Positions 1-64,000 of a stretch of 64,000 nucleotides of DNA are shown one piece after another; the first letter of the stretch is position 1; the number at the start of each line of letters is the position of its first letter. The notes under the pieces were generated by a model that worked only from the letters and a program-made list of their open reading frames with translations, made no database searches and was not told the origin of the DNA. The position numbers and the translations under genes are program-made. The stretch covers positions 62,001 through 126,000 of the forward strand of contig JAYZXF010000006.1 in NCBI GenBank assembly GCA_036141575.1. The letters are read 5' to 3'. This stretch comes from Pseudomonadota bacterium (GTDB taxonomy: Bacteria; Pseudomonadota; Alphaproteobacteria; UBA2136; JAPKEQ01).

Positions 1-708
1 CGTTGGCTGCAAGGTCGTGGCACTCGGCGTATAAGCCTCTTGGTACATCTGAGCAGACACAGGTACAAGAGTTGCACTGTATGCATTCAAACGCGCATCT
101 TCATCTAGAGCACTTTCTTCCAAAACAGGTTGCTCTTGCGTATAAGGCAAGCGCTTTTCTGGTGGAATGTAGGGCTCTATGCTTTTGTAGAACACCAGAT
201 AGAAAAGTAGGTTCACAATAAGGACGAGAAGAAGAAACAGCGGGTACAAGGCAAAGCGAGTAAAGAACAAGCTTACAAATACACCAACAATCAGCAGGCC
301 AAGAAGCTCTTCTTGCCAAAGCTCAAGTTGAATGGGCAGCGTAAACTGCATCCAAACAGAAGCAACAGCACAGCCGATAGAGACAAGCCCCATCAGCCTG
401 CCGCCTATGTGCTTAAGCAGATAGTCTAGGCCTTGTGCAAGTTTATAAGACAGATAGATGCCTCCTGCTGCAACCGCACCCGCAATAACAGCACTTAAAG
501 CAAGGTCTAAGAATGGGATAATAAACACCCATGCAAAGAAGCTGACAACAAAGAGAACCAGTTGAGCGACTTCAAATACAGCCAAGGCTGCATAAAGGCT
601 TGCAAGAGCGCCGATGATAAAGAAGCACACGCAGAGTACATTATTGGCAAAAGGCCGCACGTACTCATCTGCTTCTTGTTGAAGGGTATGAATCATGTCC
701 GTAGACAT
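1..708 (-). CDS. Multi-spanning membrane protein, partial (runs off left edge)
   Basis: The minus-strand frame is open from the ATG at 708 to the window edge (236 codons, no stop), so the C-terminus lies outside. The start is backed by an AGGAGG box 6-7 bases upstream. After a short polar N-terminus (MSTDMIHTLQQEADEYVRPF) come about six hydrophobic stretches, then a polar tail rich in Pro, Glu and Gln from roughly residue 178 on. I do not recognise a family. It follows the coiled-coil/TM gene at 770-1237 by 61 bases on the same strand and is probably co-transcribed with it. An inner-membrane location is inferred. Confidence 0.7.
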   Translation of the reverse strand, partial: MSTDMIHTLQQEADEYVRPFANNVLCVCFFIIGALASLYAALAVFEVAQLVLFVVSFFAWVFIIPFLDLALSAVIAGAVAAGGIYLSYKLAQGLDYLLKHIGGRLMGLVSIGCAVASVWMQFTLPIQLELWQEELLGLLIVGVFVSLFFTRFALYPLFLLLVLIVNLLFYLVFYKSIEPYIPPEKRLPYTQEQPVLEESALDEDARLNAYSATLVPVSAQMYQEAYTPSATTLQPT

Positions 709-769
709 TTTGATTCCTCCTTTAGAAAAAAGTGAAGAAGAGCGGCAGGGCCACTCTTCTGATGAAGGG

Positions 770-1237
770 TTAAGACGGTTCTTCTCGACTGGGGTTCACC
801 CCGAAAACCGAAAGAAGAATAAACAAAGCCGGAAGCATATCGCAGGCCAGAGCAAAGGCCCAACCAATACGAATTTCCGATGCATATGTGTACACCGCAG
901 TGGTCACATGAATGGCATCAAACTCTGGGAAAGTTGGCACAGGACGTTCATCCAGTAGCGCAAGCTCTTCCAATAAGTCTTGCTTAATGCTCCGTACCGT
1001 CGTAGTTAAGGTTTCTATACCTTCTTTTTGACGTTTGGCAATCTCAGGGTTAGAGCTTAGCCTTGTACCAGCGAAACTGAACAATTCTAAGTTTTCCACA
1101 AAACCGCCTAGCATATTGCTTGCATTTTGGCTCAGCAGTGCTGATGTTTCAGCCTGAAGAACGCTAATCTGCTGCACAAAGTGTCGTTCTCGTGCTTTCA
1201 CACTTTCAAACGACTGCTGGCTTAGGTCTTTGCTCAT
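770..1237 (-). CDS. Small protein with coiled coil and C-terminal membrane helix
   Basis: 155 residues. The first 80 or so are polar and helix-prone with heptad-like spacing; the middle is mixed; a hydrophobic segment near residues 125-145 (GWAFALACDMLPALFILLSV) is probably one membrane helix with a short charged tail. The ATG at 1237 has a TGGAG box 5 bases upstream. It is the first gene of a likely two-gene operon with the membrane protein at 1-708. No family was recognised. The pairing of a tail-anchored helical protein with a polytopic one suggests a membrane complex, but this is inference. Confidence 0.6.
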   Translation of the reverse strand: MSKDLSQQSFESVKARERHFVQQISVLQAETSALLSQNASNMLGGFVENLELFSFAGTRLSSNPEIAKRQKEGIETLTTTVRSIKQDLLEELALLDERPVPTFPEFDAIHVTTAVYTYASEIRIGWAFALACDMLPALFILLSVFGVNPSREEPS

Positions 1238-1391
1238 TTGCTCCAGAAGAGCGCCTAAAGCGCTGGATCAATGAATATATAAGTACATATATTTACATTT
1301 TCAATGTTTAGTTTCTCATTTTTTGCCACTTAGACGAGTGACTGTCCTCATTAAATCCATTAAGATAAGCCAGAGAACATAAGGATACGTG

Positions 1392-1607
1392 ATGGAAAGA
1401 CGTAAAAACAATCAGCCAACAGACTCTGAACTCTATAAAGAGTTCAAGACAGGCAAACGCATAAAGCACGAACGTCGCTCAGATGAGCTCTCTCGCCTGC
1501 AAGAAATCCACTCACAAAAAGTACTCTGGTGGAAAGTTATCACGGCTTGCTTTGCACTTAATACAGTCTTTATCATTCTTGCAATATTAGGAACTATGGG
1601 ATCATGA
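1392..1607 (+). CDS. Small basic one-helix membrane protein, partner of the GGDEF gene
   Basis: About 71 residues: a highly charged N-terminus rich in Lys, Arg and Glu, then one hydrophobic helix at roughly residues 46-67. A GTG lies at 1389, but the ATG at 1392 is preferred because AGGA then sits 6 bases upstream rather than 3. Its stop overlaps the start of the GGDEF protein (ATGA), so the two are translationally coupled. The gene at 5173-5598 has the same design (charged N-terminus, one C-terminal helix, overlap with an EamA-like/GGDEF gene), so the two small proteins probably do equivalent jobs, such as stabilising or gating the cyclase. Confidence 0.6.
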   Translation: MERRKNNQPTDSELYKEFKTGKRIKHERRSDELSRLQEIHSQKVLWWKVITACFALNTVFIILAILGTMGS

Positions 1608-3265
1608 AGCTTATACACAAGCAGACCGCTGGTTGGATTCAAGCTGCTGTAGCCGTTTTTATTTTTATGGGGATCTCCAATGTATTTGGTCGCTATGGCG
1701 CACATATTTACAAAATACAGCCTGTCATCTTCTCATGTGCAGCATTTGCAAGTTGCGCATTATCTCTTTTATTTTTTGCAGGAAAAGGGCCTCTGGGTAA
1801 AGAAACCATGAGAAGTTTAGATACTTGGGCATATGGAATGGTCCTCATGCTTAACTATATCTTAGGTATCCATTTATTTATGTACGTTTCATCAACAGAA
1901 GGCACAATGCTTCAAAAGCTAAGCGTGTTCTTTGGTGTTATTGGGAGTTGGTTTTTCCTTATGAGAAAACCCGATACATACCAATTCTTAGGAACCCTAC
2001 TGACTGTACTGGGTGTTATTATCGTTTGTTTAGGCATCCAAGAAAACCAAGGCATTGTCCTTACACTTGCCATTCTCTTTGCAATGCTACAGTCCTTACG
2101 CATGTTTATTGCTGAGCTTCACCGCCCCCATGCCGTTGCCATGAAAACGCAGAAATCGATCAAAGATAGAGCACGTGTTGTCGGGTTTGTCATGTTTACC
2201 ATGAGCTGTATTTTCACAACTTTTGCTCTATTTATTGCCAGCATGCAGTCTCTTTCTGATACACCGTTTGTTTCAGGCCTTCCACTACTCACTGATTTTT
2301 GGCATACGCCAAGTCTTATTATGGGTCTTATTGCCGGCATTTTTATTATTGCCCCGCTTCGCATGTTGGAGTTTTCAAGCACGAACCTTATCAAAGCAGA
2401 AAACTTTGCTACAGTCGCAGCATTTAGCGTTATTGCAACCCTCTTTTGGGAATGGGCGACGTCTCCTCTTACAGGACTATCTATTAAAACAGTCTCTTCT
2501 TTAGATATTCTTGCTGGAGGACTCATTACACTCGGTGCTTTAACCATTGCCCTGACAAGGCCCCTTATTCATAAAAAGAAGCAAGCCAATGTACACATAC
2601 AAGCATCTCCTCAAAACCCGCAAGCTGTAGAAGACAGTCGAGATATCCTTGCAGAGACACTAGAGCACTTTTCAGGTAACATTAAAAAATCATCTGATGC
2701 TTTAGGGCTTCCTCAATACGCAGTTAAAACTCTCATGGGAGATAATATGAGAAAGCTTGCGTTCGTGAACCTTGGTGATGTTCAGAGAATGTTTAGACAA
2801 AACGTTGCAGGTCAAGACGCCCTCACAGGCCTTCTCAACAGAAATGCATTTAAAAGGCTCTCAACAGAGCTCTTAGGCACATCCAAGAGCTGCACACTCC
2901 TCTATATTGATCTTGATAAGTTCAAACCGATTAACGATACGTACGGCCATGATGCTGGTGATGCTATACTTATTGAAGCAGCAAACCGTATGAAGAAACA
3001 ACTTCCTGAAGGTTCGCTTGTTTGTCGTATGGGTGGTGATGAGTTTTGCGCTCTGCTCCCTCTTAAAGCAACAAAAGCCAAACATATCACACCCCTCCTA
3101 AAAGCAATTCAGGCTCCTATCACGGTTCAAGGTGTTTCTGATGAGTTAACCATTGGAGCTTCTATTGGTATCGCACATTATCCTAAAGACGGTGAAACTC
3201 TAGAAGAGCTTATCTCACATGCGGATGAAGGTATGTACGGAGTAAAGCATTCAAGAGAATCTTAA
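1604..3265 (+). CDS. EamA-like multi-spanning membrane protein with C-terminal GGDEF domain
   Basis: 553 residues. Residues 1-320 hold about ten hydrophobic helices in the style of EamA/drug-metabolite transporters. A cytoplasmic linker follows (about 340-400) with a helix-turn-helix-like stretch around SSDALGLPQYAVKTL. The GGDEF domain spans about 405-553, with the intact motif MGGDEF near residue 476 and the usual DALTGLLNR entry. The allosteric RxxD I-site expected just before the motif is absent (PEGS there). The likely activity is diguanylate cyclase controlled by a membrane sensor or former transporter. It is coupled to the small gene in front and convergent with a paralogue at 3564-5180. 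The GGDEF call is firm; the EamA assignment rests on topology. Confidence 0.85.
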   Translation: MKLIHKQTAGWIQAAVAVFIFMGISNVFGRYGAHIYKIQPVIFSCAAFASCALSLLFFAGKGPLGKETMRSLDTWAYGMVLMLNYILGIHLFMYVSSTEGTMLQKLSVFFGVIGSWFFLMRKPDTYQFLGTLLTVLGVIIVCLGIQENQGIVLTLAILFAMLQSLRMFIAELHRPHAVAMKTQKSIKDRARVVGFVMFTMSCIFTTFALFIASMQSLSDTPFVSGLPLLTDFWHTPSLIMGLIAGIFIIAPLRMLEFSSTNLIKAENFATVAAFSVIATLFWEWATSPLTGLSIKTVSSLDILAGGLITLGALTIALTRPLIHKKKQANVHIQASPQNPQAVEDSRDILAETLEHFSGNIKKSSDALGLPQYAVKTLMGDNMRKLAFVNLGDVQRMFRQNVAGQDALTGLLNRNAFKRLSTELLGTSKSCTLLYIDLDKFKPINDTYGHDAGDAILIEAANRMKKQLPEGSLVCRMGGDEFCALLPLKATKAKHITPLLKAIQAPITVQGVSDELTIGASIGIAHYPKDGETLEELISHADEGMYGVKHSRES

Positions 3266-3284
3266 TGACATTATTTTGTAAAAT

Positions 3285-3337
3285 TTGTTGGTACAAATTC
3301 TGACCAATGTTGGTACTACCAACAAATGTACCAACAA
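3285..3337. repeat. Nested inverted repeats between two convergent GGDEF genes
   Basis: An outer pair (TTGTTGGTACA at 3285-3295, TGTACCAACAA at 3327-3337) encloses a perfect inner dyad (TGTTGGTA/TACCAACA, 3308-3324). The half-site TTGGTAC is thus used three or four times in 53 bases. Placement between convergent genes and a following T-run suggest a bidirectional terminator; a protein-binding cluster is the alternative. Confidence 0.5.
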
Positions 3338-3534
3338 TTTTTCTGATTAGCCCTGAATAGCCACGAATAGCAACAAACAAGCACATCAAACAAAGCAATT
3401 GATTTAATTAACCTTTTCAGTCAACAATGAACAAATATGAATAGGGGAGAATTGTTAAATGGCTGGTGGTAGCATCATTACCAGAAGCATAAACAACTGA
3501 TCAAAAACAAATTATTCAATCATAAAAATTAAGA

Positions 3535-3555
3535 TGCCCCCAATTGTGCCCCCAA
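3535..3555. repeat. Two direct repeats TGCCCCCAA at 12-bp spacing
   Basis: TGCCCCCAA occurs at 3535-3543 and 3547-3555, immediately before the stop of the second EamA-like/GGDEF gene. The same C5 tract at the same 12-bp period recurs at 48565-48583. Regular spacing of this kind is typical of arm-type binding sites of tyrosine recombinases, but no recombinase gene lies nearby, so a relic is only a possibility. Confidence 0.35.
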
Positions 3556-3563
3556 AGTTATTT

Positions 3564-5180
3564 TTACCTATCAGATTTATCTTGATACATATGCTTATCA
3601 GCATGAGAGAGTAACTCTTCTGCTGACTGCGCATCACTTGGGTAGTGGGCATGCCCAACAGATGCTGTCACCTGCAAAGGTTCATCAATACCTACAACAT
3701 GAATATGTTCTGCTATCACATTCTTAATGTGCTCCATCACATTCTCAGCGGCTTCTGTAAACTTATAAAAGAATAGACTAAACTCATCACCACCTAGCCT
3801 TGTCATTTCTGCTTCATGACCATAGTTCTCACGTAAACGCTCACCAATCTTACTCAAAATGGCGTCGCCTGTTGCATGGCCGTGAGTATCGTTAATCGGC
3901 TTAAACTTATTCAAGTCGATGAAAAACAACATACCATCACCTGACTTTTCCATACGCTTATTAAGCTTAGTTAAATAGTTCAGCCTATTTTGAAGCCCTG
4001 TTACAGGGTCTCTGTTTATAACATTCTGTGTATAGTTCTCTTTAATCTTTTCATAAGTCGCTTCTTTATACACTCTCGTCCCATCCTTAATGTTCTTGAG
4101 CGTTGTTACTTTGATCCCAAGAGCTTCGGCTGCCAGAACTTCATTTTTCTCAAAGTGTATCAGAGATGCTCCAACATGGTCTTTGGCTGCATCTATTAAA
4201 GCTTTCTGCTTCGCTGGAATTTTAGCCACTTTTTTAGCCTGCCTAAAATGTCCGAATGTTGAGAGAATGGCCCCAGAGAAGATTAAACCTCCTGAAAGGA
4301 GCAGATGCCAACTCAGGTCTAAGGATGTCTCTAGAATCCCAAACTTTTCTAAAGCTTTCTCTAGCATAAATGTAATTAAAGGAACAAAAGCCGTAAGCAC
4401 TAAGAATAACTCACTCTTTAAGAAGCGAGCGGCAACAAAATAGTTATAGATAGTCATAGCCTCAATAGTGACCCCAAACAGGAACCCTAGAAGGATAATA
4501 TTCAAGTTAAAGAAATCATCAAACTCAGGCATAAACGCTACAGGTATATCGTAGTTAAATACTTCTTCATACAAAGCAAAACCAAATACAAAGAATAGAA
4601 AGGCTACGGTTGTTACGAAATTGACATATGCAGTCACACGAACCCTTTCCCTAAAAGAGCCCGCCTCATTATTGGTTTCATGAGTTTCTGCCGTAAAGGT
4701 TCTAGCTGTAAGAAGTAAAATATTGAGAGCTAAAAGACCAATAACAGCATGAATAGAGCCTGTATCCATATAATAGAATGCCACACCGCACCCAGCGAAC
4801 ACGAGAAGGGCTGCGGGGATATCTTCCCTCCTAGGTACACGATTGAAGTAGAACAGACCAATCATCAAAGCAAATACAAAGTTAAGTCGAGCAATCAAAG
4901 TTGCCTCTGTGGCACTGACATACGACACAAGACAAATATAAACCACATTCTGCAGAAGGGTTAAAAGACTGTACAAGATAGTTTTGGGTTTCTTAAGTGT
5001 CGCAATACCTAGAGGTCCAGAACCTGCAATCATAAACAGAGAAAAGCTAGCACCTACAAATAGAAATGAAACCAATACAACAGGGTGCATTTCTGCAGAT
5101 GTTGAAACCTTTGCAAAAACATTAAAAATTGCCCACGAAAAAACTGTAAGCAGAGCTGCTCTTAAACCTATTTTATGCAT
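3564..5180 (-). CDS. Second EamA-like multi-spanning membrane protein with GGDEF domain
   Basis: 538 residues with the same architecture as the convergent gene at 1604-3265: about ten hydrophobic helices (1-315), a linker (about 320-395), then a GGDEF domain entered by DPVTGLQNR, with LGGDEF near residue 463. As in its paralogue, the RxxD inhibition site is absent. The linker again carries a helix-turn-helix-like stretch (AAEALGIKVTTLKNI). Sequence divergence from the first copy is large, so the duplication is old or the two were acquired separately. It overlaps the small membrane gene upstream (5173-5598) by 8 bases and is probably translated from the same message. Predicted inner-membrane diguanylate cyclase; the input signal is unknown. 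Confidence 0.85.
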   Translation of the reverse strand: MHKIGLRAALLTVFSWAIFNVFAKVSTSAEMHPVVLVSFLFVGASFSLFMIAGSGPLGIATLKKPKTILYSLLTLLQNVVYICLVSYVSATEATLIARLNFVFALMIGLFYFNRVPRREDIPAALLVFAGCGVAFYYMDTGSIHAVIGLLALNILLLTARTFTAETHETNNEAGSFRERVRVTAYVNFVTTVAFLFFVFGFALYEEVFNYDIPVAFMPEFDDFFNLNIILLGFLFGVTIEAMTIYNYFVAARFLKSELFLVLTAFVPLITFMLEKALEKFGILETSLDLSWHLLLSGGLIFSGAILSTFGHFRQAKKVAKIPAKQKALIDAAKDHVGASLIHFEKNEVLAAEALGIKVTTLKNIKDGTRVYKEATYEKIKENYTQNVINRDPVTGLQNRLNYLTKLNKRMEKSGDGMLFFIDLNKFKPINDTHGHATGDAILSKIGERLRENYGHEAEMTRLGGDEFSLFFYKFTEAAENVMEHIKNVIAEHIHVVGIDEPLQVTASVGHAHYPSDAQSAEELLSHADKHMYQDKSDR

Positions 5181-5598
5181 TTATGATGCCCTCCTTAATC
5201 AAGGCACCAATTAGGAAAAACAAAAAGATTAAAAAAGAGAATGAGAAACAAAAGTAATAAACTCCTACCTCTAGCTTATCACTATAACGCCTTGCGGAAC
5301 TTATCCTCTTATTCTTCCCCTTATAAGGTTGCTTTCTTTTACGCCTATCTTCCATACGCCTTTCTACAGGCTTTGCACTGACTGGATCAAATTTATAGGG
5401 CGTCCAGTTATAAATTCCATCACGACGCTCAATGCCATCCCATATACCACCCGTATAGTTACGGTACTCCTTTGGCGTCATATGTTTAAGATCAACTTTA
5501 TCCCCATGGTTACGCAAACTAACTCGCTCACGCCCTTGGCGCTCAGCACTATCATCATATCTCATATTTGAAGAAGAATTTTTCATGCTAAAAAGCAT
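5173..5598 (-). CDS. Charged one-helix membrane protein, partner of the second GGDEF gene
   Basis: 141 residues: a long, very polar N-terminus with many Arg, Lys and Asp and several ERR/DRR patches, then one strongly hydrophobic helix near residues 112-134 rich in Phe. The start used is the ATG at 5598; ATGs at 5586 and 5565 are also possible. The first ATG sits in a small hairpin (ATGCT-TTTT-AGCAT) that could mask initiation. It overlaps the downstream EamA-like/GGDEF gene by 8 bases. It is longer than the equivalent 71-residue protein of the facing module and similar only in design. No known family recognised. Confidence 0.6.
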   Translation of the reverse strand: MLFSMKNSSSNMRYDDSAERQGRERVSLRNHGDKVDLKHMTPKEYRNYTGGIWDGIERRDGIYNWTPYKFDPVSAKPVERRMEDRRKRKQPYKGKNKRISSARRYSDKLEVGVYYFCFSFSFLIFLFFLIGALIKEGIINA

Positions 5599-5615
5599 AA
5601 TCTCTGAAAAACAAA

Positions 5616-5640
5616 GAGTCCAGTGGATTTCACTGGACTC
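5616..5640 (-). terminator. Terminator after tRNA-Gln
   Basis: Perfect 10-bp stem (GAGTCCAGTG/CACTGGACTC) with a 5-base loop; on the minus strand it is followed by TTTGTTTTT. It lies 16 bases past the tRNA-Gln CCA end and before the next gene. Confidence 0.8.
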
Positions 5641-5655
5641 TATTGTATCAAATCT

Positions 5656-5730
5656 TGGCTGGGGTGGTAGGATTCGAACCTACGCATGACGATACCAAAA
5701 ACCGTTGCCTTACCGCTTGGCTACACCCCA
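5656..5730 (-). tRNA. tRNA-Gln (anticodon UUG)
   Basis: 75 nt folding as a full cloverleaf on the minus strand. The acceptor stem is TGGGGTG/CACCCCA with the CCA end encoded; the anticodon loop TTTTGGT gives anticodon TTG; the T arm holds GGTTCGAATCC. It stands alone between two hairpin terminators, so it is its own transcription unit. Confidence 0.95.
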
Positions 5731-5802
5731 GCAGGTGCTGTAAGCTTGGGTAAATTACCGCCAGATGATCGGTTTGTCAACTCTGTTTATCATGAAAAAA
5801 CA

Positions 5803-5833
5803 CAAAAGCCAGCGATATTCTCACTGGCTTTTG
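5803..5833 (-). terminator. Terminator after the 5842-6366 gene
   Basis: 10-bp stem CAAAAGCCAG/CTGGCTTTTG with an 11-base loop, followed on the minus strand by TGTTTTTT. It ends the secE-nusG-side transcript before tRNA-Gln. Confidence 0.7.
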
Positions 5834-5841
5834 AATTTCGC

Positions 5842-6366
5842 TTATTCTGAGACCTCTGAGACGTCATAGAGCACGCTCCAGACCTCACCTTTGGCAAATA
5901 AAAGATACCGAACAGGAAAGCGTAAACCGTCCCCTATTTCTACCTGAGCACTAAAATCCTCAAGAGATTCAACGGTTGCTGCTGAACAGCGTCCAGTAAG
6001 CCCTTTGCTCATGTTTTCTTTTGGTTCGATCCTGAGCTTATCACAGCGTAAAGTTTTACGATCATAGTGACCTGTCTTTGGATTGTGCGTCAGCTTATTT
6101 TGAAAGCGATTCCCCTTCAAAATAGCGATTGGAAAGTCACGATAGCAAGACTCTAAAGCAAGAATCTTCGCCTCAACAGTTTCTCCAATTTGTTCAGAAT
6201 CCGTACAGTCTAGAATGGTTGCCTGAACCATGACCCCTTCTACCTTTTCAGGGTCAAGTATCACAACAGCAGATGCTATTGCTCCGGTCGCATGTATATT
6301 TTCACAAATCCCCCGAACGGTCGTTCCATCCGCAAGCGTGAACGTCTTTCGTCTAAAGGATGGCAT
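5842..6366 (-). CDS. Unknown protein of 174 residues downstream of nusG
   Basis: The start at 6366 (MPSFRRKTF) is chosen over an ATG 54 bases upstream because AGGAGGT stands 7 bases before it. The product is mostly beta-prone and soluble, with no signal peptide or membrane helix. The N-terminus (RRKTFTLADGTTVRGICENI) faintly recalls PilZ domains, but the diagnostic RxxxR and D/NxSxxG residues are not both present, so I do not assign it. Codon use matches the neighbours. It sits where rplK normally follows nusG in proteobacteria, but terminators on both sides make it a separate unit. Confidence 0.6.
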   Translation of the reverse strand: MPSFRRKTFTLADGTTVRGICENIHATGAIASAVVILDPEKVEGVMVQATILDCTDSEQIGETVEAKILALESCYRDFPIAILKGNRFQNKLTHNPKTGHYDRKTLRCDKLRIEPKENMSKGLTGRCSAATVESLEDFSAQVEIGDGLRFPVRYLLFAKGEVWSVLYDVSEVSE

Positions 6367-6445
6367 AAGGCCACCTCCTATAGCGGGAAAAAGGTTTAGA
6401 TTTCTAAGTATTAGAACCAATACGCCTTGCAGGAGAACTTTTCAA

Positions 6446-6469
6446 CAAAAAAGAGGCGCCACGCGCCCC
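6446..6469 (-). terminator. Terminator after nusG
   Basis: Stem GGGGCGC/GCGCCTC (one G-U) with loop GTG, followed by TTTTTT on the minus strand, 23 bases past the nusG stop. It separates nusG from whatever lies downstream. Confidence 0.8.
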
Positions 6470-6491
6470 TTTTCTAAAAATCAAATCTAAC

Positions 6492-7109
6492 TTAGATTTT
6501 TTCAACTTGTCCGTAGTCAAGCTCAATTGGCGTTGAACGGCCGAAGATTGATACAGAAACTTTAAGTTTCGCACGCTCTTCTTCGATACCTTCAATCACA
6601 CCTTGGAAGCTGCTGAATGGACCGTCGATTACGCGGATCTCTTCACCAACCTCAAAGTTCACAACTGTACGAGGTGCTTCAACACCATCTTCCATTTGCT
6701 TAAGGATACGGTCAGCTTCTTTTTGAGAAATTGGCAGTGGCTTAGAACCACGCTCAGCACCAACAAAACCAAGTACGTTGTTTGTTGACTTAATCATGTG
6801 CCAAACTTCATCAGTTAGGTTTACTTTTACAAGTACGTAACCTGGGAAGAACTTACGCTCAGAGCTTTTCTTCTCACCCTTACGCACTTCCACAACTTCT
6901 TCAGTTGGGATCAAAACTTCGTCTACGAATTTCTCTAGGCCGTGCAGAATTGTCTTCTCACGAATCTGAGCCTGTACACGCTTCTCGTAGTTACTTTGTG
7001 TTTGGATAACATACCAACGCGTTTTAATACCTGGCTTTTTAGCAGGCTTTTCTTCAGTTTTCACTGTTTCAGCTTCCACGTCCACTGTCTCTTTTGCTGT
7101 CTCTGACAT
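6492..7109 (-). CDS. nusG: Transcription termination/antitermination factor NusG
   Basis: 205 residues. A charged N-terminal extension of about 27 residues (rich in Glu and Lys) precedes the NGN domain, which starts at WYVIQTQSNYEKRV and includes the conserved KFFPGYVLV. The KOW domain closes the protein (GPFSSFQGVIEGIEEERAKLKV). NusG binds RNA polymerase and links it to Rho or the ribosome. It follows secE by one base, the usual order. The charged extension is seen in several alphaproteobacteria. A terminator follows directly, so here nusG ends its operon rather than reading into ribosomal protein genes. Confidence 0.97.
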   Translation of the reverse strand: MSETAKETVDVEAETVKTEEKPAKKPGIKTRWYVIQTQSNYEKRVQAQIREKTILHGLEKFVDEVLIPTEEVVEVRKGEKKSSERKFFPGYVLVKVNLTDEVWHMIKSTNNVLGFVGAERGSKPLPISQKEADRILKQMEDGVEAPRTVVNFEVGEEIRVIDGPFSSFQGVIEGIEEERAKLKVSVSIFGRSTPIELDYGQVEKI

Positions 7110-7110
7110 G

Positions 7111-7302
7111 TTATACTCCTAGTATCTTTCCAATTCCAAAGCTCAATAGTACATCAATAAAGTAGAGATAAACTGCTACCATTACAACTATCACAGACAC
7201 AAAAAATGTCATCATGCGAGTTGATTTCATGTCAGGCCAAGTCACACGGCGGCCTTCAGCACGAACTTCTTTGGCAAATTGTAATGCTTTTCCAATCGGC
7301 AT
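7111..7302 (-). CDS. secE: Preprotein translocase subunit SecE
   Basis: 63 residues, the short one-helix form of SecE common outside the enterics. The amphipathic cytoplasmic region (FAKEVRAEGRRVTWPDMKST) shows the conserved VTWP motif, followed by one membrane helix at about 31-55. It clamps SecY in the SecYEG channel. It lies one base upstream of nusG, and tRNA-Trp is further upstream, the classical bacterial arrangement, here interrupted by a histidine phosphatase gene. Confidence 0.96.
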   Translation of the reverse strand: MPIGKALQFAKEVRAEGRRVTWPDMKSTRMMTFFVSVIVVMVAVYLYFIDVLLSFGIGKILGV

Positions 7303-7319
7303 TATTCTACTTCCTTACT

Positions 7320-7910
7320 TTAAAAAATATCTAATGGCTCAAACTTATAATCGCTATCCCACTGGGCAGTACCATCTGGAGAAAACTCAATTTTAAACAC
7401 ATCAGGCATGTTCATACGCGCCCAATCATCATAACCATATTGAGGATCAAACGCCTTCAGTACAGCACCAATAGCCTCTCCATGCGAAGAAATCAAGATA
7501 TTTTTGCCTTTATGGGCTTTTTCCACAAGGCGAATTCCTTCAATCATGCGCTTTTGACACTGCGAAAGAGACTCTCCCCCTTCTATTGCAAAATCAACAT
7601 CTTGCCAGTAGCGGGCAATGAGTGTCTGAAACTCAGCAGGTGGCATGTAATCAGGGCAAGCGTTTTGCTCTCTAAATGACTGCTCAGTTTGAATGTTAAT
7701 GCCAAGACGTCCTGCAAAAGGAACCACAGTCTCAACAGCACGACGTAGAGGACTACTGTACACTTCATCAATTGCGAGCGGCAAAAGGCGCTCAACCAGT
7801 TGTTCAGACTGCTCTTTCCCTGTTGAAGAAAGCGACCATTCTGCACGAGGCATATCGTTTGATGGAATTGTTTGTGCGTGTCTGAGAAGGTATATTGTTG
7901 TATGGCTCAT
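7320..7910 (-). CDS. Histidine phosphatase family (phosphoglycerate mutase-like) protein
   Basis: 196 residues. The N-terminal LLRHAQT carries the catalytic RH pair; SSPLRRAVETV supplies the second phosphate-binding Arg, and ISSHGEAIGAVL the second catalytic His. These define the branch-1 histidine phosphatase superfamily, which includes cofactor-dependent phosphoglycerate mutases, SixA and several sugar phosphatases. The substrate cannot be told from sequence; the length is nearer to broad phosphatases than to glycolytic GpmA (about 230-250). It sits between tRNA-Trp and secE, 17 bases before secE, and may share their transcript. Confidence 0.9.
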   Translation of the reverse strand: MSHTTIYLLRHAQTIPSNDMPRAEWSLSSTGKEQSEQLVERLLPLAIDEVYSSPLRRAVETVVPFAGRLGINIQTEQSFREQNACPDYMPPAEFQTLIARYWQDVDFAIEGGESLSQCQKRMIEGIRLVEKAHKGKNILISSHGEAIGAVLKAFDPQYGYDDWARMNMPDVFKIEFSPDGTAQWDSDYKFEPLDIF

Positions 7911-8092
7911 GGGAACTCTTTCTTATTCTTACCTAACATTCAGCTTTTATTTAAAAATTAAACTTTAAAGAACATACCAGAAAATACCCAAAATTGGTTT
8001 GAAAAACATGATAAAAAATCACTTTTTTATCACTTGTCTATCATTTGGGATACATCCACCAGATTCCTGGTAGTCTTTAAAGACGATATCTT

Positions 8093-8168
8093 TGGCAGGG
8101 CAGGAGGGACTCGAACCCCCAACCCTCGGCTTTGGAGACCGATGCTCTACCAATTGAGCCACTGCCCT
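8093..8168 (-). tRNA. tRNA-Trp (anticodon CCA)
   Basis: 76 nt including an encoded CCA. Acceptor stem AGGGCAG/CTGCCCT, anticodon loop CTCCAAA (anticodon CCA), T arm GGGGGTTCGAGTCCCTC. Its place upstream of secE-nusG is a conserved proteobacterial arrangement. Confidence 0.96.
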
Positions 8169-8259
8169 ATACCAAAGATAAGATAGCTTTTACACGAGCA
8201 TGACCCATTTGGCAAGAGAAGCTTTTGAGAGATTTATATATTCTTTATATTTATTACAC

Positions 8260-8289
8260 TTGACCTGTATACAAAAACTGTTTTATAAA
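8260..8289 (+). promoter_or_regulatory. Sigma-70 type promoter for the coiled-coil gene
   Basis: TTGACC (8260-8265), an 18-base spacer, then TATAAA (8284-8289). A small hairpin GAGGC-TAC-GCCTC at 8311-8323 lies in the predicted leader and the AGGAG box is at 8349-8353. Its closeness to consensus suggests constitutive strong expression of the gene at 8361. Confidence 0.6.
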
Positions 8290-8360
8290 CGAAATTATAT
8301 CTATTATCTAGAGGCTACGCCTCCCCCTTTTCCTCATGCTCAGCATAAAGGAGATCCCTT

Positions 8361-9926
8361 ATGAGCAATACACTCTCTGAACTAAAGCGCCAAGTTGAAG
8401 CACTTGATGATGGCCATGAAGCCAAAGCCATTTTGCAAAACATGCTGGAAACAGCTGCAGGCCTCCCAGAAGACAGCAGAAGCCTGCCTCCTTTGATGAA
8501 AAGGATTGCAGAACTTCTGAGCATCAGCAACGAAACCGACAGTGCCAACGCAGCCCGCCGCAAAGAACTGTTTACCATTCCAGCTTGGATGGTGACTGGA
8601 TCGAGCAAGGTTGCAAGCGCCTTTTCCTGGTGGAAGCAAAACAAGGCCTTTGGCTTTGTCATTGAGAACGGCAAGTTCTCTTTTGCCCCCAAGGAAGTTA
8701 TGGCCCTGCCGGACTACTCCAAACCGGATGTTCGTAACAGAGCCTTGCGTGACGCACCGGATGAAGAAGCTGCACGCGCAGCTGCCGATGCTGTTGAAGC
8801 TGGACACAAGCGCAAACAGGCAGAAGCTGAAAGCAAAGCTGAAAAAGCCCGCCGTGAAGAAGAAAAAGCAAAAGCCCAAGCGGCCAAGCTCTCTTCTGTC
8901 AAGGAAGGCTTGCAAGCTGAACTGGACGCCTCTGAAGCTGATATGCACACGGCCCAGTCTCTGGCAGACCATGAAGCAGCCCTGCTGAGTGAAAGCACCG
9001 AAACCGTTCGCCTTCTTGAAGGTCAGATCGGCGAGATGAACGCTCAGAAAGACGCTGCAGAAAGCAAAACCACGGCAATGACAGAACGCACCAAGCAAAT
9101 GCAAGAGCAACGCGCTCAAGCCAATGCTCGCGTTCCGGAACTGGAAGCACAGCTGAAAGCCCTGCAAACCGCATATGAGCCGGTGAAAGCACGTATGGAC
9201 AGCGCACAAGCTGACTATGACCGCGCAGAAACTGACTTGGGCGGAGTAACGGAACAGATCAACACTTTGCAAACGCAAATTGATGGCCTGAAGTCCGATA
9301 TTGCAACCGGGCAAGAAAAGCATGATGCTTTGCAAGCCCAGACAGCCGAAGCTCTCGACGAAAAAGAGCGCCGCCGTGCTGAAGTATCTGACCTGCTGGC
9401 ACAAATGGAAGCGCTGCGTGAAGAACGCGACGTTGTCACAGCCAGCATTGCTGAAGCCAAAACCGTGCTGAATGCTGCCAAAGCTGAACTGATGCAGGTG
9501 GAAACACCTGAAGATCAAACTCAGTTGTTCCTCATCAACGAGGGCGGCCTTGCAGAAGATGGCACCACTGGCGTCACAGAACTGGCCGTACGTAAGGCAC
9601 GTAATGCCAAACGTAACAGCGCCAAAAATGTTCGCCTTGAAGTGATTGCCGGCGATCTGGAACGTCAACGTGATACTGCATGCCCCGCGGGTGTGGAGTT
9701 CCTCAACCAGCATGGCATTTACCATCCGCTTGTTGGCCAAGGCGATCATGCCGAAGCTTACATGGACGGTGACACTCTGGTGGTACGCGTACAAAGCGCA
9801 TACCCCAAAGCTGCCAAGGTTGACACCAACGAAGACGGTGACAAAGTGCTGCTCATCAGCATGGAAGCTGACCACAGCAATGAAGGCGTGATCGCTCACG
9901 ACTTTACGCTGCAGATAAACCTGTAA
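8361..9926 (+). CDS. Large coiled-coil protein of unknown function
   Basis: 521 residues. Residues 1-135 look globular and end in a Trp-containing segment (FSWWKQNKAFGFVIENGKF). Residues about 140-395 are an almost unbroken Ala/Glu/Lys/Gln coiled coil. Residues 395-521 form a beta-prone C-terminal domain ending DFTLQINL. There is no signal peptide or membrane helix, so it is presumably cytoplasmic and elongated. The gene is clearly richer in G+C than its flanks (over 55% in the stretches I counted) and prefers CTG, GCC and GAA/AAG, a sign of transfer. It has a strong promoter, AAGGAG 7 bases before the start, and a strong hairpin after it; four YbjQ-like genes follow. No family recognised. 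Confidence 0.75.
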   Translation: MSNTLSELKRQVEALDDGHEAKAILQNMLETAAGLPEDSRSLPPLMKRIAELLSISNETDSANAARRKELFTIPAWMVTGSSKVASAFSWWKQNKAFGFVIENGKFSFAPKEVMALPDYSKPDVRNRALRDAPDEEAARAAADAVEAGHKRKQAEAESKAEKARREEEKAKAQAAKLSSVKEGLQAELDASEADMHTAQSLADHEAALLSESTETVRLLEGQIGEMNAQKDAAESKTTAMTERTKQMQEQRAQANARVPELEAQLKALQTAYEPVKARMDSAQADYDRAETDLGGVTEQINTLQTQIDGLKSDIATGQEKHDALQAQTAEALDEKERRRAEVSDLLAQMEALREERDVVTASIAEAKTVLNAAKAELMQVETPEDQTQLFLINEGGLAEDGTTGVTELAVRKARNAKRNSAKNVRLEVIAGDLERQRDTACPAGVEFLNQHGIYHPLVGQGDHAEAYMDGDTLVVRVQSAYPKAAKVDTNEDGDKVLLISMEADHSNEGVIAHDFTLQINL

Positions 9927-9936
9927 AACTGAATCC

Positions 9937-9963
9937 ATCCCCCGCTCAGTTCGAGCGGGGGAT
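9937..9963 (+). terminator. Strong hairpin between the coiled-coil gene and the YbjQ-like genes
   Basis: Perfect 11-bp stem (ATCCCCCGCTC/GAGCGGGGGAT) with a 5-base loop, then TTCTTTT. It is 10 bases after the stop. It should end most transcripts, with possible read-through into the four downstream genes, whose own promoter I could not find in the 35 bases left. Confidence 0.8.
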
Positions 9964-9997
9964 TTCTTTTACCCTTAACACCTCGAAGGAGACTCCC

Positions 9998-10333
9998 ATG
10001 AGTAACCTTGTTGTTGACGGCATCCTCTTTTACCATGGCGGCACTGCCGACCTTGGCACCAATAAAGAGGTTGCTAAAAACTTTGGGCCCATCAAATCTT
10101 GCAATATAGGGCAAGCCAGTGATGAGCACAAACTCAACGCTATTGACACTGAAAACCATGCACTGGAGAGCGCTCGTAAATCCCTTGCAAAGCAAGCAAA
10201 GGAAGTGGGAGCGAATGCGGTTATTTGCCACAATTACTCCACATCTTTTATTGTTGGTTTTTCAGATCGCTTACAGTGCGTTACTTCTGCCTACGGCGAT
10301 GCTGTCTTAATCAAACCTAAAGGTGCGTCATGA
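9998..10333 (+). CDS. YbjQ/UPF0145-like small protein, tandem copy 1
   Basis: 111 residues. The family pattern is seen in the central helix ending KQAKEVGANAVICHNY and in the C-terminal strand GDAVLIKP, matching the LGANAVV...ASGTAV layout of YbjQ (UPF0145, once called heavy-metal-binding DUF74). The biochemical role of the family is not settled; it forms pentameric rings in solved members. First of four head-to-tail paralogues; its stop overlaps the next start (ATGA). Start supported by AAGGAG at 9986-9991. Copies 1 and 2 are nearly identical over the first 30 residues, showing a recent duplication there. Confidence 0.65.
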   Translation: MSNLVVDGILFYHGGTADLGTNKEVAKNFGPIKSCNIGQASDEHKLNAIDTENHALESARKSLAKQAKEVGANAVICHNYSTSFIVGFSDRLQCVTSAYGDAVLIKPKGAS

Positions 10334-10668
10334 GCAATCTTGTTGTTGATGGTATCCTCTTTTACCATGGCGGTGCTGCCGACCTTGGCACAAATAAAGA
10401 GGTCGTCAAAAACTTTGGCCCCGTTTCAAAAACGGATCAAAGCTTTCGCAACCGAGGCGAGGCAGACACCCAGCATACGCAACGCGTATGCAAAGAAACA
10501 GCCCAAGCCCTTGCCAAGGCGGCTAAAGAGCTTGGTGCCAACGCCATTCTCTATTACAGCAACGCTCCCACACCCTTTTGGGGTAAGCGTAATGGAAGAG
10601 AGTTCATGGTTTGCCAAGTCACCACTTCTGGTGACGCTGTCCTCATCAAAACAAAGGAGAATATCTAA
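10330..10668 (+). CDS. YbjQ/UPF0145-like small protein, tandem copy 2
   Basis: 112 residues. The N-terminus (MSNLVVDGILFYHGG) is shared with copy 1; the helix KAAKELGANAILYYSN and C-terminal TSGDAVLIK keep the family pattern. After residue 32 it diverges strongly from copy 1, including a different loop with WGKRNGREF. Both ends overlap neighbours (ATGA upstream; the stop abuts the next ATG at 10668), so all copies are likely translated from one message. Function unknown. Confidence 0.62.
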   Translation: MSNLVVDGILFYHGGAADLGTNKEVVKNFGPVSKTDQSFRNRGEADTQHTQRVCKETAQALAKAAKELGANAILYYSNAPTPFWGKRNGREFMVCQVTTSGDAVLIKTKENI

Positions 10669-10973
10669 TGTTAATTGATGGAATTTTCTTTTCCCACGGA
10701 GGTGCATCTGACATCCCTGGGCGTAAAGTTCAAAAGCAGTTCGGCATCATTAGCGATCTTGGCCGCCAAGAACGAAAAGGTATGTCCACCGTTGACTGTT
10801 GCAAACTCGCGCAGATAAATGCCTATCGTAGTTTGGCCAAACAAGCTGCCGCACTTGGTGCTAACGCTGTATTGAATGTGCAAATTGCCCCATTTCCCTA
10901 CGAGTATAGTGTTGGAATTTTGTGGGAAGCTCCCATTTCAGGCAACGCTGTCACTCTTGGTGACGAGGAGTAA
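10668..10973 (+). CDS. YbjQ/UPF0145-like small protein, tandem copy 3
   Basis: 101 residues. It opens MLIDGIFFSHGGASDIPGR, a variant of the DGILFYHGG start of copies 1 and 2, and keeps the KQAAALGANAVLNVQ core and the closing GNAVTLG. Two Cys (DCCKLA) sit before the core helix. Coupled by overlap with copy 2 and 5 bases from copy 4. The greater divergence suggests it has a distinct role in a hetero-oligomer rather than being a spare copy; that is inference. Confidence 0.6.
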   Translation: MLIDGIFFSHGGASDIPGRKVQKQFGIISDLGRQERKGMSTVDCCKLAQINAYRSLAKQAAALGANAVLNVQIAPFPYEYSVGILWEAPISGNAVTLGDEE

Positions 10974-10978
10974 GTCAC

Positions 10979-11284
10979 ATGATGATTGAAGGTATTTGGG
11001 TATGCGCCGGTGGCGCAGAAACAATTCCTCATCGAGAGGTTAATAACTCTCTAGGCTTCATGTCATCAACCTCCTTCTTGAAAGATGAAGAGCTCTCTTT
11101 TGAACAAGGTGTAGAAGCTGTACAAAGCAAGGCCATAAAACGCCTTGTTCAAAAAGCAGTCGAAAGAGGTGCAAATGCCATCCTCAATGTATCTACCAAC
11201 TGGCAGGTCATGGGGACAGACAAAGAATCCCCCTTTGTTGGCAGTGCATCTGGTGATATCGTTGTCCTTGGCAGCGCAGCTTAA
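10979..11284 (+). CDS. YbjQ/UPF0145-like small protein, tandem copy 4
   Basis: 101 residues, the most diverged copy: MMIEGIWVCAGGAETIPHREV at the N-terminus, then QKAVERGANAILNVSTNW and the closing SASGDIVVLG, which best matches the classical YbjQ ending. It is the last gene of the run; a terminator begins 9 bases later. Codon use here is closer to the host than in the coiled-coil gene. Confidence 0.62.
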   Translation: MMIEGIWVCAGGAETIPHREVNNSLGFMSSTSFLKDEELSFEQGVEAVQSKAIKRLVQKAVERGANAILNVSTNWQVMGTDKESPFVGSASGDIVVLGSAA

Positions 11285-11292
11285 ACGAAAAA

Positions 11293-11315
11293 AACAGCCC
11301 CCTTTGGGGGCTGTT
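11293..11315 (+). terminator. Terminator after the YbjQ-like gene run
   Basis: 10-bp stem AACAGCCCCC/GGGGGCTGTT with loop TTT, preceded by an A-run and followed by TTGCGTTT, so it may work in both directions. Confidence 0.8.
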
Positions 11316-11363
11316 TTGCGTTTATACTATAAAAACATAAAGTGAAGATTTTGCTTTTTGTAA

Positions 11364-11395
11364 GGCGTGGAGTAGTAAGGCTACTTAAGCTGAAA
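11364..11395. repeat. Intergenic hairpin element, copy E1
   Basis: AGTAG-TAAGG-CTACT followed by TAAG, 30 bases past the mvaB stop. It shares the layout stem-loop-stem plus [AT]T[AG]AG with copies at 12391, 16908, 43284 and 47335; the stem bases differ between copies but pairing is kept. Confidence 0.4.
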
Positions 11396-11414
11396 CAAAA
11401 AGGAAAAGATGCCT

Positions 11415-12302
11415 TTATGAAAGCGCATGCGCCACTTTGCCTTGGATGGTGAGCTTTAGCTCATCTCTCACCCAATGGCTGGCAGCAACCAATTTATCTA
11501 AATCTACGCCTGTTTCAAAGCCCATACCTTGCAACATGTAAACAACATCTTCTGTGGCCACATTACCGCTGGCACCTTTTGCATAAGGGCAACCGCCAAG
11601 ACCCGCCACACTAGCATCTACCACACGCACACCAAGGTCTAGTGATGCGAGAATATTCGCCATTGCTTGGCCGTAAGTATCATGCATATGTACCGCAACT
11701 TTTTCTACGGGCACATCGTTCAACACAGCTTCAAGCATGGCGTACGTTTGTACAGGTGTTCCCACACCAATGGTGTCACCGAGAGAGATTTCATAAGCAC
11801 CCATTTGCATAAGGGCTCGAGAAACTTTTGCCACGGCTTCAGGGGCAATTTCACCCTCGTACGGGCACCCATTTACACAAGACACATACCCACGCACTTT
11901 GATGTCATGAGCTCTTGCCATTTCCATCACAGGAGCAAAACGCTCAAAGCTTTCTTTAATGGAACAATTAATGTTCTTTTGGCTAAAGCTTTCACTCGCA
12001 CTGGCAAAAATCGCCACTTCTTTTACACCAGATTCAATTGCTGCTTCCATGCCTTTTTCATTAGGAACAAGGGCACTCAGTTCAGCGTCCACATCTTTTA
12101 GGCCAGCAAGTACGTCAGCACTACCTGCCATTTGCGGCACCCACTTCGGAGAGACAAATGCACCAGCCTCAATATGCTTCAGGCCTGCATCTGCCAGCTT
12201 CTTCACAAGCTCTACTTTATGAGCAACAGAGATTTCACTCTTCTCGTTTTGCAGACCATCTCTTGGCCCAACTTCAACAATCTTGACTCTCGAGTCTTTC
12301 AA
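11415..12302 (-). CDS. mvaB: Hydroxymethylglutaryl-CoA lyase
   Basis: 295 residues, the normal family length. It cleaves HMG-CoA to acetoacetate and acetyl-CoA, the last step of leucine catabolism. Seen in the sequence: VGPRDGLQNE (catalytic Arg/Asp region), the metal-binding VHMHDTYGQ, and the signature loop GLGGCPYAKGASGN with the catalytic Cys. The only in-frame start ahead of the conserved core is TTG at 12302; an in-frame stop lies just upstream, so a TTG start with a weak GAGAG box is accepted. It follows mccA in the same direction across a 152-base gap that holds a repeat copy and a 23-codon reading frame. Confidence 0.95.
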   Translation of the reverse strand: MKDSRVKIVEVGPRDGLQNEKSEISVAHKVELVKKLADAGLKHIEAGAFVSPKWVPQMAGSADVLAGLKDVDAELSALVPNEKGMEAAIESGVKEVAIFASASESFSQKNINCSIKESFERFAPVMEMARAHDIKVRGYVSCVNGCPYEGEIAPEAVAKVSRALMQMGAYEISLGDTIGVGTPVQTYAMLEAVLNDVPVEKVAVHMHDTYGQAMANILASLDLGVRVVDASVAGLGGCPYAKGASGNVATEDVVYMLQGMGFETGVDLDKLVAASHWVRDELKLTIQGKVAHALS

Positions 12303-12321
12303 CTTTTTTCTCTCTTTTTAC

Positions 12322-12393
12322 TTAAAGAAACTTCTTAAAAAATTCTTCAAGCCCATCTGGGCGCTTCAGGATGTATTTTTTTACTTTAAACAC
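12322..12393 (-). CDS. Possible 23-residue micro-ORF upstream of mvaB
   Basis: Reading from GTG at 12393: VFKVKKYILKRP, then DGLEEFFKKFL and a stop, 20 bases before the mvaB start. The amphipathic, Lys-rich composition looks protein-like, but no ribosome-binding site is visible and the frame cannot extend upstream. It may be a leader peptide, or the tail of a decayed gene. Low certainty. Confidence 0.25.
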   Translation of the reverse strand: MFKVKKYILKRPDGLEEFFKKFL

Positions 12394-12420
12394 CGCAGAG
12401 CAGTTCTACTACTTAAGGGG
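12391..12420. repeat. Intergenic hairpin element, copy E2
   Basis: On the minus strand AGTAG-TAGAA-CTGCT (one G-U pair), preceded by CTTA. Same layout as E1; lies between mccA and mvaB. Confidence 0.4.
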
Positions 12421-12454
12421 GCATAAAGTGAAACAAGACGCCTGAATGAAAATT

Positions 12455-14359
12455 TTACGCAGCTTTTTCTTTCTTATCAACAAACGAGATCAATACATCC
12501 CCGTCATCGACCTTATCACCAACGTTATAGTGAACTTCTTCAATAATGCCGTCTTCTGGCGCACGCATTGTATGTTCCATCTTCATCGCTTCCATTACCA
12601 TGAGGGCTTGATCTTTTGAAACAGCTTCACCAGCCTTCGCCATCACTTTTGTTACCTGACCTGGGATAGACGCTGTCAGCGCGCCTTCTGATGCCTGTAC
12701 AGTTCCCTCAGCTACAGGTTCACTACGATATGGCATGCTAATGTATGTCCCGTCAGCCACGGCTACAATGCGCTTTGCATCTTGCCATGCATAACCTTCT
12801 GGCTTTTCAGTTGGAACCGCTATGCTCTTGCCGCCAATAGTCACTTTTTCTGACTTCGGTAAGTTGAGGCGCAAACCAACCACATTCGCCCAAGGGTTAT
12901 GGCTTCCCATACGCTCTTCTTGAACTTTTGCGTTGGCTTTCCCAATCATAAACGCTGCTGCATTCAAATGTTTTTCTGACGGTTCAGAAATCACAGATGG
13001 CAAAACGTCAGCTGCTTCTTTTGTGAGGAAGCTTGTTCCAAATCCACCTTGCCTAAAGACTGGGTGATTTACACAAGCATTCAAGAACCCAAGATTGGTT
13101 GGAAGCCCCATCACAATACCTTCTTCAAGCGCTTTTGAAAGGGTGTCGCAAGCCTCGTCACGGGTTTCCCCATACGTGATGACTTTCGCAATCATACTAT
13201 CGTAAAAGCTTGAGATTTCACCGCCCTGCTCTACGCCTGTATCTACACGTAGATTCTCTGTTTCTTCTGGCATGTGCCACACCTTAAGTGTGCCTGAAGA
13301 TGGCAGGAAGCCCTCTTCCACATTCTCTGCACAAAGGCGTGCCTCAATCGCATGGCCTGTACATGTAATCTCATCTTGCTTAAGCGGGATAGGTTCACCG
13401 CTTGCAACACGCAGCTGCCACTCAACAAAATCAAGGCCTGTCACGTATTCACTCACCGGGTGCTCTACCTGTAAACGTGTGTTCATTTCCATAAAGTAGA
13501 ACTTGGCGTCTGGGCCTTCTCCATCAAGGAGAAACTCAACAGTTCCCGCACCTTTGTAGTTTACCGCTTCACCAGCACGCACCGCAGCTTCAAGAAGTTG
13601 CTTTCGCACTTCTACATCAAGGCAAGGCGCTGGCGCTTCTTCAAGCACCTTCTGGTGACGGCGCTGCACACTACAGTCACGCTCAAACAGGTGCACCACT
13701 TTGCCGTGGCTATCACCAAAAATTTGCACCTCAATGTGACGTGGTTTCACAAGATATTTTTCAATCAGAACATCTGGGTTACCAAAACCGCTTTCTGCTT
13801 CACGGCGTGCACTATCAAGCTCACGCTCAAACTCGCTCGCTTCAAACACTTGGCGCATACCACGGCCACCACCACCAGCAACAGCCTTAATAAGGACTGG
13901 ATAACCAATTTTATCGGCAACACTCTTCAGGTGTGCAGGTGATTGATCATCCCCGTGATATCCTTCAAGCACAGGAACATTCGCCTCTTCCATAAGCGCT
14001 TTGGCAGCACTCTTACTGGCCATAGCGTCCATGCTTTCTGCATCCGGGCCAATAAAGGCAATACCTGCCTCGGTACAAGCACGTGCAAACTCTGCGTTTT
14101 CAGAGAGGAACCCGTAACCAGGGTGAATACCTTCAGCACCACACTTCTTAGCCACTTCAATAATTTTATCGCCACGCAGGTAGCTTTCACTGCTTGGAGA
14201 ACGGCCAATGTGGTACGCTTCATCCGCCCCGCTTACATGCGGCGCATAACGGTCAGCATCTGAGTAAACAGCAACAGTTTTTACACCAAGCTTTGATGCC
14301 GTACGCATCACACGGCAGGCAATTTCACCTCGGTTTGCAATTAGAATCTTTTTAAGCAT
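12455..14359 (-). CDS. mccA: Methylcrotonyl-CoA carboxylase, biotin-containing alpha subunit
   Basis: 634 residues from the ATG at 14359 (MLKKILIANRGEIACRV); a GTG six bases upstream is less likely. Biotin carboxylase N-half with ATP-grasp fold: glycine-rich AVAGGGGRGMR near residue 165, and MEMNTRLQVEHPV with catalytic Arg near 290. The C-terminal biotinyl domain carries VMEAMKMEHTM, whose Lys is biotinylated. It carboxylates 3-methylcrotonyl-CoA together with mccB, encoded two genes upstream. Its presence with liuC, mccB and mvaB separates it from propionyl-CoA carboxylase. Its start overlaps the end of liuC by 8 bases. Confidence 0.95.
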   Translation of the reverse strand: MLKKILIANRGEIACRVMRTASKLGVKTVAVYSDADRYAPHVSGADEAYHIGRSPSSESYLRGDKIIEVAKKCGAEGIHPGYGFLSENAEFARACTEAGIAFIGPDAESMDAMASKSAAKALMEEANVPVLEGYHGDDQSPAHLKSVADKIGYPVLIKAVAGGGGRGMRQVFEASEFERELDSARREAESGFGNPDVLIEKYLVKPRHIEVQIFGDSHGKVVHLFERDCSVQRRHQKVLEEAPAPCLDVEVRKQLLEAAVRAGEAVNYKGAGTVEFLLDGEGPDAKFYFMEMNTRLQVEHPVSEYVTGLDFVEWQLRVASGEPIPLKQDEITCTGHAIEARLCAENVEEGFLPSSGTLKVWHMPEETENLRVDTGVEQGGEISSFYDSMIAKVITYGETRDEACDTLSKALEEGIVMGLPTNLGFLNACVNHPVFRQGGFGTSFLTKEAADVLPSVISEPSEKHLNAAAFMIGKANAKVQEERMGSHNPWANVVGLRLNLPKSEKVTIGGKSIAVPTEKPEGYAWQDAKRIVAVADGTYISMPYRSEPVAEGTVQASEGALTASIPGQVTKVMAKAGEAVSKDQALMVMEAMKMEHTMRAPEDGIIEEVHYNVGDKVDDGDVLISFVDKKEKAA

Positions 14360-15146
14360 CAGCACTCACCCAGTTTGGAGAACGTTTTTCAAGGAAGGCA
14401 CTAATACCCTCTTTACCTTCATCACTTGCACGACGTGCAGCAATCGCACCCGCCGTATGGTCGAGCGTTGCTTCACCAATTGTCATCGCTTCTAGTTCAC
14501 GCTGAAGCTTTTTCGCTTCACGCATCGCTTCTGGTGCGTTTGATGAAATGTTTTTAAGAAGGCCTGCAAGCGCACTTTCTAGTTCAGCTTCGCCATTCAC
14601 TTTGTCGTGCACAAGGCCCATTTTTTGTGCCTTCTTCGCACAGAAACGTTCTGCTGTGACTGCGTAACGCCCCATATTACGAGGACCCATAGCACGCAGC
14701 ACATAAGGTGCAATGGCAGCTGGAATAAGGCCAAGCTTCACTTCGCTGAGTGAAAACTTGCTGCTGTCTTTATCTGCAATCACAACGTCACAAGCACTCA
14801 CAACACCAACACCGCCACCAAACACTGCACCTTTAACAAGGGCAACAGTTAGATGCGGGCAAGCGTAGATGGCATCCACCATACCTGCTAGCTTAAGAGC
14901 ATCAGCTTTGTTTTCTGCTTCTGTAAAGTTTGCAGCACGCTTCATCCAATTCAGGTCTCCACCGGCGCAGAAGCTTTTGCCATTGGCTTTAAGCACAACT
15001 GCACGCAGAGAGCGATCTGCTGCAAGTTCTGTAAATGTGCTTGTGAGAGACTCAATCATCTCTTCATCAAACGCGTTATGAACATCTGGACGATTCAGCG
15101 TAACCACCGCTATGCCGTTTTGTTTCTCTAAAAGAACTGAACTCAT
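14352..15146 (-). CDS. liuC: Enoyl-CoA hydratase family, probable methylglutaconyl-CoA hydratase
   Basis: 264 residues from the ATG at 15146, chosen because AAGGTGG lies 6 bases upstream; an in-frame GTG further up has no such site. Crotonase-fold features: KSFCAGGDLNWM (oxyanion hole), FGGGVGVVSACDVVIAD and the following SEVKLGLIPAAIAPYV with the catalytic Glu region. Hydrates 3-methylglutaconyl-CoA to HMG-CoA between MccAB and MvaB. The specific substrate is inferred from the cluster order mccB-liuC-mccA-mvaB. It starts 10 bases after the mccB stop. Confidence 0.93.
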   Translation of the reverse strand: MSSVLLEKQNGIAVVTLNRPDVHNAFDEEMIESLTSTFTELAADRSLRAVVLKANGKSFCAGGDLNWMKRAANFTEAENKADALKLAGMVDAIYACPHLTVALVKGAVFGGGVGVVSACDVVIADKDSSKFSLSEVKLGLIPAAIAPYVLRAMGPRNMGRYAVTAERFCAKKAQKMGLVHDKVNGEAELESALAGLLKNISSNAPEAMREAKKLQRELEAMTIGEATLDHTAGAIAARRASDEGKEGISAFLEKRSPNWVSADA

Positions 15147-15156
15147 TTTTTCCACC

Positions 15157-16764
15157 TTACATTCTAAAAATACCGAATTCGGTGTCACCGCCCGGCCTAT
15201 TCATTGATGTGGCTAGGGCTAAACCTAGAATGTCACGTGTTTGCGCTGGGTCGATCACCCCATCGTCCCACAGACGTGCACTTGCATAGTATGGGTGCCC
15301 CTGCTTCTCGTATTGCTCGCGCACAGGCTCTTTGAATGACGCTTCTTCTTCAGCGCTCCATTCCTGTCCTGCCTTTTCCATAGCGTCACGCTTAACCGTT
15401 GCAAGCACACTTGCCGCTTGCTCACCACCCATTACGCTAATACGGCTGTTTGGCCATGAGAAGAGGAATCGTGGGCTAAAGCTACGTCCACACATTGCGT
15501 AGTTACCTGCACCAAATGATCCACCGACAAGGACAGTGATCTTTGGTACATCTGCCGTTGCGACAGCGTTTACAAGCTTAGCACCATCTTTTGCAATACC
15601 ACCTTGCTCATACTTTTTACCAACCATGAACCCTGTAATGTTTTGCAGGAAGAGGATTGGTACACCACGCTGACAGCACAGCTGCACAAAGTGCGCACCT
15701 TTTTCAGCAGACTCACTAAATAGAATACCGTTATTGGCAATAATACCCACTGGGTAACCGTGGATATGTGCAAAGCCTGTGACCAGCGTTGTACCGTAGT
15801 TTGCTTTAAACTCATCTAGCTCACTGCCATCAACCAGACGCGCAATCACTTCACGAATGTCGTAAGGTGTTTTCAAATCTGTTGGCACGACACCGTACAG
15901 CTCTTCTGTTGGGTAAGCTGGCGGTGTTGGCTTTTTCGTTGCTGGCATTGTTGGTTTACGGCGAGCAAGGTTCTTCACCACATCACGGGCAATTGCAAGT
16001 GCGTGTGTATCGTCTTCTGCCAAGTGATCTGCCACACCAGAAACCTTCGTGTGCATGTCGCCACCACCAAGGTCTTCAGCGCTCACATCTTCACCAGTTG
16101 CCGCTTTTACAAGTGGTGGACCACCAAGGAAGATCGTGCCTTGGTTTTTCACAATAATGGTTTCATCACTCATAGCTGGTACATACGCACCACCCGCAGT
16201 ACAACTACCCATCACCACAGCAATTTGTGGAATGCCTGCAGCACTGAGTCTCGCTTGGTTATAGAAAATACGACCGAAGTTATCACGGTCTGGGAATACT
16301 TCATCTTGCAGTGGAAGGAAGGCACCACCGCTATCTACAAGGTAAATACAAGGAAGGCTGTTTTGGAAGGCAATATCCTGTGCACGTAGATGCTTACGCA
16401 CTGTTGTTGGGAAGTATGTACCGCCTTTTACTGTCGCATCATTTGCCACAATCATGCATTCTTGACCGTTTACCACACCAATACCTGTAATCACGCCACC
16501 CGCTGGTACATCAGAGCCGTACACCTCATGGCCTGCCAGTTGAGAAAGTTCAAGGAAACTTGTCCCTGCATCAATCAGCGTATCAATTCGCGCGCGAGGA
16601 AGAAGTTTGCCGCGGGCTGTATGCTTGGCACGGTATTTTTCACCGCCACCTTCACTCACTTTTTGGATTGTATTTTGAAGGTCTTCAACGATCGCCTTCA
16701 TTGCTGCTTCGTTGGTTTGAAAGCTTTCTGAACCTGCTGAAATTTGGCTTTTTATTTGAGGCAC
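15157..16764 (-). CDS. mccB: Methylcrotonyl-CoA carboxylase, carboxyltransferase beta subunit
   Basis: 535 residues from GTG at 16764 ([15 protein letters not shown]), the usual length; the frame stays open 81 bases upstream, but that stretch lacks family similarity, and AAGGCGG precedes the GTG. Two crotonase-like halves bind the acyl-CoA (N-half around [16 protein letters not shown]) and the carboxybiotin (C-half around [15 protein letters not shown]). It transfers CO2 from biotin on MccA to 3-methylcrotonyl-CoA. First gene of the leucine-degradation run. liuA (isovaleryl-CoA dehydrogenase), which usually leads this operon, is absent from the window. Confidence 0.96.
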
Positions 16765-16894
16765 TGTGTGTCCGCCTTTCTTCCTATTAAGTTTTAGCGA
16801 AGATAAAGTACCATAAAATGGCAAGAACCCCAATAGCATGTGCAATATGTAATTTTTCTATAAAACACGACAGGCATCAGCGAAAATAATAATG

Positions 16895-16912
16895 TGCGAG
16901 AACCGTCTCGCA
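16895..16912 (-). terminator. Possible terminator after the first flagellin
   Basis: TGCGAGA-CGGT-TCTCGCA on the minus strand, followed by CATTATTATTTT. It is 80 bases past the flagellin stop, between the flagellin and mccB; the weak T-run lowers certainty. Confidence 0.45.
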
Positions 16913-16932
16913 GTGTGCTAAACGCACATGAG
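16908..16932. repeat. Intergenic hairpin element, copy E3
   Basis: GTGTGC-TAAAC-GCACAT followed by GAG. Same layout as E1, E2, E4 and E5, with a different but still paired stem. Confidence 0.4.
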
Positions 16933-16992
16933 TAAAGGAAGCGCAGCACATTTATGATTTGCAGCCTATGAAGGGTGCGTTTTATAAAAAAT

Positions 16993-18924
16993 TTACTGAC
17001 CGAGCGATCCGTCCAGAAGTGCAAGAACTTGCTGGCCATTTTCTTGACCCTTCAAAATCATTTCTGACGCCGTTTCAAGAATGAGGCTTTGACTCATAAA
17101 GCTGGTCATTTCACGAGAGATATCTGCATCTGCAAGAGTAGATTCAGCCTGCGTTTGGTTTTCAATACTCACAGAAACGAGACCTTCAGCAAAGGCAAGC
17201 CTGTTCATAAAGCTTCCTACATCTGCGCGAGCAGCATTAATGGCATCCATCGCCACACCAATCGCAGTGTGCGCAGCATTGGCTGCTGAAGAACTTTGGA
17301 TATTGGTTTGCGAAAGGTCATACACGACCTTAGCCATTTGTGGAATATCTAGAGCAATGCGATCCACCATATCCGCACCACTTGCAGCCTGAATATTAAT
17401 CTCATCACTATTAAACAGAATCTCTGTAAAGGCGCTACTTGTCAGGTATGCATCTAAATTGACATGGTCTGCTGGAGTAAGCGCATTATTATAGTAAACA
17501 ATCTCTGCAATTTGCCCCGTAAAGTAATCTGTATCTGGAGCTGAAGGCCCGTCATGGTAAATTGTATTATCATTCAAACGGCCCACCCCAATATCACCAG
17601 AGTGAGCAGGCAGAACACCATTAATACCAGCACCAGCCGCAACCTGAACTCCGTTTAAGTAAAGAGCTGTAGTGTTGGTAATATTGTCATATGTTGCTGA
17701 CATAGAATACTGTGAATTTGGTGCAATTGGCGTACTGAGCCACGTCCCATTGGCACCACTTGAACGGTACACACCAAAGTAAAGGTTTCCACCATCAATA
17801 TAAACATTGAGACCATTAACCGTTGAACCCTCTTCCCAAAGGAGTTGACGGGCAGCCACGTTACCGCCAGTGGCAAAGCTCATCGCAACACTTTTTTGCT
17901 GGTGGGCATTAATGTTAATCTCTGCATTATCGCTTAAAATAAAGTTTTCTGTGCCATCAAAGTCAAAAGCATCTCGGCCAAATACGGCACCGTTATCAAT
18001 ATCTGGCTGGCTAGAACCTAGGTTTTGAATAAACGCGTTATTTCCACCGAGTACTGGTGCAAGGTCACCTGCGTTTTGTACACCATTACCTGTTAGCGTT
18101 AGAGGGCTTGCAGCCGCACTCACATGCATAACTAGGTTTGCAATATCACTTGGTACAAAAGTTGTGACACCAACAGTGTTGGCTGCAATGGAAATATCTG
18201 TATTATGTGTTGTTGGATCAAAGCTTACAGTATCGTTAAAATCACCGTTTAACTTAACGGTCATCCCCATTTCACTAAAACGAATGTTCTCAATCGTACC
18301 CGCATCAATATTGGGAAGCTCTACGGTTTGATACCTATCTGTGCGCACATGGTGCATGGTCATAAGGCGTGAATTATGATCGTACGAAATCTCGAAAAAG
18401 TCCCCATCCTGATGAAGTGGGAAATTTGGTTCAACATTATATCCAGCAAACCCGTCATCACTATCTACATCCGCGTCAATAATTCCCATACGGAACTCAG
18501 GCCTCTCTCCAAGAAGAGACCTACCATTAAACTCTGTGCCGCTCACAACGCTATCTAAAGCACCAACCAGTTGCTGGTATTCTAAATCTAAAGCCTGTAG
18601 CTCTTGTGGGCTATTGGTTGAGTTACGCGCAAGCGTACTAATCACTTCCATACGGTTTAACGTATCCGCCATGGTACCAAGCGCACCTTCAGCCATTTGC
18701 ATCATAGATGATCCTTGAAGAAGGTTACTTCTGGCAGATTTTAACGCCTGAATTTCAAGGCTAATCCCTTTAGAGACAGAGAGGGATGCCGCATCTTCTT
18801 TGGCGTTTGGAATACGTGAACCTGAGGACAGTTTTGCAAGCTGAGACGACGCAAGACGAGACGCGCCCTTAAATGCATTAATGGCGCGCATACTGGCAAT
18901 AGAACCGTTTAAACTTCTTACCAT
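16993..18924 (-). CDS. Flagellin with a LamG/concanavalin-like lectin insert (copy 1)
   Basis: 643 residues from ATG at 18924, matching the start of the tandem copy (MVRSLN). Residues 1-150 are a standard flagellin D0/D1 (AINAFKGASRLASSQLAKLS; ELQALDLEYQQLVGALD; GTEFNGRSLLG). The last 110 are the matching D1/D0 (ESTLADADISREMTSF). The large centre, about 300-500, reads like a LamG jelly-roll: FDFDGTENFILSD, YIDGGNLYFGVYRS, ATYDNITNTTALYLNGVQVA, GQIAEIVYYNNALT. The product should be a filament subunit (usual length 270-500) that displays a lectin-type domain. A sigma-54-like promoter lies upstream. The lectin call rests on pattern, not structure. Confidence 0.9.
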   Translation of the reverse strand: MVRSLNGSIASMRAINAFKGASRLASSQLAKLSSGSRIPNAKEDAASLSVSKGISLEIQALKSARSNLLQGSSMMQMAEGALGTMADTLNRMEVISTLARNSTNSPQELQALDLEYQQLVGALDSVVSGTEFNGRSLLGERPEFRMGIIDADVDSDDGFAGYNVEPNFPLHQDGDFFEISYDHNSRLMTMHHVRTDRYQTVELPNIDAGTIENIRFSEMGMTVKLNGDFNDTVSFDPTTHNTDISIAANTVGVTTFVPSDIANLVMHVSAAASPLTLTGNGVQNAGDLAPVLGGNNAFIQNLGSSQPDIDNGAVFGRDAFDFDGTENFILSDNAEININAHQQKSVAMSFATGGNVAARQLLWEEGSTVNGLNVYIDGGNLYFGVYRSSGANGTWLSTPIAPNSQYSMSATYDNITNTTALYLNGVQVAAGAGINGVLPAHSGDIGVGRLNDNTIYHDGPSAPDTDYFTGQIAEIVYYNNALTPADHVNLDAYLTSSAFTEILFNSDEINIQAASGADMVDRIALDIPQMAKVVYDLSQTNIQSSSAANAAHTAIGVAMDAINAARADVGSFMNRLAFAEGLVSVSIENQTQAESTLADADISREMTSFMSQSLILETASEMILKGQENGQQVLALLDGSLGQ

Positions 18925-18970
18925 TTTTCTGTCTCTTGTTACGTTTAGGACATAAGCCCACACAAGAAAC

Positions 18971-18987
18971 ATTCAAAAACCGTGCCG
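18971..18987 (-). promoter_or_regulatory. Sigma-54-like promoter of flagellin copy 1
   Basis: CGGCACGGTTTTTGAAT on the minus strand. It matches the flgE upstream element (TGGCACG-N2-TTTTGAAT) at nearly every base; the -12 dinucleotide is GA instead of GC in both. 47 bases before the flagellin start. Confidence 0.55.
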
Positions 18988-19019
18988 AAAATAAAATTTA
19001 TAGAAAAAGAAAGAAGAAC

Positions 19020-20963
19020 TTAAGCAACCGCACCCAGAGAACCATCAAGCAAGTCGAGCACATACCGCCCACTTTCTTGACTTCTCTGGATCATTGCCGT
19101 TGAAGAATCTAACAGAACACTCTTACTGATAAACTCTGTCATCTCTCTTGCAATATCTGCATCAGATAGAGTTGACTCAGCCTGAGATTGGTTTTCAATA
19201 CTGATAGAGACAACTCCTTCCGCAAATGAGAAGCGATTCATCAAACTCCCTAAATCTGCTCGAGCCTCACTCACTGCATCCATCATAAGACCAATCTGTG
19301 TATGCGCAGCGCCAGCAGCAGAATCACTCAGTACATTTGTCTGCCCAATCAAATAAACCTGCTCTGCAATTTTAGGAATTTCCAAAGAAATACGATCGAC
19401 CATATCCGCTCCAGCGGCAGCTTGAATATCCAGTTCTTCTGTATTAAAGAGGATGTCTGAGAAAACCACATTGTTCATATAACTATCAAGGTCTGCATGC
19501 TCTGTTGCTGTCAGTGCATTATTGTAATAAATAAACTCACCAATACGCCCCGTAAAGAAGTCAGTATTGTTTCCAGAAAGCCCAGAGTGATAAATTGTCG
19601 TCCCGTTAGTACGCCCCATTGCCATACCACCTGAGTGTGAAGGAAACGTTTGACCAGGGCCAAGGCCAGCGCCTGCAGCAACTTGCACACCATTAAGATA
19701 CATGGTTGTTGAGTTTGTGGCTCTATCAAATGTAAAGGAAGCCGTATAATCTGTGCTTGGGTTAATCGCAGTGCTCAACCATGTGCCATTCGCCCCATTA
19801 GAACGATAAATACCAAAATATAACTGCCCGCCATCAATGTAGGCATTCATACCATTTACACCTGCACCCTCTTCCCAAATTAGCTGCGTAGAAGCAACAT
19901 CACCGCCCGTCCTAAATGAAAAGGCAAATGATTTTTGGTCATGAGAAGCCGTATTTAACACAGCATTATTGTTAATTCTAAAGTACTCAGAGCCATCAAA
20001 GTCAAAAGCATCTCGGCCAAATACACCGTTAATTTCTAAATCCGGCCTCTGGCCACCATTGTTTTGGAAAAGATTATTATTACCGCCAGAAGCCGTGTCT
20101 AAATCCCCAACATCACGCACACCATTACCGGTAATGTTCAAGGCACTATCAGCAGCACTGTGATGCACAGCAAGACCGGCAATATCACTTGGCACAAATG
20201 TTGGGGGCGTAATAACGTTCGCACCAATCGTCAACGTGGATGCATTCACAGCAGGATCAATGTCCGCTAAAGGATCAAAGGCATCGTTTAATTTAACCGT
20301 TACGCCCATTTCTGTGAAATCTAAATCTTCAATTGTGCCCGAAGCGATCGCTGGAACATTCAGTGTTTGGTAACGATCCTCACGCACATGATGCAAGGTC
20401 ATTGTGCTGGTTGCACTATCATAAGTCACTTCAAACTGGTCACCATCTTGGTGCAGTGGGAAATTTGGCTTAATGTTGTAACCAACAAACCCATTATCTG
20501 TCGCAATATCAGCTTCAATAATAGACACACGGAATTCTGGCTGCTCGCCCAGCAAACTCCTTCCGTTAAACTCTGTCCCACTTACAATGCTATCCATTGC
20601 ACCAACAAGCTGCTGGTATTCAAGATCAAGCGCCTGAAGCTCAATAGAGCTGTTGGTACTGTTTCTTGCAAGTGTCGCAACCGTTTCCATACGGTTTAAG
20701 ACATCAGTAATATCACCCAGCGCACTATCAGCCATCTGCAACATTGAAGAAGCTTGTAAAAGGTTGTTTCTTGCTGATTTAAGGGCACTAATTTCTAAGC
20801 TGATACCTTTAGAGATAGATAAAGAGGCAACATCTTCTTTTGCGTTTGGAATACGAGACCCAGAAGAAAGCTTCGCCAGCTGCGACGAAGACGCGCGTGA
20901 CGCGTCTCTAAATGCGTTGATTGCACGCATTCCAGATACAGAACTGTTTAAGCTTCTTACCAT
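19020..20963 (-). CDS. Flagellin with a LamG/concanavalin-like lectin insert (copy 2)
   Basis: 647 residues, colinear with copy 1 and similar in every part: N-terminal D0/D1 (1-150), beta-rich centre with FDFDGSEYFRINN, YIDGGQLYFGIYRS, TFDRATNSTTMYLNGVQVA and GRIGEFIYYNNALT, then C-terminal D1/D0 (SIENQSQAESTLSDADIARE). The start is the ATG at 20963; the ribosome site is poor. Ends of the protein are much closer to copy 1 than the loops of the insert, so the ligand site may have diverged. Its upstream region lacks the sigma-54 element of copy 1 and carries a sigma-70-like promoter instead, so the two may be made at different times. Confidence 0.9.
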   Translation of the reverse strand: MVRSLNSSVSGMRAINAFRDASRASSSQLAKLSSGSRIPNAKEDVASLSISKGISLEISALKSARNNLLQASSMLQMADSALGDITDVLNRMETVATLARNSTNSSIELQALDLEYQQLVGAMDSIVSGTEFNGRSLLGEQPEFRVSIIEADIATDNGFVGYNIKPNFPLHQDGDQFEVTYDSATSTMTLHHVREDRYQTLNVPAIASGTIEDLDFTEMGVTVKLNDAFDPLADIDPAVNASTLTIGANVITPPTFVPSDIAGLAVHHSAADSALNITGNGVRDVGDLDTASGGNNNLFQNNGGQRPDLEINGVFGRDAFDFDGSEYFRINNNAVLNTASHDQKSFAFSFRTGGDVASTQLIWEEGAGVNGMNAYIDGGQLYFGIYRSNGANGTWLSTAINPSTDYTASFTFDRATNSTTMYLNGVQVAAGAGLGPGQTFPSHSGGMAMGRTNGTTIYHSGLSGNNTDFFTGRIGEFIYYNNALTATEHADLDSYMNNVVFSDILFNTEELDIQAAAGADMVDRISLEIPKIAEQVYLIGQTNVLSDSAAGAAHTQIGLMMDAVSEARADLGSLMNRFSFAEGVVSISIENQSQAESTLSDADIAREMTEFISKSVLLDSSTAMIQRSQESGRYVLDLLDGSLGAVA

Positions 20964-21066
20964 AATGAGCGGCTACATGCCTTCCTCTATCTATATTGTT
21001 ATACCTCCTACCTGGAGGGTGGATAAGTGCGGCGCAACTTGTACACGAAGCGCAAGGCGCACTTGT

Positions 21067-21094
21067 CCTATACTACTTATGCTAAAGCATGCAA
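21067..21094 (-). promoter_or_regulatory. Sigma-70-like promoter of flagellin copy 2
   Basis: On the minus strand TTGCAT (21094-21089), 16 bases, then TATAGG (21072-21067). Downstream in the leader is a CCTCC/GGAGG hairpin (around 21004-21018). Moderate match only. Confidence 0.35.
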
Positions 21095-21124
21095 ATGATT
21101 TATGCAAATTTATCTGACAATCAA

Positions 21125-21150
21125 AAAAGCCCCCTAGAAAGGGGGCTTTT
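21125..21150 (-). terminator. Terminator after the third GGDEF gene
   Basis: AAAAGCCCCC-TTTCTA-GGGGGCTTTT type stem with T-runs on both strands, 18 bases past the stop; likely bidirectional. Confidence 0.85.
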
Positions 21151-21167
21151 TATATTTTTTCAGAGAC

Positions 21168-21980
21168 TTAAGAGTAAAAACGGAACTGGTTTTTACCACC
21201 TTGCTTCGCAGCATACATAGATTCATCTGCGGCATTTAGGACAGCCTCAGCATCGTCACCATCCTCTGGAGCGAATGCAATACCGATACTTGCACCAAGG
21301 CGCACACGGTTTCCGCTAATCCAAATTGGCTGGCCGACAAGCTCAAGAACTTTATTTGCGCGCTGCTCTGCAACTTGACGATTATCAAGGTTTGTCAGAA
21401 CAATGACAAATTCATCACCACCGAGACGGCAAAGAACATCTTCTTCACGCACACAAGCAGACAGGCGGTCAGAAACAACCTGAAGCGCTTCATCACCCAC
21501 ATCGTGACCAAACTTATCGTTAATTGGCTTAAAGCCATCAAGGTCAATAAAGAATGTTACGTATTTCGCTTGGCTCTTTGTCAGACCTTCCATGCGTTGC
21601 ATGAGGAAGCGACGGTTCGCAAGACCTGTTAGAGGATCTTCGTTTGCTTCTTGAACAGCTTTATCTTTGCTGTTTGCAGCAAGCTTACCCACAACTTTTT
21701 GAAGCGTACCAAGCTCATCTTTACGAGTCACATTAATTGGACCCATGTTTTCACCAAATTCAACTTTGTGAATGTATTCGATGATTTCAGAAATATCTTT
21801 GATCATTGAGTTTGCGATCACTTTTGAAAATACAAAAGCTGAGCCAAACATAACAGCAACGGCAAACGCAATGCCAAGAATATGCGGCACGTTACCCGCT
21901 TGTGCAATGCTTGTTCCGATGTAAGCAAAGTTTACTAGCAAACCCACACCAACCATAAATAGAAAGAATCTTGACCACAT
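21168..21980 (-). CDS. Membrane-anchored diguanylate cyclase
   Basis: 270 residues. Two N-terminal membrane helices (about 5-22 and 33-54) are followed by a short HAMP-like linker and a full GGDEF domain (ANEDPLTGLANRR entry). LGGDEF is near residue 185. Unlike the two EamA-like cyclases in this window it keeps the RxxD inhibition site (REED, just before the motif), so product feedback is expected. It probably converts two GTP to c-di-GMP at the inner membrane. It lies upstream of the flagellins on the same strand but is cut off by its own terminator. Confidence 0.92.
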   Translation of the reverse strand: MWSRFFLFMVGVGLLVNFAYIGTSIAQAGNVPHILGIAFAVAVMFGSAFVFSKVIANSMIKDISEIIEYIHKVEFGENMGPINVTRKDELGTLQKVVGKLAANSKDKAVQEANEDPLTGLANRRFLMQRMEGLTKSQAKYVTFFIDLDGFKPINDKFGHDVGDEALQVVSDRLSACVREEDVLCRLGGDEFVIVLTNLDNRQVAEQRANKVLELVGQPIWISGNRVRLGASIGIAFAPEDGDDAEAVLNAADESMYAAKQGGKNQFRFYS

Positions 21981-22106
21981 ATTTACGCGTATCTTTTTTT
22001 ATTTGTTATTTAACACCATGAATGTTTATGGGCATCCTAACAATTTTTAAACTGGCAACCAACTCAAAACTTCACTTTTCATGGTTTTAATTTTAGACTT
22101 CCCCCT

Positions 22107-22991
22107 ATGAAAAAAATAATTGCAATTACAGGTGCGTCTGGCCTAATCGGCTCTGCGCTTAAGCTTGCCCTCGAATCTGACGGGCATAAAGTTCTCTCTC
22201 TCTCCAGGCACGGAGGTAATGACTCGCATGAATGGTGGCCGACCACTGTGCTGAATACGAGACAACATTTAGAAGAAGCTACTCACCTCATCCACCTTGC
22301 AGGCGATAATATTGCGCGTCGTCCTTGGACAAAAAAACGCAAAGAAGCCCTTCTGCAAAACAGAACATTACTCGCTAAACATGTAACCAGCATGTGCGCA
22401 GAGATGCCTAAACTTGAACATCTCATTGTGGGTTCTGCCACAGGGTTTTACGGCACCACTGGAGAAGAGCCTTGCACAGAGGAAACACCTGCAGGTTCAG
22501 ACTTTTCAGCAACGCTCTGCAAAACCATTGAGAGCCATGCCACAGCGCCTAAAGGCGTTAAACTCACATACATTCGTACAAGTCCTGTGCTTGCCAAACA
22601 TGATGGCGTTCTCAAAAAAATGCTGCCGTCATTTATGCTGGGCCTCGGTGGCCGTATGGGCAGTGGCAAACAGCCTTTTGCATGGATTTCGCTAGAGGAC
22701 GAAGTCCGCGCCATTCAGCATATTATAGAGACCGAGCTTGAAGGGCCTGTAAATCTGGCCACCCCCGCAAAAGACACACAAGGAAGCTTTGCAAAAGCAC
22801 TCGGTCAAGCTCTGAAGCGCCCAACCCTTTTCATCACCCCTGCCTTTGTGCTACGATTCATCCTTCGAGATATGGCAGATGAACTACTTCTCGGCGGACG
22901 CACCATCGTTCCAGAAAAGCTTGAAAAAAGCGGGTTCACATTTAAGCACCCAACTCTTGAAAGCGCTTTCAAAGACATATTTAAAAAATAA
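22107..22991 (+). CDS. TIGR01777-type SDR epimerase (YfcH-like)
   Basis: 294 residues. Rossmann glycine motif ITGASGLIGSALKLAL at residues 5-20, HLAGDNIARRPWT, GSATGFYG and a C-terminal DUF1731-type region (GGRTIVPEKLEKSGFTFKHP). These identify the NAD(P)-dependent SDR39U1/YfcH family, annotated as nucleoside-diphosphate-sugar epimerases although the substrate is unknown. The canonical catalytic Tyr-x3-Lys is not obvious, as is usual in this group. The Na/Pi transporter gene follows 12 bases later and is likely in the same operon. Confidence 0.92.
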   Translation: MKKIIAITGASGLIGSALKLALESDGHKVLSLSRHGGNDSHEWWPTTVLNTRQHLEEATHLIHLAGDNIARRPWTKKRKEALLQNRTLLAKHVTSMCAEMPKLEHLIVGSATGFYGTTGEEPCTEETPAGSDFSATLCKTIESHATAPKGVKLTYIRTSPVLAKHDGVLKKMLPSFMLGLGGRMGSGKQPFAWISLEDEVRAIQHIIETELEGPVNLATPAKDTQGSFAKALGQALKRPTLFITPAFVLRFILRDMADELLLGGRTIVPEKLEKSGFTFKHPTLESAFKDIFKK

Positions 22992-23003
22992 TACAGGATT
23001 CTT

Positions 23004-24800
23004 ATGCATATTCTTTTCGCTCTTACATGCTTTTTATTGATAGCTTCACCTGCGCACGCACTGGACATTCAAACAGAAGGCTGGGCACAAGAATTTATGC
23101 TTCTGTTTGGTGGGGTCTCACTCCTTCTATATGGCCTTAAAAAGATGACGGCTGCCGTAAAAGCACTCAGCGGTAACAACCTACGTCACTACATGGCACA
23201 CATGACCAAGAGCCGTTTCCATGCCATGTCAAGCGGCCTGATCATGACAACAATGGTACAAAGTAGTGGCGCTGTTATCGCTATGGTAATCTCGCTTGTT
23301 AACAGTCGCGCCCTCACTCTGCCTCAATCTATTGGCCTTGTACTGGGTGCAGATATCGGTACAACCATTACTGTTCAACTGATTGCATTCAAACTCAGCA
23401 CATATGCCCTTTACGCCATTGCCATTGGCTTTGTCATGCGCGCGGTATGGAATGATAAGAATGAACACCTTTATAATCTTGGCCGTACACTCATGGCAGT
23501 TGGGTTTATCTTTTTTGGCCTCTTTATTGTTGGAGAAAGTGCTGCCGCGCTCAAACCCGGCACACCGCTCGGTAACTTTATTAGCCACTTAGACTCCCCT
23601 CTTCTCGCTTTTGCGATTGGACTCATTGCCACCACACTTATGCAATCTAGCGCCGCAATGATGGGTATTATTCTGGCTCTGGTAAGTGGGGGCGCTATCG
23701 GTATGATTACAGCCATTTACATGATGCTGGGCGCAAACATTGGGAGTACCTCTACTGCGGTTCTTGTTTCTCTCAATAAAAATGCAGAAGCGCGCCGCGT
23801 GGCTGCTGTACATGTTCTTACAAAAGTATTTGTGGTTCTGCTCATTTTACCAATCCTGATATTTGCAGAAGACATACTCTTGAACCCAAACCATATCTGG
23901 AGCCCATTTGCCAGCATCTTTGAAGACTCTCGCCAAATTGCAAACGCACACACTGCCTTTAACATTTTAGTCGCTCTGATCTTCCTGCCGCTGATTCCAC
24001 TTGTGAGCAAACTGCTTTCTAAATTCTTTAAGGATAAGCCACGTAAAGAACTGGTGAAAGTTGCACACCTTGATAAGGCGCTATTGGTTACACCTGATAT
24101 GGCCCTTGATGCTTATGAAAAAGAGCTACCTATTTTTGCCAACCGCATTTTGAAAGACTTGAAAGACTGTGTTGACCTTGCTCTAGATGCACCAGACGGC
24201 AAACTTCGCGCCGCACGTATGGCTGAAAAAATGTCAGATTCACACTACCGCCAAATGCTGAAATTTATGTCTAAATTGAGCCGTGAAGAACTCAGCGATA
24301 AACAGTCTGCTGAACAACTGTACCTGATTACAGTCACCAACCACCTTGAGAGTATCAGTGATATTATGGGTGATGAAATGTACAGCCTTGGTGTCAAACG
24401 TAATAAGCGTGAAGTGGTGATTAGCCCACAAACGCAAAAGGTGATCCTCGCCCTTGCCGATCGTGTGGAGCATGCTCTGTCTATGACCATTCTTGCACTT
24501 GATTTTGAACATATTGATATCGCCAAAAAAGTGCGTGAGATGAAAGGTGAAATCACCGACATGCTGAATGACGCGCATAAACATGGTCACGAGCGCCTTG
24601 GTGCCAAAGCCCGCAACCGCGTCCAAACCTATTCTGTAGAAATGGATATCTTTGATAGCCTGTATCGTATCTATTTCCACTGTCGTAAAATTAGCCGTGC
24701 TGTCCTTGAGTTCCACGGTGAAATGGTGCCTCCAGGAGAGACAACACCCAACCAACATTATGAAAACATCGCCAACACATGGGATGACCCAACCCTTTAA
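23004..24800 (+). CDS. Na+/phosphate cotransporter family protein with PhoU-like tail
   Basis: 598 residues. A signal-like first helix (to about 20) is followed by two inverted Na_Pi_cotrans repeats carrying the QSSG/QSSA motifs (MVQSSGAVIAM at about 75; LMQSSAAMMGI at about 213) that line the substrate site. The last 230 residues are helical and resemble PhoU (TVTNHLESISDIMGDEM). The family imports phosphate with sodium. AGGA precedes the ATG by 5 bases. Neighbours in the same direction are the epimerase homologue and an aldehyde dehydrogenase 18 bases downstream; no functional link is obvious. Confidence 0.93.
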   Translation: MHILFALTCFLLIASPAHALDIQTEGWAQEFMLLFGGVSLLLYGLKKMTAAVKALSGNNLRHYMAHMTKSRFHAMSSGLIMTTMVQSSGAVIAMVISLVNSRALTLPQSIGLVLGADIGTTITVQLIAFKLSTYALYAIAIGFVMRAVWNDKNEHLYNLGRTLMAVGFIFFGLFIVGESAAALKPGTPLGNFISHLDSPLLAFAIGLIATTLMQSSAAMMGIILALVSGGAIGMITAIYMMLGANIGSTSTAVLVSLNKNAEARRVAAVHVLTKVFVVLLILPILIFAEDILLNPNHIWSPFASIFEDSRQIANAHTAFNILVALIFLPLIPLVSKLLSKFFKDKPRKELVKVAHLDKALLVTPDMALDAYEKELPIFANRILKDLKDCVDLALDAPDGKLRAARMAEKMSDSHYRQMLKFMSKLSREELSDKQSAEQLYLITVTNHLESISDIMGDEMYSLGVKRNKREVVISPQTQKVILALADRVEHALSMTILALDFEHIDIAKKVREMKGEITDMLNDAHKHGHERLGAKARNRVQTYSVEMDIFDSLYRIYFHCRKISRAVLEFHGEMVPPGETTPNQHYENIANTWDDPTL

Positions 24801-24818
24801 AGAAGAAGGAACACACAC

Positions 24819-26216
24819 ATGACTGTCGCAGAAAATATCAGTGCTACACATATTACCTCTATTAACCCTGCTGATGGCAGTACGCTTGGCAGTGTGCCAA
24901 TGAGCACAAAAGAAGACGTTGCCGCTAAAGTTGCTGCGGCAAGGAAAGCCTTCCCTACATGGCGTGACACACCTCTTAAAGAGCGTCTAAAATGTGCAAC
25001 AAAACTGCGCGACCTGTTTATTAAACACAAGCAAGAACTTGCTGAACTCACAACAAAAGAGATGGGCATGCCAATTACACAAAGCCTGTTTACAGTTGAC
25101 CGTGCCCTTGCCTACATGGACTGGGCTCTAGACAATGCAGAAAGCGCTCTTGCTCCCGTTAAAACATACGAAACAGACACAGAAATTAACCACGTTGTTC
25201 AAATCCCACGTGGTGTGCTTGGCGCTATTTCTCCTTGGAACTTCCCACCATCCAACTTTGTATGGGCAACCTTCCAGTACGTCATTGCAGGTAACACAAT
25301 TGTGTTTAAAAACTCTGAAGAAGTGCAACTCACAGCCATGAAACTTGAAGAGCTGATTAATGCTTCAGGGTTCCCAACTGGTGTATTTAGCGTGATTTAC
25401 GGCGATGGTGAAGTGGCTCAAGCGATGATTGCTGATGACATTGACATGATCAACTTTACAGGTAGCACACGTGTTGGCCAAATTCTCGCTAAGCAAGCTG
25501 GTGAAAAATTTATCCCTGCTGTCCTAGAACTTGGTGGCAGTGACCCTGCGGTTGTATTTGAAGATGCCGATCTTGAAAAAGTGATCCCTGCCCTTTACGC
25601 AGGCCGCTTTACAAACTGTGGTCAAATTTGCCGCTCAGCAAAACGCCTGATCGTGCATGAAAGCATTGCAGACAGCGTTGTTGAAAAACTCAAAGCACTC
25701 ACACAAACTAAAGTGATTGGTGACCCAATGAGTGAAAGCACAGACATCGGCCCTCTTGCGGCTGAGCGTCAGCAAAAACTCCTCATTACACAAATTGAAG
25801 ATGCGAAAGCAAAAGGCGCCACTGTTGTGTGCGGTGGCTACGTTCCAGAAACACTTTCTGGTGCTTACTACGCCCCAACAATCATGACAGGTATTACAGA
25901 CGATATGGAAATCTGGAAAGAAGAAGCCTTCGGTCCAGTGCTGCCTGTACGTACATTTAAAACCTATGAAGAAGCCATTGCCCTTGCTAACGATACCATC
26001 TACGGACTAGGTGCAAGCGTATACACAGAAGATAAAAAGCTTGCTAAGCAGGCATGTTTAGATATAGAAAGCGGCATGGTAAAAGTGAATACAACTGAGT
26101 TTGGTCGCCCTGAAAATCCATTTGGTGGCGTTAAGCTTTCAGGCATGGGCCGCGAAAACGGCGTGTGGGGCTTCCACGATGCATGTATCACTAAAGTCAT
26201 TGCTGAGGAGAAATAA
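24819..26216 (+). CDS. NAD(P)-dependent aldehyde dehydrogenase
   Basis: 465 residues. Complete ALDH fold: SPWNFP (about 140), FTGSTRVG (NAD site), LELGGSDP with the general-base Glu, and GQICRSAKR with the catalytic Cys. The C-terminal part has EEAFGPVLPV and PFGGVKLSGMGREN. It lies closest in style to succinate-semialdehyde dehydrogenase/Sad-type enzymes, but the substrate is not fixed by sequence. Starts 18 bases after the Na/Pi gene with AAGGA upstream; the pseudouridine synthase gene follows after 5 bases. Confidence 0.94.
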   Translation: MTVAENISATHITSINPADGSTLGSVPMSTKEDVAAKVAAARKAFPTWRDTPLKERLKCATKLRDLFIKHKQELAELTTKEMGMPITQSLFTVDRALAYMDWALDNAESALAPVKTYETDTEINHVVQIPRGVLGAISPWNFPPSNFVWATFQYVIAGNTIVFKNSEEVQLTAMKLEELINASGFPTGVFSVIYGDGEVAQAMIADDIDMINFTGSTRVGQILAKQAGEKFIPAVLELGGSDPAVVFEDADLEKVIPALYAGRFTNCGQICRSAKRLIVHESIADSVVEKLKALTQTKVIGDPMSESTDIGPLAAERQQKLLITQIEDAKAKGATVVCGGYVPETLSGAYYAPTIMTGITDDMEIWKEEAFGPVLPVRTFKTYEEAIALANDTIYGLGASVYTEDKKLAKQACLDIESGMVKVNTTEFGRPENPFGGVKLSGMGRENGVWGFHDACITKVIAEEK

Positions 26217-26221
26217 ATTCA

Positions 26222-26977
26222 ATGCGTTTAAACGTATATTTACAAAAAGCAGGTGTAGGTTCTCGCCGTGAGGCAGAGCGCCTCGTTGCAGATGAACGTG
26301 TAACCATTAACGGGCGTATCGCCACGGCGACAACGCCTGTTGGTGAAAAAGATGTTATCGAAGTTGATGGTAAGAAGGTAACGCCAAAGCATAAACCTTT
26401 GCCACGCCTCTTTCGTCTCTACAAACCCCTCGACTTTCTCGTGACCAATGTAGACCCACAAGGCCGAGCAACCATTTATGACCTACCAGTCCTAAACCCA
26501 CCAATTTGGCCAAAAGACATGCCACGTATCATGTCGGTTGGACGTTTGGACGTAAACAGTGAGGGTCTCCTGCTTCTTTCTACAGATGGCCCCCTTGCAC
26601 AAGCACTTATGAGCCCTGAAACAGGCATGGAACGTGTCTACCGTATTCGTGTGCATGGTCGCCTGACAGATAAGCAAATTGAAAAGATCGAACGCGGTGT
26701 TAAAGTGCGTGGTGTTGAATACCGCGGCGCTAAAATTCGCATGGAAAAACAACCATCAGGTAAAAACACGTGGTACCAAATTACGCTGACTGAGGGTAAA
26801 AACCGTGAGGTTCGTAAAATGATGGAACACTTCGGTTGCGTGGTCAACCGTCTGATTCGTATTCAGTATGGCCCGTACCACCTTAAACCACTCACACGCG
26901 GTAGTATCCATGAAGTGCCGCGCCACCAAGTGGAAAAGCTCATTAAACAACTGCGCAAGAAGGGTTATGATCTGTGA
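26222..26977 (+). CDS. rluB: Ribosomal large-subunit pseudouridine synthase, RsuA/RluB family
   Basis: 251 residues. N-terminal S4 RNA-binding domain (1-60; LQKAGVGSRREAERLV). Catalytic domain with VGRLDVNSEGLLLL, whose Asp is the nucleophile, and NREVRKMMEHF. It converts uridine to pseudouridine in 23S rRNA (position 2605 in E. coli for RluB). RluB is preferred over RsuA or RluE by the overall pattern, with moderate certainty. The stop overlaps the GTG start of zapE. Confidence 0.9.
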   Translation: MRLNVYLQKAGVGSRREAERLVADERVTINGRIATATTPVGEKDVIEVDGKKVTPKHKPLPRLFRLYKPLDFLVTNVDPQGRATIYDLPVLNPPIWPKDMPRIMSVGRLDVNSEGLLLLSTDGPLAQALMSPETGMERVYRIRVHGRLTDKQIEKIERGVKVRGVEYRGAKIRMEKQPSGKNTWYQITLTEGKNREVRKMMEHFGCVVNRLIRIQYGPYHLKPLTRGSIHEVPRHQVEKLIKQLRKKGYDL

Positions 26978-28032
26978 GTTCACCTTCTGCACTCTACAGT
27001 GCCAGAGACCTAACCCCAGATGAGATTCAACAGGGCTTTTTGCCTGCGCTTGATACCTTTTGCACCGCTTTCAACAACACAGAACTCGCCTTTGTAGAAC
27101 ACAAGGGCATTCATGTTTGGCGTACAGCTGATGGTGACACACCAGACCTCAAAGGCCTTTACATGTTTGGTACGGTCGGCCGTGGTAAATCTATGCTGAT
27201 GCAGGACGTATTTGATAGCATCACCACAGCTAAAAAGCGCCGTGTGCACTTCCACTCTTTCATGGAAGAACTTCATACCCGCATGCATGACCTCACCCCT
27301 CCAGCAGGTGTAGACCGCATGCACTTTATGGCCAGTGAAATTGCGGCAGGTTGCAGGCTTCTTTGTTTTGATGAATTCTTCATTACCAACATCGCTGATG
27401 GCATGATGCTTGGGCGCTTGATTGACGCGCTTTTCCACTGCGGTGTCACGCTTTGTGCCACAAGTAACTGGGGCATTGAGAACCTTTTCCAAGACGGTCA
27501 TAACCGCAGCCATATTATGCCCTTTATGAAAAGCCTTCTGGCCAACATGGACGTCCTAGACCTTGGGGCTGGCACAGATTACCGCAAAGAAGATGGCGCA
27601 GCGCTTATTGATACCGATTTTAACGACGCATTTAAGACCCTCACAGGCGTAGATGCTGAGCAGACCCCATTTGAACTTGGGTACTTCACACTTCAGGCAA
27701 AAGGCGTACACTCACAAGCACTCTGGGCTGACTTTTCAGAACTTTGTGAACACGCGCTTGGCCGTGCAGAATATTTAGAGCTTGTGTCTAAGCACAGTCA
27801 TTTGCTGGTTGATAACATTCCAGAGCTTAACGTTTCTAAAACTGAAGCCATTATGCGTTTTATTGTGATGGTGGATATCGCTTATGAATCAGGCGTCCCC
27901 ATCCTCCTCTCAAGCGAACATGACATTGACACGATCTGCACCGCGCCAGATGCAGCCTTTGCCTTTGAGCGCACACTTTCACGTATTTATGAGTTGAATC
28001 ATGCCCACAGCAAACGCCTCAAAAGTGCATAA
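26974..28032 (+). CDS. zapE: Cell-division ATPase ZapE (AFG1 family)
   Basis: 352 residues, GTG start overlapping the rluB stop (GTGA). Walker A GTVGRGKSMLM near residue 65, Walker B LLCFDEF near 128, then a sensor Asn region (CATSNW) and the C-terminal FEELCE-type segment typical of AFG1/ZapE. The family acts at the constricting Z-ring in proteobacteria and in mitochondrial protein quality control in eukaryotes. In many alphaproteobacteria it is near TCA genes; here it is coupled to an rRNA modification gene. Confidence 0.93.
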   Translation: MSSPSALYSARDLTPDEIQQGFLPALDTFCTAFNNTELAFVEHKGIHVWRTADGDTPDLKGLYMFGTVGRGKSMLMQDVFDSITTAKKRRVHFHSFMEELHTRMHDLTPPAGVDRMHFMASEIAAGCRLLCFDEFFITNIADGMMLGRLIDALFHCGVTLCATSNWGIENLFQDGHNRSHIMPFMKSLLANMDVLDLGAGTDYRKEDGAALIDTDFNDAFKTLTGVDAEQTPFELGYFTLQAKGVHSQALWADFSELCEHALGRAEYLELVSKHSHLLVDNIPELNVSKTEAIMRFIVMVDIAYESGVPILLSSEHDIDTICTAPDAAFAFERTLSRIYELNHAHSKRLKSA

Positions 28033-28145
28033 TTACAACAAACTGTGCTTTTAGCTACACAGTTAGTTATTTAAGAGATATTTTTTGGCTGGCTGATATA
28101 AGATTCTGTGGCATCATGGGGTTTAGGAATTTAGGGAGAGATTTT

Positions 28146-28838
28146 ATGAAAAAATCAATTTTGGCACTCAGCGTGCTGAGCACAGCATTTAGTTTTTCTG
28201 CACATGCAGGCTCAGACCCACTTGAGGGCATGAACCGCAAGATTTTTGCATTCAACCACATGCTGGATACAGCCATTATTTCACCAATTGTAAAAGGCTA
28301 TCAGTTTGTTACACCTGACTTTGCTGAAAAGGGTGTAAGAAACTTCTTCGATAACCTTTACACACCTACGGTGATTATCAACCAAGTGCTACAAGGGAAG
28401 CCTAAAGAGGCTCTACAGAGCACTGGTCGCTTTGCAATGAACTCAACAATTGGTATTGGTGGACTTTTTGATGTTGCGACAGATGGTGGCATGCCCAAAT
28501 ACCAAGAAGACTTCGGTCAAACACTCGGTGCATGGGGCGTTGGCTCAGGCCCATACCTTGTTCTACCAGTCTTTGGTCCTTCTTCTGTACGTGATGGTGT
28601 TGGCCGCTTTGCTGACCGTTACACGAACCCAATCACGTACATCCAAGATAACGATGATAAGAACCGTATGTTTGCTCTTTCTGTTATCGACGCTCGCACA
28701 CGTTACCAAGGTATGGAAACGTTTGTAACAGGCGAAAAATACGAGTTTATGCGTGATGCTTACTTGCAACGTCGTGAATATCTTGTTAAAGATGCTGAGA
28801 TGGGTTCGGATGATCCGTTCCTTGATGATATTGAATAG
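28146..28838 (+). CDS. mlaA: Outer-membrane lipid transport protein MlaA (VacJ)
   Basis: 230 residues from ATG at 28146 (MKKSILALSVLSTAFSF...); AGGGAGAG lies 8 bases upstream, while the ATG 30 bases earlier would spoil the signal peptide. Mature part: DPLEGMNRKIFAFNHMLD (family opening), NFFDNLYTPTVIINQVLQG, EDFGQTLGAWGVGSGPYLVLPVFGPS. No lipobox Cys is visible, so a plain signal peptide is likely. MlaA removes phospholipid from the outer leaflet of the outer membrane and passes it to MlaC. First gene of mlaA-RND-mlaC. Confidence 0.95.
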   Translation: MKKSILALSVLSTAFSFSAHAGSDPLEGMNRKIFAFNHMLDTAIISPIVKGYQFVTPDFAEKGVRNFFDNLYTPTVIINQVLQGKPKEALQSTGRFAMNSTIGIGGLFDVATDGGMPKYQEDFGQTLGAWGVGSGPYLVLPVFGPSSVRDGVGRFADRYTNPITYIQDNDDKNRMFALSVIDARTRYQGMETFVTGEKYEFMRDAYLQRREYLVKDAEMGSDDPFLDDIE

Positions 28839-28876
28839 GTTACGCAACTTTTTAATAACTTACCCAGGAGTTCTAA

Positions 28877-31363
28877 GTGAACCGCGTTATTGAACACGCT
28901 TCGAGCGCATATATGTGCGCACTGAAACATCCAAAGGCCATTCTTATGGCCCTTTTGGTTTTATTATTTGCTGCGGCACACTTTTCAAAAGACTTCTACT
29001 ACGACGCTTCTGCCGACACATTGGTTGCAGAAGACGATCCAGAACTTGCATACTACCGTGAAATTGTTGAAGAGGTTGGTGATGAAACCGCCCTTATCCT
29101 CACATTTGCACCAAAGAGCGGTACACTGTTTTCTGCGGAATCTGTTGAACTTCTCCAACGCTTTGAACATGACATAGAACAAGTGCCTGGCGTGCATGAA
29201 GTCACAACACTTCTTGATGCCCCCCTCCTAAAAAGCCCGCCTGTTCCTCTCGCTGAAATGGCTACCAACTTCAGAACACTACTTTCTGATGATGTTGACT
29301 TTACAGCAGCGCAAAGCGAACTCACAGCGAGTCCTCTCTTTAGCAATCTCTTAATTAGTGAAGATGGTAAAAGCACTGCCATTCGTGTCCGCTTTGAAGG
29401 TAACCCAGCCCTTGACAAACTGTTTAAAGAGCGCCAAAGCCTCCGACTGAATAAAAATAAAACAGCAGAGCAAGTTGAACACCTAAAAGATGTTGAAGCG
29501 GCTTACCTAGACGTTTATAAGCGCTTCCTTGAGCATCGTGAAGAAGCCATTCAAAACGTTAAAAACGTGCGTGATAGCTATACTGAACATGCTGTGATTT
29601 ATCTTGGTGGCCTACCACTCATCGCATCAGATATGATTAGCTACGTTCAAACAGATATTATGTTCTTTGGAACGGGGACACTCCTACTCATGATGTTCAC
29701 TCTGTTTATGTTTTACCGCAAACTCCGTTGGGTTGTGATCCCAATGGCCATTACAGTTGTCACAGCTATGTTTTCAATTGGTATTCTCGGTGCACTAGAA
29801 AAGCCGGTAACCGTTGTCTCGTCTAACTTTATTTCTATTCTGGTGATTCTGTCTGTATCTATTGCTGTTCACCTGATTAACAAATACCGGGAAACACTGG
29901 AGCAACACCCAGAACTTACAAACCGTGAACTGGTCCATAAAACATTCCAAGATAAATTTGCACCATGCTTCTACACAACACTCACAACAATGGTTGGTTT
30001 TGCCTCTCTTGCAACAAGCACTATTGTTCCAGTAAAAGACTTCGGCCTCATTATGTGCATGGGTGTATGGGTGGCCTTTATTGTGGCATACACACTGATG
30101 CCAGCGATCCTACTTTTACTTCCAAAAGAGAAATTGACAGAAACAACACGTGATAATAACACACCAATGATTCGTTATGCTTACCGTCTTGCGGCTAAGA
30201 AAACGCGTTATGTGCTATGGGGTGTGGTTGTGATTATTCTTGTCACTCTTTTTGGCTTAAACAAACTCAGCCTAGAAAACCGCTTCCTCGACTACTTTGG
30301 TGGCGAAACAGAGATTTACAAAGGCCTCGCCTTTATTGATGAAAACCTTGGCGGTACTGTGCCAATGGACGTGATTGTGAGCTTCCCACCTTACAAGGTT
30401 GAAGAAGTCGATGAAGAAGACGAATTCTTTGATGACTTTGGCGGCGCCGATGAAGCAGATACATACCCAGAACGCTACTGGTTTACACCCGATAAAATCG
30501 ACCGTGTACGTGAAATTGAAGACTACCTTAACTCTCGTCCAGAGATTGGTAAGGTCATCTCTCTTGCAACACTTGAAGTTATGGCCCGCGATTTTAATGG
30601 TGGCCAACCTCTTGGCGCGGTTGAAATGGTTGCAGTTCTTGGCTCAGCGCCAAAAGAGCTCCGCAACGATTTCATTGCCCCTTATGCCTCTCCATTTAAT
30701 GGCTACATGCGCATTTCAACACGCATTAAAGAAACATACGGCAAGTTCTCCCGTGATGAGATGATTCAAGAGATTGAAAGCCACGCCATCAATGAACTTG
30801 GTTTTGATGAAGGCCAAGTACGTATTACAGGCATGAACGTCCTCTTTAATGGCATGTTGAAAAAACTCTTTGAATCACAAGCTTCAACACTTGGCTTTGT
30901 GATTGGTGCAACATTCTTGATGTTCACAATTCTACTACGCTGCTACAAGATGGCACTTATCGGTATCTTCCCGAATGTCATTGCAGCCTTTATGATTCTT
31001 GGTTTTATGGGTCTTGCTGGCATTCCACTGGATATGATGACAATCACCATTGCCTCTATTGTCATTGGTATTGGTGTCGATGATGCGATTCACTATTTGT
31101 ATCACTTTAGAGAAAATCTAGAGAAAAGCCGTGGTGACGTAGACTTTGCTGTCCGTCACAGCCACAGATTTATTGGTCGTGCCCTTTACATGACATCTGT
31201 AACCGTCATGATTGGTTTTTCTATCCTGTGTGCCTCACAATTTGTCCCGACAGTCTACTTTGGGCTTTTAGCAGCGCTTGCAATGGCCTTGGCATTGTTC
31301 GCGAATTTAACTATACTACCAGCACTCCTCATAAGGTTTTATAGAGTATTTAGAAATAGCTAG
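28877..31363 (+). CDS. RND/MMPL-family lipid exporter (HpnN-like)
   Basis: 828 residues from GTG at 28877 (AGGAG 6 bases upstream). One N-terminal helix, a periplasmic loop of about 230 residues, five helices, a second helix and loop (about 440-650, with an acidic patch DEEDEFFDD), then five more helices. The twofold SSD/MMPL pattern is closed by IGIGVDDAIHYLYHFREN, the proton-relay region. HpnN and MmpL proteins move lipids to the outer membrane; here the gene lies between mlaA and mlaC, where the MlaFEDB ABC transporter would be expected. Lipid cargo is inferred from context. Confidence 0.88.
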   Translation: MNRVIEHASSAYMCALKHPKAILMALLVLLFAAAHFSKDFYYDASADTLVAEDDPELAYYREIVEEVGDETALILTFAPKSGTLFSAESVELLQRFEHDIEQVPGVHEVTTLLDAPLLKSPPVPLAEMATNFRTLLSDDVDFTAAQSELTASPLFSNLLISEDGKSTAIRVRFEGNPALDKLFKERQSLRLNKNKTAEQVEHLKDVEAAYLDVYKRFLEHREEAIQNVKNVRDSYTEHAVIYLGGLPLIASDMISYVQTDIMFFGTGTLLLMMFTLFMFYRKLRWVVIPMAITVVTAMFSIGILGALEKPVTVVSSNFISILVILSVSIAVHLINKYRETLEQHPELTNRELVHKTFQDKFAPCFYTTLTTMVGFASLATSTIVPVKDFGLIMCMGVWVAFIVAYTLMPAILLLLPKEKLTETTRDNNTPMIRYAYRLAAKKTRYVLWGVVVIILVTLFGLNKLSLENRFLDYFGGETEIYKGLAFIDENLGGTVPMDVIVSFPPYKVEEVDEEDEFFDDFGGADEADTYPERYWFTPDKIDRVREIEDYLNSRPEIGKVISLATLEVMARDFNGGQPLGAVEMVAVLGSAPKELRNDFIAPYASPFNGYMRISTRIKETYGKFSRDEMIQEIESHAINELGFDEGQVRITGMNVLFNGMLKKLFESQASTLGFVIGATFLMFTILLRCYKMALIGIFPNVIAAFMILGFMGLAGIPLDMMTITIASIVIGIGVDDAIHYLYHFRENLEKSRGDVDFAVRHSHRFIGRALYMTSVTVMIGFSILCASQFVPTVYFGLLAALAMALALFANLTILPALLIRFYRVFRNS

Positions 31364-31376
31364 GCGAGAAACAGAG

Positions 31377-32009
31377 ATGAAAACATATAAAAAACTACTT
31401 CTAACAGCCGTTCTAGGCCTTTCTGTAGGCATGACAGCACTAGAGCTACAAGCACGCGAAAACTCAGCACAAGTGGCTGTAGAGAGTGCGGCTATGGAAA
31501 TGATGGACTTCATCAAGACACAACAAGGTCTCACAGAAGTAGATACGACTCAAATTGAGTCTATGCTGACGCCTATTATCGATTTTAACGGCATTGCAAA
31601 AGCTGTCATGGGTAAACACCGTAAAGTGATGAGTGAAGATCAGAAAACAGCATTCAACCGCGTTTTCAAAGAAACAATGGTCAACCTTTACAGCAAGTCT
31701 CTTACAGAATTTGCCATTACTGCAATTGATGTAAAGCCGATTGAAAACCAAACAAACGAAAAAGCTGCTGCAAGCATGGTTGTTACAGAAGCCTCTGGCA
31801 AAACGTACAACGTGAACTACAGCCTACGTAACATTGATGGCAACTGGATGGTGCGTAACGTCATTCTTGATGGTGTAAACATGGGGCTGACTTACCGTAA
31901 CCAGTTTAACAGCGCCATGACACAGTATGGTGGTGACATCGAAAAAGTGATTGCGAGCTGGAATGTAACAGTAAATGGTAACGGCCACGATGGTGTTGCA
32001 ACGAAGTAA
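31377..32009 (+). CDS. mlaC: Periplasmic phospholipid-binding protein MlaC family
   Basis: 210 residues with a signal peptide (about 1-26). Core features of the Ttg2D/MlaC (HpnM) family: IDFNGIAKAVMGKHRKVM, FKETMVNLYSKSLTEF and YSLRNIDGNWMVRNVILDGVNMGLTYRNQF. The fold holds acyl chains and ferries phospholipid across the periplasm. It starts 13 bases after the RND gene and a terminator follows, so mlaA-RND-mlaC form one operon. HpnM is the alternative name for this family beside HpnN in hopanoid producers. Confidence 0.93.
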   Translation: MKTYKKLLLTAVLGLSVGMTALELQARENSAQVAVESAAMEMMDFIKTQQGLTEVDTTQIESMLTPIIDFNGIAKAVMGKHRKVMSEDQKTAFNRVFKETMVNLYSKSLTEFAITAIDVKPIENQTNEKAAASMVVTEASGKTYNVNYSLRNIDGNWMVRNVILDGVNMGLTYRNQFNSAMTQYGGDIEKVIASWNVTVNGNGHDGVATK

Positions 32010-32031
32010 TTTTACCTACTAAACAGGATAA

Positions 32032-32055
32032 GAAAGCCCCCGACTGGGGGCTTTC
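32032..32055. terminator. Terminator shared by mlaC and the metallophosphoesterase gene
   Basis: GAAAGCCCCC-GACT-GGGGGCTTTC, between convergent genes. T-rich sequence follows on the plus strand; the opposite side is only moderately T-rich. Confidence 0.8.
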
Positions 32056-32064
32056 CTATTTCGT

Positions 32065-33837
32065 TTAAATTGCGACTTCCATCATTTCAGGCGGACAGTC
32101 TTCCAGAAGAACACGAATGCTGTTTTCACTGAAAGCACCATCGATGAGGTTAATCATCTGACGCTGGCTATTCTTGTAAACAATACCGTGGGTATTGAGC
32201 CAGTCACACAGGCCTTTAACGTAACGCTCACGGCCGGTGGATGTACCAACCTGCCATGCGGTGCCGTTAATCACAGGCGTATGTGCGTGTCCAGTAAAGG
32301 TTCGCATCGAAGCACGGGCAAACTGCGCCACACTCCCTTTAGAACCCTTGCTTCCCATATCACCGTGCATATCCATTTTGATCGGATCTGCAGCATCAAG
32401 GGGATGCAAGCTGTCATCGTCACGTTCCAGGAAGATGAAGCGTTTCCGCTCCGCTGCTGTCATGTGCGCAATCATGTAGATCGGCATTGCGCCAAGCTCA
32501 CTATGCGGGTGCTTTTGCTGATATTCTTCAACAATGCGCACCAGCTTACCGTAGGTTTCTGCAACCCGGGCAAACTCCACACGGCTCAGCCATTGCTTAT
32601 AGGACGACAAAGGATCATCGCTATTGAGCCAGCGATCCAACCACTCACAGTGGTTCGATGGAACAACCTTGAACTTCGCTCCAGGTGCCATCTTCATCAT
32701 CCAGCGGTAACGATCCAGAAGCTGTTGCAGCTCGGTCTCCACATCCAGAAGGCCGCGAGCGGCTTTCAGGGACATGATACGTTTGTCCTTTTTGTCATGT
32801 TCACTCACCGAGTGACCATTGAAGCTGTCATGGAGGTGAATCCACTGCGGACGCAGCGTATCTACCACCCCTCCTTTACAGAAGGTCAGCCACAGACAAA
32901 CAGGATCAGTCGCACCGTTGTGAAGGTCAGCCATCACAAGAGAGTCCACTGCGTTTTTCTGCTTCTTGGCGCCCGACGGAGTATAGAACACACCATCAAT
33001 GTCATAAAACTCACCAAATTCGTTGGAGAGGATCTGACGATAATGGAAGGTGCCGTCTTCGTTCACATGGACGTAAACAAAGCCCCAGCAATGACGTTCA
33101 CGCGCAATACGTGCCTTTTTGCTTTCCTTGTAACGATCAGGATAAGTGATCGCACCGGTACAAATCAGAAGCTTGGGCGTACCCACGTTGTCAACAGCAA
33201 CCGCCTTCATGTCCATCTTGGGATGGCCAAAAATTTGGGTTTGCTTGCCGCCAACAGCTTCAAGGCGAGAGAGAGGCTGGTCCAGAGTTGGCTCCAAACG
33301 CTGCGTGTTAATCGCAACCTTATGTGAAAGCTCAACTTCGTCCTGGCGTTCCGCATAAACCACCGTCAGATCTTCATCTTTGGTGATCACGCTGGGCAGC
33401 GCAGTAATCAGCTCGTACTCATTGGTTGCTTTGTTGAGCTTGTAGGTCGTACCATACTGGCTCGGCAACACAACGCATTTTGCACCTTTACGCTTCGCAT
33501 AAACTTTCATGGCCTTCAGGACATGGCGGTTCACACGAGAGCCAAACAGAGCACTGGTCACACAGTAACCACCAGGGCCGCCCAGATGACTGGTGTCATC
33601 TTCATGGGGAATGGCGTACAGGCGTGCTTTACCACGGCTGTGCACCTTCGGCAGGTTTTTGCGCTCAGAGCGATCAACTTTCAGGCGAAAGTCTTCATAA
33701 TCATTCATCCAACGCTTGAGCGTCGCCATCCGGATTTCGTAGTGTTCAGCTACGTCTTCCAGTTCGGGATAAAGACCATGGTTATTCAGGATACTGATAA
33801 ACAGTTCCCATTCTTCACGAATCTTAGGTTTAGCCAT
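32065..33837 (-). CDS. Phage-like metallophosphoesterase with N-terminal helix-turn-helix
   Basis: 590 residues from ATG at 33837, supported by GGAGG 8 bases upstream. Residues about 5-60 look like a helix-turn-helix (LEDVAEHYEIRMATLKRWMN). The calcineurin-type metal motifs appear in order: DLH (about 302), SNHCEW in place of GNH[DE] (about 393), and GHAH (about 515). Such layouts recall phage proteins of the T5 A1 kind, implicated in host DNA destruction, but this likeness is from memory and unproven. G+C is markedly high (about 60% in a counted line) against flanks near 45%, indicating transfer. It is a single gene between mlaC and fliQ, without other phage genes. Confidence 0.7.
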   Translation of the reverse strand: MAKPKIREEWELFISILNNHGLYPELEDVAEHYEIRMATLKRWMNDYEDFRLKVDRSERKNLPKVHSRGKARLYAIPHEDDTSHLGGPGGYCVTSALFGSRVNRHVLKAMKVYAKRKGAKCVVLPSQYGTTYKLNKATNEYELITALPSVITKDEDLTVVYAERQDEVELSHKVAINTQRLEPTLDQPLSRLEAVGGKQTQIFGHPKMDMKAVAVDNVGTPKLLICTGAITYPDRYKESKKARIARERHCWGFVYVHVNEDGTFHYRQILSNEFGEFYDIDGVFYTPSGAKKQKNAVDSLVMADLHNGATDPVCLWLTFCKGGVVDTLRPQWIHLHDSFNGHSVSEHDKKDKRIMSLKAARGLLDVETELQQLLDRYRWMMKMAPGAKFKVVPSNHCEWLDRWLNSDDPLSSYKQWLSRVEFARVAETYGKLVRIVEEYQQKHPHSELGAMPIYMIAHMTAAERKRFIFLERDDDSLHPLDAADPIKMDMHGDMGSKGSKGSVAQFARASMRTFTGHAHTPVINGTAWQVGTSTGRERYVKGLCDWLNTHGIVYKNSQRQMINLIDGAFSENSIRVLLEDCPPEMMEVAI

Positions 33838-33996
33838 TTTGGAATCCTCCATGGCAATGAGAAAAAGAGAATTAAGATAGAAAGTTGGATACAATTTACC
33901 CAATCAAAAAGATCAGATCAAGCGAAATCCCATTTATTTTGAAAACTCTTTTACATAAAACTAACGCCTCAATGGCTTCTATGTTAGTATAGCAGC

Positions 33997-34275
33997 ATGG
34001 AGCCAGAACAAGTCCTTGATGTTGCTAGACTTTCACTTTCAACCTTGATGTATGTGTCAGGGCCTAGCATGATTGTAGCCCTCGTTGTGGGCTTAGTTAT
34101 TGCGTTGTTTCAAGCCCTTACTTCTATTCAGGAAGTAACCCTCACATTTGTACCAAAAATCCTTCTGGTTTTCCTCGCGATTCTTCTAACGCTGCCCTTT
34201 ATGGCAGACCAGCTGAACAGCTTCGCAAATGAGATTTTCTCTATGATTGCAGGCAGCGGCTCTAGCATCTCTTAA
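33997..34275 (+). CDS. fliQ: Flagellar export gate protein FliQ
   Basis: 92 residues with two membrane helices (about 15-42 and 52-76). Diagnostic stretches are PSMIVALVVGLVIALFQALTSIQE and TFVPKILLVFLAI. FliQ forms the export gate helical assembly with FliP and FliR in the flagellar basal body. fliR follows 5 bases after the stop and fliX overlaps that, so the three make an operon; fliP is elsewhere in the window (62930-63706). Confidence 0.97.
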   Translation: MEPEQVLDVARLSLSTLMYVSGPSMIVALVVGLVIALFQALTSIQEVTLTFVPKILLVFLAILLTLPFMADQLNSFANEIFSMIAGSGSSIS

Positions 34276-34280
34276 GCGCT

Positions 34281-35042
34281 ATGGACTTTGTTGATTACAG
34301 CACGTTCCTCGCCTACGGGTTCTTCCTCTGCTTTGTCCGTGTTGCGGCTTGCATTATGGTGTACCCAACACTCAGTGACCAATCTATTAACTTACGCACA
34401 AGGCTCATGCTTGCTCTTGTCCTTGCCGTTACCATTTACCCAATTGTGGCAGAAGGCATGCCCCTTCCCCCAGAAAAAAGCGGGATTCTTGCCATGCACG
34501 TCCTTAAAGAAATGGGAGTTGGTATCCTCATGGCCCTTGCGGCACGCTTTGTGATGGCCGCCGTTTCCCTTGCGGGTGAGCTTATGGGTTTCATGACAGG
34601 TTTTCAGGCTGCCAGCATGTTTGACCCCATTACAGGTGCTAACTCATCAGCCATTGGTGTCTTCCTCTCCCTTGTGGCAGGTGTCCTCCTCTTTGCCTTT
34701 GAGATACACCACATCTTGATAGCAGGATTGGCTCAAAGTTTTAGCGTTATCCCCGTAACTCAAGGGCTTGAGCTTTCAGATAGCCTTGCAGCCATTACAG
34801 CAGCAATTAACAACATGATGAAGATCGGAGTGCAACTGGCAGCTCCTGTCATGGTGATTGGATTTTTAGGATACTGTGTATTTGGTATCTTTAACCGCAT
34901 GATTCCTCAGCTTCATGTCTTTTTCATCTCCCTACCCATTTCTATTGGGGTAGGACTTATCATCCTTGGCATATCCCTTGCAGGCGTGATAACCTTAATA
35001 GGACAAGAATTAGAGAAAAACGCCATTTTATTTGGCGCTTAA
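34281..35042 (+). CDS. fliR: Flagellar export gate protein FliR
   Basis: 253 residues, six or more membrane helices. FAYGFFLCFVRVAACIMVYP opens the protein; FVMAAVSLAGELMGFMTGFQAASMFDP is the conserved central region. FliR completes the FliPQR export gate and contacts FlhB. It follows fliQ directly. The GGDEF and Ala/Gly composition is ordinary for the family and the length is normal (about 255). Confidence 0.96.
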   Translation: MDFVDYSTFLAYGFFLCFVRVAACIMVYPTLSDQSINLRTRLMLALVLAVTIYPIVAEGMPLPPEKSGILAMHVLKEMGVGILMALAARFVMAAVSLAGELMGFMTGFQAASMFDPITGANSSAIGVFLSLVAGVLLFAFEIHHILIAGLAQSFSVIPVTQGLELSDSLAAITAAINNMMKIGVQLAAPVMVIGFLGYCVFGIFNRMIPQLHVFFISLPISIGVGLIILGISLAGVITLIGQELEKNAILFGA

Positions 35043-35067
35043 GTATAAAAAAAGCTATAACAGACGT

Positions 35068-35505
35068 ATGAACATTAAAATTGACGGCAATAAGACGGTT
35101 GGCTCCGTTTCTAAGAAGAAAAAATCGAGCGGCGCGGGCAAAGCCAGTGGCGTAAAATTTGGCCAAATGGTGGATTCTATCCGCGAAGCTGATGCTGTCT
35201 CTGGTGCAGAAGGCGTTGAAGCTATCGAAAGCGCATCTAGCGAAGGTTCTGGTCCTGTTGATCCATACAACATCCCTCAAGATGCTCGTGGCCGAGGGAA
35301 ATACATGCTAGACCGCTTAGAAGACCTTGAGAAGGATATTCTTTCTGGTAACCCAACAGATGCCATTGAAAAGCTCCGTCACGCTCTAGACACAGAAGCT
35401 ATTGACCGTGCAGAACTCTCACCAAAGCTTATTGAGATCCTTGATGAAATTGATATGCGTGCCAGCGTTGAAGTGGCAAAGATGGAAACTGCCAACGAAA
35501 AATAA
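35068..35505 (+). CDS. fliX: Flagellar assembly regulator FliX
   Basis: 145 residues from ATG at 35068 (MNIKIDGNKTVGS). A Ser/Lys/Gly-rich N-terminus is followed by a helical C-half with RGKYMLDRLEDLEKDILSG and LIEILDEIDMRASVEVAK, the FliX signature. In Caulobacter FliX couples completion of the early basal body to activation of sigma-54-dependent genes by FlbD. Its presence supports an alphaproteobacterial host and fits the GG-N10-GC promoters found before other flagellar operons here. Confidence 0.9.
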   Translation: MNIKIDGNKTVGSVSKKKKSSGAGKASGVKFGQMVDSIREADAVSGAEGVEAIESASSEGSGPVDPYNIPQDARGRGKYMLDRLEDLEKDILSGNPTDAIEKLRHALDTEAIDRAELSPKLIEILDEIDMRASVEVAKMETANEK

Positions 35506-35522
35506 ATTTTATAGAACATAAA

Positions 35523-35545
35523 AAAGCTCCCGAGTTGGGAGCTTT
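35523..35545 (+). terminator. Terminator after fliX
   Basis: AAAGCTCCC-GAGTT-GGGAGCTTT with T-run TTTTTATT; 17 bases past the stop. A-run on the other side makes it possibly two-way. Confidence 0.8.
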
Positions 35546-35560
35546 TTATTTGAGAATCTT

Positions 35561-35779
35561 TTAATAAGCCTCAGTGATTGAAATCGCCTCGATCACTTCT
35601 GTTACAGAAACAGCGATCTCTTCTGCAGGGCCCATTGCAGGTTCAATTGCATTAAGCTCAGCATCAGACACCACAATAAGGTGGTCATTCATTGTTTCTG
35701 GTTTTGTCATCCAGTTATAACCGCCAATCAATGTCACAGACACCACAACTGGCATAATGTACTTCTTATAAACGCTCAT
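35561..35779 (-). CDS. Small single-helix membrane protein
   Basis: 72 residues: one hydrophobic helix at about 8-24 (YIMPVVVSVTLIGGY), then an acidic tail rich in Glu, Ile and Val. The tail should be periplasmic. No family recognised. It is flanked by terminators on both sides, so transcribed alone; the acidic 91-residue gene upstream has a similar plan (N-terminal anchor, acidic tail). Confidence 0.5.
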   Translation of the reverse strand: MSVYKKYIMPVVVSVTLIGGYNWMTKPETMNDHLIVVSDAELNAIEPAMGPAEEIAVSVTEVIEAISITEAY

Positions 35780-35858
35780 GGTTTATGTATCCCTTACTTA
35801 AATCCGAAACAGATTATGGCGTGCAAATTCAAAATTGCAAGTTTTAAGCATATAAAAA

Positions 35859-35880
35859 GGCTCTCAGCAGACTGAGAGCC
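35859..35880 (-). terminator. Terminator after the acidic small gene 35899-36174
   Basis: GGCTCTCAG-CAGA-CTGAGAGCC stem, followed on the minus strand by TTTTTATA. Confidence 0.8.
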
Positions 35881-35898
35881 CTTTAAAACCTAGCTTTA

Positions 35899-36174
35899 TT
35901 ATGGCTGAAGCGTTTCTGAAACAGCGTCTACAAACTCTGTAAGAGAAGCTTCTAGCGTGCTTGTATCAACCATACTTGGTGCATCACCCATATCTTCATC
36001 CATAGAAGCTGTATCTTCTACAGCATCAACAGTCACAGATGTATCACCAGATGTATCTTCAACAACAGGCGCCGCAAGCTCAGGAGTGACGACAACAACT
36101 TCTTCTTTCTTCTCCATGATCATGTAAGCAACAACAGCAGCTACAATGACAGCCAAAATCAAAATCTTTTTCAT
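35899..36174 (-). CDS. Small anchored protein with acidic tail
   Basis: 91 residues. MKKILILAVIVAAVVAYMIM is a membrane anchor or signal-anchor; the rest is a low-complexity acidic tail of Asp, Glu, Thr, Val and Ser with a final helix (LEASLTEFVDAVSETL). There is no lipobox. It is likely a periplasmic-facing tail-type protein of unknown role. Own terminator downstream; reads toward the 72-residue membrane gene. Confidence 0.55.
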   Translation of the reverse strand: MKKILILAVIVAAVVAYMIMEKKEEVVVVTPELAAPVVEDTSGDTSVTVDAVEDTASMDEDMGDAPSMVDTSTLEASLTEFVDAVSETLQP

Positions 36175-36246
36175 AAGTATCTATCCTTTATTTCCTTGCG
36201 GCCGAGTATGCCTTAACACGTTAAAAATGCAAGACATATTATAAAG

Positions 36247-36272
36247 AAAAGGCTGCCCGTAGGCAGCCTTTT
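36247..36272 (-). terminator. Terminator after the gene 36282-36674
   Basis: AAAAGGCTGCC-CGTA-GGCAGCCTTTT; T-run on the minus strand (CCTTTTCTTT). Confidence 0.8.
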
Positions 36273-36281
36273 CCTGCACCA

Positions 36282-36674
36282 TTACTGGTACAAAATCGTT
36301 TCAGCCACATGGAATCCAGCATTGAGCTCATCCCAATGGTCATTCAAATCATCAGCAGTGCCGGGCCCCAAAACTTCAAAAGCTTTCACCTTTGCGGCCA
36401 GTTCCGGTGGAATTTGCGCGAGCACTTCAGCAATAGAAGGCTTAAACAGGCTTGGCGCACCGTAAGAGTGCAGCGTTTTCACGCGGCCAAGCTCCATCAC
36501 AACCCCAGAACGCTCTTCAAAGACAGGATCCCACAGGAAAGCCGTCTGGCGCAGGTTTTTCGGTTGTTCAATGGTATAGAGTTTCCCCTCTTTCCTCACC
36601 AGTGCTTTAATGCGTGCCGCACGGCTGCGCAATTCTTCATCACTGATTTTCGGAATCGAGAATTCTTTAGACAT
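36282..36674 (-). CDS. G+C-rich orphan gene, unknown 130-residue protein
   Basis: Start ATG at 36674 (MSKEFSIPKISDEEL), chosen because GAGGAG is 6 bases upstream; a TTG 18 bases earlier is less likely. Soluble, with a helical N-half (RSRAARIKALVRKEGKLY) and a C-half ending GFHVAETILYQ. G+C is clearly above that of the neighbours and similar to the genes at 8361, 32065 and 63753. It stands alone with its own terminator. Function unknown; phage or plasmid origin is possible. Confidence 0.6.
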   Translation of the reverse strand: MSKEFSIPKISDEELRSRAARIKALVRKEGKLYTIEQPKNLRQTAFLWDPVFEERSGVVMELGRVKTLHSYGAPSLFKPSIAEVLAQIPPELAAKVKAFEVLGPGTADDLNDHWDELNAGFHVAETILYQ

Positions 36675-36777
36675 AGATGTCTCCTCAGACAAGAGTAAAA
36701 AGGAACGGGTGATTTATGTAGGAGAGACTGTATATACCAACCACATATAAATCGCAATGCTTTATGGCAAAAAGAAA

Positions 36778-36795
36778 GCCGCCCACTTGGGCGGC
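36778..36795 (-). terminator. Terminator after rpsD
   Basis: GCCGCCC-AAGT-GGGCGGC on the minus strand followed by TTTCTTTTT, 22 bases past rpsD. Confidence 0.85.
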
Positions 36796-36816
36796 CCTCT
36801 CAATTCAGGTCTCTCA

Positions 36817-37434
36817 TTAACGAGAGTAGAATTCCACGACTAGGTTCGGGTTCATTTGAACTGGGTATGGAACTTCCTCAAGACCAGGAACGCGTACGTA
36901 AGTACCCTTCATGTTCTTAGGATCCATGTTCATGTAGTCTGGAACTTCGCGAATCATGCGCTCAACAGATTCCTGAACAACAGGAATGTTGCGGCTTTTT
37001 TCACGTACTTCAATAACGTCACCAACTTTACAACGGTAAGAAGGGATGTTTACCACTTTACCGTTTACAAGAACGTGCTTGTGGTTAATGAATTGGCGTG
37101 AAGCGAATACAGTTGGTACGAAGTTCATGCGGTAAACAACTGCGTCCAGGCGGCTTTCTAGAAGACCAATAAGGTTTTCAGAAGTATCACCACGACGACG
37201 TGTTGCTTCTGCGAAGATGTTACGGAATTGTTTCTCACCGATGTTACCGTAGTAACCTTTAAGCTTTTGCTTTTCACGAAGCTGAATACCGTAGTCAGTT
37301 AGCTTCTTACGACGAGCACCATGTTGACCTGGGCCAGCTTGGTTTGTGTTAGTTGGGCATTTGTCTGTGCCCCATAGGTTTTCACCTAGGCGACGAGAGA
37401 TCTTGTGCTTAGGTGTCTGACGAGTACTTGGCAT
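36817..37434 (-). CDS. rpsD: 30S ribosomal protein S4
   Basis: 205 residues. S4 N-terminal domain ([41 protein letters not shown]), then the S4 RNA-binding domain ([36 protein letters not shown]). It nucleates 16S rRNA assembly. Monocistronic: separated from rpsK/rpoA as in other alphaproteobacteria, with a terminator after it and about 200 bases before it. Confidence 0.98.
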
Positions 37435-37632
37435 AATACCAGTCCTTTCATGTCTTTCATTATAATTTCAGTGCAATCAATTTCACATGCCCACTTATCG
37501 CAAGGTCGCAGAAACATTGGTCTTTCACGCTATTTCTGTGCCCCCATAAGCCGGGACTGCACCACTTAACTAAGTGCTTTTACTTGAAATTACAAGGAGG
37601 AGTCAAGGTTTTTTGTATGTTTTTATACGTTT

Positions 37633-38265
37633 TTAGCCGCGAGAGTCGCCGCCGAAATCTAGTTCATCAAAGTCAATCGTATCATCAGGGTGAATTAACC
37701 CTAGATCGCGCTCAAGCTTAGACATCTTTTCAGAAGCATCTAAATCCCAACTGGCTTCACGCATATTTTTAAGTTCATCAAGCTCTGGAGCATCTACCAT
37801 GAGCTCTTGCCAATTATCATTAATGGCCTTTAAATCTCTTTCATGGCTGGTTGCAAAACGCTCTCTATTAAAGTCTGTACCCATAGAAGTTTGGCCACGC
37901 GCACTTTCCATACGTTGCTGTACTGCGCGTGATTCCAACATCTCTTCAGGAACATCTAGATCGGCGTAATCCATCCAATCCGCCATCGTGCCGACATTTT
38001 CAATTAAGTGGCTTTTATTAGAACAATGCTTACTATAGCTTGGCAATTGATCTACAGGAGAACTCGGAAACTCTGACTTATCTGCTCGAAAAGCATGAAG
38101 AGACTGCTTATAATTATCTACGCGTTCCTGATAATTAACAAGGTGCTTTCCTAAAGACTGTGCCTCTGGCATGTCACTATTAAGAAGGTTATTTGCTGCA
38201 CGGCCAAGGTCACGATTTTTATCGCATAAGGCATCCAAACGGTCTTGCATCTCTTGTTTTGTCAT
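37633..38265 (-). CDS. Hypothetical helical protein divergent to uvrB
   Basis: 210 residues from ATG at 38265 ([13 protein letters not shown]), with GGGAGG 6 bases before it; an upstream ATG in frame lacks such a site. Entirely soluble, rich in Asp, Glu, Lys and Met, and strongly helical; the C-terminus is acidic ([13 protein letters not shown]). No family recognised. It shares a 76-base divergent promoter region with uvrB. The similarly sized gene at 56616 has the same kind of composition, but I see no alignable similarity. Confidence 0.6.
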
Positions 38266-38341
38266 AGTGTCCTCCCACTGTTTTATATATGGGCGCACAA
38301 GCGCCATTGTACAAGGGGGCAAAACGCACTACATTAGACAT

Positions 38342-40342
38342 ATGAAAAATGAATTTAAGCTCGTATCAAATTATAAGCCCAGTGGTGACCAACCGCAGGC
38401 CATTAAAGACGTATGTACATGGGTAGAAGAAGGCGCGCAAGAAAGCGTTGTCCTTGGGGTAACGGGCTCTGGTAAAACGTTTACCATGGCAAATATTATT
38501 GCTGAAACAGGCAAACCTGCTCTAATTATGGCCCACAACAAAACGCTCGCTGCACAGCTATATGAAGAGTTCAAGGCCTTCTTCCCAGATAATGCTGTAG
38601 AATACTTTGTCTCTTACTATGATTACTACCAGCCAGAAGCCTACGTCGCCCGTAGAGACCTTTACATTGAAAAGACAGCCTCTATTAATGAGCAGATCGA
38701 CCGCCTGCGCCACGCTGCAACCCGTGCCCTGTTTGAGCGTCGCGATGTGATCATCATCGCCTCTGTTTCTTGCATTTACGGTATTGGTGACCCGGAAAGC
38801 TATGCCGATATGAAAATTCCGCTCCATGTGGGTGACACCATTGAACGTGACATGCTGCTACGCAAACTGGTTGAGCTTCAGTACTCTCGTAATGATAACG
38901 CCTTCTTCCGCGGCACCTTCCGCGTGAAAGGCGATACGCTTGATATTTACCCAGCCCACATGGAAGATGCCGCATGGCGCCTGAGCTTCTTTGATGATGA
39001 ACTGGAAGACATCAAACTATTTGATCCACTGACGGGTGAAAAGCTAGACAAGCTTGAAAGCGTGACGGTTTATCCAAACAGCCACTATGTGGTGCCACGC
39101 CCAACAATTCTTAAAGCGATGGAAACCATCAAAAAGGAAATGATTGAGCATACGGAGTTTTTAGAAAAGCAAGGTAAGCTTGTTGAAAAGCAACGCTTAG
39201 AAGAACGCGTCACGTTTGATCTAGAAATGATGCAAGCTTCTGGTTACTGTAACGGCATTGAGAACTACTCTCGCCACCTCACAGGTCGCCCTGCTGGCGC
39301 TCCGCCACCAACCCTCTTTGACTACATGCCAGAAGATAGCCTTCTGTTTGTGGATGAATCTCACGTCACCGTCTCTCAAGTTGGCGGCATGAGCCGTGGT
39401 GACGCCGCACGTAAACAAAACTTGGTAGATTATGGATTCCGCATGCCATCAGCCAGAGATAACCGCCCCCTTACCTTTGAAGAGTGGGACAGCCGTCGCC
39501 CACAAACGGTTTATGTCAGTGCCACCCCGCAACCTCATGAAGTTGAGCGTGCCGGCGATCACATTACTGAACTTGTGGTACGCCCAACAGGGCTTGTTGA
39601 CCCTGTGGTAGAAATTCGCCCTGTAGAAGGCCAAGTGGATGACCTCATGGCCCAGATTATTAAAACCACAGAAAAGGGCTTTAGAACTCTGGTCACCACT
39701 CTCACCAAAAAGATGGCAGAGCAACTGACCGAGTACCTACATGAGAATGGTGTAAAGGTTCGTTATCTCCATAGCGACATCGATACCCTTGAGCGCGCTG
39801 AAATCCTGCGTGACCTGCGTCTAGGAGCATTTGATGTGCTTATTGGGATCAACTTACTCCGTGAAGGCCTCGATTTACCTGAAGTGGGTCTGGTGGCGAT
39901 TCTGGACGCTGATAAAGAAGGCTTCCTCCGCTCAACCACCTCACTTATCCAAACCATCGGACGTGCAGCGCGTAACGCAGAAGGGATCGCTATCCTTTAT
40001 GCCGACCACATGACAGACAGCATGAAAGCCGCCATAGACGAAACTGAACGCCGTCGTGAAAAGCAAATGGCTTACAACACTAAGCATGGCATTACACCAA
40101 AGACAATTCTTAAAGAAGTCCGCTCAGGCCTGCAAGACGCCCTTGGTAAATCTAAGGAAGAGAAACAGATTAAAGTTCTGCAACAACGTGCGGATAAGCT
40201 AGGCATGAAAGATATCCAAAAGGATATTGAAACCCTGAAGAAGGAAATGATTAAAGCTGCTGATGACCTTGAGTTTGAGAAAGCTGCTGAAATCCGTGAC
40301 CGTATTCATGAACTTGAAGAGCTACATATGAAGCTGAGTTAG
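38342..40342 (+). CDS. uvrB: Excinuclease ABC subunit B
   Basis: 666 residues from ATG at 38342 ([21 protein letters not shown]), the normal start; the frame is open upstream but that part is not family-like. Walker [13 protein letters not shown], the beta-hairpin region [19 protein letters not shown], helicase motif [11 protein letters not shown] and a C-terminal UVR domain ([21 protein letters not shown]). It verifies DNA damage after loading by UvrA and recruits UvrC in nucleotide excision repair. Confidence 0.98.
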
Positions 40343-40478
40343 AGGTGTTCTGTTTGCTTCCTGCTTTGTATTTATCAAATATAAAATTTTCTAAATACAA
40401 TTCTTCGCAAACACTCTCTTGCTTCAAAACTACTCTTTGCAAAAACATCTCTCCGATATGTTTTTAACTGCTTTAAAC

Positions 40479-40531
40479 CGCTCAAAACACCTGAACGTTT
40501 TGGCTCGCCTGTTCGGTTACGCACTCTCATA
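40479..40531. repeat. Dispersed hairpin repeat, copy A
   Basis: CAAAAC-N8-GTTTTG hairpin (40483-40502) followed by GGCTC and GCACTCT. It aligns with copy B at 47863-47912 over about 50 bases; stem and loop-closing bases change in pairs (CAAAAC/GTTTTG against CAAAAG/CTTTTG), with CCTGAA kept in the loop. Confidence 0.5.
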
Positions 40532-40577
40532 GGCCAGCATTTTTGATCCTCACATTATATCTATGAGAAATAAAAAA

Positions 40578-40595
40578 GCCCCGCTCTTGCGGGGC
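40578..40595 (-). terminator. Terminator after the secretin gene
   Basis: GCCCCGC-TCTT-GCGGGGC with A-run and T-run on either side; 18 bases past the secretin stop. Also fit to end uvrB transcripts. Confidence 0.85.
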
Positions 40596-40612
40596 TTTTT
40601 TTATATAAGATT

Positions 40613-42400
40613 TTAGCTACGTCCAACTCTCAGCAGAACCACAAACTCTGTGTTTTGCTTGTTGTTTGTTGCACGTTGGATAATATCGCTTAGGCCTGGT
40701 ACAAGGTTCAGCATTGGCATGTACTCTTTATTGATGCCTGTGCTGCTTTCCATAAGGCCACCAATTGCGTAGATACGCCCGTAGTCAACAACCATATCTT
40801 GGTCAATAATGTTGTTTGCGATGTTCGGTACTTCGTTTGTTACCGTTTCAGCGTCAGCACCTACACCAACAACCGTTTGAATCTCTGTTGAACCACTTTG
40901 TGATGCAACAGATAGACGGAAGCGGAGTTGAACTTTGTTCTTACCAATAAATGGGAATACTGTCATTACCGTACCAGCATTCTTAAACTTAGCCGTATCC
41001 GTACGAGAACCAATCACAACGTCACCAGTTGATGTCGTACTTTGGTCAACCTCTGTTTCAGCGTAACCAAGCTGACGTGTAATACTCACACGGGAAAGCT
41101 GGTTGTTACGCGCCAATACAGATGGGCTAGAAATTGTATAAACATCAGAAACTGTGCTAAGTGCCTGTAAAACGGCATCTAAGTCAGCATCTGACCCTGT
41201 TTTTTGCTGAAGAACACGTAACGTTCCACCAACAGCATTACCTGTTGTGAGAGGCGTTCTTGAACCAAAACCAATTGTACCAAAGAAATCATCACCCAGT
41301 AGACGCTCACTTGTAAAATTACTTCCTGTATCTGTTGTGCGGTCTTTTACAATTGCAACAATACGGGCTTCAACGTAAATCTGACGGTTAGACGTTTCTT
41401 GGATTTGGCCAAGGTACTCTTCAATCAAGCGGTGCGCTTCAGGTGCAGCACGTACTGTAATAATACCTGCACTCTTTGTCACACGGTACCAAGGCTCAGC
41501 ATCTTCTTCTGGCTGAAGGTGTTCATTTCCTTCAACATTTGGAAGGCTATCTGGACGAATTTCACCAGATTGCGTGAGGCTCGCAAAAATATCAGCTTGC
41601 GCGCTACTTGCACCTGTTAGGCTTGGCGGTGGCAGAAGCTCAGATAGAGCAGCTGCTGCATCTGATGTGTTTTCTGCTTGTGTAAAATCGTTCTGGCTTA
41701 CAGATGAGCTGCCACCTGAACGGCCTTGTGCTGTTGCAAGCTGGCCTACAAGAACAAGATCTTCAAGCGTGTCTTCAACTTGCGTCCACACGTCATCTTC
41801 GTAGTCAGTTGTAATATCTGTTGCATCGCTGTTTGCTTCTGCATCTTCAGCTTCAGCTGCAAGCTGTTCTGTTGGCGAAATCAAAGAACCTTTACGGTTA
41901 CTCTGAGAAACTTCAAGGATGTAGTTACGGATTGGGTAACGTGTTACGTACCATACACCGTTAACATAGTTGTAGTGGTAACCCACTTTACTCAGTACAA
42001 TATCCATCATTTCTTGGAAGTCTGCACCTGAGTGAATCACTGTTACGTTACGGTTTCTTAAACCTTCTGGTAGAACCACAGATTCACCTGCAACGTTTGC
42101 AAGCTCAAGAACCACAGACTCTACATTACGGTTTGTGTAAACCACATCAAACGGAGGAAGGTTCGGACGCTTTAGCTGAATGTTATCAGCAAGACGCACT
42201 GTTGGCGCGTCATCTGCACGCTGCATGTGGAACACACCATCACGAATGGCGCCACGAGGTTTAATCTGACGTGAGTCAGCAACTTCCTGATCAGTTGGTG
42301 GAAGAATCTGGTCCTTATAATACGACGATGTGCACGCAGAAAGAACCAGCGATGCACATGCGAGAAGGCCTATTTGAAGTGTATTTTTATATTTTTTCAT
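40613..42400 (-). CDS. Outer-membrane secretin lipoprotein (type IVb pilus / MshL-PilN type)
   Basis: 595 residues from ATG at 42400. Lipoprotein signal with lipobox LSAC near residue 23. N-terminal N-domain-like region (about 75-165), a Glu/Asp/Ala/Ser linker (about 180-300), then the secretin core, with RIVAIVKDRTTD-type strands and the closing IYAIGGLMESSTGINKEYMPMLNLVPGLSDIIQ. Secretins form the outer-membrane gate of type II/III secretion and type IV pili. The small TcpQ-like partner gene lies in front with a 1-base overlap (TGATG). No pilin, ATPase or prepilin peptidase lies in the window. MshL-like is a family-level guess. Confidence 0.88.
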   Translation of the reverse strand: MKKYKNTLQIGLLACASLVLSACTSSYYKDQILPPTDQEVADSRQIKPRGAIRDGVFHMQRADDAPTVRLADNIQLKRPNLPPFDVVYTNRNVESVVLELANVAGESVVLPEGLRNRNVTVIHSGADFQEMMDIVLSKVGYHYNYVNGVWYVTRYPIRNYILEVSQSNRKGSLISPTEQLAAEAEDAEANSDATDITTDYEDDVWTQVEDTLEDLVLVGQLATAQGRSGGSSSVSQNDFTQAENTSDAAAALSELLPPPSLTGASSAQADIFASLTQSGEIRPDSLPNVEGNEHLQPEEDAEPWYRVTKSAGIITVRAAPEAHRLIEEYLGQIQETSNRQIYVEARIVAIVKDRTTDTGSNFTSERLLGDDFFGTIGFGSRTPLTTGNAVGGTLRVLQQKTGSDADLDAVLQALSTVSDVYTISSPSVLARNNQLSRVSITRQLGYAETEVDQSTTSTGDVVIGSRTDTAKFKNAGTVMTVFPFIGKNKVQLRFRLSVASQSGSTEIQTVVGVGADAETVTNEVPNIANNIIDQDMVVDYGRIYAIGGLMESSTGINKEYMPMLNLVPGLSDIIQRATNNKQNTEFVVLLRVGRS

Positions 42401-43011
42401 CAATAGTATGTATCCGAAATTACAATTACTCGAGACATATTAAACACTTTTACAAATAATTGCACGCCCGACATGTTATTTACACGATCAACCATGTAAC
42501 CAACGAACTCATCAAAGTTACTCTCAGCAGTAATATTCACTTTATCATCAAGGAGATAACGGTTTTCATTCTTTAGTCTCCAAGCAATATCCCAAGGGCC
42601 AGTTTTTTGCTCAGCTTGCGAAACAATGTCTTCCATAATTTGCTCAAGTGTTGCGTTTTCAATGTTCACCGCTACACGGATATCACCTAGGTCTTTGTAA
42701 GATGTCAGTTCACGTTCGTGGAATGCCTTCGCCGTTTCAGGCACAAGCATCACATCTACATCTTCAGATGGCTTATCAAGCTTAGATGTTTTTGGTGAAA
42801 ACTTTGCAACTTGCGTTTCTGTTTTCGGTGCCTTCTTTTCAGTTGGCTTTGTACCAGAATCCATAGACATGAGGCGCTTTCGAGAGGCCTCAAAATTTTC
42901 TCTTACTTCTTCGTCGCTTAGCACACGTGCTGAGGCTTCAGAAGGTGTCAGAGTCGGTAGAAGCAGGCATCCGAGTGCCATAGCGATAATGTGACCTTTG
43001 AGGTTCTTCAT
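42400..43011 (-). CDS. TcpQ-like periplasmic partner of the secretin
   Basis: 203 residues from ATG at 43011. Signal peptide (about 1-28), a Lys/Pro/Ser-rich spacer (about 50-95), then a C-terminal domain (about 110-203) with VNIENATLEQIMEDIV, WDIAWRLKNENRYLLDDKV and LFVKVFNMSRVIVISD. This resembles the TcpQ/PilL C-terminal fold that positions type IVb pilus secretins. Assignment is by pattern and context. It overlaps the secretin by one base and shares a 361-base divergent region with putA. Confidence 0.65.
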   Translation of the reverse strand: MKNLKGHIIAMALGCLLLPTLTPSEASARVLSDEEVRENFEASRKRLMSMDSGTKPTEKKAPKTETQVAKFSPKTSKLDKPSEDVDVMLVPETAKAFHERELTSYKDLGDIRVAVNIENATLEQIMEDIVSQAEQKTGPWDIAWRLKNENRYLLDDKVNITAESNFDEFVGYMVDRVNNMSGVQLFVKVFNMSRVIVISDTYY

Positions 43012-43372
43012 GTGTGAGGTTGCCCTTCTCAAATCTTAAAACTTGTGGCGTAACGCCCCTGCGCTACATGTATATATATTCCAAAGTCTAGCGGAATTGT
43101 CAGGTAAAGAGCAAGGTACTCCAAGACTTTAAAGCCACACAGTGCGACCGATTTGCATCACATTTTTCACGAGAGGCAAAACCGAGTTTGATTGACAACA
43201 GGCCTAAAAAAATGTGGAATGCTGGCCATACTGAAAGTTCATTCGAGTAAGTTTACGTTTTACGATGCATAAAGCCTGTTTTGAAGAGTGCTATGTACAG
43301 ATTAAGTACATGAGCGATAAAAAACGGATTTAGGCGCGTAAATACGAAGAATAATAGAATAAGGAATTCGAC
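43012..43372. other. Divergent intergenic region, secretin operon and putA
   Basis: 361 bases without a gene. It is A+T-rich and holds hairpin element E4 (43284-43316). AAGGA before putA lies at 43361-43365. I see no clear sigma-54 element here and no other recognised site. Confidence 0.5.
43284..43316. repeat. Intergenic hairpin element, copy E4
   Basis: ATGTAC-AGATTAA-GTACAT followed by GAG; 57 bases before putA. Read on the minus strand it aligns with E5 over about 45 bases. Confidence 0.45.
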
Positions 43373-46315
43373 ATGCGCATGCCATCTGAAGATAAAATTT
43401 ATGATCTTGGTTCTAATCTACTTCAAAACGCCTCAGAAGATAAAAAAGGCTTTTCTTTTGGAGGTTGGACACAGTCACTTCTCAATCGCATGATGGACAA
43501 CGAACCTTTCCGTGTGGCAGCACTCCGCTTTACTGATGTTGCCCCAACTCTCCGTAACGACAAAGAATTTATGGAACACCTCAGTGCCTACTTTAGTGAT
43601 GTAGGCGGCCTAAAAGGCTTTATTGGTGATGGCGTTCCAGCGAAAGGCCTACTTGGTAAAATTATTGCCCCAATTGGCCGTAAAAACATTAAAGGCATGG
43701 CAAAATCATTCATCGCAGGCGAGACCATTGATGATGGCCTTAAAACACTCGAAGACCTCCACAAGCGCAACCTAGCTGGTAGCATTGACATCCTTGGTGA
43801 AGCCGTGATTTCTAAGGCAGAAGCTGAAGAATTTACTAGGGCTTACCATGATGCGATTGACGCCTTTGCAAAACATACAAGCCAATGGGACGCGCCTGAT
43901 TTTCCAGAGCATGACAGCCTTGGCCCAATTGCACGTGCAAACCTCTCCGTTAAGCTCAGCGCACTTTATGAACACGTGTCTCCACGCGCACATGCGCACA
44001 GTGTAGAGGTTCTAACTGAACGCTTTGGTAAACTTCTACGCCACGCTCAAGAAAAGAACGTTTACCTCCATATTGATGTAGAGCAGTTCAGCCTTCTACC
44101 AATTACATTTGAAGTCTTTGAAAATGTACTCATGGCAGAAGACCTACGTGACTACATGCATGTGGGTATTGTGTGCCAAGCATACCTGCGTGAAAGTGAA
44201 GACTTCCTTGATAAATTGATTGACCTTGCCAAGCGTCGTAAAACACCATTTAGCATTCGCCTTGTTAAAGGGGCTTATTGGGACTTTGAACAAGCCTACG
44301 CTGAACAAATGGACTGGCCATGCCCAGTGTTTGACCAGAAGGAAGAAACAGACGCAAACTTTGAGAAACTCACTGTTAAACTCATTAACGCCTTCCCTCA
44401 CCTGCGCCCTTGCATTGGGAGCCACAACGCACGCTCACTCAGCGTTGCCATTGCTGCTGCTGAACAAAAAGGCCTGAAGAGCGAAGACTTAGAGTTCCAG
44501 TGTCTATACGGTATGGCTGAGCCTTTCCGTAACGCCATGCGTAACATGGGTTACCGCACACGTGTGTACTGCCCAGTGGGTGAATTTATTCCAGGGATGA
44601 GCTACCTTGTGCGCCGCCTGCTTGAGAACACAGCCAACCAGTCGTTCCTACGTATGCACGGCCATGATGCAACGCCTCTTAAAGAGCTTATGAAAAAGCC
44701 TGAGCTTGCAGCGACAACAACACTTACTGGTGAAGTTGACACCAACCGCTTTATTAACCACGCCCTTAAAGATTTCTCAAGAGAAGACCATCGTGTGCAA
44801 GCAGTAGCCGCTCTTGAAAAAGGCGCAAAGCAACACCCAATTAAGGTTCAACCTGTTATTGGCGGTAAGGCCCTTTCAGGTGGTGATGTGCTGCGTCACA
44901 TCTGCCCGTGGCAATCTCACACAACAACAACGGATGTACACTGCGCCTCAACGAAAGATGTAGATGCAGCAGTTTCTCTCTCTAAAGGCGCTATGAAAGA
45001 ATGGCGTGACCTTGGCGCGAAAGGCCGTGGTGAAATCCTACGCAAAGCTGCAGACATGTGCGCTGAGCGTTGGGACGAGCTTTTTGCCCTGCAAGTGTTT
45101 GAATCTGGTAAAGATTGGGCACATGCGGATGCCGATATTGCTGAAGGTATCGACTTTATGCGCTACTACGCAGATGAAATGGAAACACTGAACAGCAAGT
45201 TCCAACCAAACAGCGTTTGGGGTGAAGCCAACAACACAGTTTACGAACCACGTGGCATTACAGCGGTTATTGCCCCATGGAACTTCCCGTTTGCAATTAG
45301 CGCAGGAATGACAACAGCAGCCCTTGCCGCTGGTAACCCGGTTATTTACAAGAGTGCAGAGCAAACAAGTGCCAACGGTAAGGCACTCATTGAGATTCTC
45401 CATGCTGCTGGCGTACCAAAGAACGTACTGCACTTTATTCCTGGTAAAGGTGAAGAAGTCGGTGCGCACCTTGTAGAACATAAAGATGTAGCCAATGTTG
45501 CCTTTACAGGTTCACGTGATGTTGGCCTGCACATTCTCCGTGCTGCTGGCGATACGCCTGAAGGCCAAAACCACACGAAGAAATGCATCATTGAAATGGG
45601 TGGTAAAAACGCAGTCATTATTGATAGTGACGCAGACCTTGATGAAGCCGTACCGGGCGTTGTCGATAGTGCCTTTGGTTTCCAAGGCCAAAAATGTTCT
45701 GCATGTTCACGTGTCATTGTTGTGGGTAGTGCTTATGACACCTTTGTTCAGCGCACAAGAGACATGGTCAACAGCCTTCGTGTGGGCGAGTCAAACGATC
45801 CGATCTTTGATGTCAACGCTGTAATTGATGAAGAAGCGTTTGGCAAGTGCATGGACTACATTGCCATTGGCGATAAAGATGGTAAACGCCTTGCACAAGC
45901 AACAGTACCAAAAGGTGGTCACTTTGTACCACCAACAGTGTTTACAGACCTTCCGCTGGATAGCAGACTCACAACGGAAGAAGTCTTTGGCCCTGTGCTT
46001 GCCATCTACAAAGCAGAAACAATTGAAGAAGCTGTAGAAATGGCGATGGATAACCCATACAAGCTTACTGGTGGCCTATTTAGCCGTAACCCGAAAACAA
46101 TTGAGTACGTACGTGACAACTTCCGCGTTGGTAACCTATACATCAACCGCGGCACAACAGGTGCTCTTGTGGGTCGCCAACCATTTGGTGGCGGTGGCCT
46201 TTCTGGGACAGGTACAAAAGCTGGTGGCCCAGACTACCTGCTGAACTTCCTTGAAGCACGCGTGGTGACAGAAAACACAATGCGCCGTGGTTACGCTCCG
46301 AAAGAGGACGTGTAA
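43373..46315 (+). CDS. putA: Bifunctional proline dehydrogenase / glutamate-semialdehyde dehydrogenase
   Basis: 980 residues, the short (type A) PutA without the N-terminal ribbon-helix-helix DNA-binding domain, so it should not act as its own repressor. Proline dehydrogenase half (about 40-480): IRLVKGAYWDFE and PGMSYLVRRLLENTANQSFLR, with the FAD and substrate-binding Arg pair. Aldehyde dehydrogenase half (about 510-980): VIAPWNFPF, FTGSRDVG, IEMGGKNAVI and QKCSACSR with the catalytic Cys. It oxidises proline to glutamate, feeding electrons to quinone. AAGGA lies 7 bases before the ATG. Confidence 0.97.
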   Translation: MRMPSEDKIYDLGSNLLQNASEDKKGFSFGGWTQSLLNRMMDNEPFRVAALRFTDVAPTLRNDKEFMEHLSAYFSDVGGLKGFIGDGVPAKGLLGKIIAPIGRKNIKGMAKSFIAGETIDDGLKTLEDLHKRNLAGSIDILGEAVISKAEAEEFTRAYHDAIDAFAKHTSQWDAPDFPEHDSLGPIARANLSVKLSALYEHVSPRAHAHSVEVLTERFGKLLRHAQEKNVYLHIDVEQFSLLPITFEVFENVLMAEDLRDYMHVGIVCQAYLRESEDFLDKLIDLAKRRKTPFSIRLVKGAYWDFEQAYAEQMDWPCPVFDQKEETDANFEKLTVKLINAFPHLRPCIGSHNARSLSVAIAAAEQKGLKSEDLEFQCLYGMAEPFRNAMRNMGYRTRVYCPVGEFIPGMSYLVRRLLENTANQSFLRMHGHDATPLKELMKKPELAATTTLTGEVDTNRFINHALKDFSREDHRVQAVAALEKGAKQHPIKVQPVIGGKALSGGDVLRHICPWQSHTTTTDVHCASTKDVDAAVSLSKGAMKEWRDLGAKGRGEILRKAADMCAERWDELFALQVFESGKDWAHADADIAEGIDFMRYYADEMETLNSKFQPNSVWGEANNTVYEPRGITAVIAPWNFPFAISAGMTTAALAAGNPVIYKSAEQTSANGKALIEILHAAGVPKNVLHFIPGKGEEVGAHLVEHKDVANVAFTGSRDVGLHILRAAGDTPEGQNHTKKCIIEMGGKNAVIIDSDADLDEAVPGVVDSAFGFQGQKCSACSRVIVVGSAYDTFVQRTRDMVNSLRVGESNDPIFDVNAVIDEEAFGKCMDYIAIGDKDGKRLAQATVPKGGHFVPPTVFTDLPLDSRLTTEEVFGPVLAIYKAETIEEAVEMAMDNPYKLTGGLFSRNPKTIEYVRDNFRVGNLYINRGTTGALVGRQPFGGGGLSGTGTKAGGPDYLLNFLEARVVTENTMRRGYAPKEDV

Positions 46316-46398
46316 TCACCGGCAAATGCAGTGGTTGTGGTTGCAGATATTTACTGGCCACGAACTCATATATGTCCTTTTTGTAAGAAAGTAAGAAA

Positions 46399-47271
46399 AT
46401 GAAAACGGTTGGTATTTGCGCCCCTTCAAATTGGATTCAGCCAGAACGCTTAGAGCGTGGCACCCATATTCTAAAAAGCCTCGGGGTGGACGTTAAAATC
46501 CACCCGCAGGCCCATGAACGCCATTTCCAGTGCGCAGGTACACATGAGGTTCGCGCAGCAGCCCTTATGGATCTTTATAATGATCCTGATGTCGATATCA
46601 TCATGGCTGCAGCAGGTGGGCACCGCGCCCTACACCTAATGGGTATGCTCGATTACAGTAAAGTTAATAAACCACTTATTGGCTTTAGCGATACCACAGC
46701 ACTGCTCAACGCCACTTTCCACAAAGCGGATGTTACAAACATCTACGGCCCACCCGTTGCAAGCCTAGCAGATGGATGCAATGAGCAAGACTTAGAGACT
46801 CTCAAGACCTTCCTTCATACAGGCACGCTCGACATGCATCTGCCTGCAGAGCTCCTTAAAGAAGGTCAAACAACTGAAGCAAGCCACATCATTGGCGGTA
46901 ATTTCTGCCTATTCAACAACCTGATGAACACAGACTATCAGCCTAAACTTGAAGGTGCTGTTCTTCTACTCGAAGATGACGGCGAAGCGATCCGGAACTT
47001 AGATCGCATGCTCCTGCACCTGAAAAACCAAAGTGTGTTTAATAAGGTGAACGCTGTTGTGTTTGGTGAGTTTACAGAGGTCACAGATGACGAACACACA
47101 GGCCGCCCGTTTGCCGCAGACCTCCGCAGTATTATCGTTGAACATATGCAGGACGTCCCTTGCGCAGTCTATACCAATGCGCCTTTTGGACATGGGACAA
47201 GATTGCAACCCCTCCCCATCGGACATGCACACACCCTCTTGCAGAAAAATGGCCTGTCTTTTTCTTTTTAA
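46399..47271 (+). CDS. LD-carboxypeptidase family (S66) protein
   Basis: 290 residues. GFSDTTALLNA bears the nucleophilic Ser of the Ser-Glu-His triad (family GYSD with Phe for Tyr). VLLLEDDGEAIRNLDRMLLHLK carries the Glu and GHGTRLQPLPIGHAHTL the His region. S66 peptidases trim L,D-bonds in murein tetrapeptides or degrade microcin C7 (MccF); recycling of murein is the default reading. Start ATG at 46399 without a strong ribosome site. It follows putA by 83 bases. Confidence 0.9.
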   Translation: MKTVGICAPSNWIQPERLERGTHILKSLGVDVKIHPQAHERHFQCAGTHEVRAAALMDLYNDPDVDIIMAAAGGHRALHLMGMLDYSKVNKPLIGFSDTTALLNATFHKADVTNIYGPPVASLADGCNEQDLETLKTFLHTGTLDMHLPAELLKEGQTTEASHIIGGNFCLFNNLMNTDYQPKLEGAVLLLEDDGEAIRNLDRMLLHLKNQSVFNKVNAVVFGEFTEVTDDEHTGRPFAADLRSIIVEHMQDVPCAVYTNAPFGHGTRLQPLPIGHAHTLLQKNGLSFSF

Positions 47272-47334
47272 CTTAAATTCATCATAGAGATATTTAACGT
47301 TTCAGGATTGGTGATGAAAAAAGGTGTTTTAAGG

Positions 47335-47362
47335 CTCGCCGTGTACATGCCCGTACATAAGA
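47335..47362. repeat. Intergenic hairpin element, copy E5
   Basis: GTGTAC-ATGCCC-GTACAT followed by AAG, between the S66 peptidase and the DUF1294 gene. Minus-strand reading gives GGCGAGCC then AAAACACC, also found beside copy A. Confidence 0.45.
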
Positions 47363-47399
47363 GGTGCAAAATATCTTTTTTCGCACCAATAAATGCTCT

Positions 47400-47753
47400 A
47401 TGATGAATTTAATGAATAAAAAAGACACATCTTTAGTTAAGCATATCATTGCTGTTGTGCTGGTCACAATTGCCCTGATGACAAGGATCCCACTTATTTT
47501 CTCAGTAATTCTGGCAATGAACATCATTTGCTTCCTGAGTTTTGGCTACGATAAAAAAGCAGCTAAGAAAGGTTGGGGACGCGTACCTGAGCGCACATAC
47601 CTCACACTCGGTTTCCTGAGTGCCTTCCCTGCTCTGCTTCTTGGTCGTAAAGTTTTCCGCCACAAGACAGTGAAGAAAGAGTTCATTATCCCAATGTGGG
47701 GACTGTTTATTTTGCAGGTAGGTTTAGTTGGATACTATTTATATTCTTTATAG
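47400..47753 (+). CDS. DUF1294 family small membrane protein
   Basis: 117 residues from ATG at 47400; two more ATGs follow within 12 bases and no ribosome site decides. Three or so membrane helices. The family hallmarks are FLSFGYDKKAAKKGWGRVPERTYL and RKVFRHKTVKKEF. DUF1294 proteins are inner-membrane proteins of unknown role, sometimes fused to cold-shock domains; no cold-shock domain is present here. Confidence 0.82.
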   Translation: MMNLMNKKDTSLVKHIIAVVLVTIALMTRIPLIFSVILAMNIICFLSFGYDKKAAKKGWGRVPERTYLTLGFLSAFPALLLGRKVFRHKTVKKEFIIPMWGLFILQVGLVGYYLYSL

Positions 47754-47862
47754 CAGGTCAATATTGAGCCCTGCACACCAGCATCCTCCCTACCAATAAT
47801 CGTTTTGTTTATACCTTGCAAAGGCACGGCTACATTGTAGCCTATCTTAGTTTGTGCCTTTA

Positions 47863-47912
47863 CGCTCAAAAGCCCTGAAGCTTTTGGCTCAGTTTCACTT
47901 CGCACTCTAATA
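47863..47912. repeat. Dispersed hairpin repeat, copy B
   Basis: CAAAAG-CCCTGAAG-CTTTTG hairpin (47867-47886) then GGCTCA and CGCACTCTAATA. Partner of copy A; compensatory change in the stem. Confidence 0.5.
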
Positions 47913-47944
47913 AACGAATACAGAGCTAACCCTCCCATAAAAAA

Positions 47945-47984
47945 ATCCCCCCTGTGCAGCTTAGCCTGACTGCATAGGGGGGAT
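47945..47984 (-). terminator. Terminator of the candidate structured RNA
   Basis: ATCCCCCC/GGGGGGAT outer stem with an inner TGCAG/CTGCA stem, followed on the minus strand by seven T. Confidence 0.75.
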
Positions 47985-48564
47985 CCGAACTCTCTCACAA
48001 AGAGGGTATCTTCATGAGGGCTCTCATCACTCAAGTTACGAAGTAGCTTTTACGACTGCTAGGAAAGGAGGCAAAGCTCACAGTCAGCTAGAACTTGAGT
48101 GGATTCGATTCGGCTCTGATGGTATTTTTCCGCTTTGGCGCGGTACCATCAGAGGGGTTAAGTTGGTCGGCGGGAAGGATCACCGCGAGCCCATTCGGCC
48201 AGCGCACATCCCTCCCACCTAAATTGACTTTAAACTGTGTGGGCGCTACACCACTCACCAAACAAAAGACCCTGCAGAGGCCTTTTGCTCTTTACTTGCC
48301 CTGTCGTGAGGATTCCCGCTCCTTCCGAATAAAATTCGAAAGTCGGGCACAACAACACAAGTGGCGCACACTACAAAAAACAACCCAAAGGGTTCCCGCC
48401 CTAAGAGGCGTTTTTTGGTAACAGTTTAAAGCCAGAGGCACAGAACCGACAGATTGCCGGTCTGGAATTGGGGCTACATGTGCAGCTCCCATTTGCGAAA
48501 ACAGCAGAGTATGCGCTAAAACCCAAAAAACGGGCCGCACCTCGCCAAGGGAAACATATAGCTT

Positions 48565-48583
48565 CCCCCACAAGTGCCCCCAA
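48565..48583. repeat. C5 tracts at 12-bp spacing inside the candidate RNA
   Basis: CCCCCA at 48565-48570 and TGCCCCCAA at 48575-48583, the C-tracts 12 bp apart as in the pair at 3535-3555. Possibly recombinase arm-type sites or part of the RNA fold. Confidence 0.3.
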
Positions 48584-48720
48584 GATACAGGGGCTTTCAA
48601 GTGATTTCCGCACAACATCGGCCATAACACAGGGCGCCATTCACGCCGGTTTGGTCATCGCCAATTCTAAACAGAGTTGAAATGAATGAAAAAGAATACG
48701 TGGTTATTTCGATAACCATA

Positions 48721-48749
48721 ACTATGGAACACTTTAGAAGACATGTCAA
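48721..48749 (-). promoter_or_regulatory. Sigma-70 promoter of the candidate structured RNA
   Basis: On the minus strand TTGACA (48749-48744), a 17-base spacer, then CATAGT (48726-48721). Perfect -35 and optimal spacing; start of transcription expected near 48713. No reading frame with a ribosome site follows. Confidence 0.6.
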
Positions 48750-48795
48750 GAGACTGTATGCAATTTTTATATTTTTTAAATTCCACATAGAAAAA

Positions 48796-48822
48796 ATGCC
48801 CCCTTCCAAAGGAAGAGAGCAT
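48796..48822 (-). terminator. Terminator after fliE
   Basis: 12-bp stem ATGCTCTCTTCC/GGAAGGGGGCAT (three G-U pairs), loop TTT, then TTTTTT on the minus strand. Confidence 0.8.
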
Positions 48823-48842
48823 TCTTTATGTACCACCTGTTA

Positions 48843-49139
48843 TTAAATCGGCATACGAATAATTTCTTGATACGCTTCCGTAGCTCTATCACGAACTGAA
48901 AGCATCGTTTGGAGTGTCAGATCAGCTTTGTTAACAGCATCAATGACATCCTGCACAGCTACGTTTTCACCATTTGCCAGTGCGCCTGTCATGGCTTCAG
49001 CTGTCTTTTGTGCCTGAACTGTTTCACCAACAGCATTCTTTACCATTTGGCCAAACGTTTTACCCGCTTGCTCAGTTCCAGTTGTTGGCTTTGCGCTAAT
49101 CGCATTTGCGATTTGTCCAATTGTGTTTTCAATTTTCAT
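48843..49139 (-). CDS. fliE: Flagellar hook-basal body complex protein FliE
   Basis: 98 residues, all-helical. FGQMVKNAVGETVQ and the C-terminal VIDAVNKADLTLQTMLSVRDRATEAYQEIIRMPI are the FliE signature, the end being the most conserved. FliE joins the MS-ring to the rod. Last gene of flgB-flgC-fliE, 22 bases after flgC. Confidence 0.97.
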   Translation of the reverse strand: MKIENTIGQIANAISAKPTTGTEQAGKTFGQMVKNAVGETVQAQKTAEAMTGALANGENVAVQDVIDAVNKADLTLQTMLSVRDRATEAYQEIIRMPI

Positions 49140-49161
49140 GAGTGCTCCGCCCTTCTTATTA

Positions 49162-49569
49162 TTATCTTAGAAGCTCTATTGATCTTACCATCATTTCTTT
49201 AGCAGATTCAATAGCCGTCAGGTTTGCTTCGTAAGAGCGCGTTGCAGTTCGCATGTCGGTCTGTTCCACAAATGTATCAACATTCGGGTAAAGAACAAAC
49301 CCGTTCTCGTCTGCAAGTTCATGGCTTGGGTCGTAAATTGGCTTTAGTGGCGTTTGTGTATCTTTGTACTCACGCGCAATCTTTGGCTCAACCATACCTG
49401 TTTGGCGGTTAACTTCAGCTTTAAAGGTCATCATCTGACGACGGTAAGGGCCGCCCTCTGGTGTTTGCACACTTTCAGCGTTTGCAATGTTCTCTGAAAG
49501 CATTGTCATGCGTGCTGACTGGACACGTAGTCCTGCCAGTGAAGTTTGCATGCTATCCATTAAGTCCAT
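49162..49569 (-). CDS. flgC: Flagellar basal-body rod protein FlgC
   Basis: 135 residues. The N-terminal helix MQTSLAGLRVQSARMTMLSENIANAES carries the rod/hook ANAxT-type motif (ANAES), and the C-terminus EANLTAIESAKEMMVRSIELL pairs with it. It is a proximal rod subunit. Sits between flgB and fliE in one operon driven by a sigma-54-type promoter. Confidence 0.97.
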   Translation of the reverse strand: MDLMDSMQTSLAGLRVQSARMTMLSENIANAESVQTPEGGPYRRQMMTFKAEVNRQTGMVEPKIAREYKDTQTPLKPIYDPSHELADENGFVLYPNVDTFVEQTDMRTATRSYEANLTAIESAKEMMVRSIELLR

Positions 49570-49585
49570 TTTCTACGTCCTTCCC

Positions 49586-49960
49586 TTAACGTTGTCTATT
49601 CACGACTGCACGCTGGAAACCCATATGCTTTGTCAGCAGGTTTGTCATCATGCGGTGCTGTAGTTGAATTTCGTTGAGTTTGTACATCTCTTCATCAAGC
49701 TTGACTGAGTTACCATCGTAACGCATGTGCTCTTTGCTTTCTGTCATCGCAGTTTTAAAACGGTCACCACTTCCTGGAATGTGTTTACTGTTTGTATTCT
49801 GCATTTGCAAAGTCGCTTTATTCACGCTCGCTTTAAAGTCAAGATCACGTGCTAGGTAGTTTGGTGTTTCTGCGTTTGCCACGTTTTCAGAAACAACACC
49901 CTGCCTACGAATCAAGTACTCCATACGATTGTTCATCGAGTTCATTAAGCTTGGTTTCAT
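49586..49960 (-). CDS. flgB: Flagellar basal-body rod protein FlgB
   Basis: 124 residues from ATG at 49960 (MKPSLMNSMNNRMEYLIRR), with AAGGAG 10 bases upstream; the frame is open 130 bases further but that region is promoter. VSENVANAETPNYLARDLDF is the rod-protein motif and LNEIQLQHRMMTNLLTKHMGFQRAVVNR the C-terminal helix. Between the ribosome site and the ATG a small GAGAC/GTCTC dyad overlaps the leader. First gene of flgB-flgC-fliE. Confidence 0.96.
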   Translation of the reverse strand: MKPSLMNSMNNRMEYLIRRQGVVSENVANAETPNYLARDLDFKASVNKATLQMQNTNSKHIPGSGDRFKTAMTESKEHMRYDGNSVKLDEEMYKLNEIQLQHRMMTNLLTKHMGFQRAVVNRQR

Positions 49961-50004
49961 GAGACAATGTCTCCTTTGTTTTTCTTCTCTCCGCCATTCA
50001 CTAT

Positions 50005-50019
50005 GCATAGGGTGTGCCA
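50005..50019 (-). promoter_or_regulatory. Sigma-54 promoter of flgB-flgC-fliE
   Basis: TGGCAC-ACCCT-ATGC on the minus strand: GG and GC dinucleotides ten bases apart (-24/-12). It mirrors an almost identical element on the plus strand 66 bases away. Start of flgB is 45 bases downstream. Confidence 0.75.
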
Positions 50020-50084
50020 AAACGTATTTCCTAAGTAGAACGGCGCGCCTGTGCATGCGCGCGCGTAGACACATGGCAAAAAAT

Positions 50085-50099
50085 TGGCACACCTAATGC
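50085..50099 (+). promoter_or_regulatory. Sigma-54 promoter of the flgI operon
   Basis: TGGCAC-ACCTA-ATGC, GG-N10-GC. Together with the minus-strand copy it brackets a G+C-rich palindromic stretch (GGCGCGCC, TGCATGCGCGCGCG around 50041-50066) that is a candidate binding site for a shared activator such as FlbD. Confidence 0.75.
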
Positions 50100-50131
50100 A
50101 TAGATATCCCCAAGAGAAGGAAACATAACCG

Positions 50132-50323
50132 ATGAAAACATGGATGAAACCAATGATGACCAAAGATTTCGCCCTTGAAGCTGGCCTTGTTGGCGTGATG
50201 CTGACAGGTGTTATTTTTGCTCTTGGCTTTGCTATGAGCACAAGGGAAGGTGCAACCGGTTACAGCTACTTAGATAAAGCAAATATTGCATCTCTAAGTA
50301 CAAAAGGAGGGGAAAACTCATGA
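50132..50323 (+). CDS. Small membrane protein at head of the flgI operon
   Basis: 63 residues with one hydrophobic helix (about 16-35; AGLVGVMLTGVIFALGF) and a polar tail. AAGGAAA precedes the ATG. It overlaps flgI by 4 bases (ATGA), so it is translated with it, directly after a sigma-54 promoter. Not a recognised flagellar protein; FlgA is normally beside flgI, but this is far too short. A role in basal body assembly is inferred from position only. Confidence 0.6.
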   Translation: MKTWMKPMMTKDFALEAGLVGVMLTGVIFALGFAMSTREGATGYSYLDKANIASLSTKGGENS

Positions 50324-51480
50324 CTTTAAGTTTTATTAATTTCCGTATTGATATCTTCAAACTGCTATTTGGTATCGCCATTTCAGCAGCTGCGGCAGGT
50401 ATGGTGAATGAAGTTTACGGCCAAAGCGAACCGAACGTTCGCCTGAAAGATATCGCTGATATCGAAGGTGTACGTAGTAACATGCTAATTGGTTACGGTC
50501 TTGTTGTCGGTCTAAACGGCACGGGTGATAGTGCTAACTCTATTCCATTCACACGCCAAAGCTTGGTGAGCATGTTGAACCGTTTAGGCGTCAACAGTTC
50601 TCAGGTTGAAAGCCAATTGAAGACAAAAAACGTTGCTGCCGTGATGATCACTACAGAACTGCCAGCCTTTGCTCGACAAGGGAGCAGGCTCAACATTACC
50701 GTATCATCTCTTGGTGATTCAGGATCACTGGAAGGTGGCCAACTGATTGCAACGCCAATGGTTGCGGCAGACGGTGAAACATACGCAGTGGCGCAGGGCC
50801 CTGTGATTATTGGTGGCTTTACCGCTGAAGGCGCTGCTGGAAGCATTACAAAAAACCACCCAACAACAGGATTTATTAGTGAAGGCGCAATCGTTGAACG
50901 CGAAACAGGCCATGAGCTTGCAGACCTTCAACGTCTCCGTTTTGTCCTTAAAAACCCAGATTTCACAACAGCTGTCCGTGTCACTGCTGCCCTTAACAAA
51001 GCGTTTGGTGAGCCCCTCGCCCGCACAATTGATAACGGCACAGTAGATCTCAGTGTTCCAGAAAGCCTGCGTAGCGAAATGGCGAGCATTATTCAAAAAA
51101 CAGAAAATGTGCGCGTACAACCAGATAGCATTGCCCGCGTTGTCATTGACGAGAAGACAGGCACAATTGTGATGGGTAAAGATGTGAAAATTTCACCTGT
51201 AGCCATCTCTCACTCAAACGTAACCGTTAAAATTGATGAAGGCGGCACAATGTCTCAAGCGGATGCCTTTGCCTTTGGTGGTATCTCTCAGTTTGTACCA
51301 GAAACAGACATTGCTGTGGATGAAGACGGCGGTAAGTTCTCTGTTCTCAATAGCGGTGGAAGCCTGTCAGAGCTGGTGAACGGCCTCAACACACTTGGCG
51401 TTAAGCCACGAGACATCATTTCTATCCTGCAAGCCATTAAGGCAAGCGGTGCCCTTCAAGCAGATATTCAGCTGCTGTAG
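50320..51480 (+). CDS. flgI: Flagellar P-ring protein FlgI
   Basis: 386 residues with a signal peptide (about 1-34). Mature start VRLKDIADIEGVRSNMLIGYGLVVGLNGTGDS is the FlgI signature; FTRQSLVSMLNRLGV and the closing VKPRDIISILQAIKASGALQADIQLL are also typical. Forms the P-ring around the rod in the peptidoglycan layer. AGGAGG lies 9 bases before the ATG. flgJ follows 10 bases after the stop. Confidence 0.98.
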   Translation: MTLSFINFRIDIFKLLFGIAISAAAAGMVNEVYGQSEPNVRLKDIADIEGVRSNMLIGYGLVVGLNGTGDSANSIPFTRQSLVSMLNRLGVNSSQVESQLKTKNVAAVMITTELPAFARQGSRLNITVSSLGDSGSLEGGQLIATPMVAADGETYAVAQGPVIIGGFTAEGAAGSITKNHPTTGFISEGAIVERETGHELADLQRLRFVLKNPDFTTAVRVTAALNKAFGEPLARTIDNGTVDLSVPESLRSEMASIIQKTENVRVQPDSIARVVIDEKTGTIVMGKDVKISPVAISHSNVTVKIDEGGTMSQADAFAFGGISQFVPETDIAVDEDGGKFSVLNSGGSLSELVNGLNTLGVKPRDIISILQAIKASGALQADIQLL

Positions 51481-51490
51481 GAGGTCTCTC

Positions 51491-51784
51491 ATGGATATTA
51501 GTATGTACCAAACTCAAGCTCAGAAGGCGACAAGCTACAAGCCAACAACTGAGCAACGTGCCCGCGAAACAGCAAAAGACTTTGAAGCTGTATTCGTAAA
51601 CCAAATGCTGAACCTGATGCAGCCTGACCTGAAGAATGATGAGTTCCACGGTGGCCACGCAGAAGAACAGTTCCGCACGTTCCTAAATGACGAAATTTCA
51701 CAAGAAATTGCAGAGAGTGGTGGGGTAGGTGTTGCTGACCACATTTATGCAGAACTTATTAAACTTCAGGAGGCCTCTAAATGA
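51491..51784 (+). CDS. flgJ: Rod-binding protein FlgJ (N-terminal domain only)
   Basis: 97 residues from ATG at 51491, with AGGAGG 6 bases upstream. Only the rod-capping domain is present (ARETAKDFEAVFVNQMLNLM; GGHAEEQFRTFLNDEISQEIAESGGVGVADHIY). The C-terminal muramidase domain of enteric FlgJ is missing, the usual case in alphaproteobacteria, where a separate SltF-type enzyme cuts the wall. Overlaps the flgN-like gene by 4 bases. Confidence 0.94.
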   Translation: MDISMYQTQAQKATSYKPTTEQRARETAKDFEAVFVNQMLNLMQPDLKNDEFHGGHAEEQFRTFLNDEISQEIAESGGVGVADHIYAELIKLQEASK

Positions 51785-52239
51785 TTGATTTGAATATTGG
51801 AGTAGAAGCAAGTAACATAGTAGGCGATGCAATCCTTGCATGTGAAACGCTTGAACGTTTCTTAAAAGAGGAAAATGACGCCCTGAAAACTGGACAACTG
51901 ACAGTTATTGAAGAGAATTTGAAAAATAAACAGCGCCTTGCCGCTAAGGTTGAGCGTTTGCTTAAACTCCTCAAGTCTCAGCCTCAAGACGTCAAAAACA
52001 GTCCAACACTTAAGCCTCAAATTGAGCATCTTAAATCTGCATTTGAAGGCTACCAAAGTGAAGCGCGCCACAACACAATTCTTCTACAAGGCGCACATCA
52101 GTCTACAACAAACGTTCTCAACGTACTGCGTGACGCCGTTCAACAGCACCAACAAAAGAACGAAGCGAAGATGTATTCTAAAGATGGTAGCGTACAAAGC
52201 ACTGGTACAAGAAATCGCATGGTTGTGAAAGAAGTTTAA
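51781..52239 (+). CDS. flgN: FlgN-like flagellar export chaperone
   Basis: 152 residues, nearly all helical (LERFLKEENDALKTGQLTVIEENLKNKQRLAAKVERLL), the FlgN layout of two long helices followed by a third and a flexible tail. FlgN escorts the hook-associated proteins FlgK and FlgL to the export gate. Context (flgI-flgJ-flgN, overlap ATGA with flgJ) supports the call more than sequence, since FlgN is poorly conserved. Confidence 0.75.
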   Translation: MIDLNIGVEASNIVGDAILACETLERFLKEENDALKTGQLTVIEENLKNKQRLAAKVERLLKLLKSQPQDVKNSPTLKPQIEHLKSAFEGYQSEARHNTILLQGAHQSTTNVLNVLRDAVQQHQQKNEAKMYSKDGSVQSTGTRNRMVVKEV

Positions 52240-52332
52240 CCCTTCCCCTCACCAGTACATTATGCTATTAAAACACCTGAATTCCTGCTAAAATGCAGAT
52301 GTTAAACAACAAGAAAAACGGACACATTCCAG

Positions 52333-53004
52333 GTGCCAAGAAAAGAGATAAAAAGCGCCGAAGAAGGCACAATTGTAATGATGCTGGGGTTATACCTCAT
52401 CGTTCTTGCGTTTTTTATCCTCCTCAATGCCATTTCTGAAAGCAGTGAAGAACGCGCTGAAAAGGTAAAAGAAAGTCTTTCGAGCGGCTTTGGTTTCCAA
52501 ATGGATGGCCTCATGAAAATGCGTGACCAAGTCCCGACATTGAGTAATCCAATGGTTGATTTCGTCACACGTGAAGTGGAATCACTCATTGAATCCTACC
52601 TTGCAGTTCAGCATTTCAAAATTGTTCAAATTGGTGAAACAATGCGCTTGCAAATTGATATGGACCAAGTTTTTGATCCAGGTGAAATGCGTATTAAGCC
52701 AAGTCAAGTCCGCCTATTTAGTGACCTCGCTTTTCTGATGAAAAAAGACCGTCCAGGTACAGAAATCGTAACCGATATTCTTGTTGAAGGCTCAAAGAAG
52801 GACCTTGGTGGCGAGCGTGGTGACGTAACAGCCTTCCTTGGTAAACGTGCAAGCCTCATTGTTCGTGCGGTTCTTGAAAAAGGCGGCCGTAAAAAATACC
52901 TCAGCGCACAGGCTGTACAAAATAAAAAACAAAGTGTTATCAATTTGTTCTTCCACATCCATGTATTGGATATGAAACAAGCTGAACGTGCGCTAGGATT
53001 ATAG
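52333..53004 (+). CDS. MotB-like membrane protein lacking the proton-binding Asp
   Basis: 223 residues from GTG at 52333, the only in-frame start after a stop. One N-terminal membrane helix (about 14-37; GTIVMMLGLYLIVLAFFILL) is followed by a periplasmic region (about 60-223) resembling a degenerate OmpA/MotB fold (KRASLIVRAVLEKGG). The helix has no Asp, the residue that carries protons in MotB. It is translated just before a complete MotB. Probably an accessory stator or scaffold part; an ion-conducting role is unlikely. Confidence 0.65.
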   Translation: MPRKEIKSAEEGTIVMMLGLYLIVLAFFILLNAISESSEERAEKVKESLSSGFGFQMDGLMKMRDQVPTLSNPMVDFVTREVESLIESYLAVQHFKIVQIGETMRLQIDMDQVFDPGEMRIKPSQVRLFSDLAFLMKKDRPGTEIVTDILVEGSKKDLGGERGDVTAFLGKRASLIVRAVLEKGGRKKYLSAQAVQNKKQSVINLFFHIHVLDMKQAERALGL

Positions 53005-53015
53005 GGAGGTGGATC

Positions 53016-53756
53016 ATGGCTGAAGAAAACCAAACCCCTGAAAATGATAATGAAGTTCATGTTATTGAATGCCCTGCATGGCTCCTAACCTTTGCAGACC
53101 TTGTAAGTCTCCTCATTACATTCTTTGTACTCTTGTACTCTATGAAAGTCGTAGATACCCAAAAGTGGGAAGAAATTAAAGGTTCGTTTGCTGGTGTATT
53201 CTCAATCCGTGAGCCTGTCGTCACAAGTCCACCTGACCAGCAAACAGCCATTGAAAAAATTGACCCGCTTTCAGCAGATAATTTGGATTATATTGAAGGT
53301 ATTTTAAAGCAATCCTTCTCTCAAGATGTGCTGCTTAAAGATACAACGATGACACGTGACCGCGAGCAAGATCGCCTTATTATTAACGTGCCTTCATCAC
53401 TGATCTTTAATTCAAATGAAGATTCTCTGCGCCCAGAAGGTCGCCGTGCGGTTCAAAACCTTGGTGACGCGCTACGCCACCTTGATAACCGCATTGCTGT
53501 GGCAGGGCATACCGACCCATTCCCGATTAAGAGCGATAAATTCCCATCTAACTGGGAGCTCGGTATGGCACGTGCCGCACAGATTGCAGATGTAATTATT
53601 TCTCGCGGTGTCACAGCGCCTATCCGCATTGTCTCTTACGCAGATAGCCGCTTTGGTGAAATTGACCGAGGCTTACCAATCTCAAAACGCTATGCCATTT
53701 CAAGGCGTGTTGAAGTAATTGTTTACGGTGAAAAAGATTCGGAGCTGCCATTCTGA
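53016..53756 (+). CDS. motB: Flagellar stator protein MotB
   Basis: 246 residues. The membrane helix WLLTFADLVSLLITFFVLLY carries the proton-binding Asp near residue 27. After a plug/linker region comes the OmpA-like peptidoglycan-binding domain (VAGHTDPFPIKS...SNWELGMARAAQIADVI...ISKRYAISRRVEVIV). GGGAGG precedes the ATG. motA is not next to it, so the partner must lie elsewhere. Follows the Asp-less paralogue by 11 bases and overlaps the large repeat protein by one base. Confidence 0.93.
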   Translation: MAEENQTPENDNEVHVIECPAWLLTFADLVSLLITFFVLLYSMKVVDTQKWEEIKGSFAGVFSIREPVVTSPPDQQTAIEKIDPLSADNLDYIEGILKQSFSQDVLLKDTTMTRDREQDRLIINVPSSLIFNSNEDSLRPEGRRAVQNLGDALRHLDNRIAVAGHTDPFPIKSDKFPSNWELGMARAAQIADVIISRGVTAPIRIVSYADSRFGEIDRGLPISKRYAISRRVEVIVYGEKDSELPF

Positions 53757-56539
53757 TGATCTTCCGCCTCACCCTTCTTTTAAGTCTGATTTGGATTGCT
53801 CCGGTTTACGGAGCAAACCTGTCTTTGGTGGTGACACCTGAAGGATATGTTTTTGACATTGAAACAGACGCAAATGACAAGATTGCATTGTTTGAGCGCT
53901 ACAACGATGTTTGGCTTGTAAGCGCCACATCTGAGACTGTGACAACCAATATTCCAGATATTCTTCTGCCAGAACTTGGCATTGAGCAAATCACCCCTCT
54001 TCTTGTTGAAGGCGGCTCAGGTGTACATATTGCATTCACTGCCTCACCTGAAAACTCACTCTGGTCATGGAACGGTGTTCTCATTGAACAGCAAGAATCA
54101 TCACCGCTTAACCTGTCTGGCCACGTTGCATTAGATGATACGCTAATCCTACCTAAATCACTGACGGACCGCCTACTCCTTGCAGAGCATGCCCTCACAG
54201 GTGATAGCTACCCTGTTGTTGTGTTTAACAGTGTGACACCAACACTTTCGCCAAGAAACTTTGGGAAAATTACAGCTGTGCCAACCCGCACAGGTATGGC
54301 GTTTATGTCTGATGTTGGTGGCATCCTGACACTCCCTCAAGAAACAGATGAACTTAAAATTGTTCTCGATATGCCAGAAGAGGCAACCACACTTGCTGCT
54401 GTTGCCACACCTTCTGCAAGCGGCACGGAAACCTCAAGCCTATTTGAAGCATTGAATGAAGCTGTCACAGAAGAAGCTTCTGCAACCACAACGTCCTTCA
54501 TTGCAAAAACCAGACCTGCTGAATTTGAAGATGCGATCTCAGGTGTGGCTGCAGCCATCAGTAAAGCTGAAAGTGTTTCTCTTCCTGAAACACAAACCCT
54601 CACAGATCTTCTGATTCGCATGGGTGTAACCAACGATAAAGTTCTTGAAGATGAGCCTGAAGAGCAAGTGGCTGAAGATACAGCTCTACCAACACCAGTG
54701 CCAACATCAGACCCATTCTTTGATGAGCAATTCCAATTGCCAGAAGGTAGTGGCATGTTTCCACGTATTGAAGTTGAAGATATTCTGGCTTATAACGATG
54801 CCAAAGCAGAACTTGTTGAAGAATTTCTTAATGCCACATCAGATTTTGAGCGAGATCAAAACCGCCTAGAAATGGCGCGTCTCAACATTAACTATGACCG
54901 CCTTGTTGAAGCGATGGACATTATGCAATCTACGCCTAAGTTTGAAGAAAATGGATATCCAAAGAGCACAACAACACGCATTATGCTGGGTGCCCTCCTT
55001 GCTATTGCTGACCGCTTAGAAGCAGCAAATGAGCTTCTCTCTATTGAAGGCGACCCAGAAGATGAGCGCAAGCTTTGGCTTGGTTATACCAAAGAAAAGC
55101 AACGTGACTACTCACAAGCTGTAGAACTCATGCGTGATACCATTGACCTCTCTCTTGGCTATCCGTTTAGCTTGCAAAAAGAGCTGCGTCTTTCTTTTGC
55201 AAGAGCCCTTCTCAAAGAAGAGCAAGTCTCTATTATGCAAGAACAGATTGACACACTCATCTCTGTCCTTGGCGAAGAAAAACTTCCAGCAGAAGCTGAC
55301 CTTCTTGTGGCCCGTGCAGCCTTACTTAAAGGGGATAGCCAACAGGCTGAATCTCTGCTTGCTGAAGTGGCCAATAGTGAAGATAAAAAGTTTGCGATTG
55401 ATGCACAGTACGAATACTTGATGCTTCTATACAGCCGCGGTGATATTGCACGCGAGCAAACCATTGATGCCCTCAAAGAAATTCGCTTTATGTGGCGCGG
55501 TGGTGATGTAGAAGAGCAAGTCCTTTACAAACTTGGTCGCATGCTTGTGGCCGCAGAGCGCTACCGCGAAGGTTTAGACCAGTTGAAGTTCTTTAACATC
55601 TTCTTCCCTGAAAGCCCATTCCGTAGTGAAATCACAGCACTTATGACAGAAACATTCATGAAGCTTCTAGAGCAAGATATGCCTGGCGGTAACCTTGATA
55701 CTGTCGCTGTCCTTGGTTTGTATTATGACTTCCGTGAGCTAACCCCTCCGGGAGAACAGGGTGATGCCCTGATTACAGACGTCGCGATGAAACTTAAAAA
55801 GATTGGCCTATATGACCGCGCGATTGATCTACTTGAGAACCAATACGAATACCGTGCAGAAGGCGACAAAGAACGACAAGCCAAACTGGCTTACACCATT
55901 GCAGAAAGTTACTACGGTGAAGAAGACTACGCCCCTGCCCTCAGCATTTTAGAAGAGACGGCCTCATTCCCAATGGATGACGATCTGAAGTATCAACGCA
56001 CACTCCTTAAAGCTGAAATTGCCTTTGCTGAGATGCGCTACGCTGACGCAATTAAAATTCTAGAAGATGTGAAAAGCCGTCCAGAAGCCCGTACAATTCT
56101 TGCAGATGTTGCATGGCAAAGTGATGACTTTGATAAGTTTATGAGCTTTGTTGAGCCACAGTTTGTTGAGAGTTCACCGTTTGATACATGGACACCAGAA
56201 GACCGTGTTAACTTTAAGCGCCTTGCGTTTATCTATAACAACAAAGGCCAAATCAGAAACCTAGAAGGCTTGCGCAATAAGTTTATTAACAAACTTGTGA
56301 ACCCATATGACCAACGTTACTTTGAGATTCTACTTAAAGATAAAGCCTCTGTGATTAAGCCCATGGAAAAAACAGAAGAAGATGCCAGCATTCTTGATAC
56401 TGTGATTTCTCAAATGGAAAGCTACAATGAGTTTGCGCGTGAATACAACCTGATTAAACGCTCACGCGATAGTGAGAAACGCCAGCGCTACTTGTTCAAC
56501 CAGTCACGTGGTCAACTCACAGCGCCTCCAAAACTTTAA
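53756..56539 (+). CDS. Large periplasmic repeat protein linked to motB
   Basis: 927 residues with a signal peptide (about 1-19). Residues 20-200 are beta-rich; 205-340 are low-complexity, Ala/Glu/Thr/Pro-rich; from about 350 to the end the protein is a helical repeat array of TPR type (for example DRAIDLLENQYEYRAEGDKE, YADAIKILEDVKSRPEA). The start overlaps the motB stop (TGATG), implying coupled expression and a motor-related role in the periplasm, perhaps a stator scaffold comparable in position to MotC/MotE of rhizobia. No family is certain. It is the longest flagellar-linked gene here. Confidence 0.7.
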   Translation: MIFRLTLLLSLIWIAPVYGANLSLVVTPEGYVFDIETDANDKIALFERYNDVWLVSATSETVTTNIPDILLPELGIEQITPLLVEGGSGVHIAFTASPENSLWSWNGVLIEQQESSPLNLSGHVALDDTLILPKSLTDRLLLAEHALTGDSYPVVVFNSVTPTLSPRNFGKITAVPTRTGMAFMSDVGGILTLPQETDELKIVLDMPEEATTLAAVATPSASGTETSSLFEALNEAVTEEASATTTSFIAKTRPAEFEDAISGVAAAISKAESVSLPETQTLTDLLIRMGVTNDKVLEDEPEEQVAEDTALPTPVPTSDPFFDEQFQLPEGSGMFPRIEVEDILAYNDAKAELVEEFLNATSDFERDQNRLEMARLNINYDRLVEAMDIMQSTPKFEENGYPKSTTTRIMLGALLAIADRLEAANELLSIEGDPEDERKLWLGYTKEKQRDYSQAVELMRDTIDLSLGYPFSLQKELRLSFARALLKEEQVSIMQEQIDTLISVLGEEKLPAEADLLVARAALLKGDSQQAESLLAEVANSEDKKFAIDAQYEYLMLLYSRGDIAREQTIDALKEIRFMWRGGDVEEQVLYKLGRMLVAAERYREGLDQLKFFNIFFPESPFRSEITALMTETFMKLLEQDMPGGNLDTVAVLGLYYDFRELTPPGEQGDALITDVAMKLKKIGLYDRAIDLLENQYEYRAEGDKERQAKLAYTIAESYYGEEDYAPALSILEETASFPMDDDLKYQRTLLKAEIAFAEMRYADAIKILEDVKSRPEARTILADVAWQSDDFDKFMSFVEPQFVESSPFDTWTPEDRVNFKRLAFIYNNKGQIRNLEGLRNKFINKLVNPYDQRYFEILLKDKASVIKPMEKTEEDASILDTVISQMESYNEFAREYNLIKRSRDSEKRQRYLFNQSRGQLTAPPKL

Positions 56540-56615
56540 CGCCTCCCTTGTAAGATACATTTAATGCCCCCATATATAAGGTATGGGACAATAAAATATG
56601 TTAAGGGAGGGACAC

Positions 56616-57107
56616 ATGAGCCAAACACATGAGCTTATGTTTTATAAAGATTTAGACGCAGAAATTACAGGTCGCGTAGACACAATTAACTCAGGGTACT
56701 CTTCACGCCTTCGCGTTGACCCAGATTGCGCGAAAACAGCTATTCTTTCTTCTGCTGAAACAGCAGCGAAGCTTCTTAAAAAGCATCCTGAGCTTCAAGA
56801 GAACTTTTCATTTAAAAATGAAGGTTTTGTGAACCATGTTGCGGATCAAGTTATTCCCAAAGATGCAAATGATGCTGAAAGGCACTTGATGACAGAGCAA
56901 GTTGGAAAAATTTGCAGAGATGTTGATGCACTTATTGATGAGCATGCAAGTCGCTCAGCCCTTGAATCTGGTTGCTCTATAGAGAAACTCAACTCTGTCA
57001 CCAATGCGAGAAGTATTGCACATGCCGCACAGGGTTCAGAAAAAGCACAACGCCAACTCGGTGAAGACACAAGAACAACTAGCGCAGAGGTTCTAGAGCT
57101 GGCATAA
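56616..57107 (+). CDS. Hypothetical helical protein
   Basis: 163 residues from ATG at 56616 (MSQTHELMFYKDLDAEI); AGGGAGG is 5 bases upstream. Soluble, helical, without recognised motifs; C-terminal RQLGEDTRTTSAEVLEL is polar. It sits between the motB operon and a SemiSWEET gene. Function unknown. Confidence 0.6.
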   Translation: MSQTHELMFYKDLDAEITGRVDTINSGYSSRLRVDPDCAKTAILSSAETAAKLLKKHPELQENFSFKNEGFVNHVADQVIPKDANDAERHLMTEQVGKICRDVDALIDEHASRSALESGCSIEKLNSVTNARSIAHAAQGSEKAQRQLGEDTRTTSAEVLELA

Positions 57108-57139
57108 TTTTCAAAACAGTTAATAAAAAGAATAAACCT

Positions 57140-57454
57140 ATGCCGACTGAAACACTTGTTGAGATTATCGCCTTTTTTGCAGGAATGTGCACAACAACCT
57201 CTTTCCTTCCACAAGCCCTAAAAACATGGAAAGACCGTGATACACGCGCCATCTCTCTTGGCATGTACATTATTTTCTGTAGCGGTATTGCTCTATGGTT
57301 TACCGTTGGCTTCCTTCTAAAAAGCCCATCTATGATGTTTTGGAATGGCGTTAGTTTTAGCCTTGCCATGTCTATTCTTTGCATGAAAATTTTTTACTCA
57401 CGTCGTGAAATTCGTGAGAAAGGTACATGGGGCGGCACCAAGCAAATTCCTTAA
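57140..57454 (+). CDS. SemiSWEET / PQ-loop transporter
   Basis: 104 residues with three membrane helices, the single triple-helix bundle of SemiSWEETs. The PQ motif is in TSFLPQALKTWKDRDTRAIS near residues 22-40. These proteins work as homodimers for sugar uptake or efflux. The C-terminus is a short basic tail. A strong terminator follows. Confidence 0.9.
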   Translation: MPTETLVEIIAFFAGMCTTTSFLPQALKTWKDRDTRAISLGMYIIFCSGIALWFTVGFLLKSPSMMFWNGVSFSLAMSILCMKIFYSRREIREKGTWGGTKQIP

Positions 57455-57478
57455 ACGTTCTTGTTATTTTAATGAGTA

Positions 57479-57506
57479 AAAACCCCTCTCTTACGAGAGG
57501 GGTTTT
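57479..57506 (+). terminator. Terminator after SemiSWEET gene
   Basis: AAAACCCCTCTC-TTAC-GAGAGGGGTTTT, perfect 12-bp stem with a T-run. Confidence 0.85.
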
Positions 57507-57606
57507 TGTGTGGAAGGCTGCTTGGGGGCAGTCACTTCCTAGAGCCGGCTGGACGAGATGGGGGAGAGAAGGGGAAGCTCCAGCCGAAACATTTACAAAC
57601 TTGTTT

Positions 57607-57650
57607 TTAAGAAGCGCCCCCTTCCCTTCAAGGAAGCGCTTATCTTATGT
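57607..57650 (-). terminator. Hairpin after flgE
   Basis: AAGCGCTTCCTT/AAGGGGGCGCTT-type stem a few bases past the flgE stop on the minus strand. The following sequence lacks a proper T-run, so it may be an RNA-stabilising hairpin. Confidence 0.4.
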
Positions 57651-57651
57651 G

Positions 57652-59334
57652 TTATCGAATCTGTAGAAGTTCGTTCAACATCTGGTCAACCGTTGAAATC
57701 ACCGTTGATGCTGCCTGGAACGATCTCTGAGATGTAATCATGTTCGAGAATTCCTGTGCAATATCTACCGTTGATTGCTCAAGGGCACCACTTACGATCG
57801 TTGCTGTACCGCCAACACCCGCTTCTTTGTAAAGTGGACGACCAGAGGCATCTGTTTCACGTAGGAGGTTGTTTGATACTGGCTCAAGCGATGCAGGGTC
57901 TTGGAAAACTGCTACAACAACTTTCCAAAGTTTCTTCGCTTCACCGTTTGTGAATGAACCAATAATGAAGCCTTCTTCATCAACCGTTACACTTGCAAGC
58001 GTACCTGAACCGAAACCGTCCTGGTTGGCGAAAAGTGTGTTAAACGGAGAGGCGAACTGAATCACACCGTTTGTTCCTCGACCAATATCAAGTGGACCTT
58101 GTAGAGGGGCTGTAATATCAGCTGTACCTAAGGCACCGACTGGCGTTGCTGTGAAGTCAAAGTTTGCAGAAAGGGTCATGTTTACACCGTTTGCAAACTC
58201 AAGCAGACGTTCATCAGCTGTGTTTGTTGTGCCAACGATAAATGTACTACCATCTGGCTCAGTGACTTCAATCTCAAAGAGACCTGTACCTGCGTTCAAA
58301 CCAAGGTTTGCGAAAGAATATGTACCTGCAATTGTTGCTGGAGCACTTGGGTGATCTTCATCTACCGAGATACCAAGTACACCGTCACCAAACTGTAGAC
58401 CAGCACCAATCGTGTCAAAGTATGCACCACCCGTGTAGTCACCAAAGTTAACTGTAATTTCTTCAGTACCAACACCATCGTCCCAATCCACTGTAAACGT
58501 TTCACCGCCTACAATCTTAAGGGCACCGTCGGCGTCAAATTCAAGTGTACCAACACCAATCGCTGCGTTAGAGCCTGGTGCAACATTGTTACCGTAAAAG
58601 TCTGCAACAACATCGCTACCGTCAGCGTAAGCCACCCAGTCCCATTCGTTTGCAGAGCGCTTTGAGAATGCGAACGTCACATCACGTGCAGCACCTTGGC
58701 TATCAAAGAATCGTACATCCGTGACAAAAGGAACCGTTGTTGGGTCAGCAAGAATGTTTGCAATGTTTGCTTGGTGTGTAATTGTTGTATCGTAAGCGTA
58801 TGTATCCGCTTCTGCGTTCAAGTTTACACCAAGAATAAGTTCACCTGTTGCACGCGCTGATGAGGCTACCGATTGAAGCTCTACTGCTGTTGGGTTTTGA
58901 ACATCTTGAACTGTACCATCTGTATCTGTACGCCACCCTAGGAGGTACTGACCTGTAGGAGACGTAAGGAAACCACGGTTATCTTCAGCAAAGGCACCCG
59001 CACGAGAGTAGAAGAAACTTGTTTCATTGTTCACTTCAGTATCTGAAATCACTGTAAAGAAACCGTTACCTGATAGGGCAATATCTGTTGAAGACTGCGT
59101 TGAAAGAAGTGAACCCTGCGTTGCTTGGAAACGTTGGAAATCTGTACCAACACCACCGGCGTTTACAAGAGTACCACTTACCCCGGCACTTGTTACCTGC
59201 TGACGAAACAAGGTTCTACTGTTTTTGTAACCAATTGTGTTCACGTTTGCGAGGTTATCTGAAATAATCGAGATAGATTCACTTTGTGAAAGCATTGCTG
59301 ATACACCTGAGGTCAACGATCCGTATAAACTCAT
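57652..59334 (-). CDS. flgE: Flagellar hook protein FlgE
   Basis: 560 residues. N-terminus SLYGSLTSGVSAMLSQSES then DNLANVNTIGYKNSRTLF (hook/rod motif), and the matching C-terminus GALEQSTVDIAQEFSNMITSQRSFQAASTVISTVDQMLNELLQI. The beta-rich centre (about 100-480) is longer than the enteric 402-residue FlgE, as is common in alphaproteobacteria. Forms the universal joint. A sigma-54-like promoter lies 60 bases upstream and AAGGAG is 7 bases before the start. Follows fliK-flgD. Confidence 0.96.
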   Translation of the reverse strand: MSLYGSLTSGVSAMLSQSESISIISDNLANVNTIGYKNSRTLFRQQVTSAGVSGTLVNAGGVGTDFQRFQATQGSLLSTQSSTDIALSGNGFFTVISDTEVNNETSFFYSRAGAFAEDNRGFLTSPTGQYLLGWRTDTDGTVQDVQNPTAVELQSVASSARATGELILGVNLNAEADTYAYDTTITHQANIANILADPTTVPFVTDVRFFDSQGAARDVTFAFSKRSANEWDWVAYADGSDVVADFYGNNVAPGSNAAIGVGTLEFDADGALKIVGGETFTVDWDDGVGTEEITVNFGDYTGGAYFDTIGAGLQFGDGVLGISVDEDHPSAPATIAGTYSFANLGLNAGTGLFEIEVTEPDGSTFIVGTTNTADERLLEFANGVNMTLSANFDFTATPVGALGTADITAPLQGPLDIGRGTNGVIQFASPFNTLFANQDGFGSGTLASVTVDEEGFIIGSFTNGEAKKLWKVVVAVFQDPASLEPVSNNLLRETDASGRPLYKEAGVGGTATIVSGALEQSTVDIAQEFSNMITSQRSFQAASTVISTVDQMLNELLQIR

Positions 59335-59393
59335 GGGGTTTCTCCTTGTTTTTCGCCTACTTGGCGGGGGTTAATTTCTTACTTTTTTAATAT

Positions 59394-59408
59394 TCAAAAG
59401 TCGTGCCA
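59394..59408 (-). promoter_or_regulatory. Sigma-54-like promoter of flgE
   Basis: TGGCACGACTTTTGA on the minus strand; GG-N10-GA, so the -12 element deviates in the same way as that of flagellin copy 1. Confidence 0.6.
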
Positions 59409-59433
59409 ATTTGGTCTGACTTTTTGTCTTTAT

Positions 59434-60186
59434 TTAGCTCGTTTGATCGTCCGAGCCACTCTCATCGCCATTACCCTCTGGCGGAACCACATACACTGGG
59501 TTTTGTACCGAAATCACATCCGACATATCTGCCGTACGTCCATCCGTAAACCTCAGCGCCACGTTACCACCAAACGTATCCACTGTTTGTACCGTACCGT
59601 ATGTAAATGTTGATGCTCGAATATCGTCACCATCTTCTTCAACAGCACTTACGCGAATTCTGTAATCTCCTGGAGGAAGTCTTGTTTCTTCATTTCCGTA
59701 ACCATCCCATGTCACCTCGTGGTAACCCGCTTGGTCGTCTGCATCAATTGTTTTCACAAGTACACCGTCTGAGTTAAAGACCTCAATAACCGTGTTTGCA
59801 GAGTTTGTTGGGAGGTAGTACTGGAAATCAATCGGCGCACCATCTTGAAGGCGCATTGTATTACCTTCAGTCATCACTTGGCGACCAATGTAACTGACTG
59901 CCAGAGTTTGCTGTCCGTACTCACGGTCAGCAATAAGCGCTTCTAGATTCTCATTGGTTTGAATCGTTTGTTCAAGTTGTGAGAACTGTGCCAGCTGCGC
60001 TGTAAATTCTGTGTTTTCTACAGGGTTAAGCGGGTCTTGGTTTTCAAGTTGAGCAACAAGCAGTGACAAGAAATCTTCAAAGTTCAGGTCTGCAGCAGCA
60101 CGCGCTGTCCCGTTGTTTTCCGTGCCATTCTTAATATTGGTCTGGTTAACCAAGTAAGAATTATCTACGTTATAACTAATTGTCAT
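59434..60186 (-). CDS. flgD: Hook assembly scaffold FlgD
   Basis: 250 residues. N-terminal FlgD signature LNFEDFLSLLVAQLENQDPLNPVENTEFTAQLAQFSQLEQ at about 34-73, then FlgD Ig-like/Tudor parts (YHEVTWDGYGNEETRLPPGDYRIRV). FlgD caps the growing hook. The C-terminal 20 residues are an acidic Ser/Gly tail. Starts 14 bases after fliK; a sigma-54-like promoter for flgE lies after it. Confidence 0.95.
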   Translation of the reverse strand: MTISYNVDNSYLVNQTNIKNGTENNGTARAAADLNFEDFLSLLVAQLENQDPLNPVENTEFTAQLAQFSQLEQTIQTNENLEALIADREYGQQTLAVSYIGRQVMTEGNTMRLQDGAPIDFQYYLPTNSANTVIEVFNSDGVLVKTIDADDQAGYHEVTWDGYGNEETRLPPGDYRIRVSAVEEDGDDIRASTFTYGTVQTVDTFGGNVALRFTDGRTADMSDVISVQNPVYVVPPEGNGDESGSDDQTS

Positions 60187-60200
60187 GTGTTTCTCTTCCT

Positions 60201-61877
60201 TTATGCATCCATATCGACAAGTCGGTCTGGATCAATCCAACGTGGGTCTTGTGCTTCTGCGCTCAGAACCTCTCCGCTCTCTCCGTCTTCAGCTTCACCG
60301 TCTTCACTGCCAGAGAATGCGTTTTCTCCTCCAGAGAAGCTCTGTGAGCCTTCTTCTTTTAGCTGGAAGCTCAGGCCCTCTTCACTAAACTCAAGGCCAC
60401 TTTCAGCAAAAGCTTCTTGTAAGTAACGCAAGTCCCGTGCCATCTGCTCTAAAACATCCATATTTTGTGACGCAATGACACCACTCACACGGCCATCACT
60501 CACACGAATGTGGAGATCAAGTTCGCCCAGTTCTGGCGGATTTAGGACCATTTTGACTTCACCACCACCTTGCTTTGCAAGCTGACGGACTTGCATCTGC
60601 ATTTGTGCAGCTACATCGGCCTGGCGTGCCATTTGTGCCAGTCTCTCAGTACCAGCCGGGCGATTTTGGTTGTTCACTTGCTTTTCCATAAAGGCATCAA
60701 AGTCAGCACTATCATTTACATCAACTGGATCAGTTGTTTCAGATTGCACTTGAAGAGCGCCCTGCTCTGATTGGCTAACTGTAAAGACGTTACGAGACTC
60801 AGAAAGAATTTCTGCAAGAGGTTGCGGCTTGAGGTACTCACCACGCACTTGTGTTGATGCACCATCCACAAATTCTGCCGTACGTGACGCTACACCACCT
60901 TCAGAACGAATGCGGTCACTCGCGGCTCTAGCCGCGGCTGCAAAGGCACCACTTTCACCTTCAATACCTGCTTGCTGTAAAGCAGAAATAACTTTTTCAT
61001 TCAGCGGACGTTCGCCAGTAGCAACCTGCTGCGCAATATCGCCTAGAGGACCTTTTGCTGCATTTTCAGCAAGCGGAATATCACCGCCTGAAAGTGCGCT
61101 ATGCGCTAGCTCTGCGCCAGAAATAATTGTTGTACTCTGCGCACTAAAACTTATAGAAACCGAAGAACGGCGTGCGTTAAAGGCAAGCAGGCCTGCAGCT
61201 TCATCACTGCCACCTTCTTTACTTGCAAGGAAGGCTTGATAGGCTACAGAAGGATCCTCACCTTGTAGAAGGGCCTTAAGAAGTTCAATTTCATCCTGTT
61301 TCGCCTCTTCTGCTTCCATGTACTTCATAAAGGCGACGTAACCAACCGCACGATCCATCGCATCTTCAGCGCTCATACCAAGAGACTCAAACGCTGCAGC
61401 AAGACCTGCAACCGTATTGAGGCCAGAGGCATCAATACCAATCGCTTTAAATTCTGTGATGACTTGCTCAATCACAATTTCAAATTCAACATGAGTAATT
61501 TGTGTAAAGGCAGCAGCACCGCCCTCACCTGCACCAAGTTTACCCAACATGTCTGCCAGATCATTTACTTTACCAACAAGGCTCTCCACATCAAACTGAG
61601 AGGCGAGACCACCTTCTGGCAGAAAATCTGTCATATTAAAACTCACATCAGAAAGCATATCTGAAAGAGAGCCATCAGCGCTGCCACCAAGCAGCATAGC
61701 AAGCAGGCTTGTATCATCACCGGCTTCACTCTCAGCGTTGCCGCCAAGAAGGCCGCCAAGTAGACTTGCAAATCCACCTGCGCCAAAAACGCCAAAAGAG
61801 GACTCCCCAAAAGCCCCACTTAGTGATTGTGTTTGTCCCATCCCATTCCCCAAAAGTGCTAGGGGTGATATACTCAT
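60201..61877 (-). CDS. fliK: Flagellar hook-length control protein FliK
   Basis: 558 residues. A long variable N-part rich in Gly, Ser, Ala and Glu (1-420) measures the hook; the conserved Flg_hook domain follows at about 430-520 (GGGEVKMVLNPPELGELDLHIRVSDGRV, then LRYLQEAFAESGLEF). The acidic Gly/Ser tail is typical. FliK switches the export gate through FlhB. First gene of fliK-flgD(-flgE), with a sigma-54 promoter 46 bases upstream. Confidence 0.92.
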   Translation of the reverse strand: MSISPLALLGNGMGQTQSLSGAFGESSFGVFGAGGFASLLGGLLGGNAESEAGDDTSLLAMLLGGSADGSLSDMLSDVSFNMTDFLPEGGLASQFDVESLVGKVNDLADMLGKLGAGEGGAAAFTQITHVEFEIVIEQVITEFKAIGIDASGLNTVAGLAAAFESLGMSAEDAMDRAVGYVAFMKYMEAEEAKQDEIELLKALLQGEDPSVAYQAFLASKEGGSDEAAGLLAFNARRSSVSISFSAQSTTIISGAELAHSALSGGDIPLAENAAKGPLGDIAQQVATGERPLNEKVISALQQAGIEGESGAFAAAARAASDRIRSEGGVASRTAEFVDGASTQVRGEYLKPQPLAEILSESRNVFTVSQSEQGALQVQSETTDPVDVNDSADFDAFMEKQVNNQNRPAGTERLAQMARQADVAAQMQMQVRQLAKQGGGEVKMVLNPPELGELDLHIRVSDGRVSGVIASQNMDVLEQMARDLRYLQEAFAESGLEFSEEGLSFQLKEEGSQSFSGGENAFSGSEDGEAEDGESGEVLSAEAQDPRWIDPDRLVDMDA

Positions 61878-61923
61878 GCGGTTCGGTCCTTTCCGTAACG
61901 TCGTTTAAACTGAATTTTAAGAT

Positions 61924-61938
61924 GCAAGAAGGTTGCCA
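61924..61938 (-). promoter_or_regulatory. Sigma-54 promoter of fliK-flgD
   Basis: TGGCAA-CCTTC-TTGC on the minus strand: GG-N10-GC with the full TTGC -12 element. Confidence 0.7.
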
Positions 61939-61946
61939 AGTCCTAA

Positions 61947-62240
61947 ATGAGTGACGAAAAAAAATTAGAAAAAGATTCAAAGCTCAGTGCTGTCGCCCTT
62001 GAGTATGAAAAAGAGGGCGAAGGCGCGCCTGTTGTTGTGGCCAAAGGTAAAGGGCTTATTGCTGAGCGCATCCTTGAAATTGCTGAAGAGCACGACATTC
62101 ACATCCATAGAGACGCCGATCTGATGACAGTTTTAGAGACGGTTGAACTCAATCATGAAATTCCATTAGAAGTTTATGCTGTTGTTGCGGAGATTTTTGC
62201 GTATATTTATCGTATTAACAATGAGAAGAAAAACGCGTGA
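61947..62240 (+). CDS. FlhB C-terminal-like protein (stand-alone)
   Basis: 97 residues matching only the cytoplasmic C-terminal part of FlhB after its NPTH cleavage site: LSAVALEYEKEGEGAPVVVAKGKGLIAERILEIAEEH and AVVAEIFAYIYRIN. The NPTH motif and membrane helices are missing (SKLS at the equivalent place). Such FhlB/YlqH-type proteins can replace the FlhB C-terminus in export switching. It is divergent from fliK and overlaps the next gene by 4 bases, leading the fliO-fliP group. Confidence 0.85.
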   Translation: MSDEKKLEKDSKLSAVALEYEKEGEGAPVVVAKGKGLIAERILEIAEEHDIHIHRDADLMTVLETVELNHEIPLEVYAVVAEIFAYIYRINNEKKNA

Positions 62241-62545
62241 GTACAAACCAGCTGATTACGGAGACGAAAGAAGCGATTAGCCGCCTAGAGCGTATGGCTG
62301 GTGGTGAAAGCACGACACCTGCCCAAATTGCTGAACAAACAGAAGTGATTCGTGACTGTATGGAAAAGCTTGCTGCCATGTCTCCAGAAGAGACAGAAAC
62401 GCACCGTACAGACCTCTCAAACCTAAGACAACACCTTGATATTGCAATGGAAAAACTTACTTCCTACCAAAAGAGTGTCAAAGAACAAATTCAAACCAAT
62501 GCCATTCGCGCCAAAGCGAATAAACAGTATGGAGGCCCTAAGTGA
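62237..62545 (+). CDS. Small helical protein between FlhB-like and fliO
   Basis: 102 residues from GTG at 62237 overlapping the previous stop (GTGA). All-helical and polar (AISRLERMAGGESTTPAQIAEQTEVIRDCMEKLAAM), with a basic C-terminus. No recognised family; size and context would fit a flagellar export chaperone of FliT type. Overlaps fliO by 4 bases, so it belongs to the same translational chain. Confidence 0.6.
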   Translation: MSTNQLITETKEAISRLERMAGGESTTPAQIAEQTEVIRDCMEKLAAMSPEETETHRTDLSNLRQHLDIAMEKLTSYQKSVKEQIQTNAIRAKANKQYGGPK

Positions 62546-62937
62546 CCATATTTGAAGACATCAACATGATGCGCTGGCTCTTTGCCTGTGGCGTTCTTAT
62601 CCTCTTGCTTATGGGGCTTAGCATTGTGGCACGCAGAAGCGGTCAATTTAAGCATGTGACAGGCGCAAACAAACGCCTGAAAGTCCTCGATATCACGCCA
62701 ATTGATATGAAGCATAAAGTGGCTATTATTAAACAGGATAACATTGAGCACACAATTCTTATCGGCGCTGAAACGCCTCTTCACCTGATGGCAACTCCAA
62801 TCACAGAAGGTGAGCAACCTGCTGAAGACGAACAAGAAGAGCGACCAATTGGCTTTTTAAAGCGCGTGCGTAGCTCTTGCCCAACCAAAGAAGAAATTCT
62901 AAAAGATATTGAGAAGGAGAAAAAAGCAGATGCCTAA
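62542..62937 (+). CDS. fliO: Flagellar biosynthesis protein FliO
   Basis: 131 residues from GTG at 62542. One membrane helix (about 10-30), then the FliO cytoplasmic region RLKVLDITPIDMKHKVAIIKQDNIEHTILIG. A charged tail of about 45 residues follows. FliO helps assemble FliP. The stop overlaps the start of fliP. Confidence 0.9.
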   Translation: MTIFEDINMMRWLFACGVLILLLMGLSIVARRSGQFKHVTGANKRLKVLDITPIDMKHKVAIIKQDNIEHTILIGAETPLHLMATPITEGEQPAEDEQEERPIGFLKRVRSSCPTKEEILKDIEKEKKADA

Positions 62938-63706
62938 GCTTACACTCTCACGTCTTATTAAGTTTACACTACTGTCAGCGCTCTTCCTTGGTATCAGCGC
63001 CTTCCCACTTTATGCACAGGAAGCCCCAGTAAATATTAGTTTTGGAGATGACCTGCTTTCATCTGAACGTATTTTCCAGATGTTTATCCTTCTTACGGTT
63101 CTTTCACTGGCCCCATCTATGGTGATGATGATTACATCTTTCACACGTATTGTGGTGGTGTTCTCATTCCTAAGAAGTGCTATGGGTCTGCAAGCCTCAC
63201 CACCTAACACGGTGATGATCAGCCTTGCCCTGTTTATGACCTTCTTTATTATGCAGCCCACACTTGAAGAATCTTACAATGAGGGTGTGCGCCCTTACCT
63301 TGATGAACGCATTGATGAAGAAGCCGCTTTTAACCGCTCTATGGCTCCCTTTAAAGATTTCATGGGATCACAAGTTCGTGAAAATGACCTAAACCTCTTT
63401 ATTGAAATGATGCCTGAAGACAGCAAACCTGCTGTCATTGAAACCTCTCAAGATGTGCCACTACAAGCGATGATTCCTGCATTTATGATCAGTGAACTGC
63501 GTCGTGCCTTTGAAATTGGTTTCCTGATCTTCTTGCCATTCCTCATTATTGATCTAACTGTTGCATCGATCCTGATGAGTATGGGTATGATGATGCTTCC
63601 ACCGATCATTATCTCTCTGCCATTTAAAATCATCTTCTTTGTATTGGTTGATGGCTGGCACCTTCTTGTTGGCTCTCTCGTTGAGTCCTTTAAAGGGGTC
63701 ACCTAA
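62930..63706 (+). CDS. fliP: Flagellar export gate protein FliP
   Basis: 258 residues from ATG at 62930 (MPKLTLSRLIKFTLL), with AAGGAG 10 bases upstream inside fliO. Cleavable signal peptide (about 1-27), then four helices. Signature stretches: SLAPSMVMMITSFTRIVVVFSFLRSAMGLQ, VPLQAMIPAFMISELRRAFEIGFLIFLPFLIIDL and MGMMMLPPIIISLPFKIIFFVLVDGW. Forms the FliPQR gate with the fliQ and fliR products encoded about 29 kb away. Confidence 0.98.
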   Translation: MPKLTLSRLIKFTLLSALFLGISAFPLYAQEAPVNISFGDDLLSSERIFQMFILLTVLSLAPSMVMMITSFTRIVVVFSFLRSAMGLQASPPNTVMISLALFMTFFIMQPTLEESYNEGVRPYLDERIDEEAAFNRSMAPFKDFMGSQVRENDLNLFIEMMPEDSKPAVIETSQDVPLQAMIPAFMISELRRAFEIGFLIFLPFLIIDLTVASILMSMGMMMLPPIIISLPFKIIFFVLVDGWHLLVGSLVESFKGVT

Positions 63707-63723
63707 CAGATCCGAAAAGAAAA

Positions 63724-63741
63724 AGAGGGCTTTCGCCCTCT
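63724..63741. terminator. Terminator between fliP and the right-edge gene
   Basis: AGAGGGC-TTTC-GCCCTCT followed by TTTTT, flanked by an A-run; serves the two convergent genes. Confidence 0.85.
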
Positions 63742-63752
63742 TTTTTATTCGC

Positions 63753-64000
63753 TTACAGAAACTGGCGCGGGGAGATACGTTCAAACTCTCCATCGTCATC
63801 ATAGTCCACCAGCTCGTTAAACGCCTTCACAGCGTTCATAAAGCGTACATAGGTTGCTTTACGGGCCTTCCAGTAGCCGTTCACCGCCTTTTTATCTTCA
63901 GGGGTTGAACGCCACGCTGGGTTATTGGCCTTCACATTATCCATCAGGGCGCCAAGCGTTTTATCTTCATCCCAGTACACAAGGTACAGCAGGTGATGAT
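63753..64000 (-). CDS. Partial G+C-rich gene of unknown function (right edge)
   Basis: The frame is open from the stop at 63753 to the window edge, so the N-terminus is outside; a GTG at 63980 is possible but no ribosome site supports it. About 82 residues are visible: polar with aromatic residues (LLYLVYWDEDKTLG; NPAWRSTPEDKKAV; YDDDGEFERISPRQFL). Base composition matches the other G+C-rich orphan genes. No family recognised. Confidence 0.5.
   Translation of the reverse strand, partial: HHLLYLVYWDEDKTLGALMDNVKANNPAWRSTPEDKKAVNGYWKARKATYVRFMNAVKAFNELVDYDDDGEFERISPRQFL

Follow-up and report, generated by a model that had tools for sequence, protein, structure and literature searches.

The ends of a flagellin are normally its conserved part, and the centre between them is usually viewed as variable padding or as an antigen. 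That domains can be inserted into these centres is already known, Eckhard et al. (2017) having described 61 domain types, including peptidases (PMC5595980). In flagellinolysin, a functional domain lies within the hypervariable region, the D0/D1 ends stay intact and the arrangement recurs in separate lineages; the domain is a gluzincin metallopeptidase, and its activity was shown on filaments (PMC5595980). In the type IV pilus of Streptococcus sanguinis, the minor pilin PilC carries at the tip a ConA-like module that binds sialylated glycans and GAGs (PMC9934059). Our search of the open-licence literature returned no relevant paper joining flagellin with LamG, a laminin G domain or a lectin domain.

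Here, we describe two tandem flagellin genes in a window of 64,000 nucleotides, part of a 1.85-Mb, 19-contig genome (about 98% complete) of an uncultured alphaproteobacterium. Their products share with flagellinolysin the intact ends, the central domain and the recurrence in separate lineages, but the domain is a LamG jelly-roll, known here from sequence and model. With PilC they share a ConA-like lectin module grafted onto a filament subunit; whereas PilC sits at the tip, however, the flagellins are possibly repeated along the filament, and the two filament systems are not homologous. The best explanation, and in our judgement the probable one, is that the filament displays the LamG module along its length as an adhesin that binds a ligand, probably a glycan.

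Domain architecture of the two flagellins

The two genes and their parts are as follows.

16993..18924, minus strand: LamG flagellin 1 (P0001, 643 aa); ORF and Pfam; sister-species orthologue 70% identical
18511..18900, minus strand: Flagellin_N (D0/D1) of P0001, residues 9-138; PF00669, 1.8e-22
18190..18507, minus strand: beta-rich D2-like base of P0001, residues 140-245; alignment, and strands in the full-length model
17431..18171, minus strand: LamG module of P0001, residues ~252-498; PF13385, 1.6e-8; missing in ordinary flagellins; model pLDDT 89.9
17014..17265, minus strand: Flagellin_C of P0001, residues 554-637; PF00700, 1.6e-9
19020..20963, minus strand: LamG flagellin 2 (P0002, 647 aa), the upstream copy; ORF and Pfam; sister-species orthologue L056:3218-5161, LamG 85% identical
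20547..20933, minus strand: Flagellin_N of P0002, residues 11-139; PF00669, 1.6e-21
20229..20546, minus strand: beta-rich D2-like base of P0002, residues 140-245; alignment
19464..20210, minus strand: LamG module of P0002, residues ~252-500; PF13385, 1.8e-7, and alignment
19047..19295, minus strand: Flagellin_C of P0002, residues 557-639; PF00700, 2e-10

The domain order in both proteins is Flagellin_N, Laminin_G_3 and Flagellin_C, all above the curated Pfam cut-offs (for Laminin_G_3, 35.3 bits in P0001 and 31.8 in P0002 against 27.6), and this three-part architecture is not due to chance. The preliminary description had placed the pair at 16993-20963, with 643 and 647 residues and normal flagellin ends, and all of this agrees with the ORF calls and the Pfam matches; the ends are also helical in the full-length model. 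For the downstream gene, P0001, a start 16 codons earlier is also possible (659 aa), but the 643-aa start lines up with the paralogue P0002 and with the orthologues. The motifs quoted in that description occur exactly in P0001 (FDFDG, YIDGGNLYFG, LYLNGVQVA and IAEIVYYNNALT) and nearly so in P0002 (YIDGGQLYFG, MYLNGVQVA and IGEFIYYNNALT). It was also right that the module is central, but its residues 280-510 start slightly too far to the right, the alignments placing the module at about 252-498. A Pfam scan of P0001 and P0002 gave no peptidase match, and hence no gluzincin domain of the flagellinolysin kind.

The same genome encodes two ordinary flagellins without LamG: one of 395 aa on contig C9, and one of 386 aa on contig C6, some 10 kb past the window. 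A fifth, weaker flagellin match is a 306-codon frame, probably the hook-filament junction protein, presumably FlgL. The ordinary flagellins align to residues 1 to about 240 of P0001 and again from about 510 onwards to its C-terminus; between these blocks they have a linker of 20-25 residues, against about 270 residues in P0001 that hold the LamG module of about 250. Judged from these alignments, the module is a clean insertion that replaces the short linker, relative to the ordinary flagellins of the genome. The beta-rich D2-like base (residues 140-245) is common to the ordinary flagellins, and LamG would therefore be carried atop this base. The flagellar export gene FlhA/FHIPEP, the sole export component searched, is present in the genome (6.5e-258), and FlhA was found in four genomes with LamG flagellins.

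Predicted fold of the LamG module

A full-length model, built from only six sequences, was mediocre (pLDDT 60.6); modelling the module by itself with 30 LamG sequences gave a pLDDT of 89.9 and a pTM of 0.87, with 16 strands. The profile of the module matches solved chains of a Limulus SAP-like pentraxin (1.2e-7) and of an S-layer LamG domain (2.2e-6). In the fold search with the full-length model, pentraxins, CBM40-sialyllactose complexes and the PilC lectin pilin (7oa8) were retrieved along with flagellins; the flagellin matches arise via the helical ends. With the isolated module, there was no flagellin among the top 50 fold matches, which included pentraxins, CBM40 and other jelly-roll binding domains. 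The top matches were clostridial neurotoxin binding domains at 8-17% identity; we do not take these as functional evidence, since the jelly-roll is a common fold and the PDB holds many such entries. That the module is a ConA-like jelly-roll, unlike ordinary D2/D3 domains, is thus a well supported prediction. The LamG/ConA-like beta-sandwich proposed earlier is borne out in the surface position of both flagellins by Pfam, profile and model, and neither of the results that were to speak against it, a fold without a beta-sandwich or a likeness to D2/D3 only, emerged from the model or the fold search.

LamG/ConA-like folds also bind proteins or play structural parts, and to our knowledge most Laminin_G_3 domains are functionally uncharacterised. 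Pentraxins and the CBM40/sialidase N-terminal domains belong to the same fold class and are structural matches, but no specific sialic-acid or calcium site is recognisable in the LamG flagellins. In the profile alignment, no pentraxin calcium ligands (GQEQD loop) can be recognised, the aligned positions reading Ggvng, and the Pfam scan, run to E=1, gave no match to PF02973 (CBM40) in either flagellin. Nine residues are invariant across the 30 LamG sequences, which come from several phyla (N337, F350, Q360, E364, G366, G371, H441, F468 and G470 in P0001 numbering); these may form either a site or a structural core. At 30 sites of the module the two paralogues are fixed differently, 16 on strands, 12 in loops and two in helices; as strands carry such sites as much as loops do, no divergent binding face stands out. 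The other roles of the fold, the missing calcium ligands and the lack of such a face would all count against a binding filament.

Conservation in a sister species and in UBA6503

A sister species of the same genus has the same LamG flagellin pair with the same neighbours, and both reading frames are intact in the two species, with synteny kept. The dN/dS values (0.05-0.2) can be no more than indicative of constraint, because synonymous sites are saturated. Between the P0002 orthologues, the N-terminal core is 88% and the LamG module 85% identical, a near equality that would be in keeping with a binding function.

In UBA6503 (L057), which belongs to a different family of the class, there is likewise a tandem pair of LamG flagellins (651 and 656 aa), together with two ordinary flagellins as in the window genome. 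Between the two genomes the LamG modules are 42-47% identical, against 32-34% for the core (Fisher p 0.003-0.05, the pairs not being independent). Towards UBA6503, LamG is thus more conserved than the filament core by this comparison, the reverse of the usual pattern. The duplicates cluster by lineage in both the core tree and the LamG tree, and the tandem duplications were therefore independent or have been homogenised. A transfer of the UBA6503 LamG into an unrelated flagellin is unsupported, as the core tree also unites the LamG flagellins of UBA6503 and the window (support 76, long branches).

These rates bear on the idea that LamG serves chiefly as an antigenic or phage-evasion coat, in which a bulky and exchangeable outer domain would shield the conserved core against flagellotropic phages or predators. 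The outer domains of flagellins do in general vary and lie exposed at the surface, and several relatives of the same order have flagellins with large unannotated centres (633-769 aa), in which Pfam found no LamG. However, such a coat predicts a fast-changing centre, whereas LamG changes at about the rate of the core between orthologues and more slowly towards UBA6503; we regard this explanation as very unlikely.

Distribution and related modules

Among 385 genomes sampled from the class, the LamG model has matches in 16; those matches that are flagellins lie in the window genome, in UBA6503 and in three genomes of one Micavibrio-containing family. In the Micavibrio-type LamG flagellins (516-540 aa), matches to Flagellin_N are weak but recur; these proteins have both ends in common with one another, and there are paralogues with the same ends that have no LamG. 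In the LamG tree their modules are sister (support 98) to one from a Micavibrio RTX protein that bears a C-type lectin domain as well, a relationship suggesting that the module was captured separately. In a Rickettsiales MAG (L058), one flagellin of 1131 aa combines two LamG modules with RTX repeats, and another of 649 aa shows a weak LamG trace. Among the LamG matches in 399 genomes of the phylum, no flagellin was found in the examined frames outside the window genome. A single-sequence contig scan with P0001 found no relative, but the LamG alignment as query did.

Some Micavibrio-type LamG flagellins have weak PF02973 matches, one of them just above the cut-off, a further likeness to CBM40. 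In Pfam, the short name 'Sialidase' denotes this family, the lectin-like sialidase N-terminal domain. The hypervariable-region domains in Table 1 of Eckhard et al. include 'Sialidase' ten times (PMC5595980), and some of these ten entries may therefore be LamG/CBM40-like modules.

Related modules also occur in proteins other than flagellins. On contig C17 of the same genome, a gene for a ShlB/FhaC-type transporter (TpsB) precedes that of a 1424-aa two-partner-secretion (TPS) exoprotein (L036:5094-9368; PF05860, 2.6e-29), whose residues 414-672, after the segment LLLDPENITIS, are homologous to the flagellin LamG modules (phmmer E 1.5e-30 to 5.5e-36). The exoprotein module is only 31-34% identical to those of the flagellins and further off than the modules of UBA6503. 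We therefore rejected a recent derivation of the flagellin LamG from this protein, the UBA6503 flagellin modules being closer in the LamG tree. UBA6503 likewise has a TPS protein with LamG-like segments, the modules of which are distant in the tree, and further related modules are found in RTX and cadherin-type proteins.

An unlikely but not far-fetched alternative is that LamG is a structural outer domain, neighbouring modules touching one another so as to stiffen or widen the filament for viscous or particle-rich media, with no external ligand. For other flagellins, two reports document that dimerisation of outer domains tunes motility (PMC8931119, PMC10256154). Packing constraints would give high LamG conservation equally well, and two modules per Rickettsiales subunit could suit a sheath. 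On the other hand, the TPS, RTX and cadherin-type proteins with related modules do not polymerise like flagellin, and packing alone would not lead one to expect separate lineages to have captured a lectin-type module.

Genomic neighbourhood and upstream regions

The pair lies in a metabolic neighbourhood, outside any flagellar cluster; in both the window and the sister species it is flanked by a GGDEF gene upstream and a methylcrotonyl-CoA carboxylase operon downstream. Three features belong to this context.

21168..21980, minus strand (same strand as the pair): GGDEF diguanylate cyclase neighbour; PF00990, 1.1e-45; a neighbour also in the sister species
18972..18987, minus strand: sigma54-like site CGGCACG-N4-TTGAA, 63 nt before the P0001 ATG; 10/12 consensus positions; weak
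21021..21068, minus strand: possible leader hairpin upstream of P0002, GGAcAAGTGCG / CGCACTTaTCC

Sigma54-like sites score 11/12 both before the 386-aa flagellin gene (at -62) and before a Rickettsiales flagellin gene (at -132), and only 7/12 before the P0001 orthologue of the sister species. The P0002 leader hairpin has a counterpart there (GGGAAA / TTTCCC), and no Rfam family exceeded its gathering score in this leader. Both elements are weak leads on regulation. We rejected GGCANGTAGSC as a flagellar leader element, since most of its occurrences are background and it stands out only ahead of two flagellin genes in this genome.

The LamG genes might also be minor or silent paralogues, rarely used, with the 386- and 395-aa flagellins building the flagellum. 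The presence of those two flagellins, the metabolic surroundings of the pair and the weak sigma54-like site of P0001 in the sister species would all fit. Against this stand the intact and constrained frames in two species with conserved synteny, and the same gene set in UBA6503; such disuse seems decidedly unlikely.

Proposed role of the LamG flagellins

In the adhesin explanation that we favour, the short outer linker of an ordinary alphaproteobacterial flagellin has been swapped for a LamG/ConA-like jelly-roll of about 250 residues. Going by established flagellin architecture, the proteins would be exported and polymerised via their D0/D1 ends, either by themselves or together with the genome's two ordinary flagellins, and each subunit would expose its LamG at the filament surface on the D2-like base. 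The domains could then form a dense multivalent ligand-binding array, the ligands most likely being glycans carried by a surface, a particle, prey or a partner cell, and the swimming organelle would gain a weak, avidity-driven adhesion. The algal or particle polysaccharides proposed in the preliminary description would be a guess. The two copies, for which it had suggested different ligands or mixing in one filament, appear to be constrained paralogues, the ligand preferences of which may or may not differ. In addition to the domain architecture, the clean insertion, the predicted fold, the FlhA gene and the conservation of LamG between orthologues and towards UBA6503, the related modules in surface or adhesin-like proteins (the TPS exoprotein and the Micavibrio RTX protein) and the recurrence of LamG flagellins in separate lineages argue for a binding role, and glycan binding by the ConA-like lectin module of PilC on a pilin offers an analogy.

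It is possible, though somewhat short of probable, that lectin flagellins recur across small-genome Alphaproteobacteria as a class so far unrecognised (the window genus, UBA6503, Micavibrio-like bacteria and the Rickettsiales MAG), with LamG taken up from surface proteins on at least two independent occasions and often retained as tandem pairs, and with the filament acting as a multivalent glycan-binding fibre that catches prey, particles or hosts. The LamG flagellins are of interest because of the reversal of conservation and the repeated capture of the module. They would extend the idea of functional filaments, introduced with flagellinolysin, from enzymes to binding modules. If this is true, a conserved, repeatedly captured lectin-type module would make flagellar adhesion a built-in binding property, testable on a small soluble domain.

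LamG modules and flagellins outside the window

A LamG module homologous to those of the two window flagellins, P0001 and P0002, follows the sequence LLLDPENITIS in a two-partner-secretion exoprotein of the same genome (contig C17, locus L036), where its transporter is also encoded.

L036:5094-9368, two-partner-secretion exoprotein, 1424 aa
L036:2926-5028, transporter of this exoprotein

Two LamG modules are combined with RTX calcium-binding repeats in one flagellin of the Rickettsiales MAG IP29b_bin.103, which has additional flagellins of 649, 826 and 939 aa.

L058:5305-8700, flagellin, 1131 aa

Micavibrio-like genomes encode divergent-ended flagellins (loci L204, L206, L207, L089, L103, L111 and L069) that are scarcely detected by Pfam Flagellin_N/C; LamG is present in several, and some are arranged in tandem. 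Three large flagellins (744-769 aa) from the same order as the window genome have big centres without a Pfam domain match.

L044:3259-5559, large flagellin
L047:2993-5227, large flagellin
L052:2812-5121, large flagellin

Other features of the window

Two open frames, in near-exact antiparallel overlap, lie in a GC-richer stretch; the plus-strand frame has no Pfam match.

8361-9926, plus strand, open frame, >500 aa
8382-9938, minus strand, open frame, >500 aa

The leader of P0002, which matches no Rfam family, contains one hairpin with apparent compensatory changes in its sister-species counterpart, a CCTCC/GGAGG hairpin, and GGCATGTAGCC near the ATG.

20964-21068, minus strand, P0002 leader

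GGCARGTAGSC, similar to GGCATGTAGCC, occurs upstream of the ordinary 395-aa flagellin of this genome and of the UBA6503 pair, tandem LamG flagellins from another family.

Follow-up and report, generated by a model that had tools for sequence, protein, structure and literature searches.

A probable new large structured noncoding RNA beside the flagellar genes of a deep alphaproteobacterial lineage

A gene for a stand-alone, large and structured noncoding RNA of undescribed type is likely to be present in the alphaproteobacterial DNA analysed here (64,000 nucleotides, hereafter the window). This explanation, which includes an architectural role for the RNA, is the best available one for the minus-strand stretch 48714-47938, a gene-free and stand-alone predicted transcription unit encoding an RNA of about 775 nt. 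Confidence differs among its parts. That this is a new stand-alone structured noncoding RNA is very probable, and its function as an architectural RNA or RNP scaffold, with the folded shape as the working product, is favoured with modest confidence. The initial annotation had already proposed an undescribed RNA here, a reading now supported by the lack of any Rfam match together with strong covariation in a relative.

The flagellar genes flgB-flgC-fliE lie upstream on the same strand. The end of fliE is at 48843, and a terminator-like site (48815-48799) separates it from the predicted promoter of the RNA. This promoter (48721-48749, minus strand) is composed of a -35 box TTGACA (48749-48744), a 17-nt spacer and a -10 box CATAGT (48726-48721), with 10 of 12 positions matching the sigma-70 consensus, and the equivalent site in the related genome ANT-120, presented below, reads TTGACG-N17-CATACT. 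An AT-rich upstream element, AAAAATTGCATACA (48755-48768), adjoins the -35 box and is identical in the locus of the relative, L002. At the other end of the unit, folding predicts an intrinsic terminator (47938-47983) with a GGATCCCCCC...GGGGGG stem followed by ATTTTTTT, in agreement with its earlier description. The relative harbors a functional equivalent of different sequence, CCCTTCGCA/TGCGAAGGG and then a U-rich tail. This terminator is absent from the output of a simple terminator scan, probably because its stem contains mismatches. Past it, the DUF1294 gene (PF06961; stop at 47753) faces the RNA in convergent orientation. The sequence beyond the terminator is antisense to DUF1294, and the unit therefore cannot be a leader. 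Only short and overlapping ORFs are found across the RNA stretch, and none of their frames is kept in the relative. The minus-strand promoter, the gene-free stretch and the strong terminator of the initial annotation are thus borne out, with coordinates correct to within a few bases. A separate feature of this neighborhood is a long imperfect inverted repeat (47262-47423) between the genes for an S66 peptidase and DUF1294. Its 28-nt arms are 82% complementary and are separated by 106 nt, and the middle part has no second copy within the window; possible readings are a MITE-like element and a bidirectional terminator.

On the minus strand, the 777-nt sequence folds to -324.2 kcal/mol, compared with a mean of -251.3 kcal/mol for dinucleotide shuffles (z -9.1; 0 of 20 shuffles equally stable), whereas the plus strand reaches a z of only -3.9, a difference that supports the strand initially chosen. 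The several long helices claimed for this RNA are confirmed by this score and by the dense helices of the consensus fold. Among them, the helix described as long-range with G-U pairs probably corresponds to the 14-bp helix 48434-48421/48238-48225, which encloses a 13-bp helix (48371-48359/48256-48243) and shows 2 one-sided changes and 1 two-sided change between the two species.

Of 96 related genomes searched at the nucleotide level, a single one, G001, contains a true homologue (locus L002); it is also the sole other genome from this genus. This genome is the Antarctic MAG ANT-120 (homologue contig JAPKEQ010000038.1), which comes from coastal western Antarctic Peninsula water and has the lowest relative evolutionary divergence among the alphaproteobacterial MAGs of the study that described it, 0.66 (PMC10232865), a value indicating a deep lineage. 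The homologue (L002:1508-2262) folds with a z of -5.9 and lies between fliE and DUF1294, an arrangement that is syntenic in both species. A plain alignment of the two RNAs gives 72% identity, which rises to 76% when structure is taken into account; at the four-fold synonymous sites of fliE, flgC and flgB, the same two species are only 48% identical. The flanking intergenic DNA is nearly unalignable (52% in a forced alignment versus 41% for random sequences).

This conservation extends to the structure. A projection test, in which the fold computed from one species alone is projected on the other through a sequence-only alignment, avoids circularity. From the window to ANT-120, 45 of the 81 varied pairs (56%) stay pairable, compared with a mean of 37% and a maximum of 47% for shuffled substitutions, and 22 two-sided compensatory changes are seen (shuffle mean 6.9, maximum 17). 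The reverse projection keeps 57 of 90 varied pairs (63%; shuffle mean 36%, maximum 50%), with 23 two-sided compensatory changes (shuffle mean 6.6, maximum 14). These counts derive from two sequences and carry no tree-based weighting. The structure-aware alignment is biased toward a common structure, unlike the projection test; its consensus comprises 215 pairs, of which 157 are unchanged, 30 differ on one side and 26 on both sides. The 2 remaining pairs are broken and lie in the terminator, whose sequence may vary freely. Compared with column-shuffled alignments, the z of the consensus energy is -12.5 for the RNA strand and -6.1 for the opposite one. Covariation in relatives was a check set for the initial annotation, and its reading withstood it, with strong covariation in the one relative (22-23 two-sided changes). 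A multi-domain fold has been kept by selection in the two species. By contrast with the structure, no reading frame is conserved between them on either strand: in the relative, the ORF frames are broken by indels of 1-2 nt and by in-frame stops, and substitutions are about equally frequent at the three codon positions. A conserved small ORF was rejected on these grounds.

In the consensus fold (window coordinates, minus strand), the predicted RNA (47938-48714) begins with a U-rich and mostly unpaired 5' leader (48668-48714). Domain 1 (48617-48665) consists of an invariant 13-bp stem and a 5-bp apical stem with one two-sided change. It is followed by domain 2 (48494-48612), a multibranch structure with a 9-bp closing stem, three arms and 6 two-sided changes. 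Two small hairpins come next: hairpin 3 (48470-48490), with one one-sided change, and hairpin 4 (48441-48464), with 4 one-sided changes and 1 two-sided change. Central domain 5 (48225-48434) is closed by the 14-bp long-range helix mentioned above, with the 13-bp helix and branches inside, and contains the most conserved module of the RNA (48375-48226). On the 3' side, hairpin 6 (48169-48219) has a 10-bp stem and an inner 4-bp stem, with 4 and 1 two-sided changes, respectively. Hairpin 7 (48114-48154) carries an invariant GCGCCAAAGC tip and 3 two-sided changes in its stems, hairpin 8 (48028-48101) is a long and variable arm that is shorter in the relative and has 3 two-sided changes, and hairpin 9 (47984-48023) has 2 two-sided changes and an invariant GAGAGUUCGGA on its 3' side. 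Sixteen invariant runs of 10-19 nt are scattered across the whole RNA in the two-species alignment. Over the whole length, 81% of paired positions are conserved versus 70% of unpaired ones, suggesting that selection acts on the shape. No candidate for an intramolecular pseudoknot was found among the conserved unpaired columns.

Among the genomes searched, the RNA is restricted to one genus. Two covariance models were used, R1 for the central module (built on 48226-48375) and R2 for domains 1-2. R1 matches only two of 18 genomes of the order, those of the window and of ANT-120, and in 385 alphaproteobacterial genomes R1 and R2 match only the genome of the window. Across the phylum (398 genomes), R2 gives no further credible match; three matches of 16-19 bits were rejected because the second domain is missing. 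Beyond ANT-120, the nucleotide search of the 96 relatives gave only chance matches of 15-50 nt. One of 18 nt, in genome G012, was rejected since it has no flanking similarity and lies inside an apparent lysine-tRNA ligase gene. The syntenic fliE flanks of the 16 other members of the order contain no match to R1 or R2, BLAST against plasmids and phages returned nothing, and exact-motif matches in IMG/VR were rejected for lack of fit to the R1 and R2 models. A motif scan of the genome collection matched only ANT-120. The wide searches relied on exact motifs and on stricter filtering, and may therefore have overlooked distant relatives. A different intergenic region was noted in a genome of a sister family (G004, L045 1735-2250), where the stretch separating fliE from an accD-like gene is also long, folds well (z -4.4) and contains a GATGCTCTTGCG.TCAGCAA-type sequence twice; this stretch has no match to the RNA models.

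Known RNA families were compared with the RNA of both species. In the window and the homologue, no Rfam family reaches its gathering threshold and the matches at E<=10 are at chance level, so that the Rfam scan, another check set for the initial annotation, gave no match in either species. The earlier statement that housekeeping RNAs do not fit likewise stands, as RNase P RNA and a one-piece tmRNA are both encoded elsewhere in the genome. The RNase P RNA (RF00010) is at C11:265700-266041 (304 bits), and the RNA stretch has no match to this family. ARAGORN detects no tmRNA in the window or in L002. A divergent tmRNA was considered, as RF01849 found none in the genome, and was rejected given a one-piece tmRNA gene on contig C1. 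For 6S RNA (RF00013), neither the window nor the remainder of the genome, which is about 98% complete, has a match. Like the RNA predicted here, 6S RNA is a stand-alone structured RNA of housekeeping type, but it folds as one rod with a bubble at its center and measures about 180-190 nt (RF00013, 187 positions).

The tmRNA genes of this order deserve a remark of their own. The gene in the genome of the window (contig C1, L078 1553-1909, minus strand) encodes the tag GNSYDYALAA, and one-piece genes are also found in the same order at L057 1559-1962, L059 1113-1537 and L066 1630-2054. The permuted two-piece tmRNA is the usual form in Alphaproteobacteria. RF01849 is above cut-off in 0 of 18 genomes of the order, and the one-piece tmRNA of this order could indicate a branch that lies below the permutation event.

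The size of about 775 nt, with 215 consensus pairs, falls in the range of large ornate RNAs, as the initial annotation had claimed. The RNA has the several hundred nucleotides and the elaborate, covariation-supported structure that characterize this loose kind of bacterial RNAs. Judged from its sequence, it is a new family within this kind and not a member of OLE, ROOL or GOLLD proper: the covariance models of these three families give no match at the gathering threshold or at E<=10 in the window and the homologue. GOLLD is associated with phages. No such association is seen here, where the locus lies in synteny with flagellar genes, and searches of phage records and, with exact motifs checked against the models, of IMG/VR contigs gave no homologue. 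With ROOL and GOLLD, the RNA nevertheless shares its size class and elaborateness. With OLE, it shares its large size, an extensive multi-domain secondary structure with covariation support, and a palindromic apical loop that stays self-complementary despite sequence change, as reported for OLE L9.3 (PMC12286853); like OLE, it is predicted to be a stand-alone RNA. OLE differs in being about 600 nt and in occurring in Gram-positive bacteria, according to one published account (PMC9723947), whereas the present RNA is about 775 nt and belongs to a deep alphaproteobacterial lineage.

The main rival explanation, a real but lesser possibility, is that of a structured RNA that would work only when bound to protein, for example to the adjacent small membrane protein DUF1294. 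The DUF1294 gene adjoins the RNA in both species, but such adjacency is expected from plain synteny in two congeners, and the gene is transcribed convergently to the RNA and not co-directionally. DUF1294 is a widespread family with no known link to RNA, which counts against it as a partner. A precedent is provided by OLE RNA, presented as part of a membrane-associated RNP in published accounts (PMC12265935, PMC10898510). An improbable alternative is a regulatory RNA acting mainly through base-pairing of exposed loops with mRNAs, the large fold serving as a carrier. The sigma-70-type promoter, the terminator and the partly single-stranded invariant stretches would fit such a regulator, but the higher conservation of paired positions over the whole length points to shape. 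Moreover, bacterial small RNAs of the pairing type are usually 50-300 nt long, which also argues against this explanation.

It is still less probable that the RNA belongs, in a very divergent form, to a known family, whether 6S, RNase P RNA, tmRNA, a group I or II intron, or OLE, ROOL or GOLLD. The missing 6S RNA leaves one housekeeping slot open, but the RNA is about four times the size of 6S and its architecture is multi-domain instead of one long rod; for the known families as a whole, the chance-level Rfam matches in both species and the location of RNase P RNA and tmRNA elsewhere in the genome speak against membership. That the RNA serves as a messenger for small proteins (one or more), or has a dual function, is highly unlikely: short ORFs are present in both species, but their frames are disrupted in the relative and substitutions are even over codon positions, as described above. 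Equally unlikely is that the RNA is the 3' UTR of the flagellar operon or a cis-regulatory leader. The RNA does share the strand of fliE and lie 3' of it, but the terminator-like site after fliE is followed by the RNA's own conserved promoter, and no same-strand gene comes after the RNA, which faces DUF1294.

According to the preferred explanation, that of an architectural RNA or RNP scaffold, the transcript would fold into a compact multi-domain particle rather than act as an antisense regulator, leader or messenger. This particle may be built of two or more copies of the RNA and may include a protein partner. Self-assembly into a homo-oligomer is a tentative proposal. ROOL and GOLLD RNAs self-assemble into multimers, and for OLE L9.3 and GOLLD L21a a switch of adjacent nucleotides between palindromes has been taken as support for symmetric intermolecular kissing loops (PMC12286853). 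In the present RNA, the apical loop 48278-48272 is a candidate symmetric kissing loop. It reads UCUGCAG in the window and UCUAUAG in the relative, so that the 6-nt palindrome (CUGCAG, CUAUAG) is kept through a central GC-to-AU swap, which by analogy hints at self-pairing. As the chance probability of such a palindromic loop is about 0.15 in a shuffle control, and thus not significant alone, the loop is a lead and not evidence by itself. The RNA might then represent a new self-assembling class of large RNA unrelated to OLE, ROOL and GOLLD, encoded by a core chromosomal gene of a deep-branching marine lineage of Alphaproteobacteria and using at least one symmetric kissing-loop contact, a reading that is again speculative.

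Few bacterial RNAs this large and complex are known outside ribosomes, and each such class has so far been unusual, including ribozymes, membrane RNPs and empty RNA cages. The RNA described here is under strong selection (72-76% identity versus 48% at neighboring synonymous sites), yet no described family matches it. Large structured RNAs can thus be lineage-specific and overlooked by searches that need many homologues. With its specific and testable candidate self-contact, this RNA provides probing and cryo-EM studies with a well-defined target.
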